In this document: piece by piece, positions 1 through 62,657 of the stretch | How the letters are laid out: each line of letters opens with the position of its first letter | Position numbering within the stretch: position 1 is the first letter of the stretch | Origin: Pseudomonadota bacterium | GTDB lineage: Bacteria > Pseudomonadota > Alphaproteobacteria > Sphingomonadales > Sphingomonadaceae | Length of the DNA stretch: 62,657 nt | NCBI GenBank assembly: GCA_018240895.1 | Contig: JAFEEX010000013.1 | Location: 1-62,657, forward strand | Direction of reading: 5' to 3' | Program-made: the position numbers and the translations under genes | The notes under the pieces: model-generated | The model's input: the letters and a program-made list of their open reading frames with translations, nothing else | Database searches by the model: none | Told to the model about the DNA's origin: nothing

Positions 1-33
1 ATAATTATGAATCAGACTCTGAGAGGGAAATTG

Positions 34-49
34 CGATTCCGGCTCGGCC
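34..49. repeat. att-like direct repeat, left copy (tRNA 3'-end-like)
   Basis: The 16-bp CGATTCCGGCTCGGCC recurs exactly at 7523-7538. It reads like the T-loop, T-stem and acceptor 3' strand of a tRNA gene. It lies about 165 bp before a truncated tyrosine-integrase gene in the same orientation, which is the usual arrangement at the integrase end of a tRNA-targeted island. The parent tRNA is not recognisable in the 33 bases to the left, so the attachment-site role is inferred. Confidence 0.5.
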
Positions 50-215
50 AATACCTCGCTTTGCAATGTCTGTCAGAGGTTGAAAAAACCATAGATTTCC
101 GCTAGTTTATGGACAATCGTCGACTGTCGGTGATTGTCCTTGTCTGCCTGCAATTGCGGTCGATGGGGGCCGATTTGCGGGCCTCGCCGGTCGCCGCAAA
201 ATGCGAGGCCCCCAA

Positions 216-401
216 ATGGCACTGACAGACATAGCGATCCGCAATGCTAAACCGTCGGAGAAGCCTTGCAAGGTCTCCCGCTCCAACGGCCTCTACGTTC
301 TGGTCAACCCGCAGGGCAGCAAGCTCTGGCGCGTGAAATACCGCATGAACGGATCAACAGCTAACCTGCCGTTCGGCACATTGTCGATGAGCGGCAGGTA
401 A
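216..401 (+). pseudogene. Truncated P4-type tyrosine integrase, N-terminal arm-binding domain only
   Basis: About 61 codons starting MALTDIAIRNAKPSEKP match the start of P4-like phage and island integrases (DUF4102 arm-type DNA-binding domain), including the later GLYVLVNPQGSKLWRVKYR stretch. Normal family members are about 400 residues; this one runs into a stop at 399-401 where the arm domain should end, and no core-binding or catalytic domain follows in any frame. An in-frame ATG at 201 exists, but the family start matches the ATG at 216. It is therefore a relic that cannot recombine. Its position beside a tRNA-end repeat suggests it once mobilised the island to its right. Confidence 0.8.
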
Positions 402-576
402 GTCCCAAATCCGATCGGTCGCTTCAACCCACCAGATTGATGAACGAAAGGCGGGTTTCGGGGAACTGATCCTGACCGGCGAGTGTCGGCTATGGCAGCG
501 ATATCCTCCATTCGCCAGCGGGCAATCCTGATCTGACTTCGATGCAACAGCACCTTACCCATCAAGGCAATCGGAT

Positions 577-594
577 TGTGGAACCGGTTTTACA
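577..594. promoter_or_regulatory. Candidate LacI-family operator upstream of the first beta-helix gene
   Basis: TGTGGAACCGGTTTTACA has a perfect AACCGGTT core around the central CG typical of LacI/GalR operators, with TGT/ACA ends. It ends 43 bp before the gene at 638. The reverse complement of 6176-6193, upstream of the TonB receptor gene, matches it at 14 of 18 positions including the first ten. The shared motif suggests one regulator, most simply the LacI-type protein at 6241-7242. Confidence 0.6.
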
Positions 595-637
595 TGCCTA
601 GCAACGGCCCTGCATTGAAGAATGGGAGAGGCGGTTC

Positions 638-2374
638 ATGAAGAAGACTGCAATGTTGCTGGCCGGTGTAGCCAATTTCGTGGTGTCGGTTCCGTTGTTT
701 GCCCAGACCGGAGAGGCGGTTGGTGCCTCGCCTGCGCTCCAGCAGACAACCGAGCTCAAGGCGTTGACGATCGAGCCAGGAATGCTTCCCAAGGCAAGCG
801 ATGGACGCCAGGTAACTCTGACGGTCGATGGAGTGGAACGACAACTGAATGCCGGTTCCTACAAGGGTAATGTGGTCCTTTCGGTAACCGAAGACATCCC
901 AGTCCAATATCACCAACTTCCGGTCCACCACTTCCGCACTGCGCTGTACGTTGAGAACGGCGCACCGGTCCCGGCAAAATCGGTGTCCTCGGCACTGCAG
1001 GGTGCAATGCTGTCCGCAGGGACCGTAACCGATGCCCGGATCACCTCTACCGGCGAACGATTCAACGGGATTATGGTGACGGGCAACGGCAAGTATACGA
1101 TCGACCGCCCGATCATCGACCTGACCGGAAATGGCGGCAACGACTTTGCCGGCTTTGGCGCAGCAATCATGTCGAACGGCCATGCAGACGTAACCGTCAA
1201 CCAGCCAATCATCCGCACCCGCGGGGCGATCCGCACCGCTTTGTTCGTAGGCGGCGACAGCACGATGCACGTCAACGATGCCGAAATCGAGGTAGTCAAC
1301 GGCACTCTCCCCTCCGACTACAAGTTCACGGTCGATGTCGGCAGGATGATGGAGGTGCCGTGGATGCTGGGTCTTTCCGGCAATGTCCGCGCCAGCAATC
1401 TGGTCGATCGCGGCACGCTGTACATTTCGAACTCGCATATCCGCTCACAGGGCTGGGGGGTGCTTTCGACCGACGACAACACGCATGTGCGGATGTTCGT
1501 CGATAACAGCCTGATCGAGGCGGTCGAAGCCGGATACGGAACCTATTCGATCGGAGATTCGGTCAACACCTTCAGTCACAGCGTGATCAAGGCCGCAGAC
1601 ATCGGTGCGATCATGGCGGCTGAGGGTTCGGCGACCTTCACCAATCGCACGTTGGTCTATGCCGGACGCTACGGCGTGATGATGCACTCCGGCGTGGGCG
1701 GCGGCACACTGACCATCGACAAGGGCAGCGAAGTCCATGCCGGACGAACCGCGATCGAAGTCAAGGGCATCGGCACCACGATTCTGGTCGATGATGCCAA
1801 GGTTACCTCTGGCAACGGCATCATCCTCCAGGCGATGGAGAATGACGATCCATTCCTGAAAGCGATGATGAGCGGCAAGATGCCCGAAGGGATGGGTGCG
1901 CCGCCACCGGGCATGAACCCGGATGGCGATCATCCCGGTCCAAAGGGACTGCCGTCCAGCCCGGACGTAAGCGGGACATTCCGGCACGCCTCGCTGACCG
2001 GAGATTTCTTCAATGGCCGCACCGCGCAGGGCGGGATGAAACTGCGGTTTGAAGACACGCAGGTGACAGGCCGGATCACCACCTCCACCGTTGCTCCGGC
2101 TTCGGGCAAGGAGCCGGTCCGCGAAACCTATCAGGAGATCGGGAATGTGACGAATACACCCGCGCCGGCGACGACAGCGAATGGCCTGGCGGTTTCACTC
2201 GACAGGAAGTCGCATTGGACGGTGACGGGGACGTCCTATCTTGCCCGGCTTGAACTTGCTCCCGGGGCGCAGATCGATGCCGGCGCGAGCAAGCTACAAT
2301 TGTTGGTCGATGGCAAGCCCGCGAAGATCAAGGCGGGGGTCTATGCAGGCAAGATCACTCTGCTGGTCAAGTAG
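638..2374 (+). CDS. Secreted right-handed beta-helix protein, paralogue 1
   Basis: This 578-residue protein starts with a Sec signal peptide (MKKTAMLLAGVANFVVSVPLFAQ, here described not matched). The body is rich in Asn, Gly, Thr and short beta strands, as in parallel beta-helix proteins (pectate-lyase-like or autotransporter-passenger folds), but no lyase active site or beta-barrel domain is visible. A module of about 25 residues occurs at both ends: VTLTVDGVERQLNAGSYKG near residue 60 and LQLLVDGKPAKIKAGVYAG at the C-terminus. A Met/Pro-rich loop (around MMSGKMPEGMGAPPPGMN) interrupts the middle. It is a paralogue of the convergent gene at 2465-3904, sharing NDF.G.GA, LP.DYK, GWG.LSTD and GYG.Y. 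The start ATG follows a GGGAGAGG Shine-Dalgarno. The upstream LacI-type operator suggests sugar-responsive control. Substrate is unknown. Confidence 0.7.
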   Translation: MKKTAMLLAGVANFVVSVPLFAQTGEAVGASPALQQTTELKALTIEPGMLPKASDGRQVTLTVDGVERQLNAGSYKGNVVLSVTEDIPVQYHQLPVHHFRTALYVENGAPVPAKSVSSALQGAMLSAGTVTDARITSTGERFNGIMVTGNGKYTIDRPIIDLTGNGGNDFAGFGAAIMSNGHADVTVNQPIIRTRGAIRTALFVGGDSTMHVNDAEIEVVNGTLPSDYKFTVDVGRMMEVPWMLGLSGNVRASNLVDRGTLYISNSHIRSQGWGVLSTDDNTHVRMFVDNSLIEAVEAGYGTYSIGDSVNTFSHSVIKAADIGAIMAAEGSATFTNRTLVYAGRYGVMMHSGVGGGTLTIDKGSEVHAGRTAIEVKGIGTTILVDDAKVTSGNGIILQAMENDDPFLKAMMSGKMPEGMGAPPPGMNPDGDHPGPKGLPSSPDVSGTFRHASLTGDFFNGRTAQGGMKLRFEDTQVTGRITTSTVAPASGKEPVRETYQEIGNVTNTPAPATTANGLAVSLDRKSHWTVTGTSYLARLELAPGAQIDAGASKLQLLVDGKPAKIKAGVYAGKITLLVK

Positions 2375-2392
2375 CCTGCGCTGGCCAAAAGG

Positions 2393-2431
2393 AAGGGCGC
2401 GCCAAACGGGGAGGAAACCCGGCGCGCCCTT
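2393..2431. terminator. Bidirectional hairpin between convergent beta-helix genes
   Basis: AAGGGCGCGCC at 2393-2403 and its exact complement GGCGCGCCCTT at 2421-2431 form an 11-bp stem with a 17-nt loop, 18 bp after the left gene. A second hairpin, CAAGCGGC/GCCGCTTG at 2437-2455, lies next to the right gene's stop codon. Only the minus strand has a short T-run after the first hairpin, so this is a plausible rather than textbook intrinsic terminator. Confidence 0.5.
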
Positions 2432-2464
2432 CGGATCAAGCGGCTTGGCCGCTTGAAACTTCGA

Positions 2465-3904
2465 TTACTTGCGAACAATCTCGATCGTACCGCCCTGCGC
2501 GGCGGTACGAATGCCCGTTGCCAGGCCCGGATCGTTGCTGATGATGGTCACGTAAGCACCAGTTGGCACAATGATCGTATCGAGTCCGGTCCCGGGGACC
2601 AGTGCGACCCGTGAGTTGCCGGAAGCGGTCCAGCGGCTATCGGGATCGGCGCTGAAACGGACATCGCTCAGCTGCCCGGAAAACTGTGCGCCGCTGAGCA
2701 TCAGTTCGGTCGGCCTGTCCGGATCGGTGTCGGTTACGTTGCCCCGATAGGTACCTTTGGAAAGCGCCAGGTGAACCCCCGGTACCACTGCGCCGCGGGT
2801 CTGAGTGGCGTTAGGATCATCGTTCTTGCGCACTTCGAGCAAGGTTCCGGCATCACTCGCCAACTCGCTGGCTTCGACGTTGATTGCCGCATTGGCGCTT
2901 TTGACCAGGAACACAGGCCCTCCGCTGGAAAGCTTGCTGTCCTTGACGGAAAGTCGGCCTTGCTCGGTGGGATCAAAAGCCATCACCGAATGGATCATCA
3001 CGCTGCTGTCTGCCGCACGGCCCGAAGCGGCGTTGAACTGGATCTCAGCCGCACCAGCGATGATTCCCTGGTATGCTCCCGAATCCACCCTCGTACGGTT
3101 GAGCACCACTTTTGCCCCGAAATCAGCATATGCGCCGTAGCCCCGGCCAGTGACCTTGACGATGCAATCGTTGGCTTCAAGGTATAGGTTTCCTCCGGTC
3201 GCATCAGTGGACAATGCTCCCCAGCCAGCGGCTTCGATCTGGCTGTTATAAAGGTAGGTACGCGAATTGCTCATGGCCAATACAGTCCGCGCGGTGCCCT
3301 TGAGGCCAAGTGGTGCAGGCGGTTCGAGCATGCCCGGGCCGATATGGGGCTTGTAGTCAGCCGGCAGTGGCCCGCCGTTTGCCACCAACCGTGAATCGTA
3401 AATACGCAGCGTCGAATTCTCCGCCGCAACTGCAGCAGAGGCGGCCCGTGCCGACGTCTCAATATCAACGTGGTTCAGAACCAGCGCCGCGCTGTCCCGC
3501 ACCATCACACCGGCACCGATGCCGAGGAAGTCATTACTTCCGGGGCCTGCCAACCGTATTTTGCTGTCCGTAAGCGTATAGGCAGAACGGCCGCCAGCGA
3601 CGATCACCCCATTGTAGCTGGACTGGGCTGATTGAATGGTAAGGCTATTCGCAGCGCTTGCGCTGACCTGCAAACCCTTTGCCGTCACGCCGTCTCGGCC
3701 GGCCAGCCTGCCATCGGTAATCGTCAGTGCACTCGCGTATTTGGTCTCTGCCATGCTGGGCATCATCGGCATCGGGCCGGGCGGCATCCCTGCGGGAGGA
3801 GGCCCAGGCGGCATCCCGTCCGGCGGTGGTGCGGGCTGGGCGATCGCCGCTGCAGAGGCAAACAGAAATCCCAGACTGATCAGACGCAGGCGAGCCACAG
3901 GCAC
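2465..3904 (-). CDS. Secreted right-handed beta-helix protein, paralogue 2
   Basis: This 479-residue protein has a clear signal peptide with cleavage expected after AAAIA. The mature N-terminus is a Pro/Met-rich stretch (PPGPPPAGMPPGPMPMMP), followed by about 400 residues of beta-helix-like sequence. Conserved blocks shared with the protein at 638-2374 (SNDFLGIGAGVM, LPADYKPHIG, GWGALSTD, GYGAYADFG) show a duplication. It lies 80 bp downstream of the TonB receptor gene on the same strand and is probably co-transcribed with it, with a hairpin between them. No catalytic motif was recognised. Carbohydrate binding or cleavage would suit the LacI/TonB context, and the Met-rich segment could bind metal; both are inference. 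Confidence 0.7.
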   Translation of the reverse strand: MPVARLRLISLGFLFASAAAIAQPAPPPDGMPPGPPPAGMPPGPMPMMPSMAETKYASALTITDGRLAGRDGVTAKGLQVSASAANSLTIQSAQSSYNGVIVAGGRSAYTLTDSKIRLAGPGSNDFLGIGAGVMVRDSAALVLNHVDIETSARAASAAVAAENSTLRIYDSRLVANGGPLPADYKPHIGPGMLEPPAPLGLKGTARTVLAMSNSRTYLYNSQIEAAGWGALSTDATGGNLYLEANDCIVKVTGRGYGAYADFGAKVVLNRTRVDSGAYQGIIAGAAEIQFNAASGRAADSSVMIHSVMAFDPTEQGRLSVKDSKLSSGGPVFLVKSANAAINVEASELASDAGTLLEVRKNDDPNATQTRGAVVPGVHLALSKGTYRGNVTDTDPDRPTELMLSGAQFSGQLSDVRFSADPDSRWTASGNSRVALVPGTGLDTIIVPTGAYVTIISNDPGLATGIRTAAQGGTIEIVRK

Positions 3905-3948
3905 AAGTCCTTTCCCGCCTTTAGGCGCGAAACAGATTATTCAGGAGT

Positions 3949-3974
3949 GCCCCGCCAGCTTCCGCCAGCGGGGC
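3949..3974. terminator. Intergenic hairpin between TonB receptor and beta-helix gene
   Basis: GCCCCGC (3949-3955) and GCGGGGC (3968-3974) form a 7-bp GC stem with a 12-nt loop. It follows the receptor's stop codon without a T-run, so it may attenuate rather than end transcription or may stabilise the upstream mRNA. Confidence 0.35.
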
Positions 3975-3984
3975 GCATCGGCAA

Positions 3985-6132
3985 TCAGAATTTCACCCCG
4001 GCCGTAACACCATAGGTGCGCGGCGCTTGCAGCTGAACATAGCCGAAGAAGTCCGATTGCTTGACGAACTTGTCGTTCACGTTCTTGACGTAGGCCGTGA
4101 CGGAAATCCTGTCGTTCGCGGAGGTCCAGCCCAGGAACAGGTCCCCGGTCGCATAGCTCTTCTGGGTTGATTCCTCGAGCGCACCGGGCGGCAGGAACGC
4201 AGGCTGTTCACGGGCGAACACCAGTTGTGACGACAGCGCGCGGAAATCGGCACGCGGGGTGAGCGTGCCCAGCCCGCCCAGATCGAAGCTGTGGCTGTAG
4301 CCAGCCTTGAACTGCCAATGCGGCGTGTTGGGGAATGGCATCCCGGCGTAGGAAGATGTCCCCTGGATCTTCGAATCCAGATAGACCATCGATGCGGTGA
4401 ACTTGTCGTGCGCGGTGAGCGCCAACGCCGCTTCGGCTTCCACGCCCCATTCGCGCGCTGGCGGCGTCTTAATATCGACGCAGAAGCCTTGCGAGCACGG
4501 AGCCGCCAACACCAACTGATAGGCGCTGTAATCGTAGTAGAAGGCATCGATGTTGAACAGCATCTTGCCATCAAACAGACGGTTTTTGAGGCCAAGTTCA
4601 AACGACTTCATCTTTTCCGGATTGTAAGGAACACCGGCGCTGGTTGCGAAGCCATAGCCGCCCTGACGGTAGCCACTGGCGACCGTTCCATAGAGCATCG
4701 AATGCGCCGCGGCATCGAATTCAAATCCGGCACGGTAGTCAAAATGGGTGTCCTTCGCCGAAGGAAAGACCCAGATGTTCGACGCCAGTGTGGTGGTGTT
4801 GTCATTGCGGTCGGTCGAGCCGCCGAACTTTTCAGCCGTGACCCGCCCACCTGCGATAATCCGCAGCCCCCGCGCTACTGGTACGGTCACCTGACCGAAC
4901 CCGGCATCGCTGCTCAGCGTGCGGATATCGGGCCCGTAGTGTACCGCATAGGCCGCCGCAACGCAGCGTCCCGGCGGTCCCGGCGAGGGATCGTTGTTGC
5001 TAAAGCCCGCAGCGGGTTGATACAGATTCACCCCGTCAAAGCATGAGCCAGCGATGGTCAGCATCGCGCCTCGGTTATTGTAGTGGTAAAAACCGACATT
5101 CCACTGCACCGGCGAACCGGGTTTTGAACCATAGCGAACTTCAACCGCGAACTGCTTGGTATAGAGCGGATCGTAATTGTTGGCGAAATTGCCGCCGAAC
5201 GAACCGACCACGATGCCCTTGGTGTTTTGGTACGAAGGCTCGATAAACAGTTGCCCCGGCCCGACATCGGCCTTGAGTACGGCCCAGACCTTGTTGTTGG
5301 TCGAATGCTGGAATCCAGCAGACGGATCGGTAGTTACCCGCGATTCAGCGAGGAATGACGCGATCGGCACGGTCCCGGGGCCTTTCCCGCCGAGCGTGGT
5401 GTGTTCAAAACCCAACAGCAGGCTTACCCCGTCGGTCGGCGCAAACAGCAATTTTGCCCGGAATGCGCTCGCCTTGTTATCGTCTCTACCGTTGGAAATG
5501 TAGCCATCGCGGCTGACCCCGGCTGCGGCAACCCGTAGCGCCACCTGATCGCCCAGCGGCAAGTTGATCGCGCCTTCGCCGCGCACGTTTGAATAGTCGC
5601 CAACCTCACCCTGAACATAGCCGCCAAGCTTGCCCAATTCGGGATCGCGCGAAATGACATTGAGCACGCCGCCAACCGCGTTGCGGCCATAAAGCGTGGA
5701 TTGCGGACCGCGTAGCACTTCGATGCGGTCGAGGTCGTAGAATCCGGCAGAGGCAGATTCAGCGCGGGAACTGTAGGCGCCGTCATAGTTGTTCGAAACG
5801 GCACCGGCTCCATTCTGCGGCGGCAAATTCAGGCCAAGACCGCGGATCGACACCAGAAAGCCGCGCGCCGCTCCCTGCACAACCGCGCCGGGGGTATTGG
5901 CAAGGACATCGTCAAGTTTGGAGCGCCCCTCCCGTTGAATTTCTGCGCCATTGACCACTGTCACCGACATCGAGGTTTTCTGGATCGGCTTTTCGACCTT
6001 GTCCGCCGTGACAACGATTTCCGGAACACCGGCCTGCGTGTCCGCAGGCTTCTGGTCTTCGGCCATGGCCGGATGCGCGGCCGCCGCCAGAACAAGTGCC
6101 GCGCTCGATGCGAGCAAGCGATGACGCTTCAT
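3985..6132 (-). CDS. TonB-dependent outer-membrane receptor (island receptor)
   Basis: This 715-residue receptor has a signal peptide ending AHPAMA, a TonB box (PEIVVTADK), a plug domain with IRGLGLN and the RIEVLRGPQSTLYGRNAVGG motif, then a beta-barrel ending in a terminal Phe (TYGVTAGVKF). It imports an unidentified ligand using TonB-ExbBD energy. A strong GGGAGGGGA ribosome-binding site precedes ATG 6132, and a LacI-type operator lies 44 bp further upstream. It is flanked by the LacI-type gene and two secreted beta-helix proteins, a neighbourhood more typical of carbohydrate-uptake loci in sphingomonads and Caulobacter than of iron loci. No Fur box is seen here. The barrel type alone does not identify the ligand. 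Confidence 0.9.
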   Translation of the reverse strand: MKRHRLLASSAALVLAAAAHPAMAEDQKPADTQAGVPEIVVTADKVEKPIQKTSMSVTVVNGAEIQREGRSKLDDVLANTPGAVVQGAARGFLVSIRGLGLNLPPQNGAGAVSNNYDGAYSSRAESASAGFYDLDRIEVLRGPQSTLYGRNAVGGVLNVISRDPELGKLGGYVQGEVGDYSNVRGEGAINLPLGDQVALRVAAAGVSRDGYISNGRDDNKASAFRAKLLFAPTDGVSLLLGFEHTTLGGKGPGTVPIASFLAESRVTTDPSAGFQHSTNNKVWAVLKADVGPGQLFIEPSYQNTKGIVVGSFGGNFANNYDPLYTKQFAVEVRYGSKPGSPVQWNVGFYHYNNRGAMLTIAGSCFDGVNLYQPAAGFSNNDPSPGPPGRCVAAAYAVHYGPDIRTLSSDAGFGQVTVPVARGLRIIAGGRVTAEKFGGSTDRNDNTTTLASNIWVFPSAKDTHFDYRAGFEFDAAAHSMLYGTVASGYRQGGYGFATSAGVPYNPEKMKSFELGLKNRLFDGKMLFNIDAFYYDYSAYQLVLAAPCSQGFCVDIKTPPAREWGVEAEAALALTAHDKFTASMVYLDSKIQGTSSYAGMPFPNTPHWQFKAGYSHSFDLGGLGTLTPRADFRALSSQLVFAREQPAFLPPGALEESTQKSYATGDLFLGWTSANDRISVTAYVKNVNDKFVKQSDFFGYVQLQAPRTYGVTAGVKF

Positions 6133-6175
6133 TTCAGTCCCCTCCCAAAGTTTTGGTTAAGGGTAAGACACCACA

Positions 6176-6193
6176 TGTGGGATCGGTTCCACA
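6176..6193. promoter_or_regulatory. Candidate LacI-family operator upstream of the TonB receptor
   Basis: The 18-bp TGTGGGATCGGTTCCACA is an imperfect palindrome with central CG and GTGG/CCAC arms, 44 bp upstream of the receptor ATG and between it and the LacI-type gene. An overlapping perfect palindrome CCACATGTGG lies at 6171-6180. Its reverse complement closely matches 577-594. Confidence 0.6.
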
Positions 6194-6240
6194 AATCAAT
6201 TATTCGGGCCGATGCCCATCCGTGCGATTGATATGTCGGT

Positions 6241-7242
6241 TCAGTCAGGCGTGCTGCTGGCGCGCACCACCAGATGCCCAGCCAGCCGCGTTGTCCGGGC
6301 CAGCAAGGGATGCCCATCGATTGCCGCAACCAGCCGCGAAACGCAGGAATCGACCACTTCCTTGAGCGGGGTGGCATAAGTCGTCAGGGCGATTGCGGGC
6401 CAGGCTGATGCCTGGGCGTTGTCAAACCCTGCAACGGCCAGATCTCGACCAGGTTTGAAGCCAAGTTCGCGCACCGCCTGAATGCAGGCGATTCCCATCA
6501 GGTCGGTCACGCAAAAAATCGCATCCGGTCGCGGGGTGCCGCCGATCAGCGCCCGGGTCGCTTCGCCCGTGCCTGCGAATGTGTACTGTCCGTTGGCCAA
6601 CAGCGGATAGGGCAGCCCGGCCCGGGCTATTGCTTCAGTGAAAAACCGGGTGCGCTCAACGCTGGCTGAGCTCTCATCGAATCCGTGGATCACCGCCATT
6701 TGACGGCGACCGGTTTCGATGAAGTGTTGGGCGATTGCTTCAGCCCCGGCACGGTTGTCGGTGCAGACACCAGCGATCTCTTCACCCATGTCGATATTGT
6801 TGAGCATGATCACCGGAATTCCGGAATCTGCGCATTCCGTCGCTACTCGCGTAGCAAATGATGTTGAGGCGAGGATCACGCCGTCAAGCCGGAAGCCCAA
6901 TAATTCATCAAGTAGCGGTTCAAGATCGGCCTGGCCGCGGGTCGTAAACAACACCAGTCGGAATCCCGCCAGCGCCAGAGCGTCGGACAGTTCATCGACC
7001 AGTTCTGGATAAAACTGGTTGTCGAGCGCTGTGATGGCCAGTCCAATCAGGTTGGACCTGTTGGTTGAAAGCGATCGCGCAGCCTGATTGGGGCGATAAC
7101 GTAACCGCCGCGCTGCCTCCATGATCTTTTGACGCGCGTCGGGCGCGACGTAACCGCCGTTGTAAGCACGGGATACCGCCGACTTCGAAACGCCCGCCAG
7201 CTTGGCGACGTCGAGCGATGTGGCAGGGCGAAGTTTGTTCAT
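6241..7242 (-). CDS. LacI/GalR-family transcriptional regulator
   Basis: From ATG 7242 the product is 333 residues, the normal LacI-family length. It opens with the helix-turn-helix TSLDVAKLAGVSKSAVSRAYNG, then the hinge region (YRPNQAARSL) and a periplasmic-binding-protein-like sensor domain with DNRAGAEAI and VAGFDNAQASAWP. Such proteins bind a sugar or related effector and repress or activate nearby uptake genes. The frame is open 46 codons further upstream, but that part has no family resemblance, so the internal ATG was chosen although its ribosome-binding site is weak. It ends 108 bp from the TonB receptor gene in the same orientation. Two operator-like sites (577-594, 6176-6193) are probable targets. 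Confidence 0.9.
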   Translation of the reverse strand: MNKLRPATSLDVAKLAGVSKSAVSRAYNGGYVAPDARQKIMEAARRLRYRPNQAARSLSTNRSNLIGLAITALDNQFYPELVDELSDALALAGFRLVLFTTRGQADLEPLLDELLGFRLDGVILASTSFATRVATECADSGIPVIMLNNIDMGEEIAGVCTDNRAGAEAIAQHFIETGRRQMAVIHGFDESSASVERTRFFTEAIARAGLPYPLLANGQYTFAGTGEATRALIGGTPRPDAIFCVTDLMGIACIQAVRELGFKPGRDLAVAGFDNAQASAWPAIALTTYATPLKEVVDSCVSRLVAAIDGHPLLARTTRLAGHLVVRASSTPD

Positions 7243-7552
7243 TGGCCAAGCTGTGACAAGACAACCTACAACTGACAAGGGTTCAGATGAACAGTCGCAC
7301 AGGTCCAAGCAAGCCGTTCTCCTGGTATGTCTGCGGAGATTTGGAGGAACGACCTGCGATTCGAACTTTTTGCTCGCCAAAGATCGTCCAAGAATCTATC
7401 GCGCCCTCGGATTGGGTCCATCTTGGCTTTGCATTGACGAGCTATGGGGGCCCAATTCGGGGCCTTCGCCGGTTTCGAAAAAGATTAAGCCTTTGCTTTT
7501 ATAGCAAAACTTGGGCTTGGTTCGATTCCGGCTCGGCCCAAAACAGTGGGCT
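7243..7552. other. Intergenic stretch with no supported gene
   Basis: No coding region is supported here. The stretch contains a degenerate copy (about 7444-7476) of sequence found just before the integrase relic at 163-194, both beginning ATGGGGGCC, and the right tRNA-end repeat at 7523-7538. It appears to be the right boundary of the first island. Confidence 0.4.
7523..7538. repeat. att-like direct repeat, right copy
   Basis: An exact second copy of the 16-bp repeat at 34-49, here within TTCGATTCCGGCTCGGCCCA (7521-7540), which resembles a tRNA T-arm plus acceptor 3' strand. The sequence to its left does not fold into the rest of a tRNA, as expected for a residual attachment site. It lies 14 bp before tRNA-Thr. 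Confidence 0.5.
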
Positions 7553-7628
7553 GCCGCTTTAGCTCAGTTGGTAGAGCACATCATTCGTAATGATGGGGTC
7601 ACGTGTTCGAGTCACGTAAGCGGCACCA
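7553..7628 (+). tRNA. tRNA-Thr (anticodon CGT)
   Basis: A complete 76-nt cloverleaf: acceptor GCCGCTT pairs with AAGCGGC, D-arm GCTC/GAGC, anticodon stem CATCA/TGATG with loop TTCGTAA, T-arm GTGTTCGAGTCAC region, and an encoded ACCA end. Anticodon CGT reads ACG (Thr). Its 3' part from 7584 on is duplicated at 8785-8833, marking it as an integration target. Confidence 0.95.
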
Positions 7629-7632
7629 CTGC
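7584..7632. repeat. 49-bp direct repeat in tRNA-Thr, left copy
   Basis: The sequence from the anticodon loop of tRNA-Thr through CCA plus CTGC recurs without mismatch at 8785-8833. A perfect repeat of a tRNA 3' part flanking a foreign-looking segment is the signature of site-specific integration into that tRNA gene. Confidence 0.85.
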
Positions 7633-7799
7633 CTTCAAAGATAAAATTGGAAATTTTGAATAAGGGCGCTTTCGCTTGATTAAATTTGTGCATTTTGTAC
7701 TATAGTGTTTTTATGAATTTTATCGCTTCTTGCCCGCGACTCACCTATTTGATAGAAAATTATATAGAACTACTTATCAGTTCAAATTTAGATCAGAAA

Positions 7800-8474
7800 T
7801 TATTTGACCTCAACAGACTCGAGGCCCCAGGGTTTCGGCTTACGGGCCTCTGGTTGCTGGCTGTATGCAACCTGTGAAGTGTTGTGGGCAGTGGCAACCG
7901 GAAGCGGAGCCGAGGTTGCGCGCTGAGCGGCAAACCTGACGGGCAAGTCATTCTTGGTATGAACCAGCAATTCACGACCCTGAGGGATAACGCCGCTTCG
8001 ACCGGTTATAAAGCCTGCAAAAACGCCAGCGAGTACAACGCCGCCGACGGTCGCAACCGTGTTTCCTTCGCCTTCCTGGCGAAAATGCCCCTCAAGAGGT
8101 ATGCGCCTGCCTCCGACCTCGACATATTCAACACTGACTTCCATCTTGCCGGATTTGCCGAACGCGCCTTTGCTGGTCAGCCAGTTCACCCGACCGATAG
8201 CGCGCGATCCACGGGGAATGATGATCCGATCCTCCAGAAATACATCTTGTACGACTGTCAGCGCAAATGTGTCACCTTCGTGAAGCGAGTTTCCTTTGGT
8301 GGTGAGTGTTTGATTTACTGAAAGCACTACCTCGGTATTGGCGGGTAATACCTTGGCGAACGCGATGTCAGAAGGGGCCACGATCATAGCGGCATTAGCG
8401 GGTGCATCTTGCGCATGTCCAATGCTGGGGATGATCAAGAACGCTGTAGTGATGGCGATTGACGCGCGTTTCAT
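7800..8474 (-). CDS. Secreted protein of unknown function
   Basis: A 224-residue protein with a signal peptide ending IGHA|QDA. The central part (VLPANTEVVLSVNQTL, EGDTFALTV, IIPRGSRAIGRV, GKSGKMEV, RIPLEGHFRQEGEGNT) has the look of a small beta-rich domain, followed by a Gly/Val hydrophobic segment (VGGVVLAGVFAGFITG) that may be a membrane or glycine-zipper helix, and a polar tail. I do not recall a family name; the IPRGSR phrase slightly resembles the VirB10/TrbI C-terminal domain, but the length does not fit. An AGGAG site precedes the ATG. It is the main cargo of the tRNA-Thr insertion. An upstream small frame ends in an ATGA overlap with it. Confidence 0.65.
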   Translation of the reverse strand: MKRASIAITTAFLIIPSIGHAQDAPANAAMIVAPSDIAFAKVLPANTEVVLSVNQTLTTKGNSLHEGDTFALTVVQDVFLEDRIIIPRGSRAIGRVNWLTSKGAFGKSGKMEVSVEYVEVGGRRIPLEGHFRQEGEGNTVATVGGVVLAGVFAGFITGRSGVIPQGRELLVHTKNDLPVRFAAQRATSAPLPVATAHNTSQVAYSQQPEARKPKPWGLESVEVK

Positions 8475-8761
8475 AAAAATTCTCCTCTTGCAATCATGTG
8501 ATTGCCCTCAGAGTTCTTAAGGACATGAGTGACATCATTGGTTGACAGCTCGTTAATAGCTTTTCCAGCGCCCCGCGTGGTCATCGGGTTATCCGGCATT
8601 TTCTCGAATTTCTTGGTTGGAGCAGGGCATTCTTTCAAATTTCGCCCCGCCATAGTGATTTCTGTGGAACGGAGCATCACGTACGCATATCGCAACTTGT
8701 GGTTGGCTCGGACAAAAACCACTTGCACCGAATTCCGCGCTAGGCCCGTACGAATCCTCAT
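8471..8761 (-). CDS. Small hypothetical protein, possibly truncated
   Basis: A 96-codon frame whose stop overlaps the start of the next gene by four bases (ATGA), as in translationally coupled genes. It has no recognised domain, no clear ribosome-binding site, and its start lies 24 bp from the right 49-bp repeat, so its true N-terminus may have been lost. The overlap is the only positive evidence. Confidence 0.25.
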   Translation of the reverse strand: MRIRTGLARNSVQVVFVRANHKLRYAYVMLRSTEITMAGRNLKECPAPTKKFEKMPDNPMTTRGAGKAINELSTNDVTHVLKNSEGNHMIARGEFL

Positions 8762-8784
8762 GTTAGGGGCGCAATCTCTCTACT

Positions 8785-8833
8785 TTCGTAATGATGGGGT
8801 CACGTGTTCGAGTCACGTAAGCGGCACCACTGC
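8785..8833. repeat. 49-bp direct repeat of tRNA-Thr 3' part, right copy
   Basis: Identical to 7584-7632. It covers the 3' side of the anticodon arm, the T-arm, the acceptor and CCA, with no 5' half, so it is not a functional tRNA. It overlaps the start of the downstream TonB receptor gene, encoding codons 1-10 of that frame. Confidence 0.85.
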
Positions 8834-10843
8834 TTGTTCCTGGGCACCGCCGCCGGGTTTGCCTTGCTGTTCGCGCCGCGGGCTGCCTGGGCGGATGAGC
8901 AGCCGGCGCAGCCGATCGTTGTTACCGGGTTGCCGCTTGATCCGCCTGTGTCGGCCACCGCTTATGACCAGCAGGTGATTGATGCGCAGCGCTTGCGGTC
9001 AAGTGCGTCGGGGCGGATTGAGGATGCGCTTTCGGCGGTGGCCGGGTTTCAGCAGTTCCGCCGATCAGACAGCCGGTCAGCCAATCCGACGTCGCAGGGG
9101 GTAACCTTGCGGGCGCTTGGCGGCAATGCGTCAAGCCGCAGTCTGGTTCTGCTTGATGGCGTGCCGATGGCCGATCCCTTCTTTGGACACATCCCGCTTT
9201 CGGCGCTCGCGCCTGAACGGCTGGTGCGGGCGCGAGTGACGCGCGGCGGCGGGTCCGGGGCGTTTGGCGCCGGCGCGGTTGCCGGAACGATCGAGCTTGA
9301 CAGTGCGGGCGCTGGTGATCTTGGCCTGTTTGAAGGCGCGGTCATGGCTGACGATCGCGGAGAAACGGCGCTGTCCGGATCGCTGGCCCCGCGGCTTGGC
9401 AGCGGCTTTGCGGTTGCCTCGGCACGGTGGGACAGGGGGCAGGGTTTCTGGACCACGCCGGCCAGTCAGCGTGTCGCCGCCTCAGCGCGGGCGCGGTATG
9501 AAAGCTGGTCGGCAAGTCTGCGCGGGGTCGCGCCCCTGACTTCGGAAATCGAATTGCAGGCGCGCGCGCTGGTCTATGATGATCATCGCACCTTGCGGTT
9601 CAGCGGTGCGGATTCGTCCAGCAGCGGGCAGGACGCCAGCCTGCGTCTGGTCGGGCGCGGAGCTTGGCGGTTTGAGCTGCTCGGTTACATCCAGGCGCGT
9701 GACTATTCGAATGTTGTGATCAGCGCGACCAACTTCAAAAAGACGCTGGATCAGCGCGCCACCCCGTCAACCGGCTGGGGCGGCAAGGCGGAACTGCGGC
9801 CGCCGGTGGGCGGCGCGCATGCGCTGCGCGTGGGGGCCGATTGGCGCGGCGCGGACGGCACGATGTATGAGGATGCCTACAGCACGGTGACGGGCCGCAT
9901 CACGGCGCGGCGCAATGCCGGCGGGCGCAACGCCGATCTGGGCTTTTATGCTGATGACGACTGGACGATCGGCGCGCTGACCCTGACCGGCGGGGCACGG
10001 GCTGACCGGTGGTCGATCACCGATGGCCACTTTCACGAGGCGAACGCCGCGGGCGCGGTTACCATCGACAATCGCTTTGCGGACCGCAATGGCTGGGCGG
10101 CCAGCTTTCGCGGCGGCGCTCTGCTTGCGCTGGGGCGCGGGCTGACGCTGCGCGGATCGGCCTATTCCGGGCTGCGGCAACCCACGCTTAACGAGCTTTA
10201 CCGCCCCTTCACGGTGTTTCCGGTCTCCACCCGGGCGAATGCGGCGCTGGGCAATGAGCGGCTGGTCGGGTTCGAAGCCGGGTTCGATTTCGCCCCCGGT
10301 GATGCGTTCCGGATCAGCCTGACCGGGTTTGACAATCAGGTCCGCCACGCCATCGCCAATGTCACCATCGCCACCAACCTGCGCGAAAGGCGCAACGTTG
10401 ATGCGATCCGCGCGCGCGGGCTTGAGCTGGGCGCGATGGCGCGGCTCGGACCGGTACGGTTCGACGGATCGCTGGCCTGGACCGATTCAAAAGTGCGGGC
10501 GAGCGGCGCTTCGCTGGCGCTGGATGGCAAGCGTCCGGCACAAACGCCGCGCCTTGCCGCCAGTGCGACCCTGGCCTGGCAGCCGCGCGATGGCTGGCGG
10601 GTGGCCACCACGGTCAAGCACACCGGTATGCAGTATGAGGATGACCTGCAAGTTGATGTGCTTGCCGCCGCGACCACGCTTGATGCCTTTGTCGAGGTGC
10701 CGCTGCGCACAGGGGTAAGCCTGCTGCTGCGCGGTGAGAACCTGACCGATACCGATGTTGTCACCCGCAATGTCGCCGGCTCGATCGATCTGGGTACGCC
10801 GCGGACGCTGTGGGCCGGATTGCGCGTTGCCCTGCCGCGCTGA
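8804..10843 (+). CDS. TonB-dependent receptor with tRNA-derived 5' end
   Basis: This 679-residue receptor has a TonB box (QPIVVTGLP), a plug domain with GVTLRALGGNASSRSLVLLDGVPM and a barrel ending in RTLWAGLRVALPR, without the usual terminal Phe. The only plausible start is GTG 8804, inside the 49-bp tRNA-Thr repeat. The first ten codons (MFESRKRHHC) are tRNA sequence, yet they give a basic n-region that joins a hydrophobic core and an AWA|DEQ cleavage site, so a working signal peptide results. GGGG from the tRNA variable loop sits 4 bp before GTG. TTG 8834 is an alternative start. Receptor class resembles BtuB/CirA-type proteins; the ligand is unknown. A class II aldolase-like gene follows 40 bp later. 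Confidence 0.85.
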   Translation: MFESRKRHHCLFLGTAAGFALLFAPRAAWADEQPAQPIVVTGLPLDPPVSATAYDQQVIDAQRLRSSASGRIEDALSAVAGFQQFRRSDSRSANPTSQGVTLRALGGNASSRSLVLLDGVPMADPFFGHIPLSALAPERLVRARVTRGGGSGAFGAGAVAGTIELDSAGAGDLGLFEGAVMADDRGETALSGSLAPRLGSGFAVASARWDRGQGFWTTPASQRVAASARARYESWSASLRGVAPLTSEIELQARALVYDDHRTLRFSGADSSSSGQDASLRLVGRGAWRFELLGYIQARDYSNVVISATNFKKTLDQRATPSTGWGGKAELRPPVGGAHALRVGADWRGADGTMYEDAYSTVTGRITARRNAGGRNADLGFYADDDWTIGALTLTGGARADRWSITDGHFHEANAAGAVTIDNRFADRNGWAASFRGGALLALGRGLTLRGSAYSGLRQPTLNELYRPFTVFPVSTRANAALGNERLVGFEAGFDFAPGDAFRISLTGFDNQVRHAIANVTIATNLRERRNVDAIRARGLELGAMARLGPVRFDGSLAWTDSKVRASGASLALDGKRPAQTPRLAASATLAWQPRDGWRVATTVKHTGMQYEDDLQVDVLAAATTLDAFVEVPLRTGVSLLLRGENLTDTDVVTRNVAGSIDLGTPRTLWAGLRVALPR

Positions 10844-10883
10844 TGCGCTAAACTGGTTGCAAATCGGAACCGGAGAGAACCCC

Positions 10884-11657
10884 ATGGCAACCCAGATCAA
10901 CGCGCACAGCCGCAATGTCGATTGTACCGAAGCCGAATGGCAGGCCCGGCTGGAGCTGGCCGCCTGCTACCGCGTGTTCGATCACCTTGGCTGGTCCGAA
11001 TCGATCTACAACCACATCTCGGCCAAAGTGCCGGGGGAGGAAGGCGCCTTCCTGATCAACCCCTTCGGGCTGCTCTATTCAGAGGTTTGCGCATCAAACC
11101 TGGTCAAGATCGATATTGACGGCAATTCGCTGGATGGCAGCCCCTATCCGGTCAACAAGGCCGGGTTTGTGCAGCATTCCTATTTCCACCGCCATGTTCC
11201 CTGGGCCCATGCCATCGTCCACACCCACACTACCGCGACCATGGCGGTGTGCAGTCTGGAAGGCGGGTTGCAGCCGGTGAATTTCTATGCCTGCAACTTC
11301 GCCGGGCGGCTGGCCTATCATGATTTTGAAGGCATCACGGTCCGCGCCGAAGAGGGTGAGCGGCTGCTGGCCAACCTGGGCGACAAGCGCGTCCTGATGC
11401 TGAAGAACCATGGACCGGTAATCCTTGGCCGTTCGATCCCCGAAGTGTTCATCCAGCACTGGGCGCTGCAACGCGCCTGCGAAGTGCAGATGGCGACTCT
11501 TTCGATGGGCAAGCCGATCGTGGTTCCCGATGAGGTGGTTGCGGTTCACCATCGCGATCTGCACGAAGGCGGGGTGCCCGGGCGTCAGCCCGGCCAGGCC
11601 GATTTCGATGCCTGGGTGCGCCGGATAGACAAGATCGATCGGTCATGGCGGGATTGA
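10884..11657 (+). CDS. Class II aldolase/adducin-family protein
   Basis: From ATG 10884, preceded by GGAGAG, the product is 257 residues. It shows the class II aldolase fold: an early YNHISAKVPG segment, a GLLYSEVCASNLVKID segment, the zinc-ligand motif VHTHTT near residue 112 and a further conserved KNHGPVILG block. Members include fuculose-phosphate aldolase and ribulose-phosphate epimerase, but many, like this one, are larger and uncharacterised. The metal-binding histidines are present, so activity is plausible; the substrate cannot be told. It is followed 13 bp later by an iron-sulfur subunit gene in the same direction and probably shares its transcript. Confidence 0.85.
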   Translation: MATQINAHSRNVDCTEAEWQARLELAACYRVFDHLGWSESIYNHISAKVPGEEGAFLINPFGLLYSEVCASNLVKIDIDGNSLDGSPYPVNKAGFVQHSYFHRHVPWAHAIVHTHTTATMAVCSLEGGLQPVNFYACNFAGRLAYHDFEGITVRAEEGERLLANLGDKRVLMLKNHGPVILGRSIPEVFIQHWALQRACEVQMATLSMGKPIVVPDEVVAVHHRDLHEGGVPGRQPGQADFDAWVRRIDKIDRSWRD

Positions 11658-11670
11658 TACCCTTCAACCC

Positions 11671-12213
11671 ATGACCAGTCTGACCGTTAACGACCGCGCG
11701 GTCGATTTCCAGCTCGATCCGCAGACCCCCTTGCTGTGGGCGCTGCGCGATGCAGCCAACCTTACCGGCACCAAATACGGCTGCGGGGTGGGGGATTGCG
11801 GTGCCTGCATGGTGCTGGTCGATGGGCAGGCGCTGCGTTCATGCCTGATTACCCTGGCCGAGGCCGAGGGGCGCAGTGTAACCACGGTTGAGGGATTGTC
11901 GGCCGATCGCTCTCACCCGGTGCAACAGGCTCTGGTGGCCGAGCAGGCGATCCAGTGCGGGTTCTGCACGCCGGGCATCGTCATGTCCGCCGCCGCCCTG
12001 CTGGCGCGCAATGCCGATCCCACTGCGGAGGACATCAAGGCGGCAGTCCCCAACCTGTGCCGCTGCGGGGTTTATCCCCGGCTGGTCCGCGCGATCCAGC
12101 GGGCCGGACGAGTGGCCCGCCGGATTGAAACGATCAGCGCCGCGCCGGCCCCGGGGATCACCCCCCAAGACGCGGCGCGTGCGGTTCCGGCGATGAAGCC
12201 GGTGGATCGTTAG
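11671..12213 (+). CDS. [2Fe-2S] subunit of a molybdenum hydroxylase (IorA/CoxS type), orphan
   Basis: The 180-residue protein has a plant-type [2Fe-2S] domain (GCGVGDCGAC, then a later Cys) and a second all-alpha [2Fe-2S] domain (QCGFCTPG and NLCRCGVYPR), the standard pair of xanthine-oxidase-family small subunits such as isoquinoline 1-oxidoreductase alpha. This subunit carries electrons from a molybdopterin catalytic subunit. No molybdopterin or FAD subunit gene is present on either side, which is unusual, since they are normally the next genes. A tail of about 35 residues follows the second domain. It probably pairs with a large subunit encoded elsewhere, or the operon has been broken. Confidence 0.9.
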   Translation: MTSLTVNDRAVDFQLDPQTPLLWALRDAANLTGTKYGCGVGDCGACMVLVDGQALRSCLITLAEAEGRSVTTVEGLSADRSHPVQQALVAEQAIQCGFCTPGIVMSAAALLARNADPTAEDIKAAVPNLCRCGVYPRLVRAIQRAGRVARRIETISAAPAPGITPQDAARAVPAMKPVDR

Positions 12214-12220
12214 ACCGGGG

Positions 12221-12278
12221 CCAGCTTCTCCATAGCCACTCCTGCGCTCGACGCGAACGGGGGGGGCGGTGAAGCTGG
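12221..12278. terminator. Inverted repeat between convergent genes
   Basis: CCAGCTTC (12221-12228) and GAAGCTGG (12271-12278) can pair across a 42-nt loop in the gap between two convergent genes. The loop contains GCTCGACGCGAACGGGG, half of the dispersed repeat seen at 46741 and 60676. A terminator role is possible but the loop is long. Confidence 0.3.
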
Positions 12279-12291
12279 TCGGGCGTTGGTT

Positions 12292-14385
12292 TCAGAATTT
12301 CACCCGTGCCGTTATCCGGGCGTTGATCGGTTCGCCGGTGGTGATGTTGTTATCAGTGTGAGCGCTGGGGTAATAGCGCGTCTCAGTCAGGTTCTCGACA
12401 TTGAGCTGGAGCGCGATGCGGTTACTGATGTCATAGTAAACTGCGGCATCGACGCGGGTGAAGCCGGGCAGGCGCACCTGGTTGCTGATTGTGGCGAACT
12501 GGCCCGATTGGTGGATCAGGCCAAGGCCGAGACCCAGTTTTTCGCTCATGTCATAACGGGTCCAGGCGCTGAACTGATGGCGGGGCAGCTTGTCAAGCTG
12601 ACGGCCAGCCGGGGCGGCGCTGGTGGTCTGGCGGATTTCACCCTTCTGATAGGTATAGCCCAGCGTGCCGCGCCAATTGGGGGTGATGGTCCCGGCCAGC
12701 GATGCTTCAAGGCCCTTGACGCGGCTGGCCCCGGTCAACAGCCAATAGCCGGAATTGGACGGATCGGCGACGCGGGTGTTGGTGCGATCAACCCGGAACG
12801 CGGCAGCGGTGAAGGCCAGGGCCGGCAGCACATCCCATTTCACGCCCGCTTCAAGGTTGCGAAACGCTTCGGGATCAAGCGACTGATAGCTGGAAGCCAG
12901 GGTGGAGAACTGATCGCCCGATTGCGGCAGGAAGCTTTTGGCATAGCTGGCATAGAGCGACAGGTTCGCCATCGGCTTGACCACCAGGCCGAACCGCGGT
13001 GACCATTTGCCATCATCGCTGGTGGTGGCGACCGCGCTCATCCGGTCAAACGCATCGATCCTGAAGCTGTCGCGGCGCACCCCGGCGATTACCTGAAGGT
13101 AAGGCGTCAGTTCGATCTGATCCTGGACATAGGCGGACAGGCTGCGGACATTCGAGTGCGAATTGCCGGCCAGCGCCGACCAGCTTGTCGCCGGCAGGGT
13201 CAGGCTTTGTGCCAGGGGAACGGTGGCGGTCGTTTGGGTTCCGCCAGTGCCGTTTGCGAACATCACGTTGCGGCGGTTTGCATCGGTGATCTGGCTGCCG
13301 CCCTCAATCCCGGCGAGTACGGTGTGCCGGATCGAACCCGTTTCGCCCTTCCACACCAGATTGGCCTGGCCGATCCAGTTCTTGCGCTGGGTGGCGCTGT
13401 CATAACCGCTGAGCGTGACTGTGGATGCCGTCGCGCTGGCGGGCAGGACGTTGGCATAATACTTGTCATAATTTGCGAACTGTCCGGCAAGCGACAGGGT
13501 CAGGCCATCGGCCAATTCGTGATCAAGCCTGGCGCGGACGATATGGGCATCGACCGTGCCGTGGTTGAGCGTGGGGCTGCCGAAGAAGGTCTTGTCATAA
13601 CCGCGGATCGGCGTTCCGTTCAGCGATGGCACCCCGCGATCGACCACCCGGTCATCGCGGTCATATTCATAGGCGAGGGTCAGGGTGGTGGCTTCCCCCA
13701 GCTTTGCCGCCAGGGTTGGCGCGATGCCGATGAAGTGGCCATCATAATCATCACGATGGTTGGCAAAAGCCTCATACGTGCCGTTCAGCCGCAGCGCGAC
13801 CGTGCTGGTTACAGGCAGGTTGGCATCGGCCGCCAGCGACCATGCGCCAAAGGTGTCGAGCCCGCCCGAGAGCAGGCCGGACGTCCTGTCAAGGTCCGGC
13901 GTCTTGGACACCCGATTGATGATCCCGCCGCCGCCGCCACGGCCGAACAGCAGGGCATTGGCCCCCTTCAGCACTTCGACCCGTTCGGTATTGTAAAGCG
14001 GGCGATAGTATTGCGCATCGTCGCGCAGCCCATCGAGAAAGAAATCGGCGGTGCTGCTCTGCCCGCGCAAAATCACCTGGTCGCGGTGGCCTTCGCCCTG
14101 GCCCAGCGTGACTCCCGGGACATAGCGCAGCGCATCGTTGAGCTGTTCTACCGCCTGGTCGTCAAGCTGCTCGCGGCTGAGCGTTGTCACGCTTTGCGGG
14201 GTGTCGAGCAGGGGCGTTCCGGTCTTGGTCGCGTCCGCGTCCTCCACCCGGTAGCCGCCGCGCTGGCCGTTGACCACGATCGGCGCATCGGCATCAAATG
14301 CCGCTTCCGCCAATGCGGGCTGGGCCAGGGCTATTGCCGCCGGAGTAAGAGTGGTGGCGATGCGGGAAAGGGTACGGACGGTCAC
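12292..14385 (-). CDS. TonB-dependent siderophore receptor (catecholate/Fiu-like)
   Basis: A 697-residue receptor with a signal peptide, TonB-box region (APIVVNGQRGGY), plug motifs TPQSVTTLSREQLDDQ, RGQSSTADFFLDGLRDDAQYYR (split here) and NTERVEVLKGANALLFGRGGGGG, and a barrel ending in the terminal Phe of ITARVKF. The DGLRDDAQYYR and RGGGGGIINRV blocks are typical of catecholate-siderophore receptors of the Fiu/FhuA-like group. Two palindromes resembling Fur boxes lie directly upstream, which agrees with iron-repressed expression. The exact siderophore is not predictable. Confidence 0.92.
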   Translation of the reverse strand: MTVRTLSRIATTLTPAAIALAQPALAEAAFDADAPIVVNGQRGGYRVEDADATKTGTPLLDTPQSVTTLSREQLDDQAVEQLNDALRYVPGVTLGQGEGHRDQVILRGQSSTADFFLDGLRDDAQYYRPLYNTERVEVLKGANALLFGRGGGGGIINRVSKTPDLDRTSGLLSGGLDTFGAWSLAADANLPVTSTVALRLNGTYEAFANHRDDYDGHFIGIAPTLAAKLGEATTLTLAYEYDRDDRVVDRGVPSLNGTPIRGYDKTFFGSPTLNHGTVDAHIVRARLDHELADGLTLSLAGQFANYDKYYANVLPASATASTVTLSGYDSATQRKNWIGQANLVWKGETGSIRHTVLAGIEGGSQITDANRRNVMFANGTGGTQTTATVPLAQSLTLPATSWSALAGNSHSNVRSLSAYVQDQIELTPYLQVIAGVRRDSFRIDAFDRMSAVATTSDDGKWSPRFGLVVKPMANLSLYASYAKSFLPQSGDQFSTLASSYQSLDPEAFRNLEAGVKWDVLPALAFTAAAFRVDRTNTRVADPSNSGYWLLTGASRVKGLEASLAGTITPNWRGTLGYTYQKGEIRQTTSAAPAGRQLDKLPRHQFSAWTRYDMSEKLGLGLGLIHQSGQFATISNQVRLPGFTRVDAAVYYDISNRIALQLNVENLTETRYYPSAHTDNNITTGEPINARITARVKF

Positions 14386-14401
14386 GGGAACTCCCTGCTT
14401 T

Positions 14402-14420
14402 AATGAGATCGATTCTCAAT
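14402..14420. promoter_or_regulatory. Fur-box-like palindrome 1
   Basis: AATGAGATCGATTCTCAAT lies 17 bp upstream of the siderophore-receptor start. TGAGA/TCTCA arms around TCGAT fit the alphaproteobacterial Fur box; binding would occlude the receptor's ribosome-binding or promoter region. Confidence 0.6.
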
Positions 14421-14436
14421 AACAGTTATGGCCGCT

Positions 14437-14455
14437 AATGCGAATCGTTCGCATT
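14437..14455. promoter_or_regulatory. Fur-box-like palindrome 2 (perfect 19-mer)
   Basis: AATGCGAATCGTTCGCATT is a perfect inverted repeat with a 3-nt centre, close to the 19-bp Fur consensus. It is 52 bp upstream of the receptor start and 71 bp upstream of the divergent arsC-like gene, so it could affect both. Confidence 0.65.
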
Positions 14456-14525
14456 GACAAGGATCAAATTTGCCCCGCCAGCCGATTTTTCTTAGGAGCC
14501 GCGCAGGCAAGCGAAAGGAACCACC

Positions 14526-14870
14526 ATGAAGGCGACGATCTGGCACAACCCATCCTGCGGGACGTCGCGCAAGACGCTGACCATTCTGGAGGAAACGCCG
14601 GACGTGGACCTGACCGTGATCGAATATCTCAAGACGCCGCCGAGCGCGGCCAGGCTTGCCCAGCTTTACCGAGATGCCGGGATGACGCCGCAGCAGGGGC
14701 TGCGCCTGCGCGGCACCGATGCCGAGGAGCGCGGCCTGCCGCAGGCGGATGACGCAGCCGTACTCGCCGCGATGGAGGCGGAACCGGTCCTGATCGAACG
14801 CCCGCTGGTTGAGACTGAAAAGGGTGTGCGGCTGTGCCGCCCGCAGGACAGGGTCAGGGAGATTCTTTAG
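14526..14870 (+). CDS. arsC: ArsC-family arsenate reductase-like protein
   Basis: The 114-residue product begins KATIWHNPSCGTSRKTLTILEE, containing the ArsC signature with the catalytic Cys in HNPSCGTSR. Length and the late RPLVETEKGVRLCRP block fit glutaredoxin-coupled arsenate reductases (E. coli plasmid ArsC type) as well as the related Spx/YffB group; the HNPxC motif favours ArsC. No arsR, arsB or acr3 is nearby, so it stands alone. It is divergent from the siderophore receptor and shares its Fur-box-bearing intergenic region. Confidence 0.85.
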   Translation: MKATIWHNPSCGTSRKTLTILEETPDVDLTVIEYLKTPPSAARLAQLYRDAGMTPQQGLRLRGTDAEERGLPQADDAAVLAAMEAEPVLIERPLVETEKGVRLCRPQDRVREIL

Positions 14871-14898
14871 GCCGGGCGAATTGGCTGGTGCGTCTGGC

Positions 14899-15645
14899 TC
14901 AGGCTGAAAGCTGGGACTTCATTGCCTTCAGAAGGGCAAGGTTGACCGGCTTTCCATCGGTGGCAGAGCGGATCACCGTGTCCAGGATTTCATGAACCCG
15001 CTGCAGGGTTGCCGGATCTATTCCCTCCGGCGCGGCATTCGTTCCTTCGTCACCGCTTTTGCCGCGCAATTGTTCCAACTCGCGCTCAACCTTTTTCCGC
15101 AGGGTGATTTCGCGTTCGACTTCTTCGCGCAATTTGTCGAAGGCCAGCACGCGCATGGCCACCCGTTCGTCCAGCGCGGCATTGGCCATGCGCAGGCCCT
15201 GATTTGATTTGACCTTGGTAAGCTGTGTTTCGATCCGCGCCTTGAGCACGTCGAAATCAATCGGCTTGGAAACGAAATCGTCCGCCCCGGCTTCCAGCGC
15301 GGTAACCACGGCCTCGGCCTCGGCCCGCGCGGTCAGCATGATGATCGGAAGTTCATTCATGCCCCAGTCTTCGCGGACGATCTTCAGAACCTCGATCCCG
15401 CTCATCGTCGGCATCATATAGTCCAGCAAGACCAGATCCGGTCTGTCATCCTGAATTGCGCGTAGCGCCCGTTCGCCGGATTCGACCGGTACCAGGCGGT
15501 ATCCGGTCCCCTCCAGGCGGCGGCAGACCACGTTGCGGTTCGCTTCAACGTCATCGACCACCAGGATCATCGGTTCGCGCGGGGTATGGGTCTGTGAATG
15601 CGGCATCTGTGTATACTCTTGGCGCGAGGGTCTGTCCTGAAACAT
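14899..15645 (-). CDS. Response regulator, receiver domain plus coiled coil
   Basis: The 248-residue protein has an N-terminal receiver domain (VVDDVEANRNVV, phospho-acceptor Asp near residue 75 in LVLLDYMMP, the conserved Lys in VSKPID) and then a charged helical stretch likely to form a coiled coil (residues about 160-205), without a DNA-binding, GGDEF or HD output domain. It may act through protein contacts. Its ATG shares one base with the stop codon of the hybrid kinase gene (TGATG), so the two are translationally coupled and the regulator is the likely phosphorylation partner. An internal ATG at 15606 is an alternative start. Confidence 0.88.
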   Translation of the reverse strand: MFQDRPSRQEYTQMPHSQTHTPREPMILVVDDVEANRNVVCRRLEGTGYRLVPVESGERALRAIQDDRPDLVLLDYMMPTMSGIEVLKIVREDWGMNELPIIMLTARAEAEAVVTALEAGADDFVSKPIDFDVLKARIETQLTKVKSNQGLRMANAALDERVAMRVLAFDKLREEVEREITLRKKVERELEQLRGKSGDEGTNAAPEGIDPATLQRVHEILDTVIRSATDGKPVNLALLKAMKSQLSA

Positions 15646-17939
15646 CAGGCGTCCAGCAATTCCGAAATCCGTTCCGCCAGCGCTCGCGGCGTCAGGCCAG
15701 ACTTGAGCTGGATGGATTCCACCCTGTTTTCTATGCGTGATCTCTGTTCGGGTGCCATCACCGCCCCGGTTACCACCACCACGGGCGGGCGGTCGGCGAT
15801 GGGGATCGATGCAACCCGGTCAATCAGTTCGTATCCGTCGGAATGGGGCATCATCAGGTCGGTGACGATCATGGCGAACTTGCTGTCCTCCAGCAGGGCC
15901 AGCGCTTCCGCCCCGTTTTGAGCGCAGGTCACCTGATAACCGCATTGGGTCAGTCCGCGCAGATAGAGGTTGGATGTCGCCGGATCATCCTCCACCAGCA
16001 GGATATGGTCGCTGCGCCGGCTGGCGTAGAATTTCAGGATCGAATCGAGCTCGTCCACCTTGACCGGCTTGGTAAGGTGATCACACGCCCCCAGTTCGAT
16101 CGAGATTTGCTTGCGATCATCGACACTGACCACAACGGTGGGAATTGCCCGCATCTTCTCGACATCGGCAAACTTCTTCAGCACTTCCCAGCCGTCGATC
16201 TTTGGCAGACCAATGTCGAGCAGGATAAGATCGGGTTCGCTTGATTGTGCAATCTCCAACCCGGATTCGCCGTCTCCGGCGACCATGCATTGATAGCCAT
16301 TGCGATCGAGCAGGCGGCGCAGCAGTTGCACTGCGCTCGGTTCATCCTCCATCACCAGGGCAAGCGGGCGGCCACGCTGGGCCTTGCCCTCGACCGGCGC
16401 GTGCGGCGCCGCGTCCACCGCTTCGCCTGGTGCGCGCGCGCTTGCCGGGGTTTCCATCATGTCCCGTGCGATGCGGATGGTGAAGGTTGAGCCAAAGCCC
16501 GGCTCACTGGCCAGCTTGACTGACCCGCCCAGCATTTCGGTGAAGCGTTTCACCAGCGTCAGCCCCAGTCCGGTGCCGCCGAACCTGCGGGTGGTGGAAG
16601 AATCGCTCTGGACGAAGGGCTGGAACAACCGGGCCATTTCCTCGGCGCTCATGCCGATTCCGGTGTCAGATACCTCAACCACGATGTCAGCGCCGTCGTA
16701 CCGGGTGTTGACGTGGACAAAGCCGTTTTCGGTGAACTTGCAGGCATTGCTGCCAAGGTTGAGCAACGACTGGCGCAATTTGGTCGAATCGCTCTTGACC
16801 ATGCCGACCGCTTCGTCGGTGGAAAAGACCAGTGTGTTGCTCTGCTTGCCGGCCAGGGGTTGCAGCGTTGCCTCCACCTCGGTCAGCAGCTTGCGCAGGT
16901 CAAAGCTGTGGACGTCCACTTCCATCCGCCCCGCTTCGATCTTGGAGAGATCAAGCAGGCTGTTGATCAGCTCAAGCAATTGCTGCGACGAACTGTAGAT
17001 CCAGCCGAGATCTTCGACCGAACGGTCCATGCCCGCGCGACTCAGGTCATCCTGAAGCACTTCGGCATAGCCGATGATTGCGTTGAGCGGCGTGCGCAGC
17101 TCATGGCTCATGTTGGCCAGAAATGCCGACTTGGCGATGTTCGCCTCGTTGGCCTGGTCGCGCGCTACTTCCAGCATATCCTTTGCTTCGGACAATTCGC
17201 TGGTGCGCACCTCGATTTCGTCCAGCATCGAATTGTAGCTGGTGATGATGGCGTTGAAATCCGGATCCTGCGATGTCGCCACCCGCTCTGCCAGATTGCC
17301 GGACACCCGCACTTCATGCATTGAACTGTTCAGCCGGTCGAGCGGCTGGAACGCCATGCGGCGCAGGCGCATGGCCATGAAGCGGGCGACCAGCAGACAG
17401 CCTACGAACAGCAACAGGGCTATCGGCAAGGTATCGGATACGATCGACATCAGGCTGCGATAACGGAACCCGATCGTCAGTGATCCGACCCTGTCACCAT
17501 TTACGGTGATTGGCGTGGAATAGGAATTGACAGCATCAAACCGGCCGAAACTTTTGGAAACGCGCTGATCGTGTGCCGTCACCGCCTTTCGGTCAGCATC
17601 GGGCAGGTCGGTGGAGGTATAAAGGCTGACCTGCTCTCCGGCTGTGTCGCGCACGTCAATCATCAAAACACTGGGAACGGACCGTGCCGAATGGGTGATC
17701 GTGTCTGCCGCCGTGCGATCATGGAACACCACCGCGGCACCAAGGTTGCTGGCCAGCACAGCGGCCAGTTGCTGGCTCTGCCGGTCGGCATTTCCGCGAT
17801 CATAATAGTACTGCGCGCCGATCAGACCGATGCATGAAACAAGCAGTGCTATCGCCGTCACGGCGAGCGTCGCGTAAGTCAGCTTCATGCGAAACGGCAG
17901 TGATGCCAGGCGGTCCCCGCGGGTCAGAACGGCTTTCAT
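15645..17939 (-). CDS. Hybrid sensor histidine kinase with two receiver domains
   Basis: A 764-residue membrane kinase. Order: transmembrane helix (about 18-42), periplasmic sensor region of CHASE8 type (about 45-160), second transmembrane helix (about 168-188), HAMP, HisKA with phospho-His 279 in MSHELRTPLN, HATPase with N-box (NLGSNACKFTENG) and G-boxes (SDTGIGM, GGTGLGLT), then two receiver domains with Asp near 575 (LILLD) and 694 (IVTD). It overlaps the YfiR-like gene by four bases and the response regulator gene by one. The periplasmic YfiR-like protein is a reasonable input partner, as YfiR controls the CHASE8-containing cyclase YfiN in Pseudomonas. Confidence 0.93.
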   Translation of the reverse strand: MKAVLTRGDRLASLPFRMKLTYATLAVTAIALLVSCIGLIGAQYYYDRGNADRQSQQLAAVLASNLGAAVVFHDRTAADTITHSARSVPSVLMIDVRDTAGEQVSLYTSTDLPDADRKAVTAHDQRVSKSFGRFDAVNSYSTPITVNGDRVGSLTIGFRYRSLMSIVSDTLPIALLLFVGCLLVARFMAMRLRRMAFQPLDRLNSSMHEVRVSGNLAERVATSQDPDFNAIITSYNSMLDEIEVRTSELSEAKDMLEVARDQANEANIAKSAFLANMSHELRTPLNAIIGYAEVLQDDLSRAGMDRSVEDLGWIYSSSQQLLELINSLLDLSKIEAGRMEVDVHSFDLRKLLTEVEATLQPLAGKQSNTLVFSTDEAVGMVKSDSTKLRQSLLNLGSNACKFTENGFVHVNTRYDGADIVVEVSDTGIGMSAEEMARLFQPFVQSDSSTTRRFGGTGLGLTLVKRFTEMLGGSVKLASEPGFGSTFTIRIARDMMETPASARAPGEAVDAAPHAPVEGKAQRGRPLALVMEDEPSAVQLLRRLLDRNGYQCMVAGDGESGLEIAQSSEPDLILLDIGLPKIDGWEVLKKFADVEKMRAIPTVVVSVDDRKQISIELGACDHLTKPVKVDELDSILKFYASRRSDHILLVEDDPATSNLYLRGLTQCGYQVTCAQNGAEALALLEDSKFAMIVTDLMMPHSDGYELIDRVASIPIADRPPVVVVTGAVMAPEQRSRIENRVESIQLKSGLTPRALAERISELLDA

Positions 17940-18451
17940 GATATCACCTTGGCTGCCAGCTGCATGAGCTGCGCGCTGAACGTGATGTCAGCCCGCCGCG
18001 CTGCGGATGAATTTATGACGAAACGAACCTGCCCGCCAAAGTTGATCAGGCCGACGGTTCCTCCGGCTTCTGCAAAATTGCGTCCACCACCGATCAGGAT
18101 CTGGCCGTGCGAAACGCCGCCGATACTGCGCGGCGAATCTGAATCCAGATAGACCACGTCGCAGCTCGATCCAATCGCGGCGGGGCTGTTGACCGTCACA
18201 ACGGAGATGCGCGCCCGGCCCACATTGCGTCCATCAAGGCGGCGCAAGTCGCCTGCAACAGGGTCGGCGGCGGTTGCGCAAACCTTTAGTTGGCCGGGGT
18301 CTCCCGGAAATTTGACGAAACGCATGATATTGTAGACCAGCGCCGCCTTGACCGCCGATTTGTCATCGGCAAGTGCCGGCTGCGCCGTCAGGGCGGCGGC
18401 CGAACACACCAGCGCAAGCGTCAGATGCCGGAAGGATTGGGGGCGGAACAC
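17936..18451 (-). CDS. YfiR-like periplasmic protein (DUF4154)
   Basis: The 171-residue protein has a signal peptide (cleavage after QPALA) and a YfiR/DUF4154 body: KAALVYNIMRFVKFP near the N-terminus, IGGVSHGQILIGGG and the C-terminal VRFVINSSAARRADITFSAQLM. In Pseudomonas, YfiR is a periplasmic repressor of the diguanylate cyclase YfiN. Two cysteines, at about 58 and 97, fit the first YfiR disulphide; the second pair is absent. The stop overlaps the kinase start (ATGA), and the TonB receptor gene ends 14 bp upstream. It is inferred to link the outer-membrane receptor to the kinase. Confidence 0.88.
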   Translation of the reverse strand: MFRPQSFRHLTLALVCSAAALTAQPALADDKSAVKAALVYNIMRFVKFPGDPGQLKVCATAADPVAGDLRRLDGRNVGRARISVVTVNSPAAIGSSCDVVYLDSDSPRSIGGVSHGQILIGGGRNFAEAGGTVGLINFGGQVRFVINSSAARRADITFSAQLMQLAAKVIS

Positions 18452-18465
18452 CGTGCTTCTGCCCT

Positions 18466-20598
18466 TTAGAACCGAACGCGCGCTTCCGCGAAGACCGAGC
18501 GGGGAACATAGACAAGTTCCAGCGGCAAGGTATCCTGATAGTATTCGAGGCGCCGGTCCTTGAGCAGGTTGCTGCCCACCACCGAAACCTCAATCTGCGA
18601 ATTGAAGCGATAGGTGGCACGGATATCGAGATCGGTATAGGCGGCGCGCTTGTGGTTCTGGGCCTCGCCCACATAATGGATGCTGGCATCGGTGCTGAAT
18701 TTGTCGGTCAGGTTCATCACCGATGACAGACGCACCTGATGATGGGGCGACGCGCCATCGCCTGACAGAACATAGCTGCCGGGTTTGGCATTAAGCGTCA
18801 GGTCCAGATAGGAATAGGACAGTTCAGCCTTCCACCAGCGCGCAAGTGTCCCGCTCAGCGAAGCTTCCATACCTTTGGACTGGCCAGAGCCCTGATTGCC
18901 GACAACGTAGTTGAGCTGCACGCCCACCGGAAGGAAATAACCCGGCACGAACAGTGGCGCGGTTCCAACCAGGTCACCGGTCGATAACTTGCTGTAGTCA
19001 TTGTAGAAAAGGGCTACGTCATAGGTCCACGTGCGCGACAGGTTGCCGCGGAATCCGGCCTCATAGGCGACGACCTCTTCTGACTGGGCCTTGCTGGTTC
19101 CGTTGAAGGTGGCGCTGACCGGAACCGGAATGGGGAAACCCGGCACATTCTGGATCAGGGTGACGTTGGCCTGCATCTCGCGGTTGATCAGCAGCGGCGT
19201 CTTGACCGCGCGCGAAATGGAGGCCCATGCGGCAAAGGCAGGACTGGTGCGAACGAACAGCCTGACGCTGGGCTGGATTTCGAACCCGGTGAAGTTGTTT
19301 TCTTCGAACTTGGAGCCGATCGTCAAGCGCACCTTGTCCGGAACGATCGATATTTCGTCCTGCAAGTAGCCGGTCAGCCAGCGGTCAGTATTGCTTCCGC
19401 TCGGATCAGACAGTGAATAGGTGCTGCCAATGCGGTCGCGTGAAATGCGGCCCGACAGGCCAAAATTGATTTCATTGACGTGATCGATTTTCCAGCGACC
19501 TTCGCCGCTCAGGTCAAACAGATCCCGGTCGATTGTCGCGCCGAATTCGGTACGGAAAAGATTGTTGAAATAGGCTTGCAATGTGAAATCGAAGTCAGTG
19601 CTGACCTGGTGTTTCCAGCGCGCCAAAACATGAGTCGATGCAAACCTGTTCTGCTGAATCTGGGTGACATAGCTGGCACCGAGCGGACCGAGATTGACGG
19701 CCTGGAACCGCTCCTGGAACGATCCTCGCGAATATTCGCCCAGCACAACCACGCTGTCATTTTCCGATGGCGCCACGTCAAAGCGAACGCCGCCCAGGCC
19801 GCCCTTCCAGCTGTTGTTGGGGACTGCCCCGCTGGCGGAATCAAGCCCGTTGGTTGCGCGAAAATCACCATAGACGCGAAAGCTCAACGTATCGGTCAAC
19901 TGGCTACCATAGCTCGCCTCTGTGCGGTAATCGAACGTACCGGCGCTGGCGTTCAGGCGCAGCCCCTGCGTGTCGACGCTCTGCTTGGTGATGATGTTGA
20001 CAATGCCGTTGATTGAATTGCTGCCCCACAACGTTCCGCCCGGACCGCGGATCACCTCAATCCGTTCGATGTCCTGCAGCGGGATCAGCGCCTGGTCCCA
20101 GAACATCCCTGAAATCGACGTGCTGTAGATCGCCGCGCCGTCAATCATCACCAGCAGGTTGGCGGCGAACCGCGAGGTGAAGCCGCGCGCCGAGACCGAC
20201 GTGGCGGAAGATTGAACCTCTGCCACTTCCATTCCCGGGACCATCCGCAGCAGATCGGGCACGTTGCGCGCGGCGGAGCGGCGGATATCGTCCTGGGTGA
20301 TAACCGTGACCGCTGCCGCGGAATCGCCAACCCGCCGGGATTTCTTGGCCACCGAGGTTACTTCCTGGGCAAGAATTTCTTCCAGCGACATATCCAGCAG
20401 GCCGTCCAGGTCCCCTTTGCCGGATGCGGCTTTGGCGCTGTCGGTTTCCGGGCCTGGGGCTGAATCGGTCTTGTCCTGCGCCGCCGCCGCCGTGGCTTCC
20501 GGAACGGGCGGGATGGTTGCATCCTGAGCCTGGGCAAGACCAGGCTGAATGGCGGCGATGACAATCGCGAGTGCGCTTGCAGAAAAGGTGGTCTTCAT
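18466..20598 (-). CDS. TonB-dependent receptor of a signalling operon
   Basis: A 710-residue receptor with a signal peptide and, instead of a standard TonB box, the N-terminal segment LDGLLDMSLEEILAQEVTSV followed by AKKSRRVGDSAAAVTVITQDDIRRS. This SLEEIL..EVTSV segment is typical of a receptor group encoded next to YfiR, histidine kinase and GGDEF genes. The plug has IERIEVIRGPGGTLWGSNSING and the barrel ends in a terminal Phe (AEARVRF). It is 14 bp upstream of the YfiR-like gene and 80 bp downstream of the GGDEF-EAL gene, all in one direction. It may sense rather than import its ligand, which is inference. Confidence 0.9.
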   Translation of the reverse strand: MKTTFSASALAIVIAAIQPGLAQAQDATIPPVPEATAAAAQDKTDSAPGPETDSAKAASGKGDLDGLLDMSLEEILAQEVTSVAKKSRRVGDSAAAVTVITQDDIRRSAARNVPDLLRMVPGMEVAEVQSSATSVSARGFTSRFAANLLVMIDGAAIYSTSISGMFWDQALIPLQDIERIEVIRGPGGTLWGSNSINGIVNIITKQSVDTQGLRLNASAGTFDYRTEASYGSQLTDTLSFRVYGDFRATNGLDSASGAVPNNSWKGGLGGVRFDVAPSENDSVVVLGEYSRGSFQERFQAVNLGPLGASYVTQIQQNRFASTHVLARWKHQVSTDFDFTLQAYFNNLFRTEFGATIDRDLFDLSGEGRWKIDHVNEINFGLSGRISRDRIGSTYSLSDPSGSNTDRWLTGYLQDEISIVPDKVRLTIGSKFEENNFTGFEIQPSVRLFVRTSPAFAAWASISRAVKTPLLINREMQANVTLIQNVPGFPIPVPVSATFNGTSKAQSEEVVAYEAGFRGNLSRTWTYDVALFYNDYSKLSTGDLVGTAPLFVPGYFLPVGVQLNYVVGNQGSGQSKGMEASLSGTLARWWKAELSYSYLDLTLNAKPGSYVLSGDGASPHHQVRLSSVMNLTDKFSTDASIHYVGEAQNHKRAAYTDLDIRATYRFNSQIEVSVVGSNLLKDRRLEYYQDTLPLELVYVPRSVFAEARVRF

Positions 20599-20678
20599 TT
20601 TGCCCCCGAAATGACGCGCAGTCTTTCGCTGCCCGCCTTAGACGTCCCGGCAATTGCTAGCCGGACATGGTTAACAAA

Positions 20679-22337
20679 TTACGCCGTAACCGCCTTGGTA
20701 TGTGCGGCTTCATGGTTGGCACACAGTTCCAGAAATTCGGTCTCGGTCAACGGGGGCGAGAACAGGAAACCCTGGACGAAATGGCAATTGATGTGCTGCA
20801 GGAAGCGCAGTTGTTCTTCGTTCTCGACGCCCTCGGCCACTACGTTGATGCCCAATTTGCGGGCCAGTTGAATGATCGAAAGCACAACCAGCCGGGTGCG
20901 CCGCTGGAACGAGCTGTTGGTAAGCAACGAGCGATCAAGCTTGATTCTGTCCAGGGGCAAGGCCAGCAACTGGGCAAGGTTGGAATAGCCGGTGCCAAAA
21001 TCATCAAGGGCGATTGTCACGCCATCGCGGCGCAGCCCTTCGATTCTCTCCCGCGTGACTTCCTCGCAGCGCATCAGCGCCGCCTCCGTGATTTCGATCT
21101 CCAGCGCCTCCGCCGGCAGCTTGTGGAAATCGAGCAGCGCGCGGATCAGCGGGATCAGTTCGACCCGGCTGAGCTGTTTGGGAGAGATGTTGACCGAAAT
21201 ACGAATATTTCGTCCCTGCTTGCGCCAGCGGGCCGCAGTGGCGATCGCCTCTGTCAGAACCCAGTCGCCCAGATCGTCGATCAGGTTGTAGGTTTCGGCA
21301 AACGGGATGAATTCATTCGGCCCGACCAGCCCGCGTGTCGGGTGGTTCCAGCGGATCAATGCTTCGGTGCCCTCAATCTGGTTGGTGGCCAGGTTGATCT
21401 GCGGCTGAAAATGCAGCGTGAACTGCGATTGCTGGATCGCCTGACGGATTTCCAGCTCGCGGTCCAGGATCAGGTCGGCCTTGTTCCGCATCGCCTCGTC
21501 ATAGAAGCGATATCCGCTGCCGATCAGACTCTTGGCTTCGTACATCGCCGTGTCGGCGCCGGCGAGCAACTTGTCATAAGCGTTGTGGTGATCCGCCGAA
21601 AAGGCGATCCCGATGGAAATCTTGGCGTTGAGCGAATGCGATCCGATCTGGCACGGTTCAGCGATCAACCGCTGCAGCTTGGCAACGAATTTTTCGACAT
21701 CGCCGCGGTCGGGATTGCCGGGAAGAAATATCCCGAACTCGTCGCCGCCCAGCCGGCCGATCACCGGATCGAAGTTGGACAGGTCGGCCCCGGCGACAAG
21801 TGCGGCCATCTTGCCCGACTTGAACGTGGCGCAGGCCAGTCTGACGCGATCGGCACAGGTGACCAGGAATCGATCGCCCGCTTCATGCCCAAGATTGTCG
21901 TTGATCGTCTTGAAATCGTTGATGTCGACGAACAGCATCGCGCCGCCGCCCAGGCTGTTGTCCAAAGCCATGTTCAGGCTGGCCACGCATTGACGCTTGA
22001 AATTGTTGGCGTTGAGCGTTGATGTCAGCGCATCGTGACAGGCGTTCCATTCCAGCTCTTCGAAAGTTGAACGGATATTGGGGACCATCCGGCCATAGGC
22101 CGCGCTGACCATGTCAAGCGCGCTTGATTGCAGATCGAGCGTGTCATCGGAATAGTCGCCGGATTCTATCCGTTCCAGGGCAATGCACAGCCGATCCCGG
22201 TCAGATCTGACCGAACGGACCTGACGCCACAGTACGGCAGTCAGTGCAGCAAGCAGCAATGCGATTACCATCAGGCAATCGACCAATCCGCTCCCGAAAA
22301 TCGGGGGGATCGTCAATCCTCCTGCACCCGAATTCAT
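20679..22337 (-). CDS. GGDEF-EAL protein for cyclic-di-GMP turnover
   Basis: The 552-residue protein has one N-terminal transmembrane helix (about 18-37), a linker, a GGDEF domain with intact GGDEF at 197-201 and an EAL domain with intact EAL at 325-327, plus DDFGTGYSNL and VAEGVEN. Both synthetic and hydrolytic motifs look complete. The allosteric RxxD site before GGDEF is absent (LSNFD in its place). It is the first gene of a same-strand series leading to a TonB receptor, YfiR-like protein, hybrid kinase and response regulator. The 80-bp gap to the receptor could hold a separate promoter. Confidence 0.92.
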   Translation of the reverse strand: MNSGAGGLTIPPIFGSGLVDCLMVIALLLAALTAVLWRQVRSVRSDRDRLCIALERIESGDYSDDTLDLQSSALDMVSAAYGRMVPNIRSTFEELEWNACHDALTSTLNANNFKRQCVASLNMALDNSLGGGAMLFVDINDFKTINDNLGHEAGDRFLVTCADRVRLACATFKSGKMAALVAGADLSNFDPVIGRLGGDEFGIFLPGNPDRGDVEKFVAKLQRLIAEPCQIGSHSLNAKISIGIAFSADHHNAYDKLLAGADTAMYEAKSLIGSGYRFYDEAMRNKADLILDRELEIRQAIQQSQFTLHFQPQINLATNQIEGTEALIRWNHPTRGLVGPNEFIPFAETYNLIDDLGDWVLTEAIATAARWRKQGRNIRISVNISPKQLSRVELIPLIRALLDFHKLPAEALEIEITEAALMRCEEVTRERIEGLRRDGVTIALDDFGTGYSNLAQLLALPLDRIKLDRSLLTNSSFQRRTRLVVLSIIQLARKLGINVVAEGVENEEQLRFLQHINCHFVQGFLFSPPLTETEFLELCANHEAAHTKAVTA

Positions 22338-22474
22338 CCAGCGTCCCCGTCAATCCTGCGTCGGCAATGACGGAAGTACCGCAGCAAGCCTTAAGGCTTT
22401 CCCAATTTACGATTGAGGGCACATTAACCAGTGGACCGGAACGGATCGGTAAGCATCAGGTGGGCCACGCCGCT

Positions 22475-23833
22475 CTAACGCCGCCCCGCTTGCAGTGCCA
22501 TCTCGCGGGGAATGCCGCGCAGACCAAGGACCAGCACCGCCAGGCACATCAATTCAATCGCGGCGAACCCGATCCACGGTGAATGATTGTACAGCCACAC
22601 GCCAACTGCGGGTGCGACGATATAAGCGGCACCGTTGACCGACGCGACGATCCCTGCCGCCTGGCCTTGTTCGGCCCGGCCAACCGCCAATGACGCGCCC
22701 GAGGTGAAGCCGGGGCGGAACAGGCCATAACCCAGCGAGATCGTGGCCACGGCAATGGTGATCAGGTGCAGGTTCCCAGCGATCGACAGCAGCGCCGTGC
22801 CGGCAAATGCAATCGAAACCCCCAGCAGGCAGGATGCGCGTGACCGCAGATGCAGCATCGGGATCAATCCCCATTGCGCCAGCAGGGTGGCCATGGCGCC
22901 GGCGATCATCACCGTGGCGACCGGACCTGCTCCGGCGGCGGGGGTGGCCCGCAGCCCCAGCCGGTCAAGCACCAGAAACCCGACCAGTCCCATCACCGCG
23001 GCCTGGGCATGGCCGCCCAGCAGCCCGGCGATCAGCCAGGGGCGCAGCCGCTCATCAAACCAGCTCAGCTTGGGGACCATGCCGTCATCCGGCTGGGCGA
23101 TGCCGTCATCTTCTGCGCTGGGCGTCAGGCGGGAATCGGTGTTGCCGTTGAACGGGGCCGCCGCCACATCGCCGCGCGCGGCAAAGGCCGGCGTATCATC
23201 CGGCAGGCGTAGCCGCAGGATGAACAGCACCACCAGCGCCAGCAGCGAATAGGCCACAAACGGGCCGACCAGATCGAGCCCCGGGACAATGAAAAGCGGG
23301 GCCAGGGTTGGCCCCAGCACGGTTCCAAGACCGAAACTGGAAGCGATGATCGACAGCGCCTTGACCCGTTCCTCCCCCGCGGTGCGGCTGGCGACATAGG
23401 CCTGGACCGCTGGCGGCGCAGCCGATCCGAAACCGCCGTAAAGCGAGCGGAACAGCGCGAACAGCAGCAAAGTGCCCAGGCCCGAAAGCCAGCCGTTGAG
23501 ACCCAGCCACAGGGCAAGGCCGCACAGGCTGAAGCTGGCGACGAAACCGATCAGCCCGATCGCCATCATCGCCTTGCGCCCGCGCTTGTCAGACCGGCGC
23601 GCCCACATTGGCGCGCAGATCATCCACAGCAACGCTGACCAGGTATAGGCCAGGCTGATCCAGAAATCCTGAACCTTCAGTTCGGTGCCGATCGACGGCA
23701 TCACCGATTGCATCGCGGTATTGCCCGCCGCGGTCACCAGCGAAACGGTGAACAGCAGCACCAGACGGCCGCCGGGCAGGGTGGCGGTGGTGGCAGAGGC
23801 GGAATCCTCGATCAAGGGATCGGCGCGATTCAT
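22475..23833 (-). CDS. MFS transporter
   Basis: From ATG 23833 the protein has 452 residues and about 12 hydrophobic helices. The loop after helix 2 has the MFS motif A variant ARRSDKRGRKA. A hydrophilic loop of about 60 residues (near LRLPDDTPAF to KLSWFDERLRP) splits the two six-helix halves. The frame is open for 69 codons upstream but that part lacks hydrophobic sequence and overlaps the divergent gene, so the internal start was chosen. It is probably a drug or metabolite exporter; the substrate is unknown. Confidence 0.85.
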   Translation of the reverse strand: MNRADPLIEDSASATTATLPGGRLVLLFTVSLVTAAGNTAMQSVMPSIGTELKVQDFWISLAYTWSALLWMICAPMWARRSDKRGRKAMMAIGLIGFVASFSLCGLALWLGLNGWLSGLGTLLLFALFRSLYGGFGSAAPPAVQAYVASRTAGEERVKALSIIASSFGLGTVLGPTLAPLFIVPGLDLVGPFVAYSLLALVVLFILRLRLPDDTPAFAARGDVAAAPFNGNTDSRLTPSAEDDGIAQPDDGMVPKLSWFDERLRPWLIAGLLGGHAQAAVMGLVGFLVLDRLGLRATPAAGAGPVATVMIAGAMATLLAQWGLIPMLHLRSRASCLLGVSIAFAGTALLSIAGNLHLITIAVATISLGYGLFRPGFTSGASLAVGRAEQGQAAGIVASVNGAAYIVAPAVGVWLYNHSPWIGFAAIELMCLAVLVLGLRGIPREMALQAGRR

Positions 23834-23932
23834 CAATTCGTCGCTAGTCGCGTCGCTCTTGCCTTGCAATGGGCGGGCAAATTTGTGAAACGCGCGGGCA
23901 CAGATGCAGTTGATCGGGGTTTTAACAGCAGC

Positions 23933-24559
23933 ATGACCAGCACGGAGCTTGCCCATGAGGCGTTGCCGCAAAAGGTGAAGCGCCGGATCAAGCGAATGCT
24001 GGGTCCGTGGGGCATTTTCATCCAGGGCTTCATTGAGCACCCGGTGATGGTCGGATCGATCATCCCGTCATCGCGCTACACGATCGCCAAGATGCTGGGG
24101 CCGGTGAAGTGGGATGAATGCAAGCTGTTCGTCGAATACGGTCCCGGCGTCGGTACGTTCTGCCGTCCGGTGCTGGAACGCCTTCCGCGCGATGGCAATC
24201 TGATCGTGATCGACACCAATCCGCTGTATATCGATTATCTGCGCGCAACGATCAGCGACAGCCGTTTCACCGCGGTTCTGGGGTCGGCCGCTGACGTGGA
24301 AGCGATCGTTCATGCCCACGGCCATGATCATGCCGATTATGTGCTGTCGGGCCTGCCGTTCTCAACCCTGCCGGACGGGATCGGTCCGGAAATTGCTGCC
24401 GCAACCTACCGCGTGCTGCGGCCCGGCGGGGCCTTTCTGGTTTACCAGTTCACCGCCGCCGCGCGTGACTTCATGGCCAAGCATTTCCGCCGCATCGACG
24501 CCGGGTTTGAACTGCTTAACGTATTGCCGTGCAAGCTGTTCTGGGGCTGGAAGGAATAG
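23933..24559 (+). CDS. SAM-dependent methyltransferase, phospholipid N-methyltransferase-like
   Basis: The 208-residue protein contains the SAM-binding motif VEYGPGVGTFCRPVLERL, an acidic motif II (LIVIDTNPLYIDYL), a YVLSGLPFSTLP block and a final RPGGAFLVYQFT strand. The combination and the PSSRYTIAKML N-terminal segment match the small methyltransferases related to PmtA (phosphatidylethanolamine N-methyltransferase) and to rRNA adenine dimethylases. The start at ATG 23933 was chosen because the segment between it and the upstream in-frame start is antisense to the MFS gene start. It is divergent from that transporter, with about 100 bp between them. Phosphatidylcholine synthesis is possible but unproven. 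Confidence 0.8.
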   Translation: MTSTELAHEALPQKVKRRIKRMLGPWGIFIQGFIEHPVMVGSIIPSSRYTIAKMLGPVKWDECKLFVEYGPGVGTFCRPVLERLPRDGNLIVIDTNPLYIDYLRATISDSRFTAVLGSAADVEAIVHAHGHDHADYVLSGLPFSTLPDGIGPEIAAATYRVLRPGGAFLVYQFTAAARDFMAKHFRRIDAGFELLNVLPCKLFWGWKE

Positions 24560-24580
24560 GGGCGCAGCCGGCTACGCCCC
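24559..24580. terminator. Hairpin between convergent genes
   Basis: GGGGCG and CGCCCC form a 6-bp GC stem with a 10-nt loop directly after the methyltransferase stop codon, 14 bp from the convergent gene end. There is no T-run. Confidence 0.45.
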
Positions 24581-24593
24581 CGGTTCCACGCAA

Positions 24594-25409
24594 TCAGGAA
24601 AAGGTTTCCTGCACGCTGGCCGCGCTGGGCCCGGCAAGCTGGCGATGGCACGCCGCTGCGATCGCAACGGTATAGATGCTCATCACCGCTTGCAGGCACG
24701 CGGCGATCAGGTTGTTGATCATGGCTGTGACCGAACCTGAGGTTATCAGGGCAATGACCATGCCCAACCCGCTGGCCACCAGCAGATAGATTATCGCAAA
24801 AGCAATCAGCAGCAGCACATAGAACGCCAGCAGCGGCAGCACGTTGCCGCCGGTCAGCTGCCATGACCGGCGCAGCGCGGCCACCGGGTTGCGCTGGCCT
24901 TCAACCACCACGACCGGCGAAACCAACGACGTGCGCACTGCGGCGTAAATCAGGCCGACCAGACACAGTAGCCCGGCCAGCAGCTTCACGCTGTTCTGGC
25001 CGGTCAGGGTGGCAATGCCGATCAGCACTGTCACCGCGGTTGCGATTGCAAAACCGAACAGAAGCTGCGCGCCGACCACCGGAAGCACGGATTTGGCCCC
25101 TTGCCGGATCGCTTCGCTCACGGTCGGACGGCTGCGGTCGGTAAACAGCGTCAGCATTGTCAGGGTGCCGAGCAGCGACACCAGCGCCAGACCCAGCAAG
25201 GCAGGCCAGGCATGGGTGTAATACTGACCGAGCAGGGCGATGGATGCCTCTGGCGTCACATCCTTGGGTTGTGGCGGCGGGGGCATGAACAGGCCCATGG
25301 CAAAGGCCGGCAGAGCCAGAAACACGCCGGCAAGCGCCAGCAACACGTCACGATTGCCGTTGACCGCAGAGGATGCATCCCGCCAGGCTTGGCTGCTGTC
25401 GAACTTCAT
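24594..25409 (-). CDS. Polytopic membrane protein (glycerophosphodiesterase membrane-domain-like)
   Basis: From ATG 25409, preceded by GGGGGCGA, the product is 271 residues with about six strongly hydrophobic segments. The block VEGQRNPVAALRRSWQLTGGN is characteristic of the membrane domain found in some glycerophosphoryl diester phosphodiesterases and in many stand-alone alphaproteobacterial proteins. No catalytic GDPD domain is present. Function is unknown. It is divergent from lipB, with 64 bp between the starts. Confidence 0.7.
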   Translation of the reverse strand: MKFDSSQAWRDASSAVNGNRDVLLALAGVFLALPAFAMGLFMPPPPQPKDVTPEASIALLGQYYTHAWPALLGLALVSLLGTLTMLTLFTDRSRPTVSEAIRQGAKSVLPVVGAQLLFGFAIATAVTVLIGIATLTGQNSVKLLAGLLCLVGLIYAAVRTSLVSPVVVVEGQRNPVAALRRSWQLTGGNVLPLLAFYVLLLIAFAIIYLLVASGLGMVIALITSGSVTAMINNLIAACLQAVMSIYTVAIAAACHRQLAGPSAASVQETFS

Positions 25410-25473
25410 GGATCGCCCCCAGTTTTTCAAGGCACTTGATAACCACAGCAATTGCCGCCACGCAACCTGAACA

Positions 25474-26142
25474 ATGCCGAATAGCCCCAACCGTGAGATA
25501 GAGATTCGCGTCGATCAGGCGCAGGTGCCCTATCGCTTCGCGCTGGAGACGATGACGGCGCGAAACAGCGCGATTGCGGCTGGGGAGGCGCGTGAACTGG
25601 TCTGGCTGCTGGAACACCCGCCGGTCTATACCGCCGGAACCAGCGCTGCGGCGGATGAACTGCTTGATCCCCGTTTTGAAGTGGTGGAGGCCGGGCGCGG
25701 CGGGCGCTATACCTATCACGGCCCGGGCCAGCGGATCGGCTATGTCCTGCTCGATCTAAGAAAACGGGCGCGCGACGTGCGTGGTTTCGTTCACGCGCTG
25801 GAGGGCTGGGTCATCGCCACGCTGGCGGATTTCGGCGTGGAATCCTGGCGCGCCGATGGCCGGATTGGTATCTGGACCCGTGACATCGATGGGCGCGAAG
25901 CCAAGATCGGCGCGATCGGTGTCCGCATCCGCCGCTGGGTGACGATGCACGGCTTTTCGGTAAACCTGTCGCCCGATTTGTCGCACTTTGGCGGGATTGT
26001 GCCTTGCGGCATCGAGGAATTCGGGGTGACCAGCCTGGCCCGCCTTGGCGTGACGCTTGATTCGCAAGGGTGGGATCGGGCATTGCTTGCCCGCATGGAC
26101 CACTTTCTGGCGCAGCTTGATCAGCCGTGCCCAAAGGACTGA
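25474..26142 (+). CDS. lipB: Octanoyl-[acyl-carrier-protein]:protein octanoyltransferase
   Basis: The 222-residue protein transfers octanoate from ACP to the lipoyl domains of 2-oxoacid dehydrogenases and GcvH, the first step of lipoate synthesis. It has the LipB signatures [22 protein letters not shown], the catalytic Lys in [24 protein letters not shown] and the catalytic Cys in [14 protein letters not shown]. Length is normal. A small lipoprotein gene follows after 5 bp in the same direction and is probably co-transcribed. Confidence 0.97.
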
Positions 26143-26147
26143 ACCCG

Positions 26148-26486
26148 ATGACCCGTTCCGCCACCCTGCCGCTGCTTGCCATGGCCCTTGCGCTGAGCGC
26201 TTGCGGCAGTGAGCCAAAGAAACAGCAAGGCGCGGGGACGGCCCAGGGGGAGGTGCTGCCCGGCTCGGCCAGTGATGCGATGCTGCCTTACGATTCGGTC
26301 AGATCGCAGCCGGCCCTGTCTCCCGGAAGCGAAGGCGGCGACAGTCCTGAGGCGAATGATACGGCCAAGAAGGAAACCCGCAAAAAGGACGCTGGCAAAA
26401 AAGCGGCAAAACCGGCAGCCAGTGCAACCCCCGCCGCCGCGTCAGAGCCTGATGCCCCCAGCGCGGCGGAACCGCCGGCGGGATAA
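26148..26486 (+). CDS. Small lipoprotein of low complexity
   Basis: The 112-residue product has a lipoprotein signal peptide with lipobox LSAC and mature Cys at about residue 19. The remainder is disordered, rich in Ala, Pro, Lys and Glu (KKETRKKDAGKKAAKPA). No domain is recognised. It is 5 bp downstream of lipB. The start ATG 26148 was chosen because it gives a normal signal peptide; a start seven codons earlier lies inside lipB. Confidence 0.7.
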   Translation: MTRSATLPLLAMALALSACGSEPKKQQGAGTAQGEVLPGSASDAMLPYDSVRSQPALSPGSEGGDSPEANDTAKKETRKKDAGKKAAKPAASATPAAASEPDAPSAAEPPAG

Positions 26487-26514
26487 CAGAGCGGCACCGC
26501 CGCCCGGAACAGAC

Positions 26515-27402
26515 CTATTCGCTGATCCCCAGCACGCGGCGGGCCAGCACCAGGTGCGGACGATCGATCATCCGCCCGTCAATCTGCAGGGTTCCCGCAT
26601 CGGGGTTGTCGGCAAAGACCGCGACAATCGCCTGCGCTTCGGCCAGTTCGGCTTCGCTGGGAGTGAAGGCGGCATTGATCGTGGCGATCTGTGCGGGATG
26701 AATTGCCAGCATTCCGGCAAAACCATCGGCCCGTGCTGCTTCCGCTGCGGCCTTCAGCCCCTTGGAATCGGCAAAATCGGCATGAAGCGTGTCGATAGCA
26801 GGAACCCCGCGGGCATGGGCGGTAAGCAAGGTCTGGCTGCGCACGAACCGGAACGTGTCGGTCCATCCGCCCGATGCCGCGTCGCGCTTGCGGGTGGCGC
26901 CAATCGCGGCAGACAGGTCTTCCGCCCCCCAGGTCAAACCGAACAGGCGGGGGAGTGATGCGGTGGCATAGGCCGGGATGGTCAATGCGGCCATGGCGGT
27001 TTCGCTGACCAGCGGCAGGATTTTGGTGCTTCCGGCGGTTATACCACTGCGCCCTTCCAGCTCGTAAAGCTCGGCGGCGACCTGCTGAATGGCCTCTGGC
27101 CCGCTGGCCTTGGGCAGCATGATGCCGTCGGGCGCGCCGGGCAGCACGGCAACCAGATCGTCACGCCAATGGCGGGTATCCAGCGCATTGATCCGCACCC
27201 AGCGGCCCACGCGCTTGCCATCGGTCACCTGCTGACGGTGCACCTCCAGCCAGGAATGGGCCATGTCGCGCGCGGCGGCCTTGTTGGCCGGGGCGACCGA
27301 ATCCTCAAGATCAAGGATCAGCACGTCGGCCCCGGTTGCCAGCGCCTTGTCCAGCTTCTTTTGACTGTCGCCGGGAACAAACAACCAGGACCGCATCGCC
27401 AT
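26515..27402 (-). CDS. HpcH/HpaI-family CoA-ester lyase (CitE-like)
   Basis: The 295-residue protein has the CitE/malyl-CoA lyase TIM-barrel motifs: RSWLFVPGD at the start, LDLEDSVAPANKAAAR, the Arg in VRINALDT, LPKASGPEAI, the Mg-binding Glu in LVSETA and Asp in GAEDLSAAIG, and a late AIHPAQIATINAAF. These enzymes cleave or form CoA thioesters such as citryl-, malyl- or citramalyl-CoA. No citrate-lyase alpha or gamma subunit is nearby, so a malyl- or methylmalyl-type activity is more likely. It lies 13 bp downstream of an old yellow enzyme gene on the same strand, suggesting an operon. Confidence 0.88.
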   Translation of the reverse strand: MAMRSWLFVPGDSQKKLDKALATGADVLILDLEDSVAPANKAAARDMAHSWLEVHRQQVTDGKRVGRWVRINALDTRHWRDDLVAVLPGAPDGIMLPKASGPEAIQQVAAELYELEGRSGITAGSTKILPLVSETAMAALTIPAYATASLPRLFGLTWGAEDLSAAIGATRKRDAASGGWTDTFRFVRSQTLLTAHARGVPAIDTLHADFADSKGLKAAAEAARADGFAGMLAIHPAQIATINAAFTPSEAELAEAQAIVAVFADNPDAGTLQIDGRMIDRPHLVLARRVLGISE

Positions 27403-27415
27403 TGTCAGTCTCCCG

Positions 27416-28519
27416 TCAGGCTACCGGCTCCAGCGCCGGATAATCGATATAGCCTGCCGGTCCTGGCAGATACCAGCTTTGCGGGACGTTAACATTGGGG
27501 CCCCATTCCGCCCCGGTGCGGATGCGGAAAGGCAGGTCGGGGTTGGAAATGAACGGCCGGCCAAAGCTGATCGCATCGCAGCGGCCCGCGCTGACGTCAG
27601 CGTCGGCACCGGCGGCGGTGTAATCGGAATTGAGCACCAGCGGTCCGGAATAGATCCGGCGGATCATGCCGTCTTGCCGGGGAACGTCGGTGCGGCCAAA
27701 GGTGCCTTCGGGGCCGGGCTGGCGCAGTTCAACAAAGCCCAGTCCCAGATCCTGGCAGACCCCGGACGCGGCGGCGAACAGGGCGGCGGGATCGGGATCA
27801 TCGCAGCCCTGCGAATCGCCGTTGGGCGACAGGCGGACCGAAACCCGCTCATTACCCCAGACCGAAATCAGGCGTTCCAGCACTTCGCGCAGCAGCCGGG
27901 TGCGGTTCTGCGGACTGCCGCCGTAATCGTCATCGCGCAGGTTGGTTGAGCCGCGCAGGAACTGATCGATAAGATAACCGTTCGCGCCGTGGAGCTGAAC
28001 CCCGTCAAACCCCGCCGCCTTGGCATTCTGCGCCGCCTGGCCGTAATCGTCGATGATCCGGGCAATATCCGCCGTGGTGGCGGCGCGCGCCGGCTCATAG
28101 GGTTTGCGCCCCGTGGGCGTGTGGGCATGATCAGGCCCGGTGGTGGCGCTGGCCGAAACCGGCGGCGCGCCATCAAGAAAATCGGGATGGACCAGCCGGC
28201 CCATGTGCCACAGTTGCAGCACGATCCGTCCGTCCGCCTTGTGGACCGCTTCGGTCACGGGCTTCCAGCCTTCCGTCTGCGCATCATTCCAGATCCCCGG
28301 AGCCGCCGGCCAGCCCAGCCCTTCGCGGCTGATCCCGGTCGCCTCGCTGATGATCAGGCCGGCGCTGGCGCGCTGCCGATAATATTCGGTCATCATCGCA
28401 TTAGGGACTGATCCGGGATCGGACCGGCCGCGAGTCAGCGGGGCCATCAGGATTCGGTTGGGTGCCTCGATCGCGCCAAGGCGGATCGGCCGGAACAGCG
28501 ATTCATGCAGGGAGCTCAT
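27416..28519 (-). CDS. Old yellow enzyme-family alkene reductase (NemA-like)
   Basis: The 367-residue flavoprotein has the OYE signature blocks: LFRPIRLGAIEAPNRILMAPLTRGR (start region), the HMGR block LQLWHMGRLVHPDFL, VQLHGANGYLIDQFLR with the substrate-binding His-Gly-Ala-Asn, and a C-terminal FMN-binding GRPFISNPDLP. Such enzymes use NADPH to reduce activated alkenes, nitro esters or N-ethylmaleimide. It is followed by a CoA-ester lyase gene. Confidence 0.93.
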   Translation of the reverse strand: MSSLHESLFRPIRLGAIEAPNRILMAPLTRGRSDPGSVPNAMMTEYYRQRASAGLIISEATGISREGLGWPAAPGIWNDAQTEGWKPVTEAVHKADGRIVLQLWHMGRLVHPDFLDGAPPVSASATTGPDHAHTPTGRKPYEPARAATTADIARIIDDYGQAAQNAKAAGFDGVQLHGANGYLIDQFLRGSTNLRDDDYGGSPQNRTRLLREVLERLISVWGNERVSVRLSPNGDSQGCDDPDPAALFAAASGVCQDLGLGFVELRQPGPEGTFGRTDVPRQDGMIRRIYSGPLVLNSDYTAAGADADVSAGRCDAISFGRPFISNPDLPFRIRTGAEWGPNVNVPQSWYLPGPAGYIDYPALEPVA

Positions 28520-28572
28520 GGGGTTTGCGCCTCTTCAATTTCGTTTTGCAATTGATCGGGTGGAGCTAAGGC

Positions 28573-29469
28573 GTGTCCATGGCGATTGCAACGGGGGCCG
28601 CTGGCTCACAACCAAGAAACTGGAATGCGGCGCACTTTGCCGCGCTGGTGAGCGGCAATGCCGCGCTTGCGCTCGGTCCCTGGTTTGTTCGTCTGGCAGA
28701 CAGCGGCCCCGTTTCAGCCGGGTTCTGGCGCCTGACGCTGGCGGTTCCGCTGCTCGCCGCGATCGCCCTGGCCAGCGGCCAGAAACTGGGTGGTTATCGG
28801 CCGGCGGTGTGGTGGGCGATCGCCGGGGCCGGGGTGTTCTTCGCGTTCGATCTGGGAATGTGGCACATCGGCATCCATTATACGCGGATGGGCAACGCCA
28901 CGCTGTTCGGCAACGCCGGCAGTCTGGTGGTCATGGCGGCGGGGCTGATCGCGCTGCATCGCTGGCCGCGCGGCAATGAATGGCTGGCCTTTGTCCTGGC
29001 GCTGGGCGGCACCGCGATCCTGCTGGGGCGATCGTTTGAGATCAACCACACAACCCTGCTGGGTGACCTGTTCTGCCTGACCGCCGGGTTGCTTTACGCT
29101 GGCTATATCCTGCTGATGAAACGTCCGCGTGAAACGCTGGGGAACTGGGCGATCCTGACCTGGTCCAGCCTGGCCGGCGCGCCCGTGCTGCTGGCGTTCG
29201 CCCTGGTTCTGGGTGAGCCGATCTGGCCCAGCCAGTGGTGGCCGCTGATCGGGCTGGCTCTCGTCAGTCAGGTAATCGGCCAGGGGCTGCTGATTTTTTC
29301 CCTGCGCCATTTCAGCGCCATGGTCTTTGGTCTTGCCTTGCTGTGCCAGCCGGCGATCGCGGTGGCCGTGGGCTGGCTGGCCTTTGGCGAAGTGCTTGGC
29401 TGGCCGGATTTTCTTGGCATGGCGCTGGTTGCCGCAGCACTGGCGCTGGCGCGCTCGACGCAGGACTGA
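28573..29469 (+). CDS. EamA-family (DMT) transporter
   Basis: The protein of 298 residues has ten hydrophobic segments in two five-helix repeats, as in drug/metabolite transporters. The LALGPWFVRLAD and GFWRLTLAVPLL blocks near the N-terminus and FGLALLCQPAIAVAVGWLAFGE near the C-terminus are typical of the family. The start taken is GTG 28573, seven bases after GGAG; ATG 28579 is nearly as good. The substrate is unknown. It is divergent from the OYE gene and followed by a DUF885 gene 34 bp later. Confidence 0.85.
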   Translation: MSMAIATGAAGSQPRNWNAAHFAALVSGNAALALGPWFVRLADSGPVSAGFWRLTLAVPLLAAIALASGQKLGGYRPAVWWAIAGAGVFFAFDLGMWHIGIHYTRMGNATLFGNAGSLVVMAAGLIALHRWPRGNEWLAFVLALGGTAILLGRSFEINHTTLLGDLFCLTAGLLYAGYILLMKRPRETLGNWAILTWSSLAGAPVLLAFALVLGEPIWPSQWWPLIGLALVSQVIGQGLLIFSLRHFSAMVFGLALLCQPAIAVAVGWLAFGEVLGWPDFLGMALVAAALALARSTQD

Positions 29470-29503
29470 ACCCGCGCTAGCAAGGCGCGCAGGAGGATTC
29501 CCG

Positions 29504-31291
29504 ATGCGCCTGCCATACCTTGCTGCCCTGGCTCTGCTGCCGTCCGCCGGTTCCGCTGCAGTGGCCGCGCCGCCGCACGCCGTTACAGTGCCTGATCAGG
29601 CCAATGCCGCCTTTGACGCCGTGGTGGCCCGCTATCTGGCGGAAGCCATGCATCTTTCCCCGGTGGAAGCGACACTGGTGGGGGATCATCGCCACGATTC
29701 CATGCTGCCCGACATCACCGCGGCGGGCCGGGCAGAAAAGGTGCGGGTGTGGCGCAGCCTGCGCGTCGATCTGGTCAAGGTGCCCGCAGCGCGGCTCAGC
29801 CGTGACAATCAGGTCGATCGCGCTCTGCTGCTCAACGATCTCAATTACCGGATCTGGACCGATCAGGTGCTGCAACCCTGGGCGTGGAACGCGCAGGCCT
29901 ATAACGATACCGCAGCCAATGCGCTTTACGGCCTTGCCGCGCGCGATTTTGCGCCGTGGGACGTGCGGCTACGCGCGGCGACCGAACGGATGGAGCGACT
30001 TCCCGCTTTCCTGGCCGAAATTCGGCATCAGCTCGTCATTGCTCGGGTGCCCAAGGTCTATGCAGAAACCGCCGCGAAGCAGAACGGCGGGATCATCGAT
30101 ATCGTGCAGGATATGCTGGCTCCCCATGCCGATGCGCTGGGCAGCGCCGATCGCGCCCGCTTTGACGCGGCCTTTGCCGCGCTCAAGCCGGCCGTGGCGC
30201 ATCACCAGAAATGGCTGGATACCGTGCTGGTGCCGGGGGCCAAGGGCAACTTCCGGCTGGGCGCAAAGCTTTATGATCAAAAGATGCATTTCACCATCGT
30301 CGGCGGCCTGCCGCGCGCTGAACTGAAGGCCAAGGCGCTGGCTGCTTTCGCCGCAACCCGGGCGGAAATGTATCAGGTGGCGCGTCAGGCCCTGCGGGCG
30401 CAAGGCAGCACGATCGCCATGCCGGACGATCCCAGCAATGCCCAGCAGCAGGCGGTGATTGAGACCGCGCTCAAACTGAGCTACGCCCGCCATCCCGGCC
30501 GTGAAGACCTGGAAAAACGCGCAAGAGAGACCCTGGCCCAGGCAACGGATTTTGTTCGCGCGCATGACCTGATCGCCATGCCCGAAGGGGCAACCCGGGT
30601 TATCACCATGCCCAAATTCCAGCAGGGTTTTTCGGTTGCCTACAACGACCCGCCCGGTCCGCTCGACCGGGGACAGCAGAATTACTACGCGGTCAGCCCG
30701 GTTCCGGCGGAGTGGAGCCAGGCCCAGGCCGAAAGTTTCCTCGCCGAATACAACGATTACATGATCCATGATCTTTCGATTCACGAGGCGATGCCCGGGC
30801 ATTATGTGCAGCTTGATCATGCCAATGCCACGGATGACGTGCTGCGCGCCTATCTTGGCTCTGGCCCCTTCGTTGAAGGCTGGGCGGTTTATGCCGAAGG
30901 GATGATGAAGGACGCGGGCTACCTTGACCGCGATCCGCTCTATCAACTCACCGTGCTCAAGATGCGGCTGCGCTCGATCACCAATACCCTGCTCGACATT
31001 GGCATCCAGACCGAAGGCATGGGACGGCCCGCCGCGATGAAGCTGATGATGGAGGGAGCTTTCCAGCAGGAACGCGAGGCAGCGGGCAAGTGGACCCGGG
31101 CCAGCCTGTCTTCAACCCAGCTCCTTGAATACTTCAGTGGCTATGAACAACACCTCGCGCTGCGTGCAGAGGCGGAGAAACGCTGGGGCAACGGCTTCAG
31201 CCTGCGGCGTTATCACGACAAGGTGCTCAGCTATGGCTCGCCCCCGGCGAAATATGTTCGGATGCTGATGTTCGACCTGCCAGTGGAATAG
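29504..31291 (+). CDS. DUF885-family exported metallopeptidase-like protein
   Basis: From ATG 29504, preceded by AGGAGG, the product is 595 residues with a signal peptide (cleavage near AAVAA|PPH). It matches the DUF885 family by ADQVDRALL-like N-terminal sequence, a central FQQGFSVAYNDPPGPLD and the C-terminal signature SIHEAMPGHYVQLDHA with an HExxxH-like arrangement, then FVEGWAVYAEGMM and the GMGRPAAM block. DUF885 proteins are predicted zinc-dependent peptidases, but few have been tested. The location should be periplasmic. Confidence 0.85.
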   Translation: MRLPYLAALALLPSAGSAAVAAPPHAVTVPDQANAAFDAVVARYLAEAMHLSPVEATLVGDHRHDSMLPDITAAGRAEKVRVWRSLRVDLVKVPAARLSRDNQVDRALLLNDLNYRIWTDQVLQPWAWNAQAYNDTAANALYGLAARDFAPWDVRLRAATERMERLPAFLAEIRHQLVIARVPKVYAETAAKQNGGIIDIVQDMLAPHADALGSADRARFDAAFAALKPAVAHHQKWLDTVLVPGAKGNFRLGAKLYDQKMHFTIVGGLPRAELKAKALAAFAATRAEMYQVARQALRAQGSTIAMPDDPSNAQQQAVIETALKLSYARHPGREDLEKRARETLAQATDFVRAHDLIAMPEGATRVITMPKFQQGFSVAYNDPPGPLDRGQQNYYAVSPVPAEWSQAQAESFLAEYNDYMIHDLSIHEAMPGHYVQLDHANATDDVLRAYLGSGPFVEGWAVYAEGMMKDAGYLDRDPLYQLTVLKMRLRSITNTLLDIGIQTEGMGRPAAMKLMMEGAFQQEREAAGKWTRASLSSTQLLEYFSGYEQHLALRAEAEKRWGNGFSLRRYHDKVLSYGSPPAKYVRMLMFDLPVE

Positions 31292-31382
31292 GGGAATATC
31301 CGTAATGGAGGCAATTGGATTTGCCTTGGTTCGCGGCACGGGGAAAACCGGCCTTTTTGCGCCATATTCCGCCGCATGATGT

Positions 31383-31479
31383 TGAATATATTTACTTTAC
31401 TTGTTCAATCGGTCTATTGTATTGCGTGGTAAACGTCGATCGGGACATGATGAATATATGGTCATTGTCCAATTGAACA
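31383..31479. promoter_or_regulatory. Repeat-rich, AT-rich promoter region of the XRE-type gene
   Basis: TGAATATAT occurs directly repeated at 31383-31391 and 31451-31459, and TGTTCAAT (31402-31409) has an inverted partner ATTGAACA (31472-31479) ending just before the gene. Such paired motifs are common at autoregulated antitoxin promoters. Role is inferred. Confidence 0.4.
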
Positions 31480-31483
31480 GGGT

Positions 31484-31762
31484 GTGTTGCTGACAGTGAC
31501 CGACTATATTGAATCTGGCGATTCGGAGGATTTTGACGCGCTGGTCGCCGGGCTCAACCGTGCGCTGATCGCGCGCCGCATCACGAAACTGCGTGAGCGG
31601 CTGGGGATGACTCAGGCTGATTTCGCTGAGGTCTTTGGCATTCCCGTGCGCAGTCTGCGGCGGTACGAAGCCGGCCATTTCATGCCGCCCTCTGTCGTCT
31701 GCGCTTACATTTCGGTTATCGAGGCGGAACCGGACGTGGTGCGCCGGGCATTGGGGGCCTGA
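31484..31762 (+). CDS. XRE-family helix-turn-helix protein (HigA/antitoxin-like)
   Basis: The 92-residue protein carries one Cro/C1-type helix-turn-helix (LRERLGMTQADFAEVFGIPVRSLRRYEAG) near its C-terminus, after an acidic N-terminal part. Size and layout resemble antitoxins of HigBA/MqsRA type or small repressors. No toxin frame is seen on either side: the 192 bp upstream are noncoding and nadA follows convergently 42 bp later. The start is GTG 31484, with GTG 31496 as an alternative. It may autoregulate through the repeats upstream. Confidence 0.7.
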   Translation: MLLTVTDYIESGDSEDFDALVAGLNRALIARRITKLRERLGMTQADFAEVFGIPVRSLRRYEAGHFMPPSVVCAYISVIEAEPDVVRRALGA

Positions 31763-31804
31763 CGGGCTGGCGGATCGTTCGTTCCGCCTTGCCTGTCGCC
31801 TTGC

Positions 31805-32791
31805 CTATCGCGCGCCCAGATCACCTTTGCCCACTGTACCCCCGGCCATTTCCAGCATCCGGTCAAGGCTTTTCCTTGCCTGCAAGCGCAGCCCTTCCTC
31901 AATCTCGATCCGCGGGGTCAGGTCGCGCAGGGCCAGGTAGAGTTTTTCAAGCGTGTTGAGCGCCATGTAGGGGCAGATGTTGCAGGCACATTGCCCGTCT
32001 GCACCGGGTGCGCCGATGAAGGTCTTGCCGGGCAAGGCAAGCTGCATCTGGTGGATGATGTGCGGCTCTGTCGCCACGATCAGCGTATCGCCTTCAAAAT
32101 TCTTGGCGAAATTGAGAATGCCGCTGGTGCTGCCGACATAATCGGCATGATCGATGATGTGCGGCGGGCATTCGGGATGCGCGGCAACCGGCGCGCCCGG
32201 ATGCTGGGCCTTGAGCTTGAGCAGCTCGGTCTCGCTGAAAGCTTCGTGGACGATGCAGACACCCGGCCACAGCAGCATCGGCCGCCCGAATTTGCGGGAT
32301 AGATAGCCGCCAAGATGACGGTCAGGGCCAAAGATGATCTTCTGCTCGGGCGGGATCTGGGCCAGGATCGTTTCGGCGCTGGAGCTGGTCACGATGATGT
32401 CGGACAGGGCCTTCACCTCGGTCGAACAGTTGATGTAAGTCAGCGCGATGTGATCGGGATGCGCCGCGCGGAAGGCGGCGAATTTTTCCGGCGGGCACGA
32501 ATCCTCAAGGCTGCACCCGGCGTTGAGATCGGGCAGGACCACGATCTTTTCAGGCGACAGGATTTTCGCGGTTTCGGCCATGAACTTGACCCCGCAAAAC
32601 GCGATCACCTCTGCATCGGTGGCCGCCGCCTTCTTCGACAGTTCAAGCGAATCCCCGACATAGTCGGCCAGATCCTGAATCTCCGGCTTCTGGTAATAGT
32701 GGGCCAGAATGATCGCATTGCGCTCCTTGCGCAGCCGGTCGATCTCAGCGCGCAGGTCAAGGCCGGTAAGGGTGGCGGGGTGGTCGGTCAT
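31805..32791 (-). CDS. nadA: Quinolinate synthase
   Basis: The 328-residue enzyme condenses iminoaspartate with dihydroxyacetone phosphate to quinolinate for NAD synthesis, using a [4Fe-4S] cluster. It has the NadA blocks ILAHYYQKPEIQDLADYVGDSL, FCGVKFMAETAKIL, LNAGCSLEDSC, TYINCSTEVKA, GPDRHLGGY, HPECP and C-terminal GQCACNICPYMALN, with cluster cysteines in the AGCSL, HPECP and CNICP positions. nadB and nadC are not in the window, so the pathway genes are dispersed. Confidence 0.97.
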   Translation of the reverse strand: MTDHPATLTGLDLRAEIDRLRKERNAIILAHYYQKPEIQDLADYVGDSLELSKKAAATDAEVIAFCGVKFMAETAKILSPEKIVVLPDLNAGCSLEDSCPPEKFAAFRAAHPDHIALTYINCSTEVKALSDIIVTSSSAETILAQIPPEQKIIFGPDRHLGGYLSRKFGRPMLLWPGVCIVHEAFSETELLKLKAQHPGAPVAAHPECPPHIIDHADYVGSTSGILNFAKNFEGDTLIVATEPHIIHQMQLALPGKTFIGAPGADGQCACNICPYMALNTLEKLYLALRDLTPRIEIEEGLRLQARKSLDRMLEMAGGTVGKGDLGAR

Positions 32792-32902
32792 TACCCGCTA
32801 ATGGACCTTCGTAGCCTGGTGATCAAGCTGCCGCGAATCAATCGACTTGCCTCGTTCTGTCAATTGGTTAGGCTGTCTCGTGATCATTTGCGGGGAATTG
32901 TG

Positions 32903-33964
32903 ATGGAACTCGAGGCGCGAATCACTGAATTGGCCAAGACTGTGCGGGAGCACCGTGAAGTGCTACTAACGGAGGAGGCGGCGAAAACGGCGCTTGTGAT
33001 GCCGTTTCTTCAAGCGCTGGGTTACAACATTTTCAATCCTTCGGAGGTAATTCCAGAATACACTTGCGATGTTGGGATAAAAAAAGGTGAAAAAGTCGAC
33101 TATGCTATAAGTGATAATGGGAAAATACGCATTCTAATAGAATGCAAGCCTGCAAATTCAGAATTGAATATAAATCATGCATCTCAATTATTTAGATATT
33201 TTTCAACGACGGATGCAAGAATTGCTATCCTTACAAATGGAGTTATCTATCAGTTTTATTCTGATATAGATATGCCTAATAAAATGGATAATAAGCCATT
33301 CTTTTCTATAAAAATAGATTCTATTAGAAAAGTAGACCTTAGAACATTGGAAAATTTTACAAAGCAAGCGTTTGATATAGACAAGATTGTTCAAGAGGCT
33401 GGAACTCTAAAGATGCAATCGCTGGTTTACAAGGCTCTCCAAGAAGAATTTCGTGATCCATCCGATGAATTTGTCCGACTCATTGCGACGAAGGTACGTG
33501 AAGGAAGAATGACATCAAACGTCAAGGATGCATTCAAGTCATTGATTGTCAACTCTGTGAGTTCGTTTGTAAGGGATAAGGTCAATGAACGCCTCACCTC
33601 TGCACTCACAGCCTCCAATCCTTCGGAGGAGACTGATGTCGGGCAGGAGGATGAGGCGGGAATAAGCACGACTCAAGAAGAGATAGATGGATACAACATC
33701 GTTCGGGCAATCGCGTCACGTGCAGTTGATCCGAAACGGGTCGTGATGCGTGATGCGAAATCATATTGCGCTATTTTACTCGATGACAACAATCGCCGGA
33801 CTATTGCGCGTCTGTATTTTAATAGTCAGACGGCACGCTATCTCGGCACGTTCATCGGGAAGGATGAGATACGCATCGCAGTTGGTGATCCCATCGATAT
33901 CTTTCAGCATGAAGCGGCAGTCTTGAATAGAATCCAAGAGCTGATTGCAAAAAATGACCATTAG
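32903..33964 (+). CDS. Restriction-endonuclease-like protein (COG4748/HsdR N-terminal type)
   Basis: The 353-residue protein opens ELEARITELAKTVREHREVL and continues with LVMPFLQALGYNIFNPSEVIPEY, the start of the COG4748 / HSDR_N_2 family. The PD-(D/E)XK nuclease core is visible as the Asp in KVDYAI and ECK in ILIECKPA. The C-terminal domain (RDAKSYCAILLDDNNRRTIARLYFN) is of the type seen in these proteins. Family members occur alone or near restriction and phage genes; a defence role is likely but untested. Bases 33040-33400 are much more AT-rich than the surroundings, indicating transfer. ATG 32903 fits the family start. A 56-residue gene follows 20 bp later. Confidence 0.82.
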   Translation: MELEARITELAKTVREHREVLLTEEAAKTALVMPFLQALGYNIFNPSEVIPEYTCDVGIKKGEKVDYAISDNGKIRILIECKPANSELNINHASQLFRYFSTTDARIAILTNGVIYQFYSDIDMPNKMDNKPFFSIKIDSIRKVDLRTLENFTKQAFDIDKIVQEAGTLKMQSLVYKALQEEFRDPSDEFVRLIATKVREGRMTSNVKDAFKSLIVNSVSSFVRDKVNERLTSALTASNPSEETDVGQEDEAGISTTQEEIDGYNIVRAIASRAVDPKRVVMRDAKSYCAILLDDNNRRTIARLYFNSQTARYLGTFIGKDEIRIAVGDPIDIFQHEAAVLNRIQELIAKNDH

Positions 33965-33984
33965 GCGGGTAAGGGGGAAAACAG

Positions 33985-34155
33985 ATGCGCTTTGATGAGC
34001 CGGATGTGCGGGAAGCATATCGTCGCGGTGCGCGAGACTGTTTCGATAGTGTCGCTGGCGGACTAAGCAAAGGTCAGCTTCGTGTAGTCGAGGCTTGGCT
34101 TGAAGAGTTGGAAGTATGGGACGAAGCTGACGACCCGCCTCCCATGCCTATGTAG
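33985..34155 (+). CDS. Small acidic protein next to the nuclease gene
   Basis: A 56-codon gene with a strong AAGGGGG site seven bases before its ATG, 20 bp after the nuclease gene and in the same direction. The product starts MRFDEPDVREAYRRGARD and ends EVWDEADDPPPMPM; it is predicted to be mostly helical and acidic. No family is recognised. Tight spacing and the good ribosome-binding site make it likely real and co-expressed, perhaps as a modulator of the nuclease, which is inference. Confidence 0.6.
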   Translation: MRFDEPDVREAYRRGARDCFDSVAGGLSKGQLRVVEAWLEELEVWDEADDPPPMPM

Positions 34156-34193
34156 GTTCAATCCTACGTTCGAATGAGTCGAGCGCCGATCAA

Positions 34194-34832
34194 TCATCCT
34201 TGGTCTTTCTCTCCGTCAAAACGGACGGTAACTGTAACCTCTCCATATCCCGCAACTTGCAGCGGGATTGCAAGGTTCTGGCGCACCGCGTCCCGCGCGG
34301 CGTTGCGGGCAAGGTCAAGCAGCACGGGGTTGGCGGCCTGCTGCGCCGCCTGCTGTTCGGCAAGCAGCGTATTGTCGCGGGTCAGCTTGGCCTGGGCATC
34401 GCCGGTGATCCATACCCCTTCGCGCAGGTACTGGGCACGGCCTTCGTCAAGGTTGGGTCTGCCCGGCTGGACCGGGGGCAGGGTTACATCAAGGCGGCGG
34501 GCCTGCGCGTCCCACGTCATCCGGCTGCGGCCCATCGCCGCCATGTCGATCGAATAATCGACCCGCGCCGGGATCACCGCGACCTGACGGCTTTTGAGCA
34601 TTCCGAACAAGCGCGCATCGTCCGCCGCAACCACCGGGGAAAGCTGGGCGGAAAAGACCGTCAGCTTGTCCTGCTTTTCCAGCGCGACAAGGCTGGTCGC
34701 GATCGGATCGCCCAGATCGCGCGGGCCATAGGCTTTCCAGCCCAACCATCCGCACAGCGCCAGCGCGCCGGCCAGCGCCAGCCACGGTGCGCGCGTGCGC
34801 GGGGTTGGCAGGGTCAGGCGATGATCGTCCAT
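34194..34832 (-). CDS. DUF4230-family membrane-anchored protein
   Basis: The 212-residue protein has one N-terminal transmembrane helix (WLALAGALALCGWLGWKAYG) and a DUF4230-type exported domain with LEKQDKLTVFSAQLSPVV, VIPARVDYSIDM and a C-terminal helical region ending VTVRFDGEKD. Function of the family is unknown. Its start overlaps the end of the upstream metallo-beta-lactamase-fold gene by 19 bp, so they form an operon. Confidence 0.8.
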   Translation of the reverse strand: MDDHRLTLPTPRTRAPWLALAGALALCGWLGWKAYGPRDLGDPIATSLVALEKQDKLTVFSAQLSPVVAADDARLFGMLKSRQVAVIPARVDYSIDMAAMGRSRMTWDAQARRLDVTLPPVQPGRPNLDEGRAQYLREGVWITGDAQAKLTRDNTLLAEQQAAQQAANPVLLDLARNAARDAVRQNLAIPLQVAGYGEVTVTVRFDGEKDQG

Positions 34833-35728
34833 AAGTCCCCCTCGCTCGCGGCCCGGCCCTGTTGGCGCAGGTCAACCAGATGAGCCAGGACCGAGCGGCC
34901 CGCCGCCCCGGTCAGCCGCGGATCAAGTCCCTTGTACATGACCGGGACCATGTCGGTGATCCGGTGGGGGCCGCTGCCCAGCAGGCGCAGAATCTGTGCC
35001 TCGCGCTGGCGGCGATGGCCCAGCATTCCGCGTACCAGCTGACGCGGCCTGGTCACCGCCGGACCATGCGCGGGATAGTAGACCTTGTCATCGCGGTCGT
35101 GGAGTTTTTGAAGGCTCGCCATATAGGCGCTCATATCGCCATCGGGCGGGGACACCACGCTGGTTGACCAGGCCATGACATGATCGCCGGTAAACAGCGC
35201 GCCGCTTTCGACAAGGGCATAGCACAGGTGATTGCTGGTGTGGCCGGGGGTGGCCACTGCCTCTATCGTCCAGTCGGGGCCGTCCAGCCGTTCGCCATCG
35301 GCCAGCACCCGGTCAGGGGCATAGTCAGGATCGAAGGCGGCGTCGGCGCGCGGGCCATCGTCGTCCATCGCCAGCGGGGCACAGCCGATGATCGGCGCGC
35401 CGGTGCGGACCTTGAGTTCGGCAGCGGCGGGGGAATGGTCACGGTGGGTGTGCGTGCAGAGGATCGCCATGATCCGCGCGCTGCCCGCTGCCGCAAGGAT
35501 CGCCTCGACATGGCCCGCGCCGTTGGTGTCGGCATGGTCGGCAACGCCCGTGCCCGCCGGGCCGGGATCAATCACTGCAATCCCGTCACCCGCACCGACC
35601 AGATAGGTCTGGGTTCCGGTAAAGGTATAGGGCGAGGCATTGGCGGCCAGAACCCGGCGCACCAGTGGTTCGCATTGTTCGGCAATGCCGGTTGGCCAGG
35701 GTTTGGGCGGGGCGTCCATGTAATTCAT
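34814..35728 (-). CDS. Metallo-beta-lactamase-fold hydrolase (LACTB2-like)
   Basis: From ATG 35728 the product is 304 residues. It shows the zinc-binding HTHRDH motif, the GHTSNHL motif, FTGDHVM and a late YYPAHGP, plus a C-terminal winged-helix-like region typical of LACTB2-type proteins. These are hydrolases of unclear substrate; LACTB2 itself is an endoribonuclease. An upstream in-frame ATG at 35863 lies across the divergent glpK start and was rejected. It overlaps the DUF4230 gene. Confidence 0.85.
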   Translation of the reverse strand: MNYMDAPPKPWPTGIAEQCEPLVRRVLAANASPYTFTGTQTYLVGAGDGIAVIDPGPAGTGVADHADTNGAGHVEAILAAAGSARIMAILCTHTHRDHSPAAAELKVRTGAPIIGCAPLAMDDDGPRADAAFDPDYAPDRVLADGERLDGPDWTIEAVATPGHTSNHLCYALVESGALFTGDHVMAWSTSVVSPPDGDMSAYMASLQKLHDRDDKVYYPAHGPAVTRPRQLVRGMLGHRRQREAQILRLLGSGPHRITDMVPVMYKGLDPRLTGAAGRSVLAHLVDLRQQGRAASEGDLWTIIA

Positions 35729-35783
35729 ATGGCGACACTTGCCGGACAATCCAAGCACCGGCAGGATGGCGGGGGAGAACCTG

Positions 35784-37253
35784 ATGACCGATAGCCCCCT
35801 GATCCTTGTCCTTGATGCCGGAACCACGTCCACCCGCGCGCTGCTGTTCGCGGCTGACGGCACGCCGTCCGGCCTGTCTCAGCGCGAACTGACCCAGCAT
35901 TACCCGCAGCCCGGCTGGGTTGAGCACGATGCGCAGGAGATTTGGGACAAGACCCTGGCCTGCGCCCGCGATTCGGTCGCCAGCGCCGGGGGAGCCGGGC
36001 GGATCGCGGGAATCGGGATCACCAACCAGCGCGAAACCGTAGTGGCCTGGGACAAGCAGAGCCTGCTGCCCCTGCACCGCGCGCTGGTCTGGCAGGATCG
36101 CCGCACCGCTGATGCCTGTACGGCGTTCAGGGAGCGCGGGCTTGAAGCGCAGGTGCAGGACAAGACCGGATTGCTGCTCGATCCCTATTTTTCCGCAACC
36201 AAGATGCGCTGGCTGATCGATAACGTCCCCGCCGTGGCCGATGCGGCGCGCGCCGGGCGGTTGGCGTTGGGCACGGTCGAAGACTGGCTCATCGCGAAAC
36301 TGACCGGCGGCGGGCACCTGACCGATGCAACCAATGCCAGCCGCACCCTGCTGTTGGCGCTGGGCGGCGCAAGCTGGGATGAAGACCTGTGCGACCTGTT
36401 TGGCGTGCCGCGCTCAGCGCTGGGCGAGGTGATTGACAATGCCGGCAGCTTTGCCGCCACCGATCCGGTTTTGCTGGGTGCACCCATCCCGATCTGCGGC
36501 CTGGCCGGGGATCAGCAGGCCGCGACGATCGGGCAGGGCTGCCTGTCCGCGGGCGATACCAAGGCGACCTATGGCACCGGGGCCTTTGTCCTGGCAAATC
36601 GCGGGGCGGAGCTGCCGCATTCCGCCAACCGCTTGCTGGGGACGGTTCTTTACCAGCTTGGCGGGCGGCGGACCTATGCGCTTGAGGGGTCAGTCTTTGT
36701 CGCGGGCAGCCTGATCAAATGGCTGCGCGACAGCCTGGGGCTGATCGGCAGCGCGGCCGAAACCGAAGTGCTGGCGCGATCGGTCCCGGACAGCGGCGGG
36801 GTAACGATCGTACCCGCGCTTGCCGGACTGGGCGCACCGCACTGGCGGCCAGAGGCGCGGGCGGTGATTACCGGAATGAGTTTTGCCACCACCCGCGCGC
36901 ACCTTGCCCGCGCCGCGCTGGAAGCGATGGCCATGCAGACGCTGGAACTGGCCGAGGCTTTTGCGGCTGATGGTGCCGCCTGGACATCGCTGCGGATCGA
37001 CGGCGGGATGAGCGCGAACGACTGGATGGCGCAGGATCTGGCCAATGTGCTGCAGGTTCCGGTTGAACGTCCGGCCTTCGTTGAAACCACCGCGCTGGGG
37101 GCTGCAATGCTGGCGGGCCTTGGTGCGGGGCTGTTCGCTTCGCTGGAAGACGCGGTGTCAGCGATGCGCGGCCAGGTTGCCCGGTTTACGCCGGCAGCGT
37201 CCGACCTTGCCCGCCGCCGCGCCGACTGGAACCGGGCACTTGCCGCAACCTGA
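35784..37253 (+). CDS. glpK: Glycerol kinase
   Basis: The 489-residue protein phosphorylates glycerol to sn-glycerol 3-phosphate. FGGY-family motifs are present: LVLDAGTTSTRALLF, QHYPQPGWVEHDAQEIW, GITNQRETVVAWD, DPYFSATKMRWLIDN, GDQQAATIGQGC, TYGTGAFVLAN and DGGMSANDWMAQ. ATG 35784, after GGGGGAG, gives the normal N-terminus. No glpF, glpD or glpR is adjacent. It is divergent from the metallo-beta-lactamase-fold gene, with 55 bp between the starts. Confidence 0.97.
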   Translation: MTDSPLILVLDAGTTSTRALLFAADGTPSGLSQRELTQHYPQPGWVEHDAQEIWDKTLACARDSVASAGGAGRIAGIGITNQRETVVAWDKQSLLPLHRALVWQDRRTADACTAFRERGLEAQVQDKTGLLLDPYFSATKMRWLIDNVPAVADAARAGRLALGTVEDWLIAKLTGGGHLTDATNASRTLLLALGGASWDEDLCDLFGVPRSALGEVIDNAGSFAATDPVLLGAPIPICGLAGDQQAATIGQGCLSAGDTKATYGTGAFVLANRGAELPHSANRLLGTVLYQLGGRRTYALEGSVFVAGSLIKWLRDSLGLIGSAAETEVLARSVPDSGGVTIVPALAGLGAPHWRPEARAVITGMSFATTRAHLARAALEAMAMQTLELAEAFAADGAAWTSLRIDGGMSANDWMAQDLANVLQVPVERPAFVETTALGAAMLAGLGAGLFASLEDAVSAMRGQVARFTPAASDLARRRADWNRALAAT

Positions 37254-37298
37254 TTTCGGGGGGATGGGTAATCACCCTGAATGCGACCTGGCGTGCGT

Positions 37299-37763
37299 TC
37301 AAACCAGCTGACTGGTCTGCACGGCCAGCCGTTGGCGCAGGCGGGTGATTGCGTTGGGTTCGCTGTCGGACCGCTCCCGCCAACCATTGTCGATGCGCTT
37401 GAGCCGGGCATGGAACCGTTCAGTGGCGCGGATCAGCTCGCGCATCTCCCGATCGAGCAGCGCCATGTGGTCGGGATCGCCTTCGGGAAAATCAACCAGC
37501 TTGCCATATCGCCGCAACTGGAATTCGGAAAGATCACCCGCAAAGAAAGCACGGTGGTTGAGCAGCCACGCCACGGTGTGCATCATCCTGGTGGTGGTGC
37601 GCAGCGCCTCGCACGAAAGCGCCACCTTGGCCAGATCGACGTCCGGGGCACCGTCAAGCCGGGCAGGGTCGGCAAAGGCTGCGCGCACTTCGTCCGAAAG
37701 GACCAACGCTTCGCAATAGAGTCCTTCGACGATCCGCGGATTGATGCTGGCCGACGTTGTCAT
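37299..37763 (-). CDS. DUF1465-family protein
   Basis: The 154-residue soluble protein has ARTTTRMMHTVAWLLNHRAFFAGD-like central sequence (here beginning EALRTTTRMM) and LREMRELIRATERFHARLKRID-like helices towards the C-terminus, as in the alphaproteobacterial DUF1465 family. Function is unknown. It is convergent with glpK. Confidence 0.8.
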   Translation of the reverse strand: MTTSASINPRIVEGLYCEALVLSDEVRAAFADPARLDGAPDVDLAKVALSCEALRTTTRMMHTVAWLLNHRAFFAGDLSEFQLRRYGKLVDFPEGDPDHMALLDREMRELIRATERFHARLKRIDNGWRERSDSEPNAITRLRQRLAVQTSQLV

Positions 37764-37927
37764 GAATGGACCGATAGGCCCGAAGAATCGCCTCTGCCAA
37801 TCAGTAAGAGTACACTTTCACACACCATTTTGGGACTGTCCCGACCGGGGACGATCTGCCGTGCACGAAAACCGACGAACGGGGCGGGCGGCAGCGGCCA
37901 TCACAGGGGCCCGACCGGCAGGACCGA

Positions 37928-38125
37928 TCAGGCGATGATATCGGGAATAAGATAGTCCTCGATCATCGCGATCTGGTCTTTCAGCCGCAGCTTGCGCTTC
38001 TTCAGCCGGGCGATCTGCAACTGGTCATTGCCACCCCCGGCGGTCAGCGCGTCAATCGCGGCATCAAGATCGCGGTGTTCGATTCGCAGCACCTCAAGAC
38101 GCTTGCGCATTTCATCTTCATTCAC
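37928..38125 (-). CDS. DUF465/YdcH-family small helical protein 1
   Basis: The 65-residue protein is a helical hairpin with the family pattern RIEHRDLDAAI, then LQIARLKKRKLRLKDQIAMIED. YdcH/DUF465 proteins are widespread in Proteobacteria and of unknown function. A second paralogue lies 222 bp away on the other strand. Confidence 0.88.
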   Translation of the reverse strand: MNEDEMRKRLEVLRIEHRDLDAAIDALTAGGGNDQLQIARLKKRKLRLKDQIAMIEDYLIPDIIA

Positions 38126-38346
38126 GCGCGTCCTCCCACCGCCGGCTGACGGCCCTGTTCATCGCTGTGTTTCATCGCCCCGTTCATCGCATCACCGCCA
38201 AGGCTCGCCGCATTGGCATTAACGGAGCGCTTCGCAAGATAAACTTAATATGCTTTCCTGACAATCGCAGCGACCCGCCGGTAACCGAGTCGGGACCGGA
38301 CGGGTATCCTGCGGCCCTGGGGGCCAGCTATAAGGAGACGCCATAA

Positions 38347-38502
38347 ATGGAACAGTCGCACGTCAGCGCCTTGCAGCTCAAGCACGCCGGAATTGAACGG
38401 CAAATCGAGGAAGAGTTGAGCCGCCCCCTGCCTGACCCCGCGATGATCCAGACGCTCAAGAAACGAAAGCTCCGGATCAAGGAAGAACTGGCTCTGCACT
38501 GA
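38347..38502 (+). CDS. DUF465/YdcH-family small helical protein 2
   Basis: The 51-residue product contains LKHAGIERQIEEELSRPLPD followed by IQTLKKRKLRIKEEL, the DUF465 helix pair; it matches the paralogue at 37928-38125 in the LKKRKLR block. AGGAGAC precedes the ATG. It lies 117 bp before ptsP. Confidence 0.85.
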   Translation: MEQSHVSALQLKHAGIERQIEEELSRPLPDPAMIQTLKKRKLRIKEELALH

Positions 38503-38619
38503 CGGCCAATTGACGATTGGCGGACGCGGTTTGAAACTGCGCCCGCCTATTCGAATTCATGGCGAAAAATACCGGTATCGCGCGTTTTCATGGACGACGC
38601 TTTGCGATAGGGTCTGGTC

Positions 38620-40899
38620 ATGACCGCTACCAGCGCCGTTTCCGCCGCCCGCACGATCCTGACCCGGCTGCACGATGTCATGGCATCGCGCAGCCACGCC
38701 CAGGCCAAGCTCAACCAGGTGGTGGAGATCATCGGCGAGGGCCTCGATAGCGAGGTCTGCTCGATCTACCTGCTGCGTGAGGGGATGCTTGAACTGTTCG
38801 CCACCCGCGGTCTGGCGCAGGAGGCGGTGCACGTTACCCGCATGGACATTGGCGAAGGGCTGGTCGGCACCATTGCCGCCAATATCGAAACGCTCAACCT
38901 GGCCGAGGCGACCGCCCATCCCGATTTTTCCTATCGGCCGGAAACCGGGGAAGACAAGTTTCACTCCCTTGCCGGCGTGCCGATCGTGCGGCGGGAACGG
39001 GCGGTGGGGGTGCTGTGCGTTCAACACGTTGATCCGCGCCGTTATGAAGAGGTGGAGATTGAGGCGTTGCAGACCGTGGCCATGGTTCTGTCCGAACTGA
39101 TTTCCAATGCCGGTCTGGTGGACGAGGAAGAAATGGCCGCGCTTTCGCCGCTGCTCAGCGGGCCGCAGCGGCTGACCGGGCTTACGCTGGTCAAGGGGCT
39201 TGCGGCGGGCGCTGCGGTCTATCACCAGCCGCGCATCACCATCGAACACGTCATGGCGGATGACCGCGATGCCGAATTGCAGCGGGTCTATCTCGCCTTC
39301 GACAAGATGCGAGAACAGATCGACAAGATGGCCAGCCAGGCCGAATTCGGCGTTGGCGGCGAGCATGAGGAGGTGCTCGAAACCTATCGGATGTTCGCCT
39401 ATGACGAAGGCTGGAGCCGCCGGATTATCGAGGCGATCGATAGCGGGCTGACCGCCGAAGCCGCGATCGAGCGTGTCCAGCAACGCACCCGGATGCGGAT
39501 GCGGCAGATTGACGATCCGCTGCTGGCGGACCGGATGCACGATCTGGAAGATCTGTCGAACCGTTTGCTCAGGATCGTGTCGGGGCAGATGGGCACGGCG
39601 GCCAGCATGGGCCTGCGGCAGGATTCGATCCTGATCGCCCGCAACCTGGGGCCGGCGGAGCTGCTTGAATATGACAAGCGCCGGCTGAAGGGCGTGGTGC
39701 TGGAAGAAGGATCGCTGACCGCGCACGTGGTGATCGTGGCGCGGGCGATGGGCATTCCCGTGCTTGGCCGGGTGCGCGGGCTGCGCGGCGCGGTGCGCGA
39801 TGGTGACACGCTGCTGCTTGATGCGGACCTGGGAAATGTGGTGGTCCGGCCTGCACCTGCGATTGCCGAGGCTTTCGAAGCGCGCTTCGCCAAGAGCAAG
39901 GAGCGCGCTGCCGCCTATGCCGCGCTGCGCGATGTTGAACCCTTCACCCGTGATGGCACCCGCATCACCGTCATGATGAATGCCGGGCTGCGCGATGATA
40001 TGCCCAACCTGTCGCTTACCGGAGCGGACGGGGTGGGGCTGTTCCGCACCGAATTCCAGTTCCTGGTTTCCGCAACCCTGCCCCAGCGCGAGCGCCAGAC
40101 CCGGTTGTACCGCGACGTGCTTGACGCAGCGGGCGATCGGCCAGTGGTGTTCCGCACCGTTGACATCGGCGGAGACAAGGTGCTGCCCTATCTGCGTCAC
40201 AATGACGGCGAGCATGAGGAAAATCCCGCCATGGGCTGGCGCGCGCTGCGCGTGGCGCTGGAACGCGAAGGATTGCTGAAGGTTCAGGCCCGCGCCCTGC
40301 TGGAAGCATCCGCCGGGCGAACGCTCAACGTGATGTTCCCGATGGTGTCTGAACCGTGGGAATTCGATGCGGCCCGGGCCTTGTTCGAGGCGCAGCGCAC
40401 CTATCTGAAGGGGCAGAAGAAGCTGCTTCCCGAAACGATCCGCTATGGGGCGATGCTGGAAGTGCCGGCGCTGGCCGAGCAGCTTGACGTGATCGCACCG
40501 CGGCTGTCGTTCCTGTCGATCGGCACCAATGATCTGACTCAATTCCTGTTCGCCGCGGATCGGTCCAATCCCAAGCTGGCCGAACGTTATGACTGGCTCA
40601 GCCCGGCGATCATGCGTTTTCTGCGGCGGGTGCTGTCCAATCTGACCGGACATAGCGTTGACGTGACGGTCTGCGGAGAGATGGGCGGACGCCGGCTTGA
40701 GGCGCTGGCCCTGCTGGGCATCGGCATTCGCCGGCTGTCGATCACCCCGGCCAGCGTCGGCCCGATCAAGGAACTGGTGCGCAAGGTTGATCTGGCTGAC
40801 ATTGGTGCGGCGATGTCGGGCTGGCTGGCCGCGCCCCCCACTGATCTGCGCGACGCGCTGATTCAATGGGCGCAGGACCGCGGAATAGAGGTTGATTGA
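38620..40899 (+). CDS. ptsP: PEP:protein phosphotransferase of the nitrogen PTS (EI-Ntr)
   Basis: The 759-residue protein starts with a GAF domain (about 15-165) followed by Enzyme I: the phospho-His region GSLTAHVVIVARAMGIPVLG, the PEP-binding GVGLFRTEFQFL, DIGGDKVLPYL, FPMVSEPWEF, SIGTNDLTQFLFAADR and catalytic Cys in VTVCGEMGG. It autophosphorylates with PEP and passes phosphate to NPr, in a regulatory rather than sugar-transport cascade; GAF may sense glutamine or another nitrogen signal. No ptsO or ptsN is adjacent. Confidence 0.96.
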   Translation: MTATSAVSAARTILTRLHDVMASRSHAQAKLNQVVEIIGEGLDSEVCSIYLLREGMLELFATRGLAQEAVHVTRMDIGEGLVGTIAANIETLNLAEATAHPDFSYRPETGEDKFHSLAGVPIVRRERAVGVLCVQHVDPRRYEEVEIEALQTVAMVLSELISNAGLVDEEEMAALSPLLSGPQRLTGLTLVKGLAAGAAVYHQPRITIEHVMADDRDAELQRVYLAFDKMREQIDKMASQAEFGVGGEHEEVLETYRMFAYDEGWSRRIIEAIDSGLTAEAAIERVQQRTRMRMRQIDDPLLADRMHDLEDLSNRLLRIVSGQMGTAASMGLRQDSILIARNLGPAELLEYDKRRLKGVVLEEGSLTAHVVIVARAMGIPVLGRVRGLRGAVRDGDTLLLDADLGNVVVRPAPAIAEAFEARFAKSKERAAAYAALRDVEPFTRDGTRITVMMNAGLRDDMPNLSLTGADGVGLFRTEFQFLVSATLPQRERQTRLYRDVLDAAGDRPVVFRTVDIGGDKVLPYLRHNDGEHEENPAMGWRALRVALEREGLLKVQARALLEASAGRTLNVMFPMVSEPWEFDAARALFEAQRTYLKGQKKLLPETIRYGAMLEVPALAEQLDVIAPRLSFLSIGTNDLTQFLFAADRSNPKLAERYDWLSPAIMRFLRRVLSNLTGHSVDVTVCGEMGGRRLEALALLGIGIRRLSITPASVGPIKELVRKVDLADIGAAMSGWLAAPPTDLRDALIQWAQDRGIEVD

Positions 40900-41046
40900 C
40901 CCGATTATGCGCCCGGCGACCCATCACGAATTCGGGGCAACCCACCGCCGCAGGATCGGGACGAAGCGGTTTCACGTTGACTTGTGTGAATTTGGAACGA
41001 TTGTTTGGAACGGCGGGATCGCAATAAAGTTCGAACCGGGGTCGGA

Positions 41047-41937
41047 ATGTCGGAAGATTCAGTAATCGAGGCGCAACTGCCTCTGGAAAGCGTGGGCGCG
41101 CGTCTGATGCGTGCGCGTGAAGCGTCGGGGATGAGCCGGGCGCAAATGGCGGAATTGACCAAAATTCCCGAACGGCATCTCGCCGAAATTGAGGCGAACA
41201 ATTTTGGCGCGCTTCCGGCGCGCACCTATGCGGTCGGGTTTTCCCGCAGCTATGCCAAGGCGCTGGGGCTGAACGACCAGGAAATCGTTGATGCGGTGCG
41301 CGCCGAACTTGGCCAGATCGAACCTGCGCCGGTTCGCGGCCTGCCCGCGTTTGAACCGGGCGATCCGGCCCGGGTTCCGGGTTCACGCTTTGCCTGGTTT
41401 GCCGCGCTTGCCGCGCTGCTGGTGGTGATCGGCGGCTTTGCCTTTGCCTGGCGCAGTTATTATTCGCCGGCCGGAACCTTGCCATCGGCGTTGCCCGCGG
41501 AAACGAGCGCGCCGGCGGCTGCCGCCAGCCAGGCGCCGGCACCCGCCGCTGCGCCAACGGGCGGGCCGGTGGTATTCACCGCCATGGCGCCAAAGGTTTG
41601 GGTCAAGTTCTATGACGGAACCGGCAAGCAGTTGATGCAAAAGGAAATGGCGCAGGGTGAAACCTGGACCGTTCCGCAGGACGTGGCCGATGTGAAGCTG
41701 TGGACGGCCAATCCGCAGGCGCTGGCGATTACGGTGGGCGGTAAGACGGTGCCCAAGCTGTCCGAAATTCAGCAGACCCTCAAGGACGTCCCGGTAACCG
41801 CCGCCGCGCTGCTGGCACGCGGGCAGGGCGGCGTGGCTGCTGCCCCGCAGGCCGCAGCTTCCCAACCGGCTCCCGGCACCGCCCAGACCGCGATTCCCGC
41901 ACCTTCCGTGGCTGTTCCGGCACCTTCTGCCACCTGA
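41047..41937 (+). CDS. RodZ-like helix-turn-helix membrane protein
   Basis: The 296-residue protein has an N-terminal cytoplasmic helix-turn-helix (GARLMRAREASGMSRAQMAELTKIPERHL, described as about residues 16-70), one transmembrane helix (FAWFAALAALLVVIGGFAFAW), an Ala/Pro linker and a periplasmic DUF4115 domain (KVWVKFYDGTGKQLMQKEM), ending in an Ala/Pro tail. This is the RodZ layout; RodZ anchors MreB in rod-shaped cells. The start ATG 41047 was chosen for the family N-terminus. Next genes are ybgF/cpoB and tilS. Confidence 0.85.
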   Translation: MSEDSVIEAQLPLESVGARLMRAREASGMSRAQMAELTKIPERHLAEIEANNFGALPARTYAVGFSRSYAKALGLNDQEIVDAVRAELGQIEPAPVRGLPAFEPGDPARVPGSRFAWFAALAALLVVIGGFAFAWRSYYSPAGTLPSALPAETSAPAAAASQAPAPAAAPTGGPVVFTAMAPKVWVKFYDGTGKQLMQKEMAQGETWTVPQDVADVKLWTANPQALAITVGGKTVPKLSEIQQTLKDVPVTAAALLARGQGGVAAAPQAAASQPAPGTAQTAIPAPSVAVPAPSAT

Positions 41938-42113
41938 CCACTGCCTGCAAATCTGCGCAAAAGTTGGCCTGGGGCGCTCGACAGGGTAGTTAACCCGGGG
42001 CTAAGCTTGGCTTGTGCAATTCAGTCACGATATGTGGCCCGGATGCCGCGGCAACGGGATCGTTGGGGGCGGAATATGGCCATGAGTGTGGCTACGGGTA
42101 TGGGTGGTAAAGA

Positions 42114-43082
42114 ATGATCAGATCGCTTCGCGGTGCACGTCCGGTTCTCATCACGCTGGCCCTGTCGCTTGCCGCACCGGCCTTTGCGCAAAGCGCCGAC
42201 ACCGGCACTGATGTGCGCCTCCGTGCGCTTGAAGCAGAGGTGAAGGCGCTTCAGCGGCAGGTTTTCCCGGGCGGCGATGCCAAATATTTCCCGCCGCAGG
42301 TTTCAACCGCGCAGGGCGTGACCCCGGCCACCGGAACCCCGGCCACCACCCCGGTCAGCGATCTGCTGGCGCGGATGGACGCGGTTGAGGCGCAGATGGC
42401 GCGGCTGACCGCGCAGGGCGAGGAAAATTCCAACCGCCTGTCGAAGCTTGAAGCGCGTTTTGCGGCTTCGGCGGCTGAAACCACAACGCCGGCAGCGGCG
42501 AACAACGGGGCAACCACCAGTTCCAATCTTTCGGCGATGACTTCGGGTGCGTCGACAAAGCCGGTGACAACCGCCACGCCAGCCGCCCTGGCACCCAAAC
42601 CCGCCACGACCACACCGGCAGCGGCCAAGCCGACCAGCGCATCGGCGCAGCGGCTGGCGGCGGTCAGGGCGATCGAAAAGCCCGACACCAGTGACAAGGG
42701 TGATGACGAATACAGCTATGGCTTCCGGCTGTGGGATGCCAAATTTTATCCTGAGGCCGAGCAGCAGTTGAAGCTGTTCATGCAGAAATATCCCAAGCAC
42801 GCCCGGATGAGCTTTGCCCGCAACCTGCTGGGCCGCGCCTATTTCGATGAAGGCAACCCGCGTGAGGCGGCAAGCTGGTTCCTGCAAAACTATCAGGCTG
42901 ACAAGCGCGGCGATCGTGCGCCGGACAGCTTGCTGATGCTGGCCGAGGCGATGCGCCAGCTGAAGGATTCGAACCGGGCCTGCGTCGCGCTGACCCAGTT
43001 TGCCGAGGATTATCCGCAAGAGGCGGCGGGGCGGCTCAAGACGCAGTATGATGCGACGCGCGGCGGGGTGAAGTGCAATTGA
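42114..43082 (+). CDS. cpoB: Tol-Pal system protein YbgF/CpoB
   Basis: The 322-residue periplasmic protein has a signal peptide (PAFAQ|SAD), a coiled-coil region (VRLRALEAEVKALQRQV and MDAVEAQMARLTAQ), an Ala/Thr/Pro-rich linker and C-terminal tetratricopeptide repeats beginning EYSYGFRLWDAKFYPEAEQQLK and continuing GRAYFDEGNPREAASWFLQNY. CpoB coordinates outer-membrane constriction with peptidoglycan synthesis at division. The tol-pal genes are not in the window. Its stop codon overlaps the apparent start of tilS. Confidence 0.9.
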   Translation: MIRSLRGARPVLITLALSLAAPAFAQSADTGTDVRLRALEAEVKALQRQVFPGGDAKYFPPQVSTAQGVTPATGTPATTPVSDLLARMDAVEAQMARLTAQGEENSNRLSKLEARFAASAAETTTPAAANNGATTSSNLSAMTSGASTKPVTTATPAALAPKPATTTPAAAKPTSASAQRLAAVRAIEKPDTSDKGDDEYSYGFRLWDAKFYPEAEQQLKLFMQKYPKHARMSFARNLLGRAYFDEGNPREAASWFLQNYQADKRGDRAPDSLLMLAEAMRQLKDSNRACVALTQFAEDYPQEAAGRLKTQYDATRGGVKCN

Positions 43083-44031
43083 CGGGCCGCCGCTTCCCGA
43101 ACTGACCGCGCGCTTCGCCGCCGATCTGGCAGCGCTGCGACCGGGCGAGGGCAAGCTGGCGCTGGCCGTATCCGGCGGGCCGGACAGTCTTGCCCTGTTG
43201 CTGCTGGCCCATGCCGCATTGCCGGGGCGGGTTGCCGGGGCAACGGTTGACCACGGCCTACGCCCGGAAAGTGCCGATGAAGCGGCGATGGTGGAGCGGC
43301 TTTGTGCGCGGCTTGGCGCGCCGCATTCCACTCTGACGGTGGCGGTCGAGCCGGGCAATATCCAGGCCGAGGCCCGCACGGCGCGCTATGCCGCGCTGGC
43401 GGCGTGGATGGCGCGCGATGGGCTGGCCGCGCTTGCCACCGCACACCATGCAGACGATCAGGCCGAAACGCTGTTGATGCGACTCAATCGCGGTAGCGGG
43501 GTAGCGGGCCTGGCCGGGGTTCGGGCACGGGGACTGGTTCCCGGCACGCGCCTGCCCCTGCTGCGCCCGCTGCTGACCTGGCGGCGGGCCGAACTGGCGG
43601 CGGTGGTCGCCGGGGCGGGGATCACCGCCGCCAGCGATCCGTCCAATCGCGATGACCGTTTTGACCGGGTACGAATCCGCCAGGCGCTGGCAGCGGCGGA
43701 CTGGCTTGACCCCGCGGCGCTGGCGGCCAGCGCCGCGCACCTTGCCGATGCCCATGCCGCGCTTGAATGGGCAAGCGAGCGCGAATGGGCCGAATGCGTG
43801 GAACGCGCGCCGCTTGGCCTTACCTATCGCCCCCGTGCGCCGCGCGCTGTCGCGCTGCGGGTGCTGGCGCGGATCATTACCGAGCTTGACGGTGCAGAGC
43901 CGCGCGGCAGCGCCGTCGCCCGCGTGTTCGATGCGCTGGTGGCGCGCCAGCCGGCATCGATCGGCGGGCTTGTTGCGCGGGCCATGCCCGAAGGGTGGAG
44001 TTTTACCCAGGCACCGGTGCGGCGGGCGTAA
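43078..44031 (+). CDS. tilS: tRNA(Ile)-lysidine synthase with a non-canonical start
   Basis: TilS modifies C34 of tRNA-Ile(CAU) with lysine so that it reads AUA. The ATP-binding PP-loop AVSGGPDSLALL is encoded from about 43165, followed by VDHGLRPES, HHADDQAETLLMRL, RPLL and DPSNRD. The frame opens at 43072, after a TGA at 43069, and there is no ATG, GTG or TTG before the PP-loop; the first standard start (TTG 43198) is inside the active site. The likeliest start is ATT 43078, overlapping the cpoB stop (ATTGA), or a CTG such as 43102. A sequencing error or frameshift is the alternative. With ATT the length is 317 residues, slightly short for the family. Confidence 0.85.
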   Translation: MDGPPLPELTARFAADLAALRPGEGKLALAVSGGPDSLALLLLAHAALPGRVAGATVDHGLRPESADEAAMVERLCARLGAPHSTLTVAVEPGNIQAEARTARYAALAAWMARDGLAALATAHHADDQAETLLMRLNRGSGVAGLAGVRARGLVPGTRLPLLRPLLTWRRAELAAVVAGAGITAASDPSNRDDRFDRVRIRQALAAADWLDPAALAASAAHLADAHAALEWASEREWAECVERAPLGLTYRPRAPRAVALRVLARIITELDGAEPRGSAVARVFDALVARQPASIGGLVARAMPEGWSFTQAPVRRA

Positions 44032-44032
44032 T

Positions 44033-44160
44033 GCACAGGGGGGAAGGCAGCGCGTGGCCTTCGACAGGCTCAGGCCGAGCGGGGTTTGGAAACTGGGCGC
44101 ACTCTCCGCTCACCCAGGCCTTGCCGAAGGGGCACGCTGAGCCTGGCAAACGCCCTGTGC
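44033..44160. repeat. REP-like inverted-repeat region between convergent genes
   Basis: GCACAGGG (44033-44040) pairs with CCCTGTGC (44153-44160), and inside it CAGGCTCAG (44065-44073) pairs with CTGAGCCTG (44137-44145). The CCTTCGACAGGCTCAG phrase is of the kind dispersed between genes in sphingomonads. It probably ends transcription from both sides. Confidence 0.55.
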
Positions 44161-44810
44161 TATCGCCGCTCCATCCCCTTCTGCTGCATCCGCCACAGCA
44201 ATTGATCGACTCGATCCTGCCCGAAGAACGGTTCGCCGTCATAGACCATCAGCGGTACGCCGTAATGCCCGCCAAGCCGCTGGTTGGCCTCGTTCTGCTT
44301 GATTGTGGTATCCAGCCGCTCCGCCTCCGCCGCTTGCACCGCGTCCATCTCGGCCAGATCGCCTCCTGCTTCGGCGACGGCGCGGGCAAGGTGGTCGCCC
44401 TCGTGCCAGCCGTCCACCTCGCCAGACCAGATCAGATGGCTGACCGCGCGCAGCAGCGGCAGGCCGATGCCGCGTTCGCTGGCAAGCTGGCCCAGCCGGG
44501 TCAGGCGGTGGATGTGCGGTTGCTCGCGCGGGTAAGTCCGCGTTGCAAAGTCCATCACCACCGGATCGGGGCGCGGCCAGCGCAGGGTCATCCCGGCAAA
44601 TTCCGCGCTGCGCGCGCAGTCACGCATCAGGTAGCTGGGCCACAGCGGATCGGCGTGCGCGAAGAATTCCGGCTGGCGCACCGCGATAGGCAGCACCGGA
44701 CGGACATCAACCACGGCGTCCCAATCACGCTCCAGTGCGATCAGCCGCGGCACGACCAGATAGGAATAGGGCGAGCGGAACGACCAGTAGAGTTCTACCC
44801 GGTGGCTCAC
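44160..44810 (-). CDS. DsbA-family / 2-hydroxychromene-2-carboxylate isomerase-like protein
   Basis: The 216-residue protein has the kappa-GST/DsbA-like thioredoxin fold: ELYWSFRSPYSYL at the N-terminus and GHYGVPLMVYDGEPFFGQDRVD at the C-terminus. The SPYSYL block replaces the CxxC of true disulphide oxidoreductases, as in 2-hydroxychromene-2-carboxylate isomerases of aromatic degradation. It is cytoplasmic (no signal peptide). It overlaps the alcohol dehydrogenase gene upstream by four bases (ATGA), so they share an operon. Substrate unknown. Confidence 0.85.
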   Translation of the reverse strand: MSHRVELYWSFRSPYSYLVVPRLIALERDWDAVVDVRPVLPIAVRQPEFFAHADPLWPSYLMRDCARSAEFAGMTLRWPRPDPVVMDFATRTYPREQPHIHRLTRLGQLASERGIGLPLLRAVSHLIWSGEVDGWHEGDHLARAVAEAGGDLAEMDAVQAAEAERLDTTIKQNEANQRLGGHYGVPLMVYDGEPFFGQDRVDQLLWRMQQKGMERR

Positions 44811-45850
44811 AGCGATGCCATGTCGATTACGAAGCGGTACTTGACGTCAGCCTTTTCCATCCGTTCGAAGGCGTGATTGATCTGGTCCATGCGGATCATT
44901 TCCACCTCTGGCAGAACGCCATGCTCGGCGCAGAAGTTCAACATTTCCTGCGTCTGGGCAATGCCGCCCACCCCCGATCCCGCCACCGCCTTTTGCCCGC
45001 CCAGCAGCAGGCCGGAATGGAACGGTGCCATCGTGTCGATCATCCCGACCAGGCACAGCGTCCCCTTGCGGTCAAGCAGCAACAGGTACGGCGTGACGTC
45101 GTGCTGCACCGGGATGGTATCAAGCAGGAAGTCAAAGCTGCGGCTGGCCGCCTTCATCGCCGCCTTGTCGCTCGACAGCAGCACATGGTCCGCCCCCAGC
45201 CGGGCCGCGTCGGCGCCCTTGGCCGTGCTGGTGGTGATCATCGTCACCTCTGCCCCCAGCGCCTTGGCGAACTTTACCCCCATGTGGCCAAGCCCGCCCA
45301 GGCCGATCACGCCAACCTTGCTGCCGGGGCCGACATTCCAGTTGCGCAAGGGGCTATAGGTGGTGATCCCGGCGCAGAGCAGCGGCGCGGCGGCGGCCAT
45401 GTCCAGACTGTCCGGCAACTTGAGGACATAGGGTTCGGCCACCACGATTCCTGCGGAATAGCCGCCATAGGTGGTGCTGCCGTCGATCCGGTCCTTGGCG
45501 TTGTAAGTGCCGGTCATCCCTTCGCGGCAATAGTTTTCCTCGCCGTCGTGGCAGGCATCGCAGCGGCGGCACGAATCGACCACGGTGCCGATCGCCACCC
45601 GGTCCCCCGGCTTGAACCGGGTTACCCCCGTGCCCACCGCGCTGACCGTGCCGGTAATCTCATGCCCCGGAACGAAGGGATAGGTGGAGCGCCCCCAATC
45701 ATCGCGCGCGACGTGCAGGTCGGAATGGCACACCCCGCAATAGGCGATGGTGATCGCCACATCCTCGTCGCGCAGATCGCGCCGATCGATCGTCAAAGGT
45801 TCAAGGGCGGAATCGGGGGCGGTCGCTCCCCAGGCGGCAGTTGCGGGCAT
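44807..45850 (-). CDS. Zinc-dependent NAD(P) alcohol/aldehyde dehydrogenase (YahK/cinnamyl type)
   Basis: The 347-residue MDR enzyme has the catalytic zinc ligands in YCGVCHSDLH and PGHEITG, four structural-zinc cysteines in CRRCDACHDGEENYC, and the nucleotide-binding GLGGLGHMGVKFAKALGAEV. The YNAKDRIDGSTTYGGYS block is typical of the YahK/cinnamyl-alcohol dehydrogenase group, which reduce many aldehydes with NADPH. It heads an operon with the isomerase-like gene and is divergent from an SDR gene across a 101-bp region containing a 16-bp palindrome. Confidence 0.93.
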   Translation of the reverse strand: MPATAAWGATAPDSALEPLTIDRRDLRDEDVAITIAYCGVCHSDLHVARDDWGRSTYPFVPGHEITGTVSAVGTGVTRFKPGDRVAIGTVVDSCRRCDACHDGEENYCREGMTGTYNAKDRIDGSTTYGGYSAGIVVAEPYVLKLPDSLDMAAAAPLLCAGITTYSPLRNWNVGPGSKVGVIGLGGLGHMGVKFAKALGAEVTMITTSTAKGADAARLGADHVLLSSDKAAMKAASRSFDFLLDTIPVQHDVTPYLLLLDRKGTLCLVGMIDTMAPFHSGLLLGGQKAVAGSGVGGIAQTQEMLNFCAEHGVLPEVEMIRMDQINHAFERMEKADVKYRFVIDMASL

Positions 45851-45916
45851 CGGCCTTCTCCTTGCGGGTTTGTCTCATGCTGGAATTGTGCTTGCCCAAG
45901 GTCAAGGACAAGGGCA

Positions 45917-45932
45917 TTAATCGCGCGATTAA
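45917..45932. promoter_or_regulatory. Perfect 16-bp palindrome, candidate operator
   Basis: TTAATCGCGCGATTAA is a perfect palindrome 19 bp before the SDR start in the divergent region between alcohol dehydrogenase and SDR genes. It is shaped like a TetR-family operator. No regulator gene is adjacent, so a distant regulator, possibly of fatty-acid metabolism, is inferred. Confidence 0.5.
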
Positions 45933-45951
45933 ATTTCGTGGGAGAGCATCA

Positions 45952-46734
45952 ATGCGGATCGATTCCTCCACCGTCGCGGTGGTGACCGGCGGCGCTTCGG
46001 GGTTGGGCCGGGCGACGGCGGAGGCCTTGGCGGCTGCAGGCGTCGAGGTGGCGATTTTCGACGTCAATGACGAGAAGGGCGAGGAGGTTGCCGGTGCGAT
46101 TGGCGGGCTGTTCTGCCATGTTGACATCACGTCAGAAGATTCGGTCGTGGCCGGCTTTGCCATGGCCCGCGCCGCCCACGGCCAGGAACGGATCACCGTC
46201 CACTGCGCCATGACCAGCCGCCGGGGCAAGACGCTGGCCTTTGACAAGGAAGCGGGCAAGTTGAAACGCCTTTCGACCGAGGATTACATCTACGGCGTCA
46301 ACGGCATCCTCGTCGCCTCATACCGGATCGCATCGCTTTCGGCAGAGGGTATGGCCGGGCTTGATCCGCTTGAGGATGGAGAGCGCGGCTGCATTACCCT
46401 GACCGCGTCGGTCGCGGCGCAGGACGGGCAGATCGGGCAGATCATCTATGGTTCGGCCAAAGCCGGGGTTAACGGGCTGGTCCTGCCGATGGCGCGCGAT
46501 CTTTCGGACCTGGGCATCCGGGTCAATTCGATCATGCCGGGGATATTTGCCACCCCGCTGATGCTGGGGGCAAAGCCGCAGGTGCTGGAAAGCCTTGCCG
46601 CCTCGGTTCCCTTCCCCAAGCGGCTGGGCAAGCCGGAGGAGTTCGGCAGTCTGGCGCTGGAACTGGCGCGCAATTCATATTTCAACGGGCAATGCATCCG
46701 TCTTGACGGTGCAATCCGCATGGCCCCGCGCTGA
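45952..46734 (+). CDS. SDR-family dehydrogenase, type-2 3-hydroxyacyl-CoA dehydrogenase-like
   Basis: The 260-residue protein has a Rossmann [12 protein letters not shown] motif, an acidic FDVND position selecting NAD, catalytic Ser in [13 protein letters not shown] and YGSAK, and the PGIFATPL segment. The long insertion around [17 protein letters not shown] and [16 protein letters not shown] resemble HSD17B10-type 3-hydroxyacyl-CoA dehydrogenases. The usual NNAG/NCAG motif is here VHCAM, a small deviation. The next gene is a second SDR related to dienoyl-CoA reductases, pointing to beta-oxidation of fatty acids or side chains. Confidence 0.87.
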
Positions 46735-46740
46735 ACCAAT

Positions 46741-46808
46741 TCCGTTCGCCGCGAGTGTAGTCGAGCCGCCGCGCGAACCATGCCTCGACCAGGCTCGACA
46801 CGAACGGA
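46741..46808. repeat. Dispersed inverted repeat (CCGTTCG type), copy 1
   Basis: TCCGTTCG (46741-46748) pairs with CGAACGGA (46801-46808), enclosing GTCGAG- and CTCGAC-type segments. The same outer and inner motifs occur at 60676-60754 and in part at about 12246. It lies between two co-directional SDR genes, just before the second one's ribosome-binding region. Confidence 0.6.
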
Positions 46809-46818
46809 GACCGGCAGC

Positions 46819-47610
46819 ATGACTTCCCCTTTTCGTGATGGCCTGCTTGACGGCAAGGTCGCTTTCATCGCCGGTGGCACCAGCGGCATCAACCTGGGCA
46901 TCGCCACGCGCTTTGCCGAACTGGGCGCAAAGGTTGCGGTGCTGGGCCGCGACCCCGAAAAGGCCGCTGCGGCTGCCGACGGGATCGGCGGTGATGCGAT
47001 CGGCCTGACCGCCGACGTGCGCGATTATGGCGCGATCCGCGCGGCGATGGAGGATGTGCGGGGCCGGCTTGGCCCGCTGGACATCGTGGTGTCGGGGGCG
47101 GCGGGCAACTTCCTTGCGCCCGTGCTGGGGATGAGCGCCAATGCCTTCAGGACGGTGGTTGATATCGATCTCAACGGCACGTTCAACGTGTTCCGGGGCT
47201 GTCATGATCTGCTGGCCGATGAAGCCTCACTGATCGCGATCACCGCCGGGCAGGCGGTCAATCCCATGCAGCTTCAGGCCCACGCCTGCGCGGCCAAGGC
47301 GGGGATCAACCAGTTGATCCGCGTTCTCGCGCTTGAATGGGGGCCGCAGGTGCGGGTCAACGGTATCTCGCCCGGCCCGATCGCCGGGACCGAGGGCATG
47401 GCCCGCCTCGCCCCCGATCCCGCGACCAGAGCCGCGCATTTTGAACGCATCGCGATGAAACGCTGGGGAGAGATCGCGGAAATCGCCGAGGGTGCGGTGT
47501 TCCTGTGCTCGGGCGCGGCGCGCTATGTCACCGGCACGATCCTCGACATCGACGGCGGCAGCCAGCTCGGCGACGCCACCCGGCGCGACGTGGGGACGGG
47601 GCTGGCCTAG
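46819..47610 (+). CDS. SDR-family protein, 2,4-dienoyl-CoA reductase-like
   Basis: The 263-residue protein has [20 protein letters not shown] (NADPH-type Rossmann motif), [10 protein letters not shown], the Asn in [10 protein letters not shown], and [12 protein letters not shown] where classical SDRs have YxxxK. Loss of the Tyr and retention of Lys, with the GAAGNF block, are typical of 2,4-dienoyl-CoA reductases (DECR2/FadH-like SDRs), which use NADPH to reduce conjugated acyl-CoAs in beta-oxidation of unsaturated fatty acids. It follows an HSD10-like SDR gene by 84 bp, with a dispersed repeat between them. Confidence 0.85.
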
Positions 47611-47637
47611 AGCCTGTCCTGATCAGGGCAGGCTCTA
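47608..47637. terminator. Bidirectional hairpin containing both stop codons
   Basis: TAGAGCCTG (47608-47616) pairs exactly with CAGGCTCTA (47629-47637). The left arm begins with the stop codon of the SDR gene and the right arm ends with that of the convergent L,D-transpeptidase gene. The 9-bp stem with a 12-nt partly self-complementary loop should stop or stabilise both transcripts. Confidence 0.6.
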
Positions 47638-48315
47638 GATCAGGCTGTCGCCCTGGCCCACCATCTTGCCGCGGGTGATGTAAACCTTGGTCCCAACCGG
47701 GGCGATCGCGAACAGTTTCGCGGCGAAGCTGTTGGGCACGCCGATGCAGCCGTGGCTGGCATAGCCCTTTTCAACCTTGGTCCCGTGAATTGAAACGCCG
47801 TCGTCGGTCAGCCGCATGGTATAGGGCATCGGCGCGTTGTCATAGGTTGAGGAATAGTGGTCCTTGTCCTTCAGCTTGATCGGGAACACCCCCAGCGGCG
47901 TCGGCTTTTCGCTGGTGCCCAGCAAGACTGCGGTGGCGCCAATCTCGTACCCGTTCTGGAACACGGACAGCACCCGCGCGTCCAGATCGACGGTGACGAC
48001 CAGCGGGCCGGACGGGACATTGGCATCATCCCAATGCCATTCGCCATATTTGATCGGGCCGCTGATCGGCAGGATCCGCTTGATTACAAAACGTTCGTCC
48101 TGAGGTTTCGCGGCGGGGGGCGGAGCAGGGGCAGGGGCGGGGAGCGATGAAATCGCCACCGGCTTGTCCGGAAAGGCGAACTGACCGCTTTTGGCCGGTG
48201 CGGGCGCGGGCTGGCGCGGCGTGTCAAGCGGCCTGAACGCAAGGTAGCCCAGCGTGACCGCGCCGGCGGCAAAGGCGGCTATCAGCCCGGTCGCAGTGTT
48301 CAACCTGATCGTCAT
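47635..48315 (-). CDS. L,D-transpeptidase (YkuD domain)
   Basis: From ATG 48315 the product is 226 residues, with an N-terminal membrane anchor (LIAAFAAGAVTLGYLAF), a Pro/Ala linker and a YkuD domain: VTVDLDARVLSVFQNG, TPLGVFPI, VSIHGTK and the catalytic Cys in YASHGCIGVPN. The usual SHGC(I/V)R motif has Gly in place of Arg. YkuD enzymes make 3-3 peptidoglycan cross-links or attach lipoproteins. The long open frame upstream of the chosen start has no signal sequence and was rejected. Confidence 0.88.
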   Translation of the reverse strand: MTIRLNTATGLIAAFAAGAVTLGYLAFRPLDTPRQPAPAPAKSGQFAFPDKPVAISSLPAPAPAPPPAAKPQDERFVIKRILPISGPIKYGEWHWDDANVPSGPLVVTVDLDARVLSVFQNGYEIGATAVLLGTSEKPTPLGVFPIKLKDKDHYSSTYDNAPMPYTMRLTDDGVSIHGTKVEKGYASHGCIGVPNSFAAKLFAIAPVGTKVYITRGKMVGQGDSLI

Positions 48316-48486
48316 GTTTTCCTCGCGCCCTGTCTGCCCTTTTGGTGCCGGATGCTGGCATCGCGCCGATTTGCGCCGCCGGCCAGACCTTCGTGCGGCA
48401 AGTTCCGGCGCGGGACTGGCTAGCACGGAAAGGTTAACGGAGACAGCGCCTTGCCTTTTCCCCCCCGCGCTGGCACGGGCGCGGCG

Positions 48487-49596
48487 ATGATAACCATGCC
48501 CCGGTTTGCACTGCTGGTCGGCTCGGCCGCGTTCTGGGCGCGGGCCAGCGCAGACATGGCAAAGGCGCACAGCCGCGTGCTGGTTCAGGCGATGACTTTT
48601 GAAGGCGATGCGGCCGGGCAGGGGGTTGCAGCGGCCATCGCCGCCAGCACCGCTGCCGATCGCCGCGTGCTGGTTGATGACTATACCCGTCACGTCATCA
48701 ATGACCGGTTCCTGGCCCTGTCGCGCGACCGGACGCTGAGGGCAGAGGCAGATGCCACCTGGGCGATGTTCGATGCCATGGTCGCGGCGGGGGTGGGGCT
48801 AAGGCTGACCAACCCGGTGGGGCGCAGTCCGCTGCGCTATGCCACCCGCAATCACAAGAAGCTGCTGGTCATTGATGATGCGGTGTGGATTGGCGGGGTC
48901 AATTTTTCGGACCACAACTTTGCCTGGCATGACATGATGGTGCGGATCGATCATCCCGCGGTTGCCGCCTGGGCCATGGCCGAATTCGATCGGGACTGGT
49001 CCGGCCAGACCGCCACCAGCGCGGCCAGTGTGGCCGGGATCGATCTGCTCAGCCTTGACGGAACCGCCAACGAAGCGGGGTTCGTACCCCTGCTCAAGAC
49101 CTTTGCCGAAGCGCGCCGGTCGATCGACATGGTCAGCGCCTATCCAACATTTCCTTTCGTTGATGCCCTGGCCGATGCTGCCGCGCGCGGGGTTGCGGTG
49201 CGGCTCTATACCCCGCGCCCCAACAACAAGCCGGTGATCCGCGATTACCTGATGGGGGTGGCGCAAAAATCGGGGCTGGACATCCGCCTTACGCCGATGA
49301 TGACTCACGCCAAGGCCGCGCTGATTGACGGCACGGCGCTGGTGGTGGGATCATCCAACTTCGATTTCGTCAGCCACCGCGCCAATGCCGAATATGTCGC
49401 GACAATCCGCGATCCGGGCCTGATCGCCGCGTTTGAGGCGGAGCTGCTGACCCCCTTGCGCGAAGGGGCAAGCGCGCCGGGGGCTGGCGATCATTCGCGC
49501 TGGCGGGCCATGCGGGCGCGGGCCGCGCTGAAGGCGGCCGATGCGCTGGTCAGCCTGCTTGACCATGGGCCGCGAGTGGCGGAGTGGCGGGGGTAG
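48487..49596 (+). CDS. Phospholipase D-family protein (cardiolipin synthase-like)
   Basis: The 369-residue protein has two PLD (HKD) motifs: NHKKLLVIDDAVWIGGVNFSD near residue 133 and THAKAALIDGTALVVGSSNFD near residue 276, each with His, Lys and Asp, so both halves of the active site are present. It resembles PLD-type phosphatidyltransferases such as cardiolipin synthases, but has no long hydrophobic N-terminus. ATG 48487 is the chosen start, with ATG 48496 as an alternative. It is divergent from the L,D-transpeptidase gene and convergent with the PEPC-like gene. Confidence 0.88.
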   Translation: MITMPRFALLVGSAAFWARASADMAKAHSRVLVQAMTFEGDAAGQGVAAAIAASTAADRRVLVDDYTRHVINDRFLALSRDRTLRAEADATWAMFDAMVAAGVGLRLTNPVGRSPLRYATRNHKKLLVIDDAVWIGGVNFSDHNFAWHDMMVRIDHPAVAAWAMAEFDRDWSGQTATSAASVAGIDLLSLDGTANEAGFVPLLKTFAEARRSIDMVSAYPTFPFVDALADAAARGVAVRLYTPRPNNKPVIRDYLMGVAQKSGLDIRLTPMMTHAKAALIDGTALVVGSSNFDFVSHRANAEYVATIRDPGLIAAFEAELLTPLREGASAPGAGDHSRWRAMRARAALKAADALVSLLDHGPRVAEWRG

Positions 49597-49624
49597 GGAA
49601 GCGCGCGGGCAAAGTTCGCCCAAT

Positions 49625-52396
49625 TCACCCATGCGCCCCGAATACATTGGCGATAGCGGTGGTGATCCGCAGGGACAGCGCCTGGGCGCGTTCGATCGGT
49701 TCGATGAAATCGCTGTGGATCGCGTCATAGCCAACCGCTGCCTTGTCCGGATAATCGGTCGGTTCGCTGACTGAAAAGTCGCCAATCCCCGGGAAGTGGA
49801 CCGGGAACGCGCGGCGCAGTTGAGCCAGCGCTTCCTCTATCCGCAGGGTGAAGACCATTTCCAGCACGTCCTCGCGGCTGATGTCATTGGCGCGGCTGAA
49901 CGCGGGGACTGACACGGCTTTCAGGAACATATGCTGGAACAGCGCCAGGCGCAGCGCCTGCAGCACGCCCAGCATCCGCCGGGTATGTTCCCGGTCTGGC
50001 AAGGGCGCTTCATCGGGGATCAGGTCCAGCAGCCGGTGCAGCTTGAGCGCATCGACCCGCAAGCGTGAGGCAAGACGGCGAAACACCCCGGTCCGGTCAT
50101 CGGTGGTCAGATATTCGGCCAGGGCCAGACAGGCATCGGCAATCTGGTCTTCATCCCCGCGATAGGGGCGGCTGGACCAGTAAGCCGAATTGAACAGTTC
50201 GCCAAAGGCGGCAACGGTCTTGATGCTGGCCAGGGCGTTGGCGGCGCGGACCAGCCGGACCAACTGACGCCCGCGCGGGCTTTCACGCAGCAGCGCGGCG
50301 ATATCCTCATAATTGCCGTCCGCCGCGGTGCCGAACCCGGCGATCACATTCACCGGATAGCCAAGCTGTTGCAGCACGGCGTTGTGGGGAATCGCGCGAA
50401 TCTGGCGCAGGTTCATCTCGCGGTCGGCGGCCAAGTCTGACTGGCGGCGGCTTTTGCGGCTGCCGGTGTCGTTAAGCAGGCCCAGGCCAAAAGCCGTCAC
50501 CGCGCGCGGATAGGTTCGGCTGGCCAGGTATCCCTGCTGAACCCGGCGGATCGCGCGGTAGAAATCCAGGCTAAGGTCAGTGCGGCGATAGAACGGATCG
50601 GCTGGTGCAGCGGGATCGGTCCGGGCTGGGGCCGCCTCGGCAAAGCGGGTCAGCGTGGCCAGCGCCAGTTCCGGCGTGCCGAAAAACAGATAGCCGTCCC
50701 CGCCCTGAAAGCTGACTTCGGGTTCAAGCCGGATTCCGGCGCGGGCAAAGCGCCGCCGCGCCCAGGGTGACAGCGGCCATTCAACCCGGTCCGTAAAGGA
50801 CGAGGGGTGCGCGCCGCGGCCCATCGATTCGCCGTGGGTGTTGAACACCAGCGCGGCAACATCGGTAAGGCCATTGGCAACCATCGCTTCAGACAGGCGG
50901 CCTTGCAGCCGCTCGATCGCCAGGGCCGCAGGGATCTGGCCAACGAACCGCCCGGCATCGGAAAAGCCGGTCTGGACAGAAACCCGGCCCCGCGTGCGGG
51001 CATAGTCGCGATAGGCATCTTCGGCCAGCAAGGCGTCAAGAAAGCGCCCGCCATGCTCCAACGCGGATTCGGTTTCGAACAGCGGGGATACGTCAACCTT
51101 GTCCGCAATGCCGAACAGGCGTGCGTAGTAAAGCGCGGCCAACACGGTGGTTGGCTGCTCGGTTTCGGCAATCAGCATCCGGATCGGCGCGTCGGCGTCC
51201 ACGTGATGCAGGATTTGCGCCATGGCCAGAAACTGCCGCACGGCGGTTGAATTCTCGATCGCCAGCGCGGCGAAATTGGTCCGCAACGGGCTGGCCTCCG
51301 CCAGCAATTCACGCATCCGTACCAGCGCGGCCTGGCTGGCAAGATCAAGCTTGCCATCAGGATCGATCCGGCGGCGGATCGCGTTCTGCAACTGGCTGGA
51401 ATTCACCCGGAAATGGACCCAGCCCATCCCCAGTCCATCGGCGCGCATTGCCGCCGCCAGCACCAGCAGGGCCTGGGCATGGGTGTCATCGGCGTGAGCC
51501 GCCACCCCCTCTAGTTCGGAAATGATCGCGGAAAGGCTGGTCAGCTTGTCTGGATGATCGGCGGTCAGGCTGTCAGCGGCGGCCGAAAGCGCGGCGGGTT
51601 CGGCAAGATCGGCGGCGAACAGGTCAGCCATTTGCGCGGCATGGGCAGCGGCGCGGACCAGGCGGGCGGAGATCTCAGGCACAAGCGGCTCAGCCTGCGC
51701 GGCATAGCGGCTCAGCCGTTCCGCCTTTTCGGAAAGGCGATAGCGCAGCGATGTTGCCCATGAAATGTCAGTGCGCCCGTCCATGTCATAGCCAACCCAG
51801 GTGGCCAGCCGCAGCGGCATGGGGGACAGGCCGCGCCACTGATCGGGCCAGCGGCTTCGTGCCTCTGCCAGCATCAGCGCGTTGATCCGGTCGCGCGCAT
51901 CCTGCGCCCGGGTCATCGCCGCCATCGCCGCGGCGTGTTCGGTATCAAGCGTGATCGCATCGCGGTCATGCGGGGCGACGCAGGCGGTCTGCGCGGCGAT
52001 GTCGCCCGATGATGCCGCGTCGGCCACGGCCTCGGACTGTCGCCGCGTCAGCAGGAAAGTCGGGTGTGCGGTGAATACCACATGGAGCAATGGATGGCGC
52101 AGCCGCTCGGAAAAGGCGGCAAAATCGTCTGCGGCGATCAATGTGCGCAGCCGCGCTTCGTTTTCGGCCGGACTGACCGGGGCGATCAGCCGGTTAAGCC
52201 GCGCGGCGCGCGCCAGCAGTCCATCGCATTCAAGTTCAGCCACCAGCGCGTCAACGTCGTTCAGGCTGATCTGGCCGCTTTCAAGCTCGCGCGACAGTTC
52301 CAGCCCAAGCTGGAATACCGGATTGAACAGCGGGGTTTCCGCCGTGTGCGCGTGAAGCGCCTGCAACCGCTGCTCAAGCCGGGCGCAACGGGTCAT
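49625..52396 (-). CDS. Diverged phosphoenolpyruvate carboxylase-like protein
   Basis: The 923-residue product has the length and block order of PEP carboxylase, including VSPLFETESALEHG, but each catalytic motif deviates. HPTE is HPTF (about 111-114), GGDRDGNP is GYDMDGRTD (about 202-210), GYSDSxKD is GFSDAGRFVG (about 477-486), HGRGGxxGRGG is HGESMGRGAH (about 521-530), and the C-terminal QNTG is GAHG. The His of TAHPT remains. It may be a PEPC with unusual kinetics, an enzyme with a different substrate or a regulatory pseudoenzyme. Its ATG 52396 overlaps the eda stop (ATGA), so it is the last gene of the Entner-Doudoroff operon. An upstream in-frame start within eda was rejected. Confidence 0.8.
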   Translation of the reverse strand: MTRCARLEQRLQALHAHTAETPLFNPVFQLGLELSRELESGQISLNDVDALVAELECDGLLARAARLNRLIAPVSPAENEARLRTLIAADDFAAFSERLRHPLLHVVFTAHPTFLLTRRQSEAVADAASSGDIAAQTACVAPHDRDAITLDTEHAAAMAAMTRAQDARDRINALMLAEARSRWPDQWRGLSPMPLRLATWVGYDMDGRTDISWATSLRYRLSEKAERLSRYAAQAEPLVPEISARLVRAAAHAAQMADLFAADLAEPAALSAAADSLTADHPDKLTSLSAIISELEGVAAHADDTHAQALLVLAAAMRADGLGMGWVHFRVNSSQLQNAIRRRIDPDGKLDLASQAALVRMRELLAEASPLRTNFAALAIENSTAVRQFLAMAQILHHVDADAPIRMLIAETEQPTTVLAALYYARLFGIADKVDVSPLFETESALEHGGRFLDALLAEDAYRDYARTRGRVSVQTGFSDAGRFVGQIPAALAIERLQGRLSEAMVANGLTDVAALVFNTHGESMGRGAHPSSFTDRVEWPLSPWARRRFARAGIRLEPEVSFQGGDGYLFFGTPELALATLTRFAEAAPARTDPAAPADPFYRRTDLSLDFYRAIRRVQQGYLASRTYPRAVTAFGLGLLNDTGSRKSRRQSDLAADREMNLRQIRAIPHNAVLQQLGYPVNVIAGFGTAADGNYEDIAALLRESPRGRQLVRLVRAANALASIKTVAAFGELFNSAYWSSRPYRGDEDQIADACLALAEYLTTDDRTGVFRRLASRLRVDALKLHRLLDLIPDEAPLPDREHTRRMLGVLQALRLALFQHMFLKAVSVPAFSRANDISREDVLEMVFTLRIEEALAQLRRAFPVHFPGIGDFSVSEPTDYPDKAAVGYDAIHSDFIEPIERAQALSLRITTAIANVFGAHG

Positions 52397-53007
52397 TGCC
52401 CCAGGCCCGCCGCCGTTCTTGCCGCCGCCTCGATCGCGGCACCATCGGGCGCGCCCTTGGGCACGATCCACGAGCCGCCGCAGCACAGCACCGCATCCAG
52501 CGCCAGCCAGCCGGGGGCAGTGGCGGCGGTGATCCCGCCGGTCGGGCAGAACCGCACCGATCCGAACGGGGCGGCAATCGCCTTCAGCGCCGGGATGCCG
52601 CCATTGGCTTCGGCCGGGAAGAATTTGAACCGGTCAAGCCCCAGGTCAAGCCCGCGCATGATGTCAGCTGAGGTGGCGACGCCGGGCAGGAAGGGGACAT
52701 TGGCTGCAATCGCGGCCTTGGCCAAACCGTCAGTCAGACCGGGCGAAACGATGAATTCGCTGCCAGCCTCCAGCGCGTCTTCCAGCGCGTGCCCGTTAAG
52801 CACGGTGCCGGCACCGACGATCGCGCCTTCCACCTGCTTCATTTCGCGGATCACGTCGAGCGCGCTGGCGGTGCGCAGGGTTACTTCCAGCACCGGCAGG
52901 CCGCCCTTGACCAGTGCTTCTGCAATCGGGCGGGCGTGCGCCACCTCGTCGATCACCAGGACCGGAATCACCGGGGCCTTGCGCATGATGGTTTCGATCG
53001 GGCTCAC
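52393..53007 (-). CDS. eda: 2-Dehydro-3-deoxyphosphogluconate (KDPG) aldolase
   Basis: The 204-residue enzyme splits KDPG into pyruvate and glyceraldehyde 3-phosphate, the final Entner-Doudoroff step. KDPG/KHG aldolase motifs are present: PVLVIDEVAHARPIAEALVKGG (start region), LEVTLRT, VGAGTVLN, FIVSPGL, PGVATSADI, the Schiff-base Lys in RFKFFPAE and FCPTGGI. It starts with GTG, overlapping the glk stop codon (GTGA), and its stop overlaps the PEPC-like start (ATGA). Confidence 0.96.
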   Translation of the reverse strand: MSPIETIMRKAPVIPVLVIDEVAHARPIAEALVKGGLPVLEVTLRTASALDVIREMKQVEGAIVGAGTVLNGHALEDALEAGSEFIVSPGLTDGLAKAAIAANVPFLPGVATSADIMRGLDLGLDRFKFFPAEANGGIPALKAIAAPFGSVRFCPTGGITAATAPGWLALDAVLCCGGSWIVPKGAPDGAAIEAAARTAAGLGQ

Positions 53008-53981
53008 GACGTATGCTCCTTGGCGAATGCGGCTGCGGCCCCGAACAGGCCGGGCTGGGGATGAGTGATAAGCCGCACCGGCAAGGCGGCCATCAGTGCT
53101 TCAAAGCGGCCCTTGGCCACGAAGCGGTTGGCAAAGCCGGATTTCAGCAAGGTATCGCGAATCCGCAGTCCAAGTCCCCCGGCAATCACCACGCCGTTGG
53201 CCCCCTGGGCCAAGGCCATGTCACCGGCGAAGGACCCCAGCGAAAGGCAGAACCGGTCAACCGCGGCGGCGGCCAGACTGTCTTCCCCGCTGGTGCCAAG
53301 GCTCCACAAGGTGCGGTCGTCCAGCGGCTTGATGGCGCGTCCTTCCATGGAGGCAAGCGCTTCATAGATGTCGACAATGCCGGGGCCGCACACCACCCGC
53401 TCCGCTGAAACGCGGCGATAACGCAGCCGCAGTCGGGCAAGGATCGCATCCTCGATCGTGTCGATCGGGGCAAAGTCAACGTGCCCGCCCTCGGTCGCCT
53501 GAACCCGGTAGTCGCCCGATCCATCGCGCCAGAGATGCGCAACGCCAAGGCCGGTGCCCGGGCCGACAATGGACAGCGTGCCGCTGGCCGGAAGCTCTAC
53601 GTCGGGGCCGGCAAGGTGGATGAAATATTCGCTGCCGGCGCGCGCTACCGCGTGGCCAACCGCGCCGAAATCGTTGATCACGGTATAGCGATCAACGCCC
53701 AGCTTCTCCCGGATCAACGCCGGGCGGATGATCCACGGATTGTTGGTAAAGCGAATGATTTCACCCCCCACCGGCCCGGCGATCGCAATCGCGACCGCAG
53801 GCGGCAGCTTGCCACCCTGCAGATCGGTGAAATGTTCCCACGCGGTCTGGAAGCTGGCGTGATCCTTGGTGTGAAGCGTAACCGGATCACCCAGCCCGAT
53901 CGCGCCATCGCTGCCAATTGTGGCAAGAGCGAAGCGCGCATGAGTTCCGCCGATATCGACGGTGACGAGATCATTGTTCAC
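53004..53981 (-). CDS. glk: Glucokinase
   Basis: The 325-residue enzyme makes glucose 6-phosphate from glucose and ATP. It shows the bacterial Glk motifs [48 protein letters not shown] and the late GGLGLRI. It starts with GTG 53981 overlapping the edd stop (GTGA) and ends overlapping the eda start. It feeds zwf, which is first in the operon. Confidence 0.96.
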
Positions 53982-55792
53982 AGTCCGGCCTCCGCCAACA
54001 TGGCCGATGCGCCGTGTTCGGCGCCATCGGCGTGATGCCTGAACATCGCGAACAGCTCACGCCCCATGCCCATTTCGGCGCGCGGGGGCACGGCGGGTTC
54101 GCGGTGCGAGATGTCTTCCAGCACTTCCAGCGTACCGGTGTTGGCGCACAGCCGCAAACGGTCTCCATCGCGCAGATAGGCAAGCGCGCCGCCGGCCAGC
54201 GCCTCTGGCGTGACATGGATTGCGGCGGGCACCTTGCCCGATGCGCCGCTCATCCGCCCGTCGGTTACCAGTGCAACCTTGTGGCCGCGATCCTGCAGCA
54301 CGCCCAGCGGCGGGGTCAGCTTGTGCAGTTCGGGCATTCCGTTGGCGCGTGGTCCCTGAAAGCGGACCACCACGATCACGTCGCCGTTGAGTTCGCCGGC
54401 CTTGAACGCGGCCTGCACCTCTTCCTGGGTTTCGAACACGCGGCACGGCGCCTCGATCGTCCAGCGTTCCTTGTCGACCGCGCTGGTCTTGAAGGTGGCG
54501 CGGCCCAGGTTGCCCTTGACCAGCCGCATCCCGCCATCGCCCTGGAATGCCTGACTGACCGGGCGGAGCATGGTATCATCCCCGCTTTCAGCCGGGGCGG
54601 GGCGCCAGACCAGCTTGTCATCATCAAGCGCGGGTTCCTTGGCATAGGCGGCCATGCCGCCTTGCGCCACGGTCAGCACATCGCCGTGAGCCAGCCCTGC
54701 ATCGACCAGTTCGCGCACCACAAAACCCATTCCGCCGGCGGCGTGGAAGTGGTTCACGTCGCCCGCGCCGTTGGGATAAACCCGGGCGATCAGCGGCACG
54801 GCGGCGGACAACTCGTCAATGTCTTCCCAGTCGATCCGGATTCCGGCGGCGCGGGCCATGGCCGGAATGTGGATCGCGTGATTGGTCGATCCTCCGGTGG
54901 CGAGCAGGCCGACCACCGCATTGACGATCGCCTTTTCATCCACCACCCGCGCCACCGGGCGATAATCGCTGCTCTCTCGCCCGATCTCGCTCAACCGGTG
55001 GACTGCGGCGCGGGTCAGGGCGGAACGCAGCGGCGTATTCGGCGGGATGAAGGCCGCGCCGGGAATGTGCAGCCCCATCATTTCCATCATCATCTGGTTG
55101 GAATTGGCGGTGCCATAGAACGTGCAGGTGCCCGCCGAATGATAGCTGGCGCTTTCGCTTTCCAGCAGATCGGCGCGGCTTGCCTTACCCTCGGCATAAA
55201 GCTGGCGGACCTTTTGCTTTTCCTTGTTGGCAAGGCCGGACGGCATCGGCCCGGCGGGGATGAACACCGCTGGCAGGTGGCCAAACCGCAACGCGCCGAT
55301 CACCAGCCCGGGCACGATCTTGTCGCAAATGCCCAGCAGGGCCATGCCATCGAACATCGCGTGGCTCATCGCGATCGCGGTTGAAAGCGCGATGGCATCA
55401 CGGCTGAACAGCGACAATTCCATCCCGTCCTGCCCCTGGGTCACCCCGTCGCACATTGCCGGCACCCCGCCGGCGACCTGCGCGGTTGCGCCAACTTCGC
55501 GTGCGTAAAGCTTCATCGCTTCGGGATAGCGGCCATAGGGCTGATGCGCTGACAGCATATCGTTGTAAGCGGTGACGATCGCCAGATTGGGGCCGCGCCC
55601 GTGCGCCAGCGCCGGCTTGTCTCCTTCAGAAGCGGCAAAGCCGTGGGCCAGGTTGGAACAGGACAGCGCCCCGCGCCCCGGAAAGCGCTGCGCCTCGCGG
55701 TCGATCAGGTCAAGATAGCGGCGGCGGCCATCTTTTGACCTGTCGATGATCCGGGCGGTAACCCGTTCCACCGCGGGGTGGAGCTTACTCAT
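53978..55792 (-). CDS. edd: Phosphogluconate dehydratase
   Basis: The 604-residue iron-sulfur dehydratase converts 6-phosphogluconate to KDPG. IlvD/Edd motifs are present: [48 protein letters not shown], the [19 protein letters not shown] block, [16 protein letters not shown] and [18 protein letters not shown]. Cluster cysteines in MCDG, GICDK and GTCTF are intact. Its start overlaps the zwf end by 8 bp and its stop overlaps the glk GTG start. Confidence 0.97.
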
Positions 55793-57224
55793 TCCAGGTC
55801 ACTCCATCGCGCTCGGCCAGGGCAATCGCTGCGGACGGCCCCCAGGTGCCGGCCGGATAGCCCTTTGGCTTGATCCCGTGTTCGGCCCAGCTTGCGCGGA
55901 TGTCATCGATCCAGTCCCACTGCGCCTCAACCTCGTCCCGGCGGACGAACAGCGTCTGGTCACCCTCGATCAGGTCCAGCAGCAACCGTTCATAGGCGAT
56001 CCGCTTCTTCGGCCCGGCAAAGGCATCGGGCATGGTGATGTCCAGCGGCACACTGCGCAGGCGGATGCCTTCGCGGTCAAGCCCCGGCACCTTGGCCATC
56101 AGCTGAAGCTGGATGTTCTCTTCAGGCTGAATGCCTATCACCAGGGCATTGGGCTGCGTCAGCGCCCCGCGCGAAGCGAAGATCGAATGCGGCACCCGGC
56201 GGAAATTGACCACGATTTCGGTCATCCGTTCGGGCAGGCGCTTGCCGGTGCGCAGATAGAACGGCACGCCCTTCCACCGCCAGTTGTCAAGGTGCGCCTT
56301 GATCGCCACGAAGGTTTCGGTGTCGCTGTCGTGGCCCAGTTCCTCGTCATAGCCGGGCACCGGCTTTCCGTCGATCGCGCCCTTGCGGTACTGGCCGGTT
56401 ACGGTTTCGCCCGGTTCAACCAGCCGCAGGGCGCGCAGCACCTTGACCTTTTCATCGCGGATTGCGGTGGCGTCGTAATTGGCGGGTGGTTCCATCGCCA
56501 CCAGCGCGAGCAGTTGCAGCATATGGTTCTGCACCATGTCACGCAGCGCTCCGGCCCCGTCATAATATGCCACGCGGCTTTCCAGCCCCACCGTTTCGGC
56601 AATGGTGATCTGGACATGGTCGATATGCGCCGCGTTCCACAGCGGTTCGAACATGATATTGGCAAAGCGCAGCGCCAGCAGGTTCTGGACGGTTTCCTTG
56701 CCCAGATAGTGATCGATCCGGAAGATGCGGTCTTCGGGAAAGGCTTTGGCCACCGCGTCGTTGATTTCGCGGCTGGATTCCAGATTGGTGCCCAGCGGCT
56801 TTTCCAGGCCGATCCGCACCTTGTCTCCGGTCAGCCCCGCCTGTGTCAGGCCGGCGATGGTCGGTTCGAACAGGCTGGGCGCGGTGGACAGGAATATCGC
56901 CATGCCCTTGTCAATCGTCCCGATCTCGTCCGACAGGTCAACGAAATGGCTGGCGTCATTGGCGTCAAGCGTCTGATAGGACAGGCGCGGCAGAAAGCTG
57001 TCGATCGCGGATTTGCGGAAATCGGGCAGGTACTTTTCCAGCGCCTGACGGGCAAAGGCGCGGTAGCTGTCATCGTCATAGTCTGACCGGGCCGTGCCGA
57101 TGATCCTGAGTTCGGGGGAGATCAGCTTGTCATCATGCAGCGCGCAGAGCGAGGGCAGCAGCATCCGCTGGGCCAGATCGCCGGTTGCGCCGAACAACAG
57201 CAGACGGTCTGCGGTGAAGCTCAT
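55785..57224 (-). CDS. zwf: Glucose-6-phosphate 1-dehydrogenase
   Basis: The 479-residue enzyme oxidises glucose 6-phosphate to 6-phosphogluconolactone, entering the Entner-Doudoroff route. Motifs: [28 protein letters not shown], the active site [26 protein letters not shown] and [15 protein letters not shown]-like (here [10 protein letters not shown]). ATG 57224 follows AGGAGA. It is the first gene of the operon zwf-edd-glk-eda-PEPC-like. No pgl (lactonase) is in the operon. Confidence 0.97.
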
Positions 57225-57435
57225 CGTCGAATCTCCTGAAGGCCGGAAATTCGCGGAGTGTCCCCGGCCATGGCGCACCTAGCAGTGGGGGCGGATGCGC
57301 GCCAGTGCGGCGCAAACCAATTCAGGCGGTTCGCGCCCTGCCCCTTTGCTGAATACGTCTGTGGCCGCGGGGCGGCTGCGGCGTTTGCAGGGCGGCGACC
57401 AGTTGGGTAGCTTTCCTCATAGAGGAGATTCGCCG

Positions 57436-58842
57436 ATGCGCCGTACATTGCTGCCCGCCCTTGCCCTGCTTCCGCTTGCCGCCGCGCCCGGGGCGGCGCA
57501 GGCCAGGCCCGTCGATACCGCCGCGGCAGAGGGGCAGACGCTTGATCTTGCCAAACGGCTGATCGCGGTCCGCTCTGTCGCCGGGCCGGACAACCGCACT
57601 GTCGACGCGCAAAAGATGGTCAAGGATGCGCTGCTGGCCGCCGGCTGGAAGGACGGCGATGTGGAGATCGTTCCGGTCAGGGATACCGCCTATCTGATCG
57701 CGACCTGGCCGGGCAGCGACCCGAAGCTGAAACCCCTGGTGATCTCTGGCCATCTTGACGTGGTAGAGGCGAAACCAGCGGACTGGCAGCGCGATCCCTT
57801 CACCCCGGTTGTCGAGAACGGCTATCTGTTTGGCCGCGGAGCCAGCGACATGAAATACGATGCCGCACTGGCCACATCGACCCTGATCGCCATGCGCAAG
57901 GCCGGCTATGCGCCGCGCCGGACCGTGGTGCTGCAATTTTCGGGCGATGAGGAAACCACGATGTATACCAGCCGCCTGATTGCGGAGCGGCTGAAGAATG
58001 CCGACCTGGTGATCAACATCGACGGCGGCGGGGGCACCTTTGACGAGGCCAGCGGCAAGCCGCTGTACTGGACCTGGCAGGGCGCGGAAAAGACCTATGA
58101 TGACTATCAGCTGGAAGTGACCAATCCCGGCGGCCACAGTTCCGCGCCGCGGCCAGAGAATGCGATTGTCCAGCTTGCCCAGGCGGTGGAGCGGATCGGG
58201 GCCTATCGCTTTCCGGCGGAGATCAGCCCGCTGACCAAAGCCTATTTTGAAAAGGCGGCCCAGTTTGAAAACGATCCGAAACTGGCAGCGGCGATGCGCG
58301 CTTTTGCCGCCAATCCGCAGGATCAGGCGGCGCTGGCCACTCTGCGCGCCAATCCATCCTACGTCGGCAAGGTGGGCACAACCTGTGTCCCGACGATGAT
58401 CGCAGGGGGCCACGCGCAGAACGCGCTGCCCCAACGCGCCACCGCCAATGTCAACTGCCGCGTCTTTCCAGGCCACAACCGCGAGGAAATCCGCCTTCAG
58501 CTTGAAAAGGTGGCGAACCTGCCAGGGCTGAAGGTGACGGCGGTTTCGGGCGAGGATTCGATTTCCTCTCCCACTTCGCCGATGCGGCCTGATTTTCTTG
58601 CCGCAATGAACAAGGCGCTGGGCAAGGCCTGGCCCGGTACGCCGATTTTCCCGTCGCAGTCATCGGGCGCGTCGGATTCTATGTGGTATCGCGCGCTGGG
58701 CGTGGCCAGCTATGGTGCCAGCCCCGGCTTCAGCAAGGACTCCGACGATTTCTCCCATGGGCTGAATGAGCGGGTGTCATTGCGCAATACCGGGCCGGGC
58801 GTGGCCTATTACCTCAGCCTGTTCACTGACCTGTCAAAATAG
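57436..58842 (+). CDS. Exported M20-family metallopeptidase
   Basis: From ATG 57436, preceded by GAGGAG, the product is 468 residues with a signal peptide (PGAAQA|RPV). M20/M25/M40 motifs are complete: SGHLDVVE, GRGASDMKYDAA, FSGDEETT with the catalytic Glu, NIDGGGG, and a dimerisation domain around TNPGGHSSAPRPENA. These are di-zinc carboxypeptidases, dipeptidases or amidases. Its 3' end overlaps the convergent TetR gene by 20 bp. It is divergent from zwf. Confidence 0.92.
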   Translation: MRRTLLPALALLPLAAAPGAAQARPVDTAAAEGQTLDLAKRLIAVRSVAGPDNRTVDAQKMVKDALLAAGWKDGDVEIVPVRDTAYLIATWPGSDPKLKPLVISGHLDVVEAKPADWQRDPFTPVVENGYLFGRGASDMKYDAALATSTLIAMRKAGYAPRRTVVLQFSGDEETTMYTSRLIAERLKNADLVINIDGGGGTFDEASGKPLYWTWQGAEKTYDDYQLEVTNPGGHSSAPRPENAIVQLAQAVERIGAYRFPAEISPLTKAYFEKAAQFENDPKLAAAMRAFAANPQDQAALATLRANPSYVGKVGTTCVPTMIAGGHAQNALPQRATANVNCRVFPGHNREEIRLQLEKVANLPGLKVTAVSGEDSISSPTSPMRPDFLAAMNKALGKAWPGTPIFPSQSSGASDSMWYRALGVASYGASPGFSKDSDDFSHGLNERVSLRNTGPGVAYYLSLFTDLSK

Positions 58843-59425
58843 CGTCCAGCGCGGTGCGGGCGATTGCTCCGGCTTCGTCCGCGCTGAACGCCTGGGGGGA
58901 CAGGCACAGTTCCAGCCACAGCCCGTCGATCAGCGCGGTGATGGCGATACCCGCGTGCCGCAGCCGCGCAGGGGGTGCGCCGCAGGCCCCCAACAGCGCT
59001 TCAAGCCGGGCGCGGAAAGCGGCGTATTGCTCGTCATGCTGGCGCGCGATTGCCGGGCGGGACCGCACCAGGCTCCAGAAGGCGATCCAGGTGGCAAGCA
59101 GTTCGCCGCTGGCCACCGGCGGGGCAAAGCTGGCGGTGACGAAGGCGTTCAGGCGGGCGCGCGGATCAGTGCCGGCACGGGCCAGCGCGGCGTCAATCGT
59201 CTCGGCCACCCGCGCTTCGACGTGGGCATAGGTTTCCGCAACCAGCGCGTCGATCCCGTCAAAATAGTGGCCGACAAGCCCAGGTGATACCCCGGCGTCC
59301 ACCGCGATCGCGCGGACGCTGGTGCCCGCCACCCCGCCGCGCGCCAGCACCCGCGCCGCCGCCTCGATCAGGCTCAGGCGGCGGGCATCGGGTTCGGCCC
59401 GTTTGAAGGCAGGCTTGGTGCTCAC
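58823..59425 (-). CDS. TetR-family regulator (BetI-like)
   Basis: From GTG 59425 the protein has 200 residues, with the TetR helix-turn-helix RRLSLIEAAARVLARGG then VRAIAVDAGVSPGLVGHYF, and a C-terminal ligand domain containing LATWIAFWSLVRSRPAI, as in BetI-type regulators of choline and betaine genes. It is divergent from a Rieske oxygenase gene, and an inverted repeat with CTTGTTG/CAACAAG arms lies between them. It likely represses that gene and perhaps itself. ATG 59494 would extend into the Rieske gene and was rejected. Confidence 0.85.
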   Translation of the reverse strand: MSTKPAFKRAEPDARRLSLIEAAARVLARGGVAGTSVRAIAVDAGVSPGLVGHYFDGIDALVAETYAHVEARVAETIDAALARAGTDPRARLNAFVTASFAPPVASGELLATWIAFWSLVRSRPAIARQHDEQYAAFRARLEALLGACGAPPARLRHAGIAITALIDGLWLELCLSPQAFSADEAGAIARTALDAILTGQ

Positions 59426-59441
59426 TTGCGCTGCCTTACCA

Positions 59442-59465
59442 CTTGTTGTACGATTGTCCAACAAG
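59442..59465. promoter_or_regulatory. Candidate TetR-type operator
   Basis: CTTGTTG (59442-59448) and CAACAAG (59459-59465) form an inverted repeat with a 10-nt centre that is itself partly symmetric (TTGTACGATTGTCCAA). It lies in the 61-bp gap between the TetR-type and Rieske genes, 22 bp before the latter's start. Confidence 0.55.
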
Positions 59466-59486
59466 CAAGGGAGTCGCGGAGCCGCC

Positions 59487-60668
59487 ATGGGCAATCTTGA
59501 GCACGCATTTGCCCGGATTGATGGGACGCAGGCAGATCCGGATGCCGACTTCAGCCTGCCCGGCTGGATCTATTCCGATCCTGAATTTCACGCGCTGGAA
59601 ATGGAGCGGATCTTTCGCCCAAGCTGGCAGATCGTCTGCCACATGAGCGAGATCGCCGCGCCCGGCGATTACCGCACGATCGATTATTGCGGTGAAAGCG
59701 TGGTGGTGATCCGCGGCGATGATGGCGCGGTGCGGGCCTTTACCAATGTCTGCCGCCACCGGGCGATGCGCCTGGTTGAAGGACCGGCGGGCTGCGCCAG
59801 GAAACTGGTGTGCCCTTACCACGCCTGGGTCTATGAAACCGACGGGCGGCTTACGGGCGTGCCCAACCGGCGCGAATACCCGTCGCTGAAACTGGAAGAA
59901 AACGGCCTGGTGCCGGTATCGGTCGAGGTGTGGCACGGTTTCGTGTTCGTCCGGCTGGAAGATGGCGGCTTCCCCTCAGTTTCGGAAATGATGGCCCCGT
60001 TCGAGGATGAAGTGGCGCAGTACCGCTTTGCCGATATGCAGCCGATGGGCGATGTCCGGCTGCGCCCGCGCGCGGTCAACTGGAAGAACGTGGGGGACAA
60101 TTATTCGGACAACCTGCACATCCCGGTGGCGCATGACGGGCTGACCCGGCTGGTCGGCAAAACCTATCGGATAGAGGCGCACGGCTGGGCTGACCGGCTT
60201 TATGGCGATGTGGTGCGGACTGACCGGCAGAACTTCTGGGAACAGTTCTATCGCACCCATATGCCCCGCGTTGATCACCTGCCCCAGGCGGCGCATGGCC
60301 GCTGGCTCTATTACAAGCTGTGGCCGAACATGGCCTTTGACATCTATGCCGACCAGATTGATTTCATGCAGTGGCTGCCGCTGACGCCCACCACCTGCCT
60401 GCTGCGCGAAGTGGCCTATTGCCTGCCCGATCAGCGCCGCGAGATGAAGCTGGTGCGCTATGCCAACTGGCGGATCAACCGCGTGGTCAATGCCGAGGAT
60501 ACCTGGCTGATCAGCCGGGTTCAGCAGGGCATGGCCAGCAAGACCTATGGCACCGGCCCGATTGCGACCAGCGAGGTCTGCCTGCGCAGCTTCGCCAAGA
60601 AGATTCGCGCGCTGATACCCGAGGCGCGCCAACCCTTCGCACCGGCACCGGGCTGGAGCGGCAAATAA
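59487..60668 (+). CDS. Rieske non-haem iron oxygenase, alpha subunit
   Basis: The 393-residue protein has an N-terminal Rieske [2Fe-2S] domain with CRHR and CPYHAW at about residues 90-113 and a C-terminal catalytic domain with NWKNVGDNYSDNLHIPVAHDG, providing the 2-His-carboxylate iron site. This is the layout of ring-hydroxylating dioxygenase alpha subunits and of the related choline and glycine-betaine monooxygenases. No beta subunit, reductase or ferredoxin gene is next to it. The BetI-like neighbour hints at a quaternary-amine substrate, but an aromatic substrate is equally possible. Confidence 0.88.
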   Translation: MGNLEHAFARIDGTQADPDADFSLPGWIYSDPEFHALEMERIFRPSWQIVCHMSEIAAPGDYRTIDYCGESVVVIRGDDGAVRAFTNVCRHRAMRLVEGPAGCARKLVCPYHAWVYETDGRLTGVPNRREYPSLKLEENGLVPVSVEVWHGFVFVRLEDGGFPSVSEMMAPFEDEVAQYRFADMQPMGDVRLRPRAVNWKNVGDNYSDNLHIPVAHDGLTRLVGKTYRIEAHGWADRLYGDVVRTDRQNFWEQFYRTHMPRVDHLPQAAHGRWLYYKLWPNMAFDIYADQIDFMQWLPLTPTTCLLREVAYCLPDQRREMKLVRYANWRINRVVNAEDTWLISRVQQGMASKTYGTGPIATSEVCLRSFAKKIRALIPEARQPFAPAPGWSGK

Positions 60669-60675
60669 ACACAAT

Positions 60676-60754
60676 CCCGCCTCCGTTCGTGTCGAGCATG
60701 GTCGAGACACGGGCGCGAGGCATCTCGACTTCGCTCGATGCGAACGGAGGCGGG
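60676..60754. repeat. Dispersed inverted repeat (CCGTTCG type), copy 2
   Basis: CCCGCCTCCGTTCG (60676-60689) and its exact complement CGAACGGAGGCGGG (60741-60754) enclose GTCGAGCATGGTCGAGAC and TCTCGACTTCGCTCGA segments, which can pair further. It separates the Rieske gene from the FAD oxidoreductase gene. A related copy is at 46741-46808. Confidence 0.7.
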
Positions 60755-60776
60755 GGATAAGATTGAGGATCTTGGA

Positions 60777-62375
60777 ATGACGAAAACCTATGACGCACTG
60801 ATCATCGGCGGGGGCCACAACGGCCTTGTCTGCGCTTTCTATCTCGCCAAGGCGGGAATGCGGGTGCGGGTGCTGGAACGGCGGCACATCGTTGGTGGCG
60901 CTGCGGTGACGGAGGAATTCCACCCTGGCTTCCGCAACTCCACCGCCAGCTACACCGTCAGCCTGCTGCGGCCCAAGGTGATCGCCGACATGAAGCTGCA
61001 CGATTACGGCTATCGCGTGATCGAGCGGACGATCAGCAACTTTTTCCCGTTTGAAAACGATTACCTCAAGCTGGGCGGCGCGCCGGGCCGGACCGAAAAG
61101 GAATTCGCCCGGTTCTCCAAGAAGGATGCTGCGGTTTACCCGCAGTATGACGCCGCGCTGGAAAAGGTTGCCAATGTGCTGCGCGACCTGTCCTTGCAGA
61201 TTCCGCCCAATGTCGGCGGCGGGGTTTCATCACTGATCGCGGCGGCCAAGCAGGGCTGGCCGATGGCCAAGATGGACATTGCGGTCCAGCGCGACCTGCT
61301 GGACATTTTCACCAAGTCCGCCCGCCAGTTCCTTGATGGCTGGTATGAAAATGACTGCGTGCAGTCCGCCTTCGCCTTTGACGCGGTGGTCGGCAACTAT
61401 GCCGGGGTTTCAACCCCCGGCTCGGCCTATGTCCTGCTTCACCACGTTTTTGGAGAGGTCAACGGCAAGCTGGGCGCCTGGGGCCATTCCGTGGGCGGGA
61501 TGGGCGGCATCACCCAGGCAATGGCCCGCGCCTGCGAAGACGCCGGGGTGGAGATCAGCCTTGAAGCGCCGGTGGCGCAGGTGCTGGTGAACAACGGCAA
61601 GGTTCAGGGCGTGAAGCTGGAAAGCGGGGAGGAGATTGCCGCGAGCATTGTCGCCTCCAACGCCGGGCCTGCGCTGCTTTACCGCCAACTGGTCGATCAG
61701 GGCGATCTGGACGATGATTTCAAACGGCGGATCAAGGGCTTCAAGACCTGTTCCGGCACGTTCCGGATGAATGTCGCGCTGTCTGAACTGCCCGATTTCA
61801 CCGTGCTGCCGGGCAAGCAGCAGGCAGAGCATCACACCGCCGGGATCATCATCGCCCCGGGCATGGACTATATGGACCAGGCCTTCATCGACGCGCAGCA
61901 GCACGGCTGGTCAAAGAAGCCGATTGTCGAGATCAAGATTCCGTCAACCGTCGATGACAGCCTTGCCCCTCCGGGCCAGCACGTCGCATCACTGTTCTGC
62001 CAGCAGTTCGATCCAAACGTGGATTGGGACACGCACCGTGAGGAAGTGGCGGACCTGATCATCGATACCGTTACCGATCATGCCCCCAATTTCAAAAAGG
62101 CGGTCATTGCCCGCCAGATTCACTCACCGCTTGATCTGGAACGCAAGTTCGGCCTGATCGGCGGAGACATCATGCATGGGTCGATGGGGCTGGATCAGCT
62201 GTGGGCCGCGCGCCCGGTGCTGGGCCACGGTGATTATCGCGGGCCGATCAGGGGGCTGTATATGTGCGGCGCAGGCACGCATCCCGGTGGCGGGGTAACC
62301 GGCGCGCCGGGGCACAACGCGGCGCAGGCTATTCTGGCTGACCGGCCGATGATCCGGAAGATCCTGCGGTCCTAG
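60777..62375 (+). CDS. FAD-dependent oxidoreductase, phytoene-dehydrogenase-like (PYROXD2 type)
   Basis: The 532-residue protein has an N-terminal FAD-binding GGGHNGLVCAFYLAKAGMRV, then VLERRHIVGGAAVTEE, a central SVGGMGGITQAMARACEDAG and a C-terminal MCGAGTHPGGGVTGAPGHNAA, the layout of the crtI-like amine-oxidase superfamily close to PYROXD2. True carotenoid desaturases have the same fold, but no other carotenoid genes are present. ATG 60777 follows GAGGAT. It is co-directional with the Rieske gene and may act in the same pathway. Its stop abuts the terminal palindromic element. Confidence 0.88.
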   Translation: MTKTYDALIIGGGHNGLVCAFYLAKAGMRVRVLERRHIVGGAAVTEEFHPGFRNSTASYTVSLLRPKVIADMKLHDYGYRVIERTISNFFPFENDYLKLGGAPGRTEKEFARFSKKDAAVYPQYDAALEKVANVLRDLSLQIPPNVGGGVSSLIAAAKQGWPMAKMDIAVQRDLLDIFTKSARQFLDGWYENDCVQSAFAFDAVVGNYAGVSTPGSAYVLLHHVFGEVNGKLGAWGHSVGGMGGITQAMARACEDAGVEISLEAPVAQVLVNNGKVQGVKLESGEEIAASIVASNAGPALLYRQLVDQGDLDDDFKRRIKGFKTCSGTFRMNVALSELPDFTVLPGKQQAEHHTAGIIIAPGMDYMDQAFIDAQQHGWSKKPIVEIKIPSTVDDSLAPPGQHVASLFCQQFDPNVDWDTHREEVADLIIDTVTDHAPNFKKAVIARQIHSPLDLERKFGLIGGDIMHGSMGLDQLWAARPVLGHGDYRGPIRGLYMCGAGTHPGGGVTGAPGHNAAQAILADRPMIRKILRS

Positions 62376-62638
62376 AGCGGCGTGCGGTATATCTGATCCG
62401 CCGTGACGGAGCCGATTTTGGCTTAGCGCGAGGAGCGAGGAGGGAGCCATGCCGTTGCATAGTGACCGACGAGCGACGCTGCGATTGGCCAAAAGCGGCC
62501 CGCCCTGCGGGTTGTCTCAGGAAGCCCCTCGGACAGCGTCACCTTGCTGGAACGGACAACCAGTCCGTCCTGCGCAAGGTTCCTTGCCGAGCGGCTTCCT
62601 GAGACAATCACGGTGGATCAGATATACCGCACGCCGCT
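62376..62638. mobile_element. 263-bp palindromic element, MITE-like
   Basis: Terminal inverted repeats of 31 bp begin AGCGGCGTGCGGTATATCTG at 62376-62406 and are mirrored at 62608-62638 with one mismatch. Inside, a 15-bp pair (TTGTCTCAGGAAGCC 62512-62526 with its complement 62593-62607) and shorter nested pairs extend the fold on the right side. It contains no coding frame of note. It starts on the base after a stop codon. No target-site duplication is evident. It could be a non-autonomous transposable element or a structured RNA/terminator. Confidence 0.6.
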
Positions 62639-62657
62639 TGTCTTATGACATTGTCGT

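Follow-up and report, generated by a model that had tools for sequence, protein, structure and literature searches.

What is the purpose of four neighbouring genes encoding a LacI-family regulator, a TonB-dependent receptor and two predicted beta-helix proteins, and how did they come to lie between two copies of a short tRNA-like repeat at the end of a contig? Of the many TonB receptors of sphingomonads, few have a known substrate. Here the receptor is accompanied by its own regulator, by a pair of operator-like sites and by two conserved soluble proteins, which makes a small testable unit in which a beta-helix family with no assigned job gains a place in a pathway. The window, that is, the whole stretch of 62,657 nucleotides analysed here, is contig C9 of an assembly of 3.17 Mb in 104 contigs that is 89% complete. 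Within it, BH1 (638-2374, plus strand, 578 aa; signal peptide read by eye) and BH2 (2465-3904, minus strand, 479 aa; signal peptide and proline-rich linker read by eye) converge, and are followed by the receptor with plug and barrel domains (3985-6132, minus strand; PF00593, E 7.8e-32; PF07715, E 5e-18) and the LacI-family regulator (6241-7242, minus strand; PF00356, E 1.4e-11; PF13377, Peripla_BP_3, E 2.9e-23). The regulator, the importer and the two beta-helix proteins reported in the first-pass annotation of this DNA are thus all present. It had seen neither a lyase nor a sugar-utilisation enzyme among them, and profile searches likewise recognised no known enzyme family, lyase or sugar enzyme in the four genes; the gene calls of 34-7540 include no inner-membrane transporter. 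We conclude that the locus is a real, rare and mobile uptake unit.

Our results lead us to favour, with about even confidence, a model whereby the four genes constitute a LacI-repressed TonB uptake regulon, a variant of the CUT loci, that is carried on a composite tRNA-Cys island, serves an aromatic compound or its glycoside and keeps BH1 and BH2 in the periplasm. This model is built on the gene content, the paralogy and predicted fold of BH1 and BH2, the operator-like sites, the recurrence of the partners in some relatives, the tRNA-Cys relic and the right-side empty site. In the model, a composite integrative island inserted at tRNA-Cys would have brought in the regulon, which would comprise two transcription units, BH1 alone and the receptor gene with BH2. 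The LacI protein would occupy palindromes with a central CG, one ahead of BH1 and one ahead of the receptor gene, and come off once an inducer has been imported. The receptor would carry the aromatic compound or its glycoside across the outer membrane. BH1 and BH2 would be exported through the Sec system and most likely stay in the periplasm, where they would bind the ligand on a polar side of the helix and retain it, or possibly process it, until it passes the inner membrane.

The part assigned to BH1 and BH2 starts from their fold. The two proteins are paralogues (hhalign E 2.2e-49), as expected of the duplicated pair originally described, and their Pfam Beta_helix matches are weak (25.6 and 18.2 bits, both under the cut-off of 25.9). 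In predicted structure models both are right-handed beta-helices, nearest to autotransporter passengers, with short strands that persist to the C-terminus. They have 39 columns in common, of which 15 are polar or aromatic, and several of the common columns lie about one coil apart. A beta-helix fold suits adhesins, enzymes and chaperones alike. With clearly lower probability than the model above, BH1 and BH2 may be enzymes that cut a periplasmic glycan or glycoside and form a new family of lyases, glycosidases or esterases built on the beta-helix scaffold. Neither protein matched a curated family of beta-helix lyases or GH28-type hydrolases, and a PDB sequence search with BH1 returned nothing credible (best E 0.022). 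The profile and structure checks proposed for the pair yielded a predicted right-handed beta-helix and no match to an enzyme family.

The location of the pair bears on a further alternative, which we regard as unlikely, in which BH1 and BH2 would sit on the cell surface, capture a ligand and pass it to the TonB receptor, as HxuA, itself a beta-helix, does for HxuC. The signal peptides seen by eye are in line with the label "secreted" originally given to the pair; reading that label as transport beyond the outer membrane is doubtful, because Pfam searches (E<=1) matched only Beta_helix and found no autotransporter barrel and no two-partner secretion domain in either protein, and because most of the BH1-bearing genus genomes have no type II secretin over the cut-off. 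BH1 occurs in six genomes of a 149-genome genus sample that includes our own (the others being G002, G098, G102, G145 and G067; completeness 89% for our own and given as 100% for G002, G098 and G102). A type II secretin scored over the curated cut-off in only two of the six (G145 and G067), while a weaker match below the cut-off was found in all six. Type II export is thus no general feature of the BH1-bearing genomes, and its lack over the cut-off in the remaining four both weighs against surface capture and favours the periplasm, where BH1 and BH2 are most likely kept.

Support for the four genes forming one unit comes from their upstream regions. A LacI-type operator-like palindrome lies 43 bp before the BH1 start (TGTGGAACCGGTTTTACA, 577-594) and another 43 bp before the receptor start (TGTGGGATCGGTTCCACA, 6176-6193). 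Within two mismatches of TGTGGAACCGGTTCCACA, the assembly, at 89% completeness, holds only these two palindromes; within three mismatches it holds five places, compared with four per strand for a reversed-pattern control. A related 14-base motif, TGGGANCGRTTGCA, is found exactly in L028 (twice, before the receptor and before BH1), L030, L032 (twice), L035 and L040 (twice), and with one mismatch in L030 and L034. Within one mismatch it occurs ten times over all six LacI-bearing sphingomonad loci, before likely starts of LacI/MFS, receptor or BH1 genes, against 0-2 occurrences each in 20 mononucleotide shuffles of these loci. The control serves as a guide only, since the loci scored are the ones in which the motif had been picked out by eye. 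The L034 site and one of the L032 sites fall inside the longest possible reading frame, yet ahead of the likely start. No occurrence within one mismatch was found in the eight loci that lack LacI, nor in L039, where a LacI gene is present. In the window, the receptor site is one mismatch off TGGGANCGRTTGCA, and the BH1 site fits the palindrome, not the half-motif. From the sites, the four genes look like one regulon.

The partners also recur elsewhere. One scan of 84,980 species genomes provided 15 BH1-related loci, in Novosphingobium, a Sphingomonadales MAG, a proteobacterial MAG, Alteromonadaceae, Parahaliea, Aestuariibacter, Dyella, Ideonella and Nitrospirillum; because the scan used only two peptide patterns, distant relatives of BH1 may be missed. 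In the stretches examined, a receptor homologue is present at 13 of the 15 loci, LacI at seven and BH2 at six; LacI is absent from eight and BH2 from nine, some loci being cut by contig ends. All four genes occur together at five (L028, L030, L032, L034 and L035), and it is this co-occurrence, together with the operator-like sites, that upholds the proposal that they act as one unit. An MFS carrier lies between the receptor and a divergent LacI gene in L030, L032, L034 and L035, and in L021, L022 and L024 an SDR gene sits next to the carrier (families tested for L022). The family is otherwise rare: two of 298 genomes matched at family level (our own and one weak match, E 4.8e-4), one of 398 at phylum level (our own only) and one of 72,556 plasmid records. 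The plasmid match, p1 of Novosphingobium sp. ES2-1 (L103), shares 98.6% identity with L028 across 21.7 kb and is therefore not an independent locus. A literature search of open-licence papers, by title and the start of the abstract, found no description of such a locus.

Separate phylogenetic origins of the four genes had been named as evidence that would speak against a common unit, and the outcome is divided. Identity matrices of BH1, BH2 and LacI agree with each other (r 0.88-0.95, six loci), whereas that of the receptor agrees poorly with them (r 0.35-0.49), so the receptor has a partly separate history. The L035 receptor belongs to a different lineage from those of L030, L032 and L034, and TonB receptors seem to have been exchanged. 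In N. olei (L034), the receptor is split over two frames, and the cluster (2942-12070) lies between tRNA-Gly(TCC) and tRNA-Thr(CGT), with no tRNA-end repeat listed. That the four genes have no joint action and became neighbours by chance, on an island in decay, is highly improbable: the integrase is a stub, BH1 is inverted in strand relative to its relatives and the MFS carrier and SDR of several relatives are missing from the window locus, but all four reading frames are open, and the co-occurrence, the shared operator-like sites and the agreeing divergence of BH1, BH2 and LacI argue against it.

The substrate can be approached through the neighbours of the related loci, some of which are of the kind found in aromatic catabolism. 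L028 and its plasmid counterpart L103 are surrounded by genes for FAD monooxygenases, VOC/glyoxalase-dioxygenase proteins, SDRs, a LysR regulator and an NAD-dependent epimerase family protein, while L022, which is the same locus as L032, neighbours genes for a carboxylesterase, a sulfatase, an FAD monooxygenase and a protein related to D-erythronate dehydrogenase, below that family's cut-off. A tannase-family protein is encoded in L021, and an ACMSD-like amidohydrolase and a FAH protein in L041. In L037, GH78 and two GH106 genes (alpha-L-rhamnosidases) adjoin BH1, and L042 has similar ORFs. GH106 is found in all six BH1-bearing genus genomes versus 68 of the 143 others (p 0.013, uncorrected for kinship); in our own genome it lies on another contig, by a set of isomerase-like, aldolase-SDR, kinase and MFS genes that we read as rhamnose catabolism. 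The neighbours vary among the relatives, and other pathways may own them. With low confidence, an aromatic compound or its glycoside would fit best. An L-fucose/L-rhamnose diketo-hydrolase pathway, considered for L041 and L029, was set aside: each of the two FAH proteins has closer kin among other FAH proteins than the rhamnonate hydrolase 8gsr, and the amidohydrolase in L041 is ACMSD-like. The SDR and epimerase matches were unspecific or below cut-off. We also observed SnoaL_4 proteins recurring near BH1 in Parahaliea and Nitrospirillum (L037 and L039), together with EF-hand-like ORFs.

Among known systems, the closest parallel to the regulon model is provided by the CUT loci of Xanthomonas and aquatic proteobacteria, for example sux, with the TonB receptor SuxA, the transporter SuxC, the amylosucrase SuxB and the LacI/GalR-like repressor SuxR (PMC1790865). 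Similarly to these loci, the window has a small locus that pairs a TonB receptor with a LacI-family regulator, and the relatives L030, L032, L034 and L035 have an MFS carrier as well. Unlike them, the four genes of the window include neither an enzyme of known family nor an inner-membrane carrier, and two paralogous beta-helix proteins stand in place of the known enzyme. A beta-helix protein alongside an outer-membrane receptor is also a feature of haem uptake; the locus differs from that system, HxuCBA (PMC4873976), in that BH1 and BH2 are two paralogues in which no two-partner secretion domain was found. In their predicted models BH1 and BH2 resemble the right-handed beta-helices of autotransporter passengers such as pertactin, Vag8 and UpaB but, unlike autotransporters, have no barrel domain, carry only a signal peptide and are tied to an uptake receptor. 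Tentatively, and with more doubt than we attach to the regulon itself, we speculate that BH1 and BH2 represent a new class of TonB-receptor partner, that is, periplasmic barrel-less beta-helices of the passenger type that would accept a ligand from the receptor on a polar ladder of the helix and hold or convert it, in a module that may have spread horizontally over alpha-, beta- and gammaproteobacteria and come to fit different receptors and catabolic pathways.

How the genes reached their present place was first explained by a single island between two repeats, spanning 34-7540. The exact 16-bp direct repeat on which this rested is confirmed (34-49 and 7523-7538), and neither its 16-mer nor its 15-mer occurs anywhere else in the assembly. 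A repeated 16-mer arose in one of 100 first-order Markov shuffles of the 7.5-kb segment, but in 24 of 30 when the full 62.6 kb was shuffled; the length of the repeat is thus little proof in itself, and it is the position that counts. ARAGORN finds no tRNA gene over either copy, and of the description "tRNA-end-like" the part that stands concerns the right copy. There, GGTTCGATTCCGGCTCGGCC directly before the tRNA-Thr(CGT) gene (7553-7628, plus strand), where the conserved chromosome starts, matches the tRNA-Cys 3' end except that it lacks one G, and the spacer after it resembles that of G008. Together, these features identify 7519-7538 (plus strand), including the right repeat copy, as a tRNA-Cys relic that marks the right boundary of the island. 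In G008 and G004, an RNase-II-like gene, tRNA-Cys(GCA), tRNA-Thr(CGT) and a homologue of the second TonB receptor of the window (8834-10843) are contiguous, as are the first three in G013, and it is this neighbourhood that settles the tRNA source of the repeat. The tmRNA of the genome had also been considered as the source and was rejected, since it lacks the 16-mer. The empty site is thus seen in relatives on the right side, which is the side on which the proposed comparison bears out a mobile origin at a tRNA end.

The single island itself finds no support. The intact tRNA-Cys of the genome is on another contig, C27 (5725-5798, minus strand). An RNase-II-like gene adjoins it at the 5' end; beyond the 3' end come an integrase C-terminus, recognised by eye, a fragment of a prohead protease, a helicase-nuclease pair (DUF4011 and MTES_1575 ORFs) and then the contig end. 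An intact tRNA-Cys followed by an integrase relic points to an island that is composite and larger than 34-7540. Probably, it extends over both C27 and C9, across a gap of unassembled sequence, and the left repeat seems to be internal to it and not its outer end. The truncated P4-type integrase claimed near this repeat is confirmed as a stub (216-401, plus strand) that starts 166 bp beyond it, matches the N-terminal arm DNA-binding domain in 216-398 (PF13356, E 2.1e-11) and ends at the stop (399-401); the related loci compared contain no relative of it. Repeat and stub resemble the beginning of another element that is stacked in the same target. Further left, bases 1-24 are common to the starts of contigs C79, C7 and C14, each copy sitting at a contig edge, which suggests that they are likely the end of an unassembled insertion sequence; because the window starts at a contig end, the sequence left of base 1 is beyond view. 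Islands with P4-type integrases at tRNA 3' ends are a recognised kind. The window island agrees with them in its tRNA-Cys target, 3'-end relic at the boundary and integrase remnants, and departs from them in being composite and degraded, with the integrase seen only as fragments in the assembled sequence, the stub and the C27 relic. As a separate observation, C27 1-5724 (L087) is a phage-like, perhaps defence-related element in the same island beside tRNA-Cys.

The first-pass annotation had held that relatives carrying the four genes without repeats or integrase would count against an island origin, and half of this picture is found: in the stretches examined, the five relatives with all four genes lack the 16-mer even at one mismatch, as do all 21 relative stretches, and none has tRNA-Cys nearby, while N. 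olei has tRNA-Thr(CGT) beside the cluster. In the window, tRNA-Thr has received an insertion of its own, a 1.2-kb segment (7633-8833) absent from G008 and G004 that carries a 224-aa ORF without a Pfam family and is bounded by a perfect 49-bp repeat of the 3' half of tRNA-Thr(CGT) (7584-7632 and 8785-8833). Finally, a search of the genus that demanded exactly the form one G short of tRNA-Cys found the 16-mer in 13 of 149 genomes, our own included. No tRNA was found at any of the 12 sites in relatives; five of these have GC-rich flanks, and at the other seven (L045, L046, L049, L051, L053, L055 and L056), which are perhaps the ends of a family of elements, the left side is AT-rich and its last bases are aatt, gatt, tatt or gttt.
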